Positions 1 through 21,010 of a stretch of 21,010 nucleotides of DNA are shown here, one piece after another. The notes under the pieces were generated by a model. That model made no database searches. It was given only the letters and a program-made list of their open reading frames with translations, and was not told where the DNA came from. A program made the translations under genes and the position numbers. The stretch lies in IMG/VR virus record IMGVR_UViG_3300021141_000068, positions 1-21,010 of that record; one strand, given 5' to 3'. Position 1 is the stretch's first letter. Each line of letters starts with the position of its first letter. This stretch comes from a virus.

Positions 1-338
1 ACAGTAGCAGCTCTGTTCAATCTAATCTTGAACTTTCGGTTGGCCTTGTACTCTGGATAAAGAGCCTTTCGTTTTGCAGAACCATCTTTACCATCAAACA
101 CGATAATTACTCGTGTTGGGTTGATAGCTTTGATAGCGTGTCCTATACTCAAGAGACATCCTGATAAACCTCCTATGTGTTCACCATTTGCATTTGTTGT
201 TGGGCTTGCGGCATATGCTCTAATGAATGTGTTGAGACCGTCAACAATTAATACTCGAGAATTCTTTGTATCACTGTTGACTGTCCCTTCACCTTTAAGT
301 TTAATTTCATTAAAGTATGCTTGATACTTTTTGTTCAT
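1..338 (-). CDS. 5'-3' exonuclease (T4 RNase H / FEN-type), N-terminal part
   Basis: Partial gene: it starts at 338 and runs off the left edge, leaving 112 readable codons. It is too truncated to appear as a complete ORF. The protein starts MNKKYQAYFNEIK, then shows the PIN/FEN nuclease core: a strand ending in an acidic residue (VLIVDGLNTFIRAY, D33) and IIVFDGKDGSAKRKALYP with D82, followed by the YPEYKANRK helix typical of T4 RNase H and Pol I-type 5' nucleases. Such enzymes remove RNA primers and 5' flaps from lagging-strand DNA. The ATG lies 4 nt after the recombinase stop codon, so the two are cotranscribed and probably translationally coupled. In T4, rnh also lies near gene 32. The catalytic C-terminal acidic residues are outside the window. 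Confidence 0.85.
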   Translation of the reverse strand, partial: MNKKYQAYFNEIKLKGEGTVNSDTKNSRVLIVDGLNTFIRAYAASPTTNANGEHIGGLSGCLLSIGHAIKAINPTRVIIVFDGKDGSAKRKALYPEYKANRKFKIRLNRAAT

Positions 339-342
339 AGAC

Positions 343-1488
343 TTAATCTTCTAACTCTCCTTCATCTACTGAAACCTCATCCGGATCAATCATATTTTGA
401 TCTTTGTATTTCATAACGTAGATGTCACAGACTTTATTGTAACAATATTGTTTTAACTCTGGATCTGTGTCTAGCATTCCTCGCCAGTCTTTGGATTGGA
501 ATTTAACCTCTTCTCCAGTTTCCTCATTGACTAGGGTATACCAAGCTCCTGATCCTTTGATTATCCCATGATCTTTCATCATCGTCAACCAGCTGTTGTA
601 GTCATCAATGCCTGAGTTAAAGTAGATATCAAAAGTTGCTTTCTTAAATGGAGGACCCATACGATTCTTGATTACCTGAGCTTCTGTTTGAACTCCAATA
701 ATCTGTTCAGTCTTACCTGATCCACTTTTTAACTTACCAACTCCTTTTAACCTAATTCGACAACTTGCATGAAAACCTAAAGCTTTACCTCCAGACGTCG
801 TCCACTTATCTCCGAACATTACTCCCATCTTCTCACGCAACTGTGATGTACAGATTAACAGTACTCTTTGTTTTGCAATAATGTTTGTAATCTTACGCAT
901 TGCTTTTGACATCAAGATAGCTTTTGTAGTTGCCCAACCATCCTTCTCATAGTCAGCATCCTGCTCTACTTTTGTAGTAGCTGCTGAAACCGAATCCAAT
1001 GCTATCGTAACAAGTCTATCTTTGGAGCTCTTACGAACTGTTTCAATTATACTCTCCACAGCATCGAATGCGTCCTCGATAGTTTCTAGTGGAACATAGA
1101 GCATATTCTTTACATCAACTCCTACGGCTATCAAGAACTCCTCACTTAAAGCATTCTCTGTGTCGATGTAGACTGCAAGTCCACCTTTCTTCTGAGTGTT
1201 TGCCAACGAGTGAGCTACAATCAAACTCTTTCCTGATGCCTCCATTCCCTGCAACTCTACTATTCTACCTACTGGAAATCCACCATCAGGTCTGTTTGAG
1301 ATTGCCAAGTCTAACAGAGAGGAGCCGGTACCGACCCACTCTGTTAAATCTGTTGGAGTATCCTCTTCTCCTGTCAAGAAATGCGCCGCCTTGAAGTCCT
1401 TAAACTTTTTGTTTAGGCTATCTGCTAATTCAGAAGCCAATTCGTCCCTTCCCGATATTTCATCAGGTGTCTTCGTAGACTTTGCCAT
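343..1488 (-). CDS. recA: RecA/UvsX-family recombinase
   Basis: 381 residues, the usual length for RecA or UvsX. It is the ATP-dependent strand-exchange protein used in phage recombination-dependent replication and repair. The Walker A motif is GMEASGKS (81-88), the catalytic-glutamate region is YIDTENALS (E111), Walker B is LVTIALDSVSA (D165), and the sensor/L1-L2 region is TSQLREKMGVMFGDKW...TSGGKALGFHASCRIRL (Q216 matches the RecA allosteric glutamine). These motifs match bacterial RecA more closely than T4 UvsX. The C-terminus is acidic (DPDEVSVDEGELED), as in RecA, where the tail restrains DNA binding. It sits 5 nt downstream of the gp32-type gene and 4 nt upstream of the 5' nuclease, so the three form a replication/recombination operon. 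No Shine-Dalgarno; the leader is A-rich. Confidence 0.93.
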   Translation of the reverse strand: MAKSTKTPDEISGRDELASELADSLNKKFKDFKAAHFLTGEEDTPTDLTEWVGTGSSLLDLAISNRPDGGFPVGRIVELQGMEASGKSLIVAHSLANTQKKGGLAVYIDTENALSEEFLIAVGVDVKNMLYVPLETIEDAFDAVESIIETVRKSSKDRLVTIALDSVSAATTKVEQDADYEKDGWATTKAILMSKAMRKITNIIAKQRVLLICTSQLREKMGVMFGDKWTTSGGKALGFHASCRIRLKGVGKLKSGSGKTEQIIGVQTEAQVIKNRMGPPFKKATFDIYFNSGIDDYNSWLTMMKDHGIIKGSGAWYTLVNEETGEEVKFQSKDWRGMLDTDPELKQYCYNKVCDIYVMKYKDQNMIDPDEVSVDEGELED

Positions 1489-1493
1489 ACTTT

Positions 1494-2270
1494 TTATGAA
1501 TTAAATAATGAATCGAATGCTGATGAAATATCGTCAGTACTTGTAGCTGTAGTTGCTCCTGAGATAGGCTTAGCTGCTGGCTTTGTACCTTGAGCGTCAG
1601 CATCTGCAGATGGATCTAACCACTTAGCTAATACTTCTGTCATTTCATCATAAGTTGGTTCTGTGAACAACTCAGTGATTTGTTTTTGGTTCGATACGAT
1701 CATCTCAGCAACTTCTTTTTCAGATGTAGCTGGTGTAGTGTTAGGTTTAACACGTACTGTGAATGATGGGAACGCTCCTTCTTTCTCTGCTGCGATATGC
1801 TCTACAGTTACGTCACGACCGTTCATTAAGTCTGTGATATCACCATAGTCAGGATCTGCAATTACAGATAACAACTCTGTGTAGATTTGTTTACCAAAAG
1901 ACCAAAACTTAACTCCCTCATGCTCAGCACCACGAACGATTACTGGAGCATATACACGGAACTTAGGTTCGATTTTTCTTCCTAGTTTCCAATCGTCTTT
2001 GTCTCCAGATTTTTTCAATTTCTCTGCAAACTCAACTACTGGATCAGGACGGCCAAAAGACATCGGAGATATCATTGTGCGTTTTCCAATTTCGTAATGA
2101 AAGTACAATTCCAAGAAAGGATTGTTTTTGTCGAATGCGTAGGGTACTAAACGTACTTGAGATTTTCCTACTGGTGGTTTCCACATGAAGTCACTTGACT
2201 TGGTTCCACCTCCTGTTGATTGTTGCATTTGTTGCAACTTTGATCTGATTGCGTCTAAATTAATAGCCAT
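1494..2270 (-). CDS. 32: gp32-like single-stranded DNA-binding protein
   Basis: 258 residues. It resembles T4 gp32, which coats ssDNA cooperatively and coordinates polymerase, recombinase and helicase loading. The core reads VRLVPYAFDKNNPFLELYFHYEIGKR and later FRVYAPVIVRGAEHEG-VKFWSFGKQIYTELLSVI, which follows the order of the T4 OB-fold (T4 has YWANILVVKDP...GKVFKYRFGKKIWDKI). The C-terminus is low-complexity then acidic (STDDISSAFDSLFNS), as expected for the gp32 protein-interaction tail. The short N-terminal arm (DAIRSKLQQMQQ) would be the cooperativity domain. It has no cysteine at all, so the T4 zinc site is absent. The leader is unusual (see regulatory entry): a hairpin between direct repeats, then AAATA repeats up to the ATG, suggesting autogenous control. 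Confidence 0.9.
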   Translation of the reverse strand: MAINLDAIRSKLQQMQQSTGGGTKSSDFMWKPPVGKSQVRLVPYAFDKNNPFLELYFHYEIGKRTMISPMSFGRPDPVVEFAEKLKKSGDKDDWKLGRKIEPKFRVYAPVIVRGAEHEGVKFWSFGKQIYTELLSVIADPDYGDITDLMNGRDVTVEHIAAEKEGAFPSFTVRVKPNTTPATSEKEVAEMIVSNQKQITELFTEPTYDEMTEVLAKWLDPSADADAQGTKPAAKPISGATTATSTDDISSAFDSLFNS

Positions 2271-2274
2271 ACTG

Positions 2275-2343
2275 TTTATTTATTTATTTGTTTATTACTG
2301 ACCTTACTTGAGGAACCTTTCCTCTTATTTACTGGCCTTACTT
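2275..2343 (-). promoter_or_regulatory. Candidate autoregulatory leader of the gp32 gene
   Basis: On the coding strand the leader reads: a 15-nt direct repeat (AAGTAAGGCCAGTAA, 2343-2329), a 6-bp hairpin GAGGAA-AGG-TTCCTC (2324-2310), the repeat again with one change (AAGTAAGGTCAGTAA, 2309-2295), then tandem AAATA-type units ending 4 nt before the ATG. T4 gp32 shuts off its own translation by nucleating at a leader pseudoknot and spreading along an unstructured A/U tract over the start site. The same logic is visible here although the sequence is different. That function is inferred. Confidence 0.5.
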
Positions 2344-2376
2344 AACTATACTACTTTTTTTCTCTTTTAGCAACAC

Positions 2377-2757
2377 TTAACGTGAAAGCTCTTCTATTTT
2401 TATTGCTCTGCAATTATACTCACTGTCTGACAGCAAAAGCATGTCCTGGTAGTGTGTCCAGTCTATTCTATATGTTTTATCTAGTACCCCACCGTTCAAG
2501 CTTCGGATTAATGAATTAAGAGCATTAATGCTGTAAAGTGAGTTTGTTTCTTTTTTTCTGTTGATTGAAATCGTATCCTTCATTCTCTTGGTACTTCCTT
2601 CAACGTTATATATGCACACAACGTTGTTAGGCTCCTCCAAGTAAGAGTAACATTTAACATTGGAAACAGCTTCTACTGTGTAGGTTTTGTATATCTCACC
2701 AATACAGTAGGGTAACTTATCAATGTAAGTGAATGTGCATAGTAATTGTGGTCTCAT
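2377..2757 (-). CDS. Hypothetical protein, 126 aa
   Basis: I do not recognise this family. It is a 126-residue soluble protein with no signal peptide or membrane span, starting MRPQLLCTFTYIDKLPYCIGEIYKTYTVEAV. The first half looks like a small beta-rich domain (KCYSYLEEPNNVVCIYNVEG), and the middle is basic (STKRMKDTISINRKKETNS). It has five cysteines, not arranged as an obvious zinc motif. Its ATG overlaps the end of the preceding coiled-coil gene by one base, so the two are translationally coupled. Placement between the polymerase-like gene and gp32 suggests a replication accessory or an early-expressed protein, but nothing in the sequence proves it. Confidence 0.6.
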   Translation of the reverse strand: MRPQLLCTFTYIDKLPYCIGEIYKTYTVEAVSNVKCYSYLEEPNNVVCIYNVEGSTKRMKDTISINRKKETNSLYSINALNSLIRSLNGGVLDKTYRIDWTHYQDMLLLSDSEYNCRAIKIEELSR

Positions 2758-2999
2758 TATTTCTTCTCGATCGCGTCTATTTGTTGCTTCAGTTTTGCAA
2801 TCTCACCATCCATCCCTGCTTTTTGCTTTTCTTTGTCAGCCTTTTGTGCAGCTAGTTGAGCTATCTTCTGATCATCTTGAGCATTAGCTGCGGATTCAGC
2901 TTCTTCGATAGAGCTTCTACGTTTAAACTTAATTTTGTTTTCTCGCAGAATAACTTCTATCTCTTGTCGTATGTAATCTTTTATAGACGTCTTCTTCAT
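2757..2999 (-). CDS. Small coiled-coil protein, 80 aa
   Basis: 80 residues, family not recognised. The N-terminus MKKTSIKDYIRQEIEVILREN is an amphipathic helix, followed by a basic patch KIKFKRR and then an Ala/Gln/Lys/Asp-rich heptad-like region (QKIAQLAAQKADKEKQK...EIAKLKQQIDAIEKK) predicted by eye to form a coiled coil. The N-terminal IRQEI element resembles LRQEIRRLAKKK at the start of the protein encoded at 11832-12167. The start codon lies 16 nt below a TATTTATA element, so this gene may open a transcript that includes the downstream 126-residue protein, gp32 and the recombinase. Its stop overlaps the next start. Confidence 0.6.
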   Translation of the reverse strand: MKKTSIKDYIRQEIEVILRENKIKFKRRSSIEEAESAANAQDDQKIAQLAAQKADKEKQKAGMDGEIAKLKQQIDAIEKK

Positions 3000-3014
3000 A
3001 GTGTATGCCTTTAC

Positions 3015-3035
3015 ATATAAATAGTATGTAATTTA
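3015..3035 (-). promoter_or_regulatory. TATTTATA-type promoter element upstream of 2757-2999
   Basis: On the coding strand TACATACTATTTATATG precedes the start codon at 2999; the TATTTATA core is 3023-3016. A 21-nt stretch beginning exactly at the TAA stop of the polymerase-like gene is repeated without change at 20438-20418. It belongs to a set of at least six such intergenic elements in the window. Promoter function is inferred from position and recurrence. Confidence 0.5.
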
Positions 3036-4337
3036 ATAAACGGCTAAGTTAGCTAGACTAGACCCTAACTTTGTCTTGATAGGAAACTTTGTAACATCAA
3101 TAGCTTTTGGTATAACCGTCCCTAATAAATAGTCTAGTTCTGACAAAGGAACGTCAAATAAGATACTATCATATGTGTATAGTACTGGTTTTGTTTTTAT
3201 TCCTATTAATCCTAGAAGAATTGGTTGAAGCATTAACACATTAAACTCAGTCTCATACATCTGAATAAAATAGTTGAATAATGTGTACTCGCTTATGTCT
3301 TGGTAATTAGCAAGTATTAGTCTCCTACCCGATATTGGACTCTCTATATAACCATGCTCGTTGCCATACACCCATAGCTGCCTAGCTAGATTACTTGCCG
3401 CTTGGAAGAATGGAACGTGAAGGTATTGTTTGCTGATCCCACCATATATTTGTCTGAAGGTAGCTTCCTTGGCTGAAGCGATCTGTGTCTTAGTTGGATT
3501 ATCTGTATTGTTGTAATGTTTAGCTAAATGCTCGTACACATCGTCAGTCCCGAAGTCATACCCAACTAGTGATGCAATCAATCGTGGGTGGTATGCGTTA
3601 AAATCAATCTCCACCAAGCTACCATCCTCAAACCTACTAACGAAACAATCCCTTGTACCGTCTTCCTTATTCAAGGCAGCAAAGTTAATTCCATCAAACC
3701 TATTACTCGGACGTCCAGTTGTTGTGTAGTAGTTGTACTGGGTGTAGCTTTTATCTCCTACCTTTGAAAAACTCTTTCCAAATCTTTCATCAAAAATAGA
3801 ACTATCAATTTGGATTCCATTCTTTTCGATCATATAGAAAGAACTTACAAGCCTTTGCTGATAGAATGGTAAACCAGGTTGCTTTTCTTCTATAAAGACC
3901 TTGCTGAATAACTCGTAGGCAATGCTCTCGTGTTTTTGTAAACTAACTAAAGATCCTAGTACACCACAATCGGATAGGTATCGTGCATAGTGGTTTATAA
4001 TGGAAGGGGTCTCAAAGTTGCAACTTTTGTTTGTCTGAAGATAGTATTGAAGTTGCACATCTATAAAGCTATCGGTTTCATAACCTGCGTACTTGAATAT
4101 GATAGTATCGTAGCTATAAACTTTGCACCGGTGTAGGAAGTTAAAATCACCTACTTTGAATATTGCGTCTGGGTGACTCTTACAAACTGAGTATGTTTGC
4201 TTTGTCTTAGTGTCGATTAGGATAACAGCGATAATATCACTCTCAACTCTGTGTCTCCTATTATCCTGCAGTACAGGATATACGAAGAAGGTTCTATCGT
4301 ATAGAGATTCTAATTGCTGCTTGTTGTCTATTATCAT
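3033..4337 (-). CDS. Short, divergent family A DNA polymerase
   Basis: 434 residues with the order of family A polymerase motifs. YTTTGRPSN...INFAALNKEDGTRDCF (204-232) matches the Pol I TxTGRLSS...NLQNIP...RxxF block. Motif A is LVEIDFNAYHPRLIASL, with catalytic D245. Motif B is KEATFRQIYGG, with K290, F294, Y298 and G299 at the Pol I K758/F762/Y766/G767 positions. YIESPISGRRL (330-340) matches the Pol I YVET-GRRR segment. Motif C is LYTYDSILFDV with D390. Residues 77-101 (YDTIIFKYAGYE...IDVQLQYYLQ) resemble the C-terminal half of a 3'-5' exonuclease domain, but I see no clear DxE, so proofreading is probably lost. Odd: motif C is YDS rather than HDE, motif A has H250 in place of the family Glu, and the motif B Arg is missing. 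Length is below typical phage PolA (about 600-700). It could be the main replicase or an accessory polymerase. Confidence 0.75.
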   Translation of the reverse strand: MIIDNKQQLESLYDRTFFVYPVLQDNRRHRVESDIIAVILIDTKTKQTYSVCKSHPDAIFKVGDFNFLHRCKVYSYDTIIFKYAGYETDSFIDVQLQYYLQTNKSCNFETPSIINHYARYLSDCGVLGSLVSLQKHESIAYELFSKVFIEEKQPGLPFYQQRLVSSFYMIEKNGIQIDSSIFDERFGKSFSKVGDKSYTQYNYYTTTGRPSNRFDGINFAALNKEDGTRDCFVSRFEDGSLVEIDFNAYHPRLIASLVGYDFGTDDVYEHLAKHYNNTDNPTKTQIASAKEATFRQIYGGISKQYLHVPFFQAASNLARQLWVYGNEHGYIESPISGRRLILANYQDISEYTLFNYFIQMYETEFNVLMLQPILLGLIGIKTKPVLYTYDSILFDVPLSELDYLLGTVIPKAIDVTKFPIKTKLGSSLANLAVY

Positions 4338-4367
4338 GCATACAATATACTAATTAAATTCCAATAA

Positions 4368-5042
4368 TCAAAATCTTGTGAAGCGAGCAAATTCAGTAAA
4401 GCTTTTTACTGAGTATAAGATGCTTGGAACTACCTTCTGAGCTTTATATAGTGCTAGTTCGTTTTGTTGTGCAAGGACATCGTAGGATCCAACCAGTCTC
4501 CAAGTAACACTTACAAAGGAGTAAAGACCATCATCTATACCACCAAACAAGCCTAGTAACTCCCACTGTGAGTTGTTTATCTCTATCGCATAGCTAGAAT
4601 CATCACCTCTCTTCTGCACAAAGTATCGACTGTCCTGACCCACCTCATAAGCGGCATCTGTTGGCTCATATATGTAAGGAACTGGATCTACGAAACTCAA
4701 CACTGCTATATCAAATGATTTTATCCTTTCGTAATCGTATTGATATTTTTCTAGATATATTCTTCTGAGTCTCTTTCTACTTTCGGTATTCTTTGGAGCT
4801 ACAATTATAAGCTTTGGATTGATAATGTCAGGATCTCCAGTTTGATTAACATCATCGCCAGCGTTTAGGGGAGCTGGTCCAGTGAACGCTGCGATTCCTT
4901 CTATATGATACTCACCCACATACTCTTCACCATCTAAACTAAACTCACCACCCTTAGTGTAAAGGTGTGTTAGTGTCTTTCTTCGTGCAGAGAAACTACT
5001 AATATTGCTTGCTCTATTTTTCTTTTTATTTAGACTTGCCAT
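4368..5042 (-). CDS. Putative virion/baseplate-associated protein with YTKGGEF motif
   Basis: 224 residues. I recognise no named family, but residues 27-47 contain YTKGGEFSLDGEEYVGEYH, a short motif of the form YTxGxEFxLxGxxYxGxYH that I have seen in structural proteins of environmental T4-like phages (from memory, not searched). The N-terminus is basic and Ser/Asn-rich. A central segment (INPKLIIVAPKNTESRKRLRRIYLEKYQYDYERIKSFDIAVLSF) and a C-terminal beta-rich part follow. There is no signal peptide or membrane span. It begins 2 nt after the hub gene's stop and is the last gene of the tail block before the replication genes. A baseplate or tail-fibre attachment role is inferred from context only. 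Confidence 0.55.
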   Translation of the reverse strand: MASLNKKKNRASNISSFSARRKTLTHLYTKGGEFSLDGEEYVGEYHIEGIAAFTGPAPLNAGDDVNQTGDPDIINPKLIIVAPKNTESRKRLRRIYLEKYQYDYERIKSFDIAVLSFVDPVPYIYEPTDAAYEVGQDSRYFVQKRGDDSSYAIEINNSQWELLGLFGGIDDGLYSFVSVTWRLVGSYDVLAQQNELALYKAQKVVPSILYSVKSFTEFARFTRF

Positions 5043-5044
5043 AG

Positions 5045-7018
5045 TTATCTGGATTTTTTATACCTAGCAACCGTACTCACTGTTGTTGTCCAATCGTTGA
5101 CAGATATATCATGCTCCACTGATGTTATTTGAAAGTCAAAAGACTTTGCCACAGCTGGTGGTATTCTGTCTGAAGTGACAGCTTGTCCAAAAGCAAAGCC
5201 ACCAATTCCATCTACCGTGAACCCAAAGTCAAAAGGTAGTGGTGTTCCAGCACAAGCTTCCTCTACTTTATCGTTTCCGTTTACCTTCTCTGCTACTGCT
5301 TGGATTGCAGCTGCAGTCGTTCCTCCATCCACTACATCCCACATCTCATCAAAGATTTCATTAAAGGTTGGCTTTTCAGACTTCCCTGCTTGTTTAGTCT
5401 CTGCACAATCACATGGTGGTGGATCCTTTGCATACTTCTTTCCAAGAACTTTAATCGAACCATCACCAGCTAATCCAAACGGGGTGAAACCAACCGTATC
5501 ACACTTTGCTCCTTTTGAGTTTTGCTTAGCACCATTAGAGTATAAAGCTTGAGTTTTCATAGCTCCTGTAAGTTTCATGTCTAGTTTTAGATCACGTACT
5601 ACAGAATTATTAGGTAAAGAAGGTATTGCATAGGTTTCTACAACTTCATACTTTCTTGAATCTATAACAGATATTGTTGGTACTTTGTCTGGTCTAGCAC
5701 AATCCTCTGTAGTGCTAACAATCTCTAGCATATCATTCCAATATCCACCACACGCTTCACTTATCTTTTTAATAACATTAGTTAAGAAAGTGTGTACTTT
5801 ATTATCTCCTTCCTCAACTGCTTTTAATTCTTGTGTTAAGAATACGCAATTAAGCATTATGCCTCCAAAGTCAAACTCCACTGGATTCCATATCTCTGGA
5901 ACGGATCCTACCCAATTCCAATTCGATCCTAACTGTCTATTAAGTTGTGGTGATCCAGGAATTACACATATACGTGGGTCTCCTGATTCAAGTGATGGGT
6001 GAGATCTTACCAATAGGTCTGTACTTTGTATTTTTCCTAGAAGGAATTTTCCTCCAGATGTTGGAAACGCGTATCTATTGATTGCTGCTTCTAGTGTAGA
6101 GTAAGAAATGTATCCCTCAGTTGTGTCGTAGTTGCCCATCGAAAACATAGACTGAGCATCACCTCCGCTACCGTCTCGATCTGCTCCTTCATAATTCCCT
6201 GCAGCGATGACTGGTGTTTTACCGTCCTCAGCCATTGCAGTTGCTAACTTTGCTTTAAAGTCTCCAAAGGAGCTTTCACCATCGCTTGCGTCTGTATCAA
6301 CATCGTAAAAGAATGTAGCTAGTAGATTTTTCTTAGCCACAACTTCTTTACTATCTCCATTAGCATCTTCAGAGCTGAATGTTCTTTCACACCCAGAACA
6401 GCCTTCATTGTGCACAGCTACCTTACTTTCCCCGGTTGCCTCAGTTGCTGCCACCATCTCAAAACTACAATCCCATATGTTTTCACTATTTAGTTTGTAG
6501 TTAAAGTTGGTAATCAATCCCTGCATTCCATCGTATATAGCACTACTTGCTGCTTTCTTTTGCATTTGACAACTAGCTGCAGAATCGGAAAGAGGACCAT
6601 TTACTGTTTCGGGAGGGTTTGCACCAGTAGCACCGACAGACCAACCCCACTGAACTCTCACAGTCATTCCTGGAATGAAGTAACATTTTTGAAGTGCTAT
6701 TAGTTGAGCATCTGTAAAAGCTTTAAGCTCTACTGTACAGCTTCGTGTTGTTCCTAATTCTCCTTGCTTCTTAACTTGCACTCCAGTAACTACTACTTTT
6801 GGTCTCAGCAATCCTGGCTCGTAGGCTCCGGTTACCGCTATAGTTTTATTAGCGCTGGCTAGTATTTGATAATCACTTCCACATACGGAACTTAGCGAAG
6901 ATATGCGAATCCATGGGAATCTCTGCGCAGCCCACGTTACTCCTTTTACGGTTGCTCGTGCTGCTAATTCTGCCTTTGTTTTGGCTGGTACGTTCTTTTT
7001 GCTAAATAGATTACTCAT
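5045..7018 (-). CDS. Baseplate hub protein (gp27/gpD-like)
   Basis: 657 residues. The N-terminal region reads LRPKVVVTGVQVKKQGELGTTRSCTVELKAFTDAQL...CYFIPGMTVRVQWGW (about 70-125), a beta-barrel signature shared by myovirus hub proteins. The C-terminus SFDFQITSVEHDISVNDWTTTVSTVARYKKS matches the closing strand pair of gp27, P2 gpD and VgrG-type hubs (TSVEHxIxxxxWTT). The hub sits under the tail tube and carries the puncturing device. The middle is long and cysteine-rich, with CSGC near residue 206 and PPPCDCAE near 535, possibly metal sites or disulfides. Gene order tape measure, tail protein, LysM protein, hub is the normal order for contractile tails. No Shine-Dalgarno; the leader ends AAGTT before ATG. 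No lysozyme domain is seen. Confidence 0.75.
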   Translation of the reverse strand: MSNLFSKKNVPAKTKAELAARATVKGVTWAAQRFPWIRISSLSSVCGSDYQILASANKTIAVTGAYEPGLLRPKVVVTGVQVKKQGELGTTRSCTVELKAFTDAQLIALQKCYFIPGMTVRVQWGWSVGATGANPPETVNGPLSDSAASCQMQKKAASSAIYDGMQGLITNFNYKLNSENIWDCSFEMVAATEATGESKVAVHNEGCSGCERTFSSEDANGDSKEVVAKKNLLATFFYDVDTDASDGESSFGDFKAKLATAMAEDGKTPVIAAGNYEGADRDGSGGDAQSMFSMGNYDTTEGYISYSTLEAAINRYAFPTSGGKFLLGKIQSTDLLVRSHPSLESGDPRICVIPGSPQLNRQLGSNWNWVGSVPEIWNPVEFDFGGIMLNCVFLTQELKAVEEGDNKVHTFLTNVIKKISEACGGYWNDMLEIVSTTEDCARPDKVPTISVIDSRKYEVVETYAIPSLPNNSVVRDLKLDMKLTGAMKTQALYSNGAKQNSKGAKCDTVGFTPFGLAGDGSIKVLGKKYAKDPPPCDCAETKQAGKSEKPTFNEIFDEMWDVVDGGTTAAAIQAVAEKVNGNDKVEEACAGTPLPFDFGFTVDGIGGFAFGQAVTSDRIPPAVAKSFDFQITSVEHDISVNDWTTTVSTVARYKKSR

Positions 7019-7021
7019 AAC

Positions 7022-7315
7022 TTATTGGTTTAATCTCAAATACTCTTGAAGTACATCGTCATATTGTTGTGGTATTCTAAGTAGTGTACCTGGCTCTAGT
7101 ACGAAGCTACCCTTCCCTACTGCATTTGCTTCTGCTATTAACCACCACTTATTAGAATCACCATAGTAGTTGTACGATAGTAAGTCTAGTCGATCTCCTG
7201 GAGTTGTTCTCACATATATGTCAGAATCCTTTCTTGGGATGGGTGGATATAAGGTAGCTCGAGTTACTCTGTTACCATTCTCACTAAGCTTGGTTGGTAT
7301 GTCTTCGTATCTCAT
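7022..7315 (-). CDS. LysM-domain baseplate protein (gp53 / P2 gpX-like)
   Basis: 97 residues from the chosen ATG at 7315; an ORF extends upstream to 7363, but that start would overlap the previous gene by 47 nt, whereas 7315 is one base after its TAA. The protein MRYEDIPTKLSENGNRVT... contains a LysM-like fold: DIYVRTTPGDRLDLLSYNYYGDSNKWWLIAEAN, then a turn and PGTLLRIPQ. This is the classic tail protein X / gp53 arrangement (strand, two helices, strand). In contractile phages it clamps hub and wedge in the baseplate rather than binding peptidoglycan. It lies 3 nt upstream of the hub gene. Family recognition is strong; the exact T4 equivalent is inferred. Confidence 0.85.
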   Translation of the reverse strand: MRYEDIPTKLSENGNRVTRATLYPPIPRKDSDIYVRTTPGDRLDLLSYNYYGDSNKWWLIAEANAVGKGSFVLEPGTLLRIPQQYDDVLQEYLRLNQ

Positions 7316-7316
7316 A

Positions 7317-9239
7317 TTAGTGGTTGAAATATTTGTTTGTATCTGCGTTGAACATCTGCGCATTGTTAGATGTTAGTATTGATACGTCCATCGAAACATC
7401 TGCTAACATAGGTAATTGTTTTTTAATATCCCACGAAAATTCTGCTGGATTGAAGTCAAACTTCAAAGAATTACATGCGCAATAAACTTTATCAAACATC
7501 TTTCCAACTGTTAGCTGAATCAAAGGACCTTTCACATATCCTGGTCCAGTAGGTGAGCCTACGGAAGTGATCTTAGCAAGGTTTTCTAGTTTCTGAAACA
7601 TTGTTGTTGCATTGCTCCATGCTACTACTTTGAAAGATAAACTCACATTACGCGTTACTCCTTTAAAAACCTTCAATGTATCTTGACGACCAACATAGTT
7701 TTGATCGCTCCAACTCGGGCTCCAGTTATCACTTAAAGAGGTAATTAAAGCTTTGAACTTTATACTTCCTCCAGATACTTTGTCTATTTGGAATGTGATA
7801 AAGTCAGATTGATCGTTTTCTGCGTTAGGTTTTACTCCTAAAACTCTTCTCTCTACGACACCTGGTTTAGTTGAATTTGCATCTGCATTCCATAAAGACG
7901 GAATACTTTGATTAACAACTCGTACGTTCCCCTCTGGTGCAAGACCTTGTCGACTATTAGCTCTCTCATACCTCCAACCTGTAATTGTACTTTTCAACAA
8001 CTCTTTAGCTTGAGCGTCGCTAAGTTGGTTCGTAAGTAATCTTGTTGCCGGAGACTCGACTGTGTTCAATCTGTTGGTTGCAAACCAATCCTCTCCTTGA
8101 GCTTTTAGTAAAGTTTGACCAAAGAAGTTTCTATTCTGAAAGTCGGTTACTGGTAAAAACGCAGAACCATGCTCTATTCTAGGTAGTAGTATTGACTTAG
8201 CTCTATTAGCTAGGTACTGGCTAGTCTGTAGCTGAACAGTTCCCTGATCAACTTGTGTATCATTAAATTGTACATTTACTAGTGTGACCGATCCTTGTTC
8301 AAAAACCAAACTACTAAAACCTGTTTGCTGTAAGGTAGGAGTCGTTGTTTCTGGATTAGGTAATTCAACTGGAGTTGCGGGCTTTGTATAACTTACCAAG
8401 TTACCTGCATTATCCAAAGTTAAGCCCTGAGCCAATCTAACCACCAACGGTGATATAGCTAGTACTGGAGCTAGTCCACCCTGCTCTTGGTTTGTAATTG
8501 GTTGGGTTAAATTAGTAACGGATGTATATCCTCCATTTGAGAATACAGCTCCTTGACCGTTTAATATAGCGTCTTGCGTTATGGGCTGACTAATTGTAGC
8601 TTGGGAGATAAACTGTCCGTTGGTAAAAAAAGTACCCTGCGCTACTAATACGTTCTGTGTTGGATTTTGTATGTTGGTTATTGAAGTGTAATTACCATTA
8701 GAAATTACTACTCCTTGATTCTGTAATGAATTAAACTGCCATGCACCAATAGTAGTACCTCCCTTATCTGCGACAAAGCTAAACTTAGGAACTTCAACAG
8801 TACTAGTGTGTTCAAATATGCTAGTTGGTTTAATCTTAATATAATCCGTATATGTGTCAGATAAAAAGAAGTGAGGTAGATGTGCTGTATTTTCAACCTT
8901 AGCTGACTGCTTTAGTCTATCTTCAAGCTGCATTGTTTGACCAAACTTGATTCCTGCAGTTGGTAATATGAACGATGTTAGTGATGGTGTGGTAAACCTA
9001 CCTAAGGTTGGTAACTCGTTTGCAGGTCTAGATTTTTGAAGAGCTTTTAATATTTCTTCATTTCTTCTGCGGTTATCTGGAATTGCTTTGAGTTCGATCT
9101 CAGTAGCACTTCTACCTTCAATAGTGTTTTTTAAATTAACTTCACCTTGAGCCGGCTCAGCTGATGGTCTTGCTGAGATGTTATTGTAGTTACTCGCTTT
9201 GAGTCTGTCTACTAAACTTATTGTCTTAAACGGCTTCAT
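7317..9239 (-). CDS. Tail/baseplate protein with internal repeats and a conserved C-terminal domain
   Basis: 640 residues. The C-terminal part (about 465-640) holds a conserved-looking domain: GGSIKFKALITSLSDNWSPSWSDQNYVGRQDTLKVFKGVTRNVSLSFKVVA, then QKLENLAKI, YVKGPLIQLTVGKMF and a VSMDVSI end. I associate this with tail-tube-initiator or baseplate proteins next to LysM and hub genes. Residues about 166-246 contain three imperfect copies of a unit like QGxxxSNGxYTSxTNxxxP, and a related QGSV/QGTV pair occurs near 310-335; this Asn/Gln/Thr-rich region looks like a beta-repeat. The gene starts one base after the tape measure's stop region and runs into the LysM gene. A gp48/gp54-like role at the tube-baseplate junction is plausible but inferred. 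Confidence 0.6.
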   Translation of the reverse strand: MKPFKTISLVDRLKASNYNNISARPSAEPAQGEVNLKNTIEGRSATEIELKAIPDNRRRNEEILKALQKSRPANELPTLGRFTTPSLTSFILPTAGIKFGQTMQLEDRLKQSAKVENTAHLPHFFLSDTYTDYIKIKPTSIFEHTSTVEVPKFSFVADKGGTTIGAWQFNSLQNQGVVISNGNYTSITNIQNPTQNVLVAQGTFFTNGQFISQATISQPITQDAILNGQGAVFSNGGYTSVTNLTQPITNQEQGGLAPVLAISPLVVRLAQGLTLDNAGNLVSYTKPATPVELPNPETTTPTLQQTGFSSLVFEQGSVTLVNVQFNDTQVDQGTVQLQTSQYLANRAKSILLPRIEHGSAFLPVTDFQNRNFFGQTLLKAQGEDWFATNRLNTVESPATRLLTNQLSDAQAKELLKSTITGWRYERANSRQGLAPEGNVRVVNQSIPSLWNADANSTKPGVVERRVLGVKPNAENDQSDFITFQIDKVSGGSIKFKALITSLSDNWSPSWSDQNYVGRQDTLKVFKGVTRNVSLSFKVVAWSNATTMFQKLENLAKITSVGSPTGPGYVKGPLIQLTVGKMFDKVYCACNSLKFDFNPAEFSWDIKKQLPMLADVSMDVSILTSNNAQMFNADTNKYFNH

Positions 9240-9240
9240 A

Positions 9241-11829
9241 TTATCTTACGTTTGATGTATTTAGGCCTAGTCGAACTATCTCTCCTACCTTTCTTCCGTC
9301 CATATTAATATCTCCACCCTTAGATGCAACCGATATTAGTTGATCCAACTTATCTGCTATTACTTGCATCTTATCCTCTTCTTCGCCGCCTCCGCCACCG
9401 CCCATCAATCCTGATAGTGCTGGAGCTACTGCTGCTAATCCTATTAATGCTCCAATAATTGGAAGTGCCATTAAACCACTCAGTGCCATCATACTCAAAC
9501 CTCCTGCAATTCCTAGTAACGATGCTCCGACCAATGCTAGTCCTGGACCAGCTGCTCCCAACGCTGATAGACTACTAACCATAGATCCGAGTGCATCCAT
9601 TTGAGCTATTAAACTTATTGCAGTCAATCCTGGTACCATTAAGGCTAATCCCGCTCCTGCTAATAGTAGACCTGGGAATGCAAATAATGCTGCTGCTCCA
9701 AGTGCCATCATTCCAACTCCCAACAGCAACAAGTCTCCCGACATAGGTGCTAATTGTAAAAGTGCAGGTGTAAATAGATCAAAACCTTTTGCAATTTCTT
9801 GGATAGCTTTACCTAGTATATATAAAGCGCCTGCCATTAATATCATTGCTGCAGCTCCTGCTAGGATTGCTATTGCTCCAACTCCACTAGTCATGATTGC
9901 TCCAACTAAAGCTAACGCTCCAACTAAAGCTAGCATACCTGTGATTGCCTTTCCTATTGAAGACCACTCAACTGTAGCAAACTCTTGAGCTGCTTTTGCA
10001 AATATAAACACTGCTGCTGCTGTTAAGACTAGTGCTGCGGCACCTGCTAGTAATTTTCCTGGATTGATCTTCTCTATTGATTTAGTTAATCCACCCGTAC
10101 TCTTACCTGCTCCTGCTGGAACTTTGGTAGCTGCCCCTGCAGCTTCTCCCATCTTACCTGCTGCTGCTCCTGCTGCTCCTAGTCCTTTTGCTGCTGCTCC
10201 TCCAGCACCAACTACTCCTTTAGCTGCGGCTGCTCCTCCACTCATAGCTCCTTGAGCTTTCGTCCAGAGCATATGTGCTTTTTCTGCTACCCACTGTGCT
10301 TTTTGTTTTACCCAATGTGCTGCCTCTATTGCAAAACCTTTTACTTTTTGCAAGTTACCATCCACTAAGAACTGAGTCCCTGATAATATCAACTCTGCAT
10401 TTTCTTTCATGAATCCAACTGCTGCTCCTCCGTACTCTATTAAACCACCCAAAGCATTTTCAGCCAAGTTTGTTCCTTCTCCAAAGTACTTGTTAGACTC
10501 CTCTTGTGCGTCAATAGACTTTTGCAACTCTTCTACTGACATCCCAGTCGCTTCAGCTAATGCCTTTTTCTGCATTACGTTCATTTTATCGAACTCTGCT
10601 GATCCACCTATATTCTTTAGTACCTCTGCTGTAGATCCTGCTAAATCTCCATTTAAGGCTAATTCCCTTGCTTTATCTAGATTAATCTCCTTACCTAACA
10701 ATACAGATGCTTCCATCTGTTTGTTAATACTGTCTTCGAAATTTAACAACCCATCAGCCATCTTAGATGCTGTAGCTATCTCAACTCCCATTTTATGCAA
10801 CTCGATCGCTGCTTTACCAAATCCTTCAGCTCCACCCTTACTATACAAAGCCATAGTACCAGCGTTAGCTGCCATATCTTTAAATACCTTACTACCAGCT
10901 ATACCCTGAGCTTCTGCCAAGTGTGCTGTATGCTCCATCGCAGCTGCTGCTGTTTCTGAAGTCTCTCCTGGTAGTTGTGATAGTGAGGCGTTAAGCTTCA
11001 TAGCCTCCTGTCCGGAAATACCTAGGTGATGTGCCATCGATCCAAGCTCGTTAACAGTCTCACTACTTAGAGCGTTGACGTTACCAAACTCTTGCACTAT
11101 TCCTTCCATGACACCCTTTGTGTCAGATAAGCCTAACATAGACTCAAAAGACATTCCTGTGAATTGAGCTGATACAGCTTGTCCTGCACTAAGTCCCATC
11201 TCACGGAAACCCTCAAAGCTTTCAACAGCTTTGTCTAGCTTTTCTATTATAGCATCAGCAAATAACGCTTTCGCCATTTCTGGTGTTCGAAGTTGATCTA
11301 TTAGCTCATCTGTAATTCCAATACGAGATTTAAGCTTTGCGTTTATCTCTTCAAACTTCTCCTTAACCTCATCCTGCTGCTGCTGAAGTGCTAATTGATC
11401 TTCTTCAATCTTTAACTGCTTAGCACGCTTTTCAGTCATCGCATCTATGATGGCTGGCATTTGTCGCATCTGATCTAATTGACCTTGCAACTCTATCCTC
11501 TCTAGGTTGGATAGGTTTTTATTTCTTAACTTACCTTGAAGCGATTGTATAGAATTAGCATTCTCTTGCTTAGCCATTTCAGCTAAGACTCTGAGCTCAG
11601 CTTCTCTAGTGCTAATACCTTTCGTCAGTGATTGGTTATATACTTTTTCATTAACCTCCCTTGCCTTCTGACCTTTAACAAAATCAGACATTTGAGTAGT
11701 CATGTCTTGCATAAAGTTTGCTCCCGAGAATCCTTCCTTAGATCCCATACCTATCCCCTTAGCAATTACGTCTGCAATTTGGGAGGCTAGATCTTTTGGT
11801 ATGTAATCTTCTGACTTAGGAGCTGCCAT
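9241..11829 (-). CDS. Tail tape measure protein
   Basis: 862 residues, the longest protein of the tail block and in the expected place between the small tail genes and the baseplate genes. It has a charged, coiled-coil N-terminal third (about 85-175, rich in Glu/Lys/Gln: LRNKNLSNLERIELQGQLDQMR..., EEDQLALQQQQDEVKEKFEEI), a mixed helical middle, an Ala/Gly-rich hinge (about 530-580), and strings of hydrophobic segments (about 590-810, e.g. LLAGAAALVLTAAAVFIF) that could insert in the host membrane during DNA delivery. A Gly/Glu stretch GGGGGGEEEDK precedes the C-terminus. Tape measures set tail length; the common 0.15 nm per residue rule suggests about 120-130 nm, as an inference only. Start ATG is 2 nt after the preceding stop. 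Confidence 0.88.
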   Translation of the reverse strand: MAAPKSEDYIPKDLASQIADVIAKGIGMGSKEGFSGANFMQDMTTQMSDFVKGQKAREVNEKVYNQSLTKGISTREAELRVLAEMAKQENANSIQSLQGKLRNKNLSNLERIELQGQLDQMRQMPAIIDAMTEKRAKQLKIEEDQLALQQQQDEVKEKFEEINAKLKSRIGITDELIDQLRTPEMAKALFADAIIEKLDKAVESFEGFREMGLSAGQAVSAQFTGMSFESMLGLSDTKGVMEGIVQEFGNVNALSSETVNELGSMAHHLGISGQEAMKLNASLSQLPGETSETAAAAMEHTAHLAEAQGIAGSKVFKDMAANAGTMALYSKGGAEGFGKAAIELHKMGVEIATASKMADGLLNFEDSINKQMEASVLLGKEINLDKARELALNGDLAGSTAEVLKNIGGSAEFDKMNVMQKKALAEATGMSVEELQKSIDAQEESNKYFGEGTNLAENALGGLIEYGGAAVGFMKENAELILSGTQFLVDGNLQKVKGFAIEAAHWVKQKAQWVAEKAHMLWTKAQGAMSGGAAAAKGVVGAGGAAAKGLGAAGAAAGKMGEAAGAATKVPAGAGKSTGGLTKSIEKINPGKLLAGAAALVLTAAAVFIFAKAAQEFATVEWSSIGKAITGMLALVGALALVGAIMTSGVGAIAILAGAAAMILMAGALYILGKAIQEIAKGFDLFTPALLQLAPMSGDLLLLGVGMMALGAAALFAFPGLLLAGAGLALMVPGLTAISLIAQMDALGSMVSSLSALGAAGPGLALVGASLLGIAGGLSMMALSGLMALPIIGALIGLAAVAPALSGLMGGGGGGEEEDKMQVIADKLDQLISVASKGGDINMDGRKVGEIVRLGLNTSNVR

Positions 11830-11831
11830 GC

Positions 11832-12167
11832 TTAACTAAAGTATTTTGCAAATGGACCTTTTCGTACATCGTACGCTAGTGTGTTCATAAATGCTTGTGG
11901 ATCTTTTTTAATCAAAGCAGTAGCTTTGGACATGAAATCCTTCTCACTCATGCCAAACTTTTTATGCAAACCCTTAAACTTTGGATCCGACATTAGCCTA
12001 GAGTATTGGTAATTCTTTACATTATCAAAATGCCCCTTTACAAAGTTGCTAACCTTATCGAGCATCCAGTTAACTACCGTCTCCTCAAGCATACCCTCAG
12101 CCATCTTTTTCTTGGCCAATCTCCGTATCTCTTGTCGTAGGGTTGTTTCAAAGTTTTGATTTCTCAT
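11832..12167 (-). CDS. Small basic tail-region protein, 111 aa
   Basis: I start this at 12167 (MRNQNFETTLRQEIRRLAKKKM), giving 111 residues, because a TATTTATA element lies at 12189-12182 and the alternative ATG at 12197 sits upstream of it, inside the terminator tail. The protein is helical and lysine-rich, with MLEETVVNWMLDKVSNFVKGHFDNVKNYQYSRLM and an end KGPFAKYFS. I recognise no family. The LRQEIRR start resembles the IRQEI start of the protein at 2757-2999. Its stop codon is 2 nt from the tape measure ATG, so it is cotranscribed and probably coupled with it. A tape-measure-associated or tail-assembly role is inferred from position. Confidence 0.6.
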   Translation of the reverse strand: MRNQNFETTLRQEIRRLAKKKMAEGMLEETVVNWMLDKVSNFVKGHFDNVKNYQYSRLMSDPKFKGLHKKFGMSEKDFMSKATALIKKDPQAFMNTLAYDVRKGPFAKYFS

Positions 12168-12181
12168 GCATTTACTTTTTA

Positions 12182-12189
12182 TATAAATA
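12182..12189 (-). promoter_or_regulatory. TATTTATA-type promoter element upstream of the tape measure operon
   Basis: Coding strand GGTTGATATTTATATAAAAAG, immediately after a strong intrinsic terminator and 14 nt before the ATG at 12167. A promoter is needed here to transcribe the tape measure and baseplate genes independently. It matches five other intergenic copies in the window. Confidence 0.55.
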
Positions 12190-12194
12190 TCAAC

Positions 12195-12224
12195 CAAAAA
12201 AGAAAGCCAACGCTTGGTTGGCTT
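12195..12224 (-). terminator. Intrinsic terminator after the 61-aa ORF
   Basis: On the minus strand AAGCCAAC - CAAGC - GTTGGCTT forms an 8-bp stem, followed by TCTTTTTTGG. It begins at the stop codon of the 61-residue ORF, so it closes the gp26-family transcript. Confidence 0.85.
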
Positions 12225-12408
12225 ATCTTCTAGATTTTGATCTTATTTCAGCAGCTTGTTGCTCTTGCTGTTCGTTTTCTTTTTTGCGGATGTCAACCAG
12301 TTTTAAATAAAAGTACCTTCGAAGGTGGACTGGAAGACAGTATAGTTCTGTATAACTCCATCCCATTTTTCCATAGTACATTAGATCAAAAATCTGATCT
12401 TGCATCAT
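12223..12408 (-). CDS. 61-aa tail-assembly-chaperone-like ORF, possibly a frameshift extension
   Basis: 61 residues: MMQDQIFDLMYYGKMGWSYTELYCLPVHLRRYFYLKLVDIRKKENEQQEQQ. The FDLMYYG...W...YxLPVHxRRxFYxKL pattern resembles the short proteins that follow gp26-family genes in T4-like environmental phages. The frame is open upstream only to 12441, and that 33-nt extension contains the second half of a T7 run at the end of the gp26-family gene. It therefore may be made both alone (two ATGs directly after a hairpin) and as a C-terminal extension of the upstream protein by a +1 or -2 shift. In many tailed phages the two ORFs between tube and tape measure are tail assembly chaperones joined this way. 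The basic, Gln/Glu-rich C-terminus is helical. Confidence 0.7.
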   Translation of the reverse strand: MMQDQIFDLMYYGKMGWSYTELYCLPVHLRRYFYLKLVDIRKKENEQQEQQAAEIRSKSRR

Positions 12409-12439
12409 GGGTCTATAACTAGACCCCAGGCCAAAAAAA
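12409..12439 (-). promoter_or_regulatory. Candidate programmed ribosomal frameshift site
   Basis: The upstream gene ends TTT TTT TGG CCT GGG GTC TAG. The T7 run is 12439-12433. Six nt later a perfect 7-bp hairpin GGGTCTA-GTTA-TAGACCC (12426-12409) begins, and the upstream stop codon lies inside it. A +1 slip re-pairs tRNA-Phe perfectly (TTT to TTT) and enters the frame of the 61-residue ORF, giving a 356-residue fusion (287 + 8 + 61). A -1 shift gives only about nine extra residues before TGA. The alternative is stop-start reinitiation. Confidence 0.55.
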
Positions 12440-13294
12440 TCCTACACCAATGGGCAATGCCATCTTTTCTTGCTCAAATTGACAGTGAGGACATTCGAAT
12501 CCAAAGGTTGTATCGATATCTGGAGTAACTTCTTTAAGGTACTTGCGTAATTCCAAAGAGTCACGTGATAGCATACTATCAACGAACTTATTGATAATTC
12601 CCTTATCCTCGTTTCCGTCTACAGCCACAATAAGGTGTTTCAATCGTGTAGATAGTTCTGGATCAATTCCAGAAACTCTACTTAATTTTTTATATCCCTT
12701 TACCGCTTCTTCAATCTTTTTCTCATCACCATGTGTTAAGAACTTTAAAGTAAGCTTGTTTTTTCCAATTGGAAGAGTGAATGTGTGAGTTGTTTGTCCT
12801 TTCTCAAAGCCTTCCCAGTTAATCGTTTTATCTTCAAAGTCTCCTAAATCAATTACGTGTGTTGACTTCTCTCCACAGCTTGGACATGGAATCTCTACCT
12901 CATAATCCTTACCATAAGCTAGAATACGAGCTGCAATAAAGATTGCATTTTTATCTACTGTAAGTAAGTCGTTGTAATTAATCTTAGTAACAATAAGTGA
13001 TTGTAATAGCTTATCGATTACTACTCCTTGTTTGATCAAGTTCTGAGATGATAAAATATCTTCCTCTTTAGCAGTCATGTATTTCATTTCAATCTTTCCT
13101 TCTGACAAAGGATGTCCTTCTGGGTAGAACCAACCTTTTGATGGTAATTCGATTACCTCTGTAGGTACGATGGATGGTGATGAATTGACTTCTAGTGTTC
13201 CCGTGTTAAGGGATTCTGCCATGAACTTGGCTTTGATTTCTTCGTCTGAGAGCATCTTTCCTGCTGGATACTCATCATTTACAACTTTTGACAT
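12419..13294 (-). CDS. gp26 / T4_baseplate-family tail assembly protein with zinc ribbon
   Basis: 291 residues. Residues about 47-110 carry the family signature IELPSKGWFYPEGHPLSEGKIEMKYMTAKEEDILSSQNLIKQG-VVIDKLLQSLI, which I recognise as the T4 gp26-type baseplate family (Pfam T4_baseplate). Two CxxC pairs, CPSC (137-140) and CPHC (268-271), would form a zinc ribbon. T4 gp26 is needed for baseplate hub assembly; the position between tail tube and tape measure is that of tail assembly chaperones in other phages, so a chaperone role is likely. It follows a terminator and a TATTTATA element 34 nt upstream of its ATG. Its 3' end overlaps the candidate frameshift site leading to the 61-residue ORF. 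Confidence 0.78.
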   Translation of the reverse strand: MSKVVNDEYPAGKMLSDEEIKAKFMAESLNTGTLEVNSSPSIVPTEVIELPSKGWFYPEGHPLSEGKIEMKYMTAKEEDILSSQNLIKQGVVIDKLLQSLIVTKINYNDLLTVDKNAIFIAARILAYGKDYEVEIPCPSCGEKSTHVIDLGDFEDKTINWEGFEKGQTTHTFTLPIGKNKLTLKFLTHGDEKKIEEAVKGYKKLSRVSGIDPELSTRLKHLIVAVDGNEDKGIINKFVDSMLSRDSLELRKYLKEVTPDIDTTFGFECPHCQFEQEKMALPIGVGFFWPGV

Positions 13295-13328
13295 AAATTA
13301 AAACTTTTTTAAGTAACTTTGATTCCTA

Positions 13329-13336
13329 TATAAATA
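13329..13336 (-). promoter_or_regulatory. TATTTATA-type promoter element upstream of the gp26-family gene
   Basis: Coding strand TTACATGCATATTTATATAG lies between the terminator after the tail tube gene and the ATG at 13294. The preceding TTACAT matches the flank of the copies at 3016 and 20419 (TTACATAC), supporting a shared, extended element. Confidence 0.55.
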
Positions 13337-13342
13337 TGCATG

Positions 13343-13377
13343 TAAAAAAGAAAAACCCCATCACAAGGATGGGGCTT
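13343..13377 (-). terminator. Intrinsic terminator after the tail tube gene
   Basis: On the minus strand GCCCCATC - CTTGT - GATGGGGT with a 7-bp GC-rich stem (13374-13368 with 13362-13356), then TTTTCTTTTTT. It lies 24 nt beyond the tube stop codon and ends the sheath-tube transcript. Confidence 0.9.
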
Positions 13378-13400
13378 AAATGTGTTACTATGTTTTGATC

Positions 13401-13889
13401 TTAGTATTCTAATACGCAGTAATCAACTCCTAGTGTTAAAGATATCTCAACTGGTGTCTCTGTTGACCAGTCCATATCTCCAAACGTTGCAGTTTTGATA
13501 TATGCACCTTTTACTTTCCAGTTTTCTACTTTATCTCCTACTGGTCCAAGTACGAAGATATCAAAATCTCTTTTGTAGAAATCTGCATACCCATCACGAC
13601 CTGTTACTGATTCGTGAGATACACGTACCCATTCCATTACTGATTGAGCTCCTGATGGTACGATTGCGTCGTACATAGAGATTGTAATGTCATTCCACTT
13701 ACACTTCCCTTTCATCTTGCGGATAATGTTAATGTGGTCTAATACAACTTCTCCACACTCAATACCTGGACGAGACACTTTCTTACACAAGAATGCTGGA
13801 ATGCCTTCTACAGATAAGATGAATCTATTCTGTACCTTAGGCTCGTAAGGTGTGTAGAAGATTTCGTTATTTTCAATTAAATTTGCCAT
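13401..13889 (-). CDS. 19: Tail tube protein (gp19-like)
   Basis: 162 residues, the same size as T4 gp19 (163). The N-terminal region has YTPYEPKVQNRFILSVEGIPAFLCKKVSRPGI; the middle is IIRKMKGKCKWNDITISMYDAIVPSGAQSVMEWV; the end is WKVKGAYIKTATFGDMDWSTETPVEISLTLGVDYCVLEY. The signature RF-specific-G-P pattern, W-D-I-T-M-D segment and the strand near the C-terminus match the T4 tail-tube family. It polymerises as stacked hexamers inside the sheath. It is encoded 19 nt downstream of the sheath gene, with no Shine-Dalgarno (leader ATATAAAAGACAG). The strong terminator that follows allows sheath and tube to be made at high level as a pair. Confidence 0.93.
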   Translation of the reverse strand: MANLIENNEIFYTPYEPKVQNRFILSVEGIPAFLCKKVSRPGIECGEVVLDHINIIRKMKGKCKWNDITISMYDAIVPSGAQSVMEWVRVSHESVTGRDGYADFYKRDFDIFVLGPVGDKVENWKVKGAYIKTATFGDMDWSTETPVEISLTLGVDYCVLEY

Positions 13890-13908
13890 CTGTCTTTTAT
13901 ATTAAGTA

Positions 13909-16281
13909 TTAAGCGTTATCAAAAGTTGCTCCAGTAGGAAGAATGTTAAAGTCTAATACGATAAATTCTGCTGCTTTTGCTGGTTGTAAGTAAATCTGAC
14001 CATACATGATGTTTCTGTCGATTACATCAGGAGTGTTGTTTGTTTCATCCATGATTACACGGAAAGCAAACAATCCTTGACGAGATTTTACAGTCTCTAA
14101 GTATGGTGTTACAATATTCAAGAATCTCTGACGAGTTGCTGTTGTATTGTTCTCGAACACTAGGTATCGACTTGAACTTGCAATGAATTTCTTCAAAGTA
14201 ATTAACAATCTACGTACATTGATTCTATCTAATGCTGATGGTCTAGCTTGTAGTGTTTTCTGACCCCAGATACATACTCCTTGGTTAGGGAATGTTGCAA
14301 TCGCATTGATCTTATTTTCATAAAGGTCATTACGTTGTGCTTGGTTCAATCTTAACTCTACATCTACTGCTTCAGAAACACCTCCACGATTAAGACCTGC
14401 TGGTGCAAACCATTCGTATGCTACTGAATCATTGTATGCCATTACACGTGGTACAATTACACTTGGTGGTACCCATACTGGTTTGTTTTTATCTGTATCG
14501 ATAATTTTAACCCATGGCCAGTAAGTACCTACGTAGTTGGAATCAATTCCTGCATCTGTTACTGCTGCAACTGCTGCTGCTACTGATCCACCTTGTACGA
14601 TTGGATCTGCGATTACGAATGCATCTCCGCGATCTTCTGCTACTTCAATTGCTTTATTGATAATAGCTGTATGGTTTGCAATCGTTGCTCCTGGAGTAAC
14701 TATCAAGTTGATATCGTACTCATCTGCGTTTGCAATTGTATTAAGTGCTTTTGTGTAAGCAATAGCTCCTGCTGCGTTAGCAGTGCTACAGTTCATACCA
14801 AATAAGTTAGTTGATGTAATGTTTGCTCCTACGTTCTTTGGAATTGCTGGATCTGTTCCATCAAAACCACCCTGTAATGGAATATTGAACTTCAATACGT
14901 TATTAACATCTAATCCTGAGAAGATTGAAGCTGATATGCTTGATCCTCCTACGAATGTAGAATTGTCATTTGATTTAGATGCACTTGGGTGAATGAAACA
15001 CTCATCTAAGTTGAATCCAGTCCCAACTTGTACCGTACCTTTAGCTAAAGGTTGAAGGTAGTTAGCGTTATCGTTAGAAGTGTAATCCCAACCATAGTAT
15101 GCTTTTTTATTGAAAGCTCCATTGATTTGAGTGAACTGACTTACGAAAGTAGCTGTTGGCATTGCAAAACTTGAAGAAATTGGTTGTACCAGTGCTTCAA
15201 AACCAAATGGCTTAACGTTAGGTGTTATTGACTTATTCTTGATGTCGTCTACTACTGCGATACGAATGTACTTAGATACATTATTGTAATCTCCTTGCAT
15301 GGTTACTGTACCAGCTGCATCTACAGAGTAAGAGCGATCTCCAATTCTTCTACAAATATAATTTGAAGAGTCTGGATCTAAGTTTAGGTTAGTGTAAGAC
15401 TCTAATACTACTGGTCTTTGGTCTGTGTCGCTGTACTCACGTACTAACAAAGTAAATGAACCATAATCTGAACCTGGATCACTTCCTGGAATAGTTGAGT
15501 TGATTACACTTATTTTGTAAGCTGTGTTTGTGTCAGTTCCATCTGCTAAAGATATAGCTTTGAAAAGTTGCAATTTAGCACCACCAATGATTTGTGAAGT
15601 GATGTATGGAGTTTCTGCTGGTGCATATAGACCAAAACCTGAACTTGAATAATCTACTAATGCGGTAACTGATCCTGTTATAAAGGATACAGATCCAGAT
15701 AAACCTGCTGCTAAGTAATCTCCAAACCAAGTGTACACATACCCTTTTTTAGCTCCTTTTACAGAAGTACCAAGTACGTTTGTGAAAGAGTCAGCACTTG
15801 CTGGGTTAGCAGAAGCAGTTAATTCTTGTGCAGTTACTCCTGATCCTGATAAGACAAATCCTTTTGATCCAGTCACACTAATTGAAGATGTGAATGCAGA
15901 TACCTCAAATCCGTTTCCAGTTGAACTTCCTACTGTAGTTGTTGGTAAGATAACCCCAACCAGTTTAGAAACTGATCCAGTTGTGTGAATGATCTGTACT
16001 GCTTTTGCATTGTATCCTCCTGATTGAAGAACACGTACAACAGTCACAGTTGCTGCGCTGTTTAAATAACTCTTAACCGCATAAGGTACATAAGTGTCTT
16101 CACTTAATCCACCAAATTTAGCAATAAAGTCATTGAAATTGTTTACCACTGTTGGTACAAACGCTGGTCCTTTTGTAGTTGGTCCTACAATTACCGCTCC
16201 AATTGCTGCAATTCCTGCAGGCAAAAACGAAAGATCCTTCTCGTTTGTAAATACTCCTGGTGATACTATTCTTTCGGCCAT
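13909..16281 (-). CDS. 18: Contractile tail sheath protein (gp18-like)
   Basis: 790 residues, longer than T4 gp18 (659). The N-terminus MAERIVSPGVFTNEKDLSFLPAGIAAIGAVIVGPTTKGPAFVP, then FNDFIAKFGGLSEDTYVPYAVKSYL, is the standard sheath start. The C-terminal domain has RINVRRLLITLKKFIASSSRYLVFENN...RQRFLNIVTPYLETVKSRQGLFAFRVIMDETNNTPDVIDRNIMYGQIYLQPAKAAEFIVLDFNI, the conserved sheath core that contacts the tube and the neighbouring subunits. Between them, roughly residues 95-400 form a Ser/Thr/Gly-rich beta insertion with SGS and VTGS strings, probably surface-exposed domains. It begins 25 nt after a TATTTATA element and is followed by the tail tube gene. Confidence 0.95.
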   Translation of the reverse strand: MAERIVSPGVFTNEKDLSFLPAGIAAIGAVIVGPTTKGPAFVPTVVNNFNDFIAKFGGLSEDTYVPYAVKSYLNSAATVTVVRVLQSGGYNAKAVQIIHTTGSVSKLVGVILPTTTVGSSTGNGFEVSAFTSSISVTGSKGFVLSGSGVTAQELTASANPASADSFTNVLGTSVKGAKKGYVYTWFGDYLAAGLSGSVSFITGSVTALVDYSSSGFGLYAPAETPYITSQIIGGAKLQLFKAISLADGTDTNTAYKISVINSTIPGSDPGSDYGSFTLLVREYSDTDQRPVVLESYTNLNLDPDSSNYICRRIGDRSYSVDAAGTVTMQGDYNNVSKYIRIAVVDDIKNKSITPNVKPFGFEALVQPISSSFAMPTATFVSQFTQINGAFNKKAYYGWDYTSNDNANYLQPLAKGTVQVGTGFNLDECFIHPSASKSNDNSTFVGGSSISASIFSGLDVNNVLKFNIPLQGGFDGTDPAIPKNVGANITSTNLFGMNCSTANAAGAIAYTKALNTIANADEYDINLIVTPGATIANHTAIINKAIEVAEDRGDAFVIADPIVQGGSVAAAVAAVTDAGIDSNYVGTYWPWVKIIDTDKNKPVWVPPSVIVPRVMAYNDSVAYEWFAPAGLNRGGVSEAVDVELRLNQAQRNDLYENKINAIATFPNQGVCIWGQKTLQARPSALDRINVRRLLITLKKFIASSSRYLVFENNTTATRQRFLNIVTPYLETVKSRQGLFAFRVIMDETNNTPDVIDRNIMYGQIYLQPAKAAEFIVLDFNILPTGATFDNA

Positions 16282-16306
16282 GTCGTAATAAGTTGTTAAA
16301 TTTTAA

Positions 16307-16314
16307 TATAAATA
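16307..16314 (-). promoter_or_regulatory. TATTTATA-type promoter element upstream of the sheath gene
   Basis: Coding strand TTGTGATATTTATATTAAAA lies 25 nt upstream of the sheath ATG, in the 62-nt gap after the coiled-coil gene. It would start the sheath-tube transcript closed at 13343. Confidence 0.55.
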
Positions 16315-16343
16315 TCACAACGGAACTCGAAACCCTAATTTTA

Positions 16344-16616
16344 CTAAGAATTTGGTGTAAATTCACCGCTCTCTAGGTTTAACGAGCCTACTCCATATTT
16401 TTCTTCCAAATCAGCAGCCAATTGTTTTTCTTCTGAATTTGTTTGTAAAATCTGTTCTTCGATTGCTTGCTCTTGCTCTTCCAAAGACTTTAGATAATCT
16501 TTACCGTTCTTTGTTGCCAGCTTAAGCTGTACCAACTGAACTCCTAAAGTATTATACTTATCTTGTAGTAGCTTAATTTGATCGATCTCTTCTTGAGTAA
16601 ATGTTGTTTTTTCCAT
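16344..16616 (-). CDS. Small coiled-coil protein, 90 aa
   Basis: Chosen start 16616 (MEKTTFTQEEIDQIKLLQDKYN), giving 90 residues. The longer form from 16637 (MYIKTKV...) would begin within or immediately beside the TATTTATA element at 16646-16639. The protein is a long acidic/Gln-rich helix with heptad spacing (IKLLQDKYNTLGVQLVQLKLATKNGKDYLKSLEEQEQAIEEQILQTNSEEKQLAADLEEKYG), ending GVGSLNLESGEFTPNS. It looks like a two-helix hairpin coiled coil with a turn at NGKDY. Similar small proteins with a YGxGxLNxExGxFxP-like ending occur just upstream of structural genes in environmental phages (from memory). Its place between the glycosyltransferase and sheath genes gives no firm function. Confidence 0.6.
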   Translation of the reverse strand: MEKTTFTQEEIDQIKLLQDKYNTLGVQLVQLKLATKNGKDYLKSLEEQEQAIEEQILQTNSEEKQLAADLEEKYGVGSLNLESGEFTPNS

Positions 16617-16638
16617 AACTTTTGTTTTAATATACACT

Positions 16639-16646
16639 TATAAATA
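16639..16646 (-). promoter_or_regulatory. TATTTATA-type promoter element upstream of the 90-aa coiled-coil gene
   Basis: Coding strand TCAGCATATTTATAAGTG, 22 nt above the ATG at 16616. A weak 5-bp hairpin (GGTTT-GAA-AAACC) lies just upstream, after the glycosyltransferase stop, without a U-tract. Confidence 0.5.
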
Positions 16647-16674
16647 TGCTGAGGTTTTTCAAACCACATACCAC

Positions 16675-17781
16675 CTAACTTAAACAAGTCGTTTCATATA
16701 AGTGTTTGTATGATGATAAAAATAAATCAATTGATTTAGTCTCAAATCTAGTTTGTATAGTCTTTGCTAGGCTGTGTAATTCTGGAAGTGTCATGGAATA
16801 ATACAACATAATCTTTTGTTTAAGGTCGTTTACGTCGTCCTGGACTATAAATGGATAATCTTCTCCGAATAATTCTACGGTGCCTGTGTTAGCGCCTATG
16901 ATAGGGAATACTCCTAATTGCATAGACTCTACATGACTGTATCCAAACGGTTCATACAACGAATTGCCGAACATAAGTGATATTTCTGAAAAGAATTGTT
17001 TTTGATTGTCAACTCCCCGCAATTCACCTTTTGCTTGTATTCTAGGATTCTTTAAGAAACTATCAATCATTGCGACTGTAAACAAGTCTCCATATCCTCC
17101 GTGTATTGTTAATGTCATATCTAACATAGAATCGATTGCAGTAATTGCTGCTAAAATTCCTTTTCTATACACTAATCTAGAAAATATACCAGTATGTTTT
17201 GTTTGTTTAATATTTGCATATTGTATAGGAACTGGATCTATACTATTATAAATAACACGAGTTTGTTTGGTTTTAATACCTAATCTTTGTGCATGAGCTA
17301 ATTCATTTTCCGTTAAAAATACAGTAATATTGCTTCGTTCTATAAATTCAACTTGATTCTTAGCAGATACATCATAATACTGCATAAATGATTTTATTGA
17401 ATCTTTTGCATCATGAAAATATGTATCAATACATTCACGATAACATTCTTGTTCTACTAATTGTAAAGAATGTACCGTTGTTATGATGGGTATTGTAATT
17501 GACCTAAATATTTGCATGATGAAGTCATCATCAGATTCAGTTACTCCCCAATTCCAATGAACTACATCCATAGTATTCAATAAAGCAATAGCGTCATCAA
17601 TACTAGATTCATCTAATATAAAAGTAAAGTTTGAGTTCGTTTCTTTGCCGTGTTCTGGCTTAAAGAAAAATACGGGTTGGATTGTTGAATTGTTTGTCAA
17701 CCCGTATATAAGTTTAAATAAAAAATTTCCAATACCGCCATCTTGTGTGATAGGGTTATTAGATACATAACCAATTTTCAT
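16675..17781 (-). CDS. GT4-type (GT-B fold) glycosyltransferase
   Basis: 368 residues, normal for a GT-B glycosyltransferase. The N-terminal domain begins MKIGYVSNNPITQDGGIGNFLFKLIYGL, with the Gly-rich acceptor loop (GGIGNF), VVHWNWG and IITTVHSLQLVEQECYREC. The linker is TRVIYNSIDPVP. The nucleotide-sugar domain starts GIFSRLVYRKGI and has SLYEPFGYSHVESMQLGVFPIIGANTGTVELFG, the E-x7-E motif (EPFGYSHVE) that binds the sugar nucleotide. It likely transfers a sugar from an NDP-sugar to a virion protein, host glycan or DNA base; the target is not shown. It lies 15 nt after the tail-fibre stop, in the same transcript, so virion or fibre glycosylation is the simplest inference. Codon use is very AT-rich, possibly from transfer. 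Confidence 0.85.
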   Translation of the reverse strand: MKIGYVSNNPITQDGGIGNFLFKLIYGLTNNSTIQPVFFFKPEHGKETNSNFTFILDESSIDDAIALLNTMDVVHWNWGVTESDDDFIMQIFRSITIPIITTVHSLQLVEQECYRECIDTYFHDAKDSIKSFMQYYDVSAKNQVEFIERSNITVFLTENELAHAQRLGIKTKQTRVIYNSIDPVPIQYANIKQTKHTGIFSRLVYRKGILAAITAIDSMLDMTLTIHGGYGDLFTVAMIDSFLKNPRIQAKGELRGVDNQKQFFSEISLMFGNSLYEPFGYSHVESMQLGVFPIIGANTGTVELFGEDYPFIVQDDVNDLKQKIMLYYSMTLPELHSLAKTIQTRFETKSIDLFLSSYKHLYETTCLS

Positions 17782-17796
17782 TTTTATAAATTTATA

Positions 17797-20331
17797 TTAA
17801 CCACAATGATAAGTAACACCTACAAATTGTTTTTTATATGCACTGCCTGAGTACTCAAAATCAATTGTTCTGATACTATCAAACAAACAATCTTCTGTAA
17901 TTTTAGCTACAGTATAATTATGAAGTACGTCATCTGATTGTTTCATTCCAAGGCCTTGCAAGTTAGATGTTGTAATATAATCTCCATTTTCTAATGATCC
18001 GTTGGCATTACATATCCACATACCACCTTCACCTAATGAGTTGATAATTAAACGAGGCTCTTCAGTTTTTGAAACATCGAATGTTGATACCCATGAGCCC
18101 ATTGCATATTGTCGGCTGCCGCGGTCTTCTTTATCAGATATTACTCCAAATACTCGTTTATCATTAATTACTGTTGATAATGATACGTTAGGTAATGCTT
18201 CATTTATTTGTGGAAGATGATTGTTGTTTAAATTTGTATATGTTCCGTCTGCAACAACAATTAAACCAGTTAAATCACTTGATCCGGTGATATTAATTGT
18301 ATTTGATAAAGATCTGTGTTGACCTGTGAAATCAATATTAGCAACGTTTGTGTTGTAATCTAAATATCCTCCATTTGCTCCGCCATTATATTTAAAGTTC
18401 AATCCATTAAGTAATGCGCCAGTTGATGCTGTTACAAACATATCCCAATAATTCGAAGTACCTTGCTGACGAAGCCTAACACCATTTCCGAGTGTATTGG
18501 CTGTTTGTTGGATCATAATTGATCCGGTATTATTTAATTGTCCGGTTGAAGTTACATACGTTAAGGAAGCACCTCCATTCAAACGTGTTGCTACGCCCGC
18601 AGTTGTTTGTGACATCCATGGGATAGAGTATGTTCCTGCTGCGAAGTTGTTTGCTAATATGGTACTAGACGAAGCTGCAGTTCCTGCTAAATTTGCTACT
18701 GTTAATGTATCAGTTGTAGCATTATAGGTTAAAGTTGTACTGTCTACTCTAACTGCTCTGTTACTAGAAGTACCATCAACAAACGTCAAGTAATAAGGAC
18801 CTGTTCCAGTTGTTGTGTTTGTTACTGCTATATTATTAGCATTTGTTGCAGTTGCAGCAGTATTAGCGTTTCCGTTAAGTGCTCCTTCGAAGGTTGTAGC
18901 AGCAAGTGTGTTAGTACTTGGTTTATAACTTAATCCCGTAGAGTCAGTTTTCAAGCCTTCATATCCAGGAGTTGATCTGGTAAAAATAGGATAACATGTT
19001 TGGTCGGTACTTAGTTCTTCTGTTATAAGAACAGTATCTGCTTTAGAAGCAGTTCCGATAAAGCTTGTAGCGGTTACACTCGTTAAACCAGTTAAAGTTG
19101 TAGATGAAGCTCCTAAACTTATTGCGGTAGATCCGACTGTTATACTACTGTTTGTTAGTTGAGCGTTTCCAATACCACTTAAAGTACCACCTAATGTTAG
19201 GTTACCAGTACTTGTTACAGTACCCGATAAAGAGATTCCATTTACAGTTCCAGTACCGCCGACTGATGTTACACCACTATTAACTACATTAGTTGCCCAA
19301 GATGCTGTTCCTATTAAAGTAGCGGCTGTACTACTCCAGTTTAAAAGCGAGTCACCTGCACTGTTTAACAACCTTCGTGCTCCATAATTAATAGATGTTG
19401 CGCTATTTGCATCGTAGATTTGTCGATTCTCCCAATCTATTGAACTTGATGCGTTTGTATCTTTTAACCTACCTGCCCCCCATTCAACAGTAACTACACC
19501 ACCACCTTGAGGAGATGCTAAATTCAAACCTTCCCAGTCAACTGTTGCAAAGTTGTTTGTATCCCTTAACTTTCTAGAACCCCAAGCAACTGAGGTTACT
19601 GCACCATCCACCAGATTATAATTGGTAGTATCTATGACTGTACCTAAACCATCTCTAACTAATAGTGATCCGGTGATTTGTGCCGATCCGGTGATATGTA
19701 CACTACCACTAACGTCTAATTTGGCGATTGGTGATTTACCAATCCCTACGTTACCATTCGTTAGTAGAGTCATCGCTGTGCCGGTGGAACTGTTGTACAG
19801 CCTATATTCAGTTCCTGTCAAGTAATGCACCCAAGTTGCACTAGAATTTGCTAATCCTAAGCCAGGTAATGATGCATTATATATAGATAATCCAGTTGTT
19901 CCGTTTAGGTAGGTTGATGGTGATGTATTACCAATACCTACATTAGTACCATCATCATACATTACAGAGTTTGCAATAGCACTAGTTCCAGTAAATTTAG
20001 GAATATAACTTGTTGTACCAGTTCCAGTTACTGGGTTTGTTAGTGCTGCTTGTGCTCCTATTTCTGCTAATGACCAAGCAACATCGCCTGATCCGTTAAC
20101 TGACTTACCCGTTGCTCCAATTGTTATTGTTCTTGTAGTTCCCCAATTGGCTGTGGTAATGTCTGCGGAACCATTAAACGATGTTCCATTAATATTTCTT
20201 GCTGTTGTAAGTGTTGCTGCACTAGTTGCTGTAGAAGCGTTACCAGTAAGTGCTCCTGTAAATGTTGTTGCAGTTACCGAGTTTAGGGCTGCATCAGAGC
20301 CCGAGGTGATGACTTTTTTCCAATTTGGCAT
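17797..20331 (-). CDS. Tail fibre / receptor-binding protein with repeats and a C-terminal chaperone-like domain
   Basis: 844 residues. The N-terminus MPNWKKVITSGSDAALNSVTATTFTGALTGNASTATSAATL is the start seen in many environmental phage fibres. Repeats include NVGIGxxSP with AKLDVSGSVHITGSAQITGS (about 130-225), four copies of a xVxWxxRxLxDxxxxSxDW type unit (about 245-332), and scattered T.FxGxLxGNAxTA units. The rest is Thr/Ser/Gly/Asn-rich, consistent with a trimeric beta-solenoid shaft. The last 130 residues change character: VINDKRVFGVISDKEDRG...GEGGMWICNANGSLENGDYITTSNLQGLGMKQSDDVLHNYTVAKITEDCLF...FVGVTYHCG. This resembles an intramolecular chaperone domain of phage fibres, which may be cut off after folding. 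It has a long, GC-richer leader and is followed by the glycosyltransferase. Confidence 0.8.
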   Translation of the reverse strand: MPNWKKVITSGSDAALNSVTATTFTGALTGNASTATSAATLTTARNINGTSFNGSADITTANWGTTRTITIGATGKSVNGSGDVAWSLAEIGAQAALTNPVTGTGTTSYIPKFTGTSAIANSVMYDDGTNVGIGNTSPSTYLNGTTGLSIYNASLPGLGLANSSATWVHYLTGTEYRLYNSSTGTAMTLLTNGNVGIGKSPIAKLDVSGSVHITGSAQITGSLLVRDGLGTVIDTTNYNLVDGAVTSVAWGSRKLRDTNNFATVDWEGLNLASPQGGGVVTVEWGAGRLKDTNASSSIDWENRQIYDANSATSINYGARRLLNSAGDSLLNWSSTAATLIGTASWATNVVNSGVTSVGGTGTVNGISLSGTVTSTGNLTLGGTLSGIGNAQLTNSSITVGSTAISLGASSTTLTGLTSVTATSFIGTASKADTVLITEELSTDQTCYPIFTRSTPGYEGLKTDSTGLSYKPSTNTLAATTFEGALNGNANTAATATNANNIAVTNTTTGTGPYYLTFVDGTSSNRAVRVDSTTLTYNATTDTLTVANLAGTAASSSTILANNFAAGTYSIPWMSQTTAGVATRLNGGASLTYVTSTGQLNNTGSIMIQQTANTLGNGVRLRQQGTSNYWDMFVTASTGALLNGLNFKYNGGANGGYLDYNTNVANIDFTGQHRSLSNTINITGSSDLTGLIVVADGTYTNLNNNHLPQINEALPNVSLSTVINDKRVFGVISDKEDRGSRQYAMGSWVSTFDVSKTEEPRLIINSLGEGGMWICNANGSLENGDYITTSNLQGLGMKQSDDVLHNYTVAKITEDCLFDSIRTIDFEYSGSAYKKQFVGVTYHCG

Positions 20332-20435
20332 ACTATGTCTTAATTATGTTGTGGTTAGATACATACACTTATGCCGTGTGTGCGCCTACTCCCTTTCGGC
20401 CAACAACAAGTTATTTAATATAAATAGTATGTAAT
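20332..20435 (-). promoter_or_regulatory. Long structured leader of the tail fibre gene with TATTTATA element
   Basis: The 104-nt gap holds a TATTTATA element (20426-20419) followed by an 87-nt leader before the ATG, the longest in the window. The leader carries a GC-rich block unlike its surroundings: GGCCGAAAGGGAGTAGGC (20402-20385) can fold as GCC...GGC, and GCACACACGGCAT follows. No U-tract makes it a standard terminator. A 5' UTR structure or mRNA-stability element is inferred. Confidence 0.45.
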
Positions 20436-20438
20436 TTA
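20418..20438 (-). repeat. 21-nt exact repeat, copy of 3035-3015
   Basis: On the coding strand this starts at the TAA stop of the 80-residue gene and ends within the TATTTATA element. The same 21 nt occur unchanged at 3035-3015, again beginning at the TAA of the upstream gene. It supports an extended promoter consensus TTACATAC-TATTTATAT. Confidence 0.8.
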
Positions 20439-20678
20439 CTGAGCAGGTGTTGCTTTGGCTGCTTTCTTAGCTTCTGCTTTAATAAAAGCATCTAACTCTA
20501 CTTGCTTTTGCTGTTCTTGAGCATTTAACGCTTTTCCAATCTCACTTAACTCATGGTCGAGCTTTTGCTGTAAGGTAGCGATAAATATAGCATCCTTACC
20601 TGGGATAGTTATTACGTCTAGTGATTGGCGTAGGAGTGCTATCTCGTTTGGAGATAGATCAATTGAGAATAAATTCAT
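20436..20678 (-). CDS. Small helical protein, 80 aa (paralogue of 20691-20888)
   Basis: 80 residues: MNLFSIDLSPNEIALLRQSLDVITIPGKDAIFIATLQQKLDHELSEIGKALNAQEQQKQ, then a Lys/Ala-rich tail ending KKAAKATPAQ. No family recognised. The core LSPNEIALLRQSLDVITIPGKDAIFIATLQQKLDHE aligns without gaps to LNLQELEFLLRALKSTNLVGDQVEMFYSMVIKIQNQ in the gene just upstream, with the same spacing of the hydrophobic residues, the Gly-Lys/Asp turn and the final Gln. I take the two as diverged duplicates. Similar two-helix proteins are found near structural genes of environmental phages (from memory). ATG lies 12 nt after the neighbour's stop, with leader AACAAGTT. Confidence 0.6.
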   Translation of the reverse strand: MNLFSIDLSPNEIALLRQSLDVITIPGKDAIFIATLQQKLDHELSEIGKALNAQEQQKQVELDAFIKAEAKKAAKATPAQ

Positions 20679-20690
20679 AACTTGTTACTT

Positions 20691-20888
20691 TTAATTAGAT
20701 AACTTTGTGTACTGGTTCTGTATCTTTATAACCATACTATAGAACATTTCAACCTGATCTCCAACTAAATTGGTAGATTTTAATGCTCTTAATAAAAACT
20801 CAAGCTCTTGAAGATTCAATTGATCCTCAAGAGCTTGGTTAGTTTCTTTTGGAGTATCTACTACTCCTAATCTATTCAATAAGCTCAT
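20691..20888 (-). CDS. Small helical protein, 65 aa (paralogue of 20436-20678)
   Basis: 65 residues: MSLLNRLGVVDTPKETNQALEDQLNLQELEFLLRALKSTNLVGDQVEMFYSMVIKIQNQYTKLSN. A short N-terminal helix is followed by two predicted helices with a Gly turn; no membrane span. Family not recognised. It shares the two-helix core with the next gene downstream. The leader has TATTTACA at 20922-20915, a weaker variant of the promoter element that overlaps the end of the upstream coding region, so a promoter there is uncertain. Leader before the ATG: AATAATCAGTT, no Shine-Dalgarno. Confidence 0.6.
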   Translation of the reverse strand: MSLLNRLGVVDTPKETNQALEDQLNLQELEFLLRALKSTNLVGDQVEMFYSMVIKIQNQYTKLSN

Positions 20889-20903
20889 AACTGATTATTA
20901 ATG

Positions 20904-21010
20904 TTATGCGTAAATGTAAATATCACTGTTTGAGCTGTTCACGTATATCTGACCATATCCATTAGTAGCACCACCATAAGTTGGGTTACCTGATGGAGCT
21001 CCAGCGGCTG
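20904..21010 (-). CDS. C-terminal end of a Gly/Asn/Ser-rich structural protein
   Basis: Partial gene running off the right edge; 34 residues remain before the TAA at 20906-20904: AAGAPSGNPTYGGATN then GYGQIYVNSSNSDIYIYA. The Gly/Asn/Ser/Tyr-rich, alternating beta-strand end is typical of phage fibre or virion-surface proteins. The frame is the only one of the three that stays open to the edge. The identity of the protein cannot be told from this fragment; a tail fibre or capsid-decoration protein is a guess from composition and context. Confidence 0.6.
   Translation of the reverse strand, partial: AAGAPSGNPTYGGATNGYGQIYVNSSNSDIYIYA

What the first reader, a model, noticed from the sequence alone, without database searches (positions are those of the whole stretch)
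12403..12444. Candidate +1 (or -2) programmed frameshift joining the gp26-family gene to the 61-aa ORF
Seen: T7 run at 12439-12433 in frame as TTT TTT TGG, six-nt spacer, then a perfect 7-bp hairpin (12426-12409) that contains the stop codon of the first gene. The +1 frame is closed upstream by TAG at 12444-12442, so its only overlap with the first gene is the short stretch holding the T7 run, and it continues into the 61-aa ORF. Known: the two genes between tail tube and tape measure are often tail assembly chaperones linked by frameshifting (-1 in lambda, -2 in Mu, and +1 shifts are known in Listeria phage PSA). A downstream hairpin more often stimulates backward slips, so -2 is also open. 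Frameshifting in a T4-like gp26 family would be notable and would argue that gp26 is a chaperone homologue.
Basis: partly seen in the sequence, partly recalled or inferred. Interest (0 to 1): 0.78.

Follow-up and report, generated by a model that had tools for sequence, protein, structure and literature searches.

The report
Conserved +1 frameshift in tail chaperone
A T4-like phage gene for a tail-building helper protein is read in two ways, because ribosomes slip forward one base at a run of Us near its end, giving a short and a long protein; over 200 related phage sequences keep this slip, and the direction of slip is a new twist on a known kind of switch.

Summary
Observation confirmed. T7 (12439-12433), six-base spacer, 7-bp hairpin (12426-12409) and +1 relation to the 61-aa ORF are all present. 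In 214 distinct homologous junctions, ORF2 lies in the +1 frame in 206. All 203 confident +1 loci keep at least one UUU_Y codon at the site. The +1 frame is under protein-level selection from the slip onward, and 116/203 have no start codon in its first 27 codons. Broken T runs (TTTCTTT, TTTCTATT, TTCTTTT) rule out transcriptional slippage and -2 there. The hairpin covaries, but only among near relatives. Best reading: +1 slippage of peptidyl-tRNAPhe on UUU_U makes a short and a long tail assembly chaperone. The long form aligns end to end (L029 fusion) with the profile that holds T4 gp51; T4 encodes the two forms as paralogues gp26 and gp51; cyanophages use -1 at U_UUU_UUC (57/57); PVC-type injection loci carry an in-frame fusion. 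T4 gp26/gp51 as chaperones, and poly-T -1 sites in T4-like phages, are already published according to papers citing Vladimirov 2022. I found no report of the +1 branch, the 5'-U avoidance (T in 1/203), the covarying hairpin or the nested +1-to--1 switch. No protein-level evidence exists.

The parts
12419..13294 (-). T4 gp26-family gene (PF12322 / phrog_150), 291 aa; unshifted short chaperone form
   Evidence: Pfam E 9e-14; phrog_150 E 1e-17; lies between tail tube (13401-13889) and tape measure (9241-11829)
12433..12439 (-). T7 slip site read UUU UUU U(GG)
   Evidence: 190 of 203 confident +1 loci keep UUU_U at both codons and all 203 keep at least one UUU_Y; Phe codons TTT at 121/124 and 122/124 against 78% elsewhere in the gene
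12440..12440 (-). Non-U base immediately 5' of the U run (A of GGA)
   Evidence: T at this position in 1 of 203 loci; 1 of 137 where the codon family allows T, about 83 expected
12427..12438 (-). TTTTTTGGCCTG, dual-coded: 0-frame FFWP, +1-frame FGL
   Evidence: L095 loses WP (TGG GTT) but keeps +1 GL as GGG TTG
12409..12426 (-). 7-bp hairpin with 4-nt loop, candidate stimulator
   Evidence: Covariation on 33 near relatives: 24 both-side-change cells against 8.1 +/- 5.1 shuffled, 0/500; slid controls 4-6
12419..12421 (-). 0-frame stop codon TAG of gp26
   Evidence: Sequence
12223..12435 (-). ORF2 in the +1 frame, C-terminal extension of the long form; first ATG at 12408
   Evidence: +1 reading FFGLGSSYRPMMQDQIFDLMYYGKMGW...; 40-44% of codon changes synonymous in +1 against about 20% expected and 8-9% in frame 0
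12204..12224 (-). Terminator-like stem-loop plus T run directly after ORF2
   Evidence: 2 found in the region against 0.9 in shuffles

Best explanation
[quoted passage not shown] Most ribosomes read UUU UUU UGG CCU and stop at TAG 12421-12419, giving the short gp26-like protein. A fraction slip forward by one base: peptidyl-tRNAPhe re-pairs from UUU to the overlapping UUU (UUC in some relatives), and translation goes on in the +1 frame as ...FF-GLGSSYRPMMQDQIFDL..., giving a long protein of about 356 aa. In the window's near relatives a hairpin six bases downstream probably stimulates the slip. By analogy with lambda G/GT, the short and long forms together coat the tape measure and recruit tail tube subunits. 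Shown by comparison: frame relation, slip-site constraint, coding in the +1 frame, covarying hairpin, relation to T4 gp26/gp51. Inferred: which of the two UUU codons is used, the efficiency, the role of the hairpin, and the chaperone function in this phage.
For: Frame: 206 of 214 distinct loci in +1; 86 of 88 clusters at 70% identity. Site: 203/203 keep a UUU_Y tetranucleotide, which Atkins et al. 2016 (PMC5009743) call especially prone to +1 shifting in bacteria. Coding: synonymous changes enriched only in the +1 frame just after the slip. No own start: 116/203 loci lack ATG/GTG/TTG in the first 27 +1 codons, 142 lack ATG. L095 loses the 0-frame WP but keeps the +1 GL. 5' base: T in 1/203, where a T would otherwise create a -1 heptamer U_UUU_UUU. 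Hairpin covariation. Fusion logic: T4 gp26 ends at KEFFELL* and T4 gp51 is the same domain plus a C-terminal tail; the fused product of relative L029 aligns 6-276/282 with phrog_150, the profile that T4 gp51 fills 13-280 and that S-PM2 gp26 and gp51 tile as 5-232 and 240-281; chromosomal PVC-like loci (sheath, gp19 tube, Pvc16, AAA) carry an in-frame PF12322-DUF6760 fusion at the same FF. The two best VIA structural matches are 3klu (YqbN, an XkdN-like chaperone from my own knowledge) and 2ob9 (HK97 tail assembly chaperone), both weak.
Against: No peptide, reporter or ribosome profiling data. tRNAPhe in the P site followed by a common codon is not an obvious pause site, and the hairpin is missing in most distant relatives, so the stimulator there is unknown. 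In the window and a few close relatives an ATG follows the stop, so some separate translation of ORF2 cannot be excluded. RNAalifold found no consensus structure over all 33 aligned sequences. Structural matches to known chaperones are weak (Foldseek E 0.86; VIA Z 3.0-3.8). For the window itself the ORF2 part is not reached by the phrog_150 match.
Confidence: 0.9

Rival explanations
1. -2 ribosomal frameshifting at the T7 run (Mu-like), which reaches the same frame.
For: T7 permits a -2 re-pairing of tRNAPhe from the second UUU, and a downstream hairpin usually favours backward slips (sequence).
Against: In TTT CTT TGG (7 loci), TTT CTA TTC (L004), TTC TTT TGG (L118) and TTC TTT CGT (L007) a -2 re-pairing has no cognate match while a UUU_Y +1 slip does. 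The 5' base is kept non-U.
Confidence: 0.03
2. Transcriptional slippage on the T7 tract makes mRNAs with one U missing or two added.
For: Homopolymer run of seven in most loci.
Against: Run broken to three or four Ts in about ten relatives that keep the +1 relation; seven is short for slippage; a covarying RNA hairpin suggests a ribosomal event.
Confidence: 0.03
3. ORF2 is an ordinary separate gene translated by coupling or re-initiation from the ATG just after the gp26 stop.
For: ATG ATG at 12408-12403 in the window; ORF2 of Mel-JY01, SP-15 and immuto is annotated as a separate hypothetical gene; L008 seems to use TAATG coupling.
Against: 116/203 relatives have no start codon before the middle of the conserved domain; the segment between slip and ATG is under +1-frame protein selection; the frame relation is fixed.
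Confidence: 0.03
4. The +1 slip takes place on the proline codon CCU two codons further on (as on Pro codons in Listeria phage PSA), not on UUU.
For: CCT is conserved in 125 of 127 clusters that have Pro there.
Against: Dual coding (0-frame P, +1 GL) explains CCT fully; L095 lacks CCT and keeps +1 GL; SP-15, LIS04, GXN1 and RM378 lack CCT but keep UUU_Y or a U run.
Confidence: 0.03

Closest known systems
T4 gp26 / gp51 tail assembly chaperones (Vladimirov et al. 2022, known here only through papers that cite it)
   Same: Same PF12322 domain; short form plus long form with a C-terminal extension; same place next to the tape measure in relatives
   Different: T4 makes the two forms from two paralogous genes without frameshifting; here one gene is recoded by a +1 shift
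Cyanophage and schizo-T-even gp26 with short gp51 (S-PM2, P-SSM2, KVP40-like ValKK3)
   Same: gp26-like gene followed by an overlapping small ORF homologous to the gp51 tail; slip at the same FF codons
   Different: -1 frame with U_UUU_UUC/U (57/57 cyanophage loci); preceding base always U, in the window's family almost never
Lambda gpG/gpGT and other -1 tail assembly chaperones
   Same: Short and long chaperone from one locus between tube and tape measure by frameshifting
   Different: No detectable sequence relation; -1 at other heptamers
HSTV-2 tail chaperone and Listeria phage PSA cps/tsh
   Same: +1 frameshifting in tailed-virus structural or assembly genes (PMC5009743)
   Different: Unrelated genes; PSA slips on a proline codon CCC; the HSTV-2 site was not examined here
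prfB (release factor 2)
   Same: +1 slip of a P-site tRNA on CUU_U, with UUU_U in a few species (PMC5009743)
   Different: prfB uses a stop codon in the A site and an upstream SD-like sequence; neither is seen here

Membership tests
PF12322 / phrog_150 (T4 gp26-gp51 baseplate hub chaperone family) | Profile match over the gathering score | tested here: met
   52.1 bits against a cut-off of 24.5, E 9e-14; phrog_150 E 1e-17; 36/36 aligned members match phrog_150
Tail assembly chaperone (G/GT type) | Gene pair between tail tube and tape measure genes | tested here: met
   sheath, tube, gp26, ORF2, (109-aa ORF), TMP in order
Tail assembly chaperone (G/GT type) | Short form plus frameshifted or fused long form | tested here: met
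   Comparative evidence only; protein not observed
Tail assembly chaperone (G/GT type) | Chaperone fold | tested here: inconclusive
   AlphaFold2 pLDDT 85; best VIA rows 3klu Z 3.8 and 2ob9 Z 3.0, rmsd 4.2-4.6, 79-86 residues
Tail assembly chaperone (G/GT type) | Binds tape measure and tube proteins, absent from virion | not testable with these tools
   needs biochemistry
T4 gp51-type long form | Fused product aligns with the whole gp51-containing profile | tested here: inconclusive
   L029 fusion covers 6-276/282 of phrog_150, but the window fusion covers only 12-223
PF20546 DUF6760 | Match over gathering score 27 | tested here: not met
   Window ORF2 14.7-15.3 bits, L017 19.9 bits; the chromosomal fusion L188 reaches 28.6 bits
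-1 slippery heptamer sites X_XXY_YYZ | In-frame heptamer with product in the -1 frame | tested here: not met
   Window 5' base is A, giving A_UUU_UUU; product frame is +1

The most novel reading that the evidence does not exclude
Within one chaperone family the direction of frameshifting is set by very few bases around the same two Phe codons: a non-U 5' base with UUU_UUU gives +1, a U 5' base with UUU_UUC gives -1. Lineages have switched direction while keeping the same short/long protein pair, as in the L158 clade (A_AAU_UUC, -1), which is nested inside the +1 family.
Probability: 0.55. Interest if true: 0.7.

Novelty: new variant of a known kind. Interest (0 to 1): 0.6.

Why it matters
Frameshifted tail chaperones are almost always -1. 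This adds a large, well-supported +1 branch in the T4 gp26/gp51 family, whose members reach the same short/long protein pair by +1 shift, -1 shift, paralogous genes or a single fused gene. It explains the remark in Sullivan et al. 2010 that cyanophage gp51 lacks the first 200 residues: they come from gp26. It corrects the annotation of ORF2 as a free-standing hypothetical gene, and it gives a natural alignment of hundreds of sites from which the rules of bacterial +1 slippage at UUU_Y, and of the choice between +1 and -1, can be tested.

Tried and rejected
RNAalifold on 33 near relatives gave no consensus structure; named-pair counting was used instead. DUF6760 membership of the window ORF2 is below the cut-off. 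CCU as slip site was considered and rejected (L095). A search for PF12322 in 395 Bacteroidota genomes gave only four hits, three of them fusions. HMM comparison of T4 gp51's tail with the ORF2 profile alone is not significant; the link rests on phrog_150 and phrog_634. Vladimirov et al. 2022 is not held and could not be read. Near identity of related loci inflates raw counts; clustered counts are given. I first thought the T4 gp26/gp51 link was new and then found it was published.

Full report
What is there. The window is a 21-kb fragment of a virus contig. On the minus strand it carries sheath (16281-13909), tube (13889-13401), a gp26-family gene (13294-12419; PF12322, E 9e-14), the 61-aa ORF2 (12408-12223), a 109-aa ORF, and the tape measure gene (11829-9241). 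The gp26 gene ends GGA TTT TTT TGG CCT GGG GTC TAG, and the +1 frame from the T run reads FFGLGSSYRPMMQDQIFDLMYYGKMGW... into ORF2.

Is it conserved? I collected relatives from IMG/VR, GTDB genomes and phage records. In 214 distinct junctions a profile of ORF2 finds its homologue in the +1 frame in 206 and in -1 in 8. Clustering at 70% gp26 identity leaves 88 clusters, 86 of them +1. The commonest site is TTT TTT TGG CCT. Phe codons at the site are TTT in 121/124 and 122/124 clusters against 78% elsewhere in the same genes. These counts treat clusters as independent, which is only roughly true.

Where is the slip? Exceptions to T7 are informative: TTT CTT TGG (seven loci), TTT CTA TTC (L004), TTC TTT TGG (L118), CTT TTT TGG (L137), TTT TTT CAC (SP-15), TTT TTT AGT (LIS04), TTC TTT CGT (GXN1). 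Every one of the 203 confident +1 loci still has at least one UUU followed by U or C. Atkins et al. [quoted passage not shown] A -2 slip and transcriptional slippage are not possible, or not plausible, on the broken runs. CCT, though nearly invariant, is explained by dual coding; L095 has TGG GTT instead, losing the 0-frame Pro but keeping the +1 Gly-Leu.

Is the +1 frame translated from the slip onward? Among similar pairs of loci, 40% (site-to-stop spacing 18) and 44% (spacing 24) of codon changes in the first 17 codons after the slip are synonymous in the +1 frame; 8-9% are in frame 0; about 20% are expected. In 116 of 203 loci there is no ATG, GTG or TTG in the first 27 codons of the +1 frame, and 142 lack ATG, so the conserved domain cannot begin at its own start codon there. 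In the window itself an ATG ATG does follow the stop, so extra independent translation cannot be excluded.

A base that seems to set direction. The base just 5' of the run is T in 1 of 203 loci. In the 137 loci where the amino acid's codon family allows T, about 83 were expected. A U there would make the -1 heptamer U_UUU_UUU. In cyanophages, whose ORF2 homologue ('gp51') lies in the -1 frame, that base is T in 57 of 57 and the heptamer is U_UUU_UUC in all. The same -1 arrangement is seen in ValKK3, Cronobacter phage S13, Astolliot and phiN3. That the base causes the direction is an inference.

The hairpin. On 33 near relatives the seven pairs are formed in 84% of cells, with 24 cells changed on both sides against 8.1 +/- 5.1 in shuffles (0/500) and 4-6 when slid. 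It is missing in most distant +1 relatives: 40 of 105 loci with the same spacing have six or seven pairs. It is therefore a lineage-specific element, probably a stimulator.

A switch of direction. Seven distinct loci (L158, L194-L197, L199, L200) share AAT TTC TTC TGG CCT TCC CGG TAG with ORF2 in -1; the T run is lost and an in-frame A_AAU_UUC heptamer is present. In a gp26 tree rooted on cyanophages this clade (support 1.0) lies inside the +1 family. Support for its immediate sister group is low (0.32), but deeper nodes are at 0.84-0.98.

What the two proteins are. T4 gp26 (208 aa) ends at KEFFELL*, and T4 gp51 (249 aa) is the same PF12322 domain (E 4e-52) with a C-terminal tail. Phrog_150 is filled 13-280/282 by T4 gp51 and tiled by S-PM2 gp26 (5-232) and S-PM2 gp51 (240-281). 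The frameshift fusion of L029 aligns 6-276/282; that of the window only 12-223. Two chromosomal loci in Bacteroidota (L188, L189) have PF12322 and a DUF6760-like tail in one reading frame, joined at the same FF, and a third (L187) has the same joined arrangement with an insignificant DUF6760 match; the locus around L188 holds sheath, gp19 tube, Pvc16 and AAA genes of a contractile injection system. T4 gp26 and gp51 are listed as hub assembly chaperones in PMC3004832. Papers that cite Vladimirov et al. 2022 say that T4-like phages carry a short and a long chaperone gene (PRFect preprint, PMC10274946) and that poly-T -1 signals exist in T4-like chaperone genes (PMC12846349). Sullivan et al. 2010 had noted that cyanophage gp51 lacks the first ~200 residues (PMC3037559).

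Fold. An AlphaFold2 model of the window gp26 (pLDDT 85) has as its best VIA rows 3klu (YqbN) Z 3.8 and 2ob9 (HK97 tail assembly chaperone) Z 3.0. Both align to the same N-terminal part, and both scores are in the range where chance arrangements occur.

Verdict. The finding is right. It is a new, +1 variant of a known kind of switch, in a family already recognised as tail assembly chaperones.

Noticed in passing
L158, L194-L197, L199, L200 (gp26 3' end): A clade nested in the +1 family has lost the T run and has ORF2 in the -1 frame behind an in-frame A_AAU_UUC heptamer, with a nucleotide-identical stretch around the site.
   Followed up: partly
L273 8150-8364 (S-PM2) and L274-L353: Cyanophage gp26 and the short 'gp51' overlap by a -1 relation with invariant U_UUU_UUC (57/57), which accounts for the missing N-terminal 200 residues of cyanophage gp51.
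   Followed up: yes
L187, L188, L189: PVC-type contractile injection loci in Bacteroidota carry gp26 and the ORF2-like domain as one in-frame fusion at the same FF.
   Followed up: partly
L008 about 4230-4470 (LR756511): A jumbo phage relative has ORF2 in -1 with its own ATG overlapping the gp26 stop (TAATG), apparently without frameshifting.
   Followed up: partly
12224-12204 and 13377-13353, minus strand: Terminator-like stem-loops flank the gp26-ORF2 unit on both sides, as if it were its own transcription unit apart from tube and tape measure.
   Followed up: partly
11832-12161, minus strand: 109-aa ORF between ORF2 and the tape measure gene with no family match.
   Followed up: no
3033-4337, minus strand: 434-aa ORF whose sequence reads like the palm part of a family A DNA polymerase but has no Pfam match, next to RecA/UvsX and gp32 genes and directly behind the tail module.
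   Followed up: no
16675-17781, minus strand: Glycosyltransferase group 1 gene between the tail-fibre-like ORF and the sheath module.
   Followed up: no
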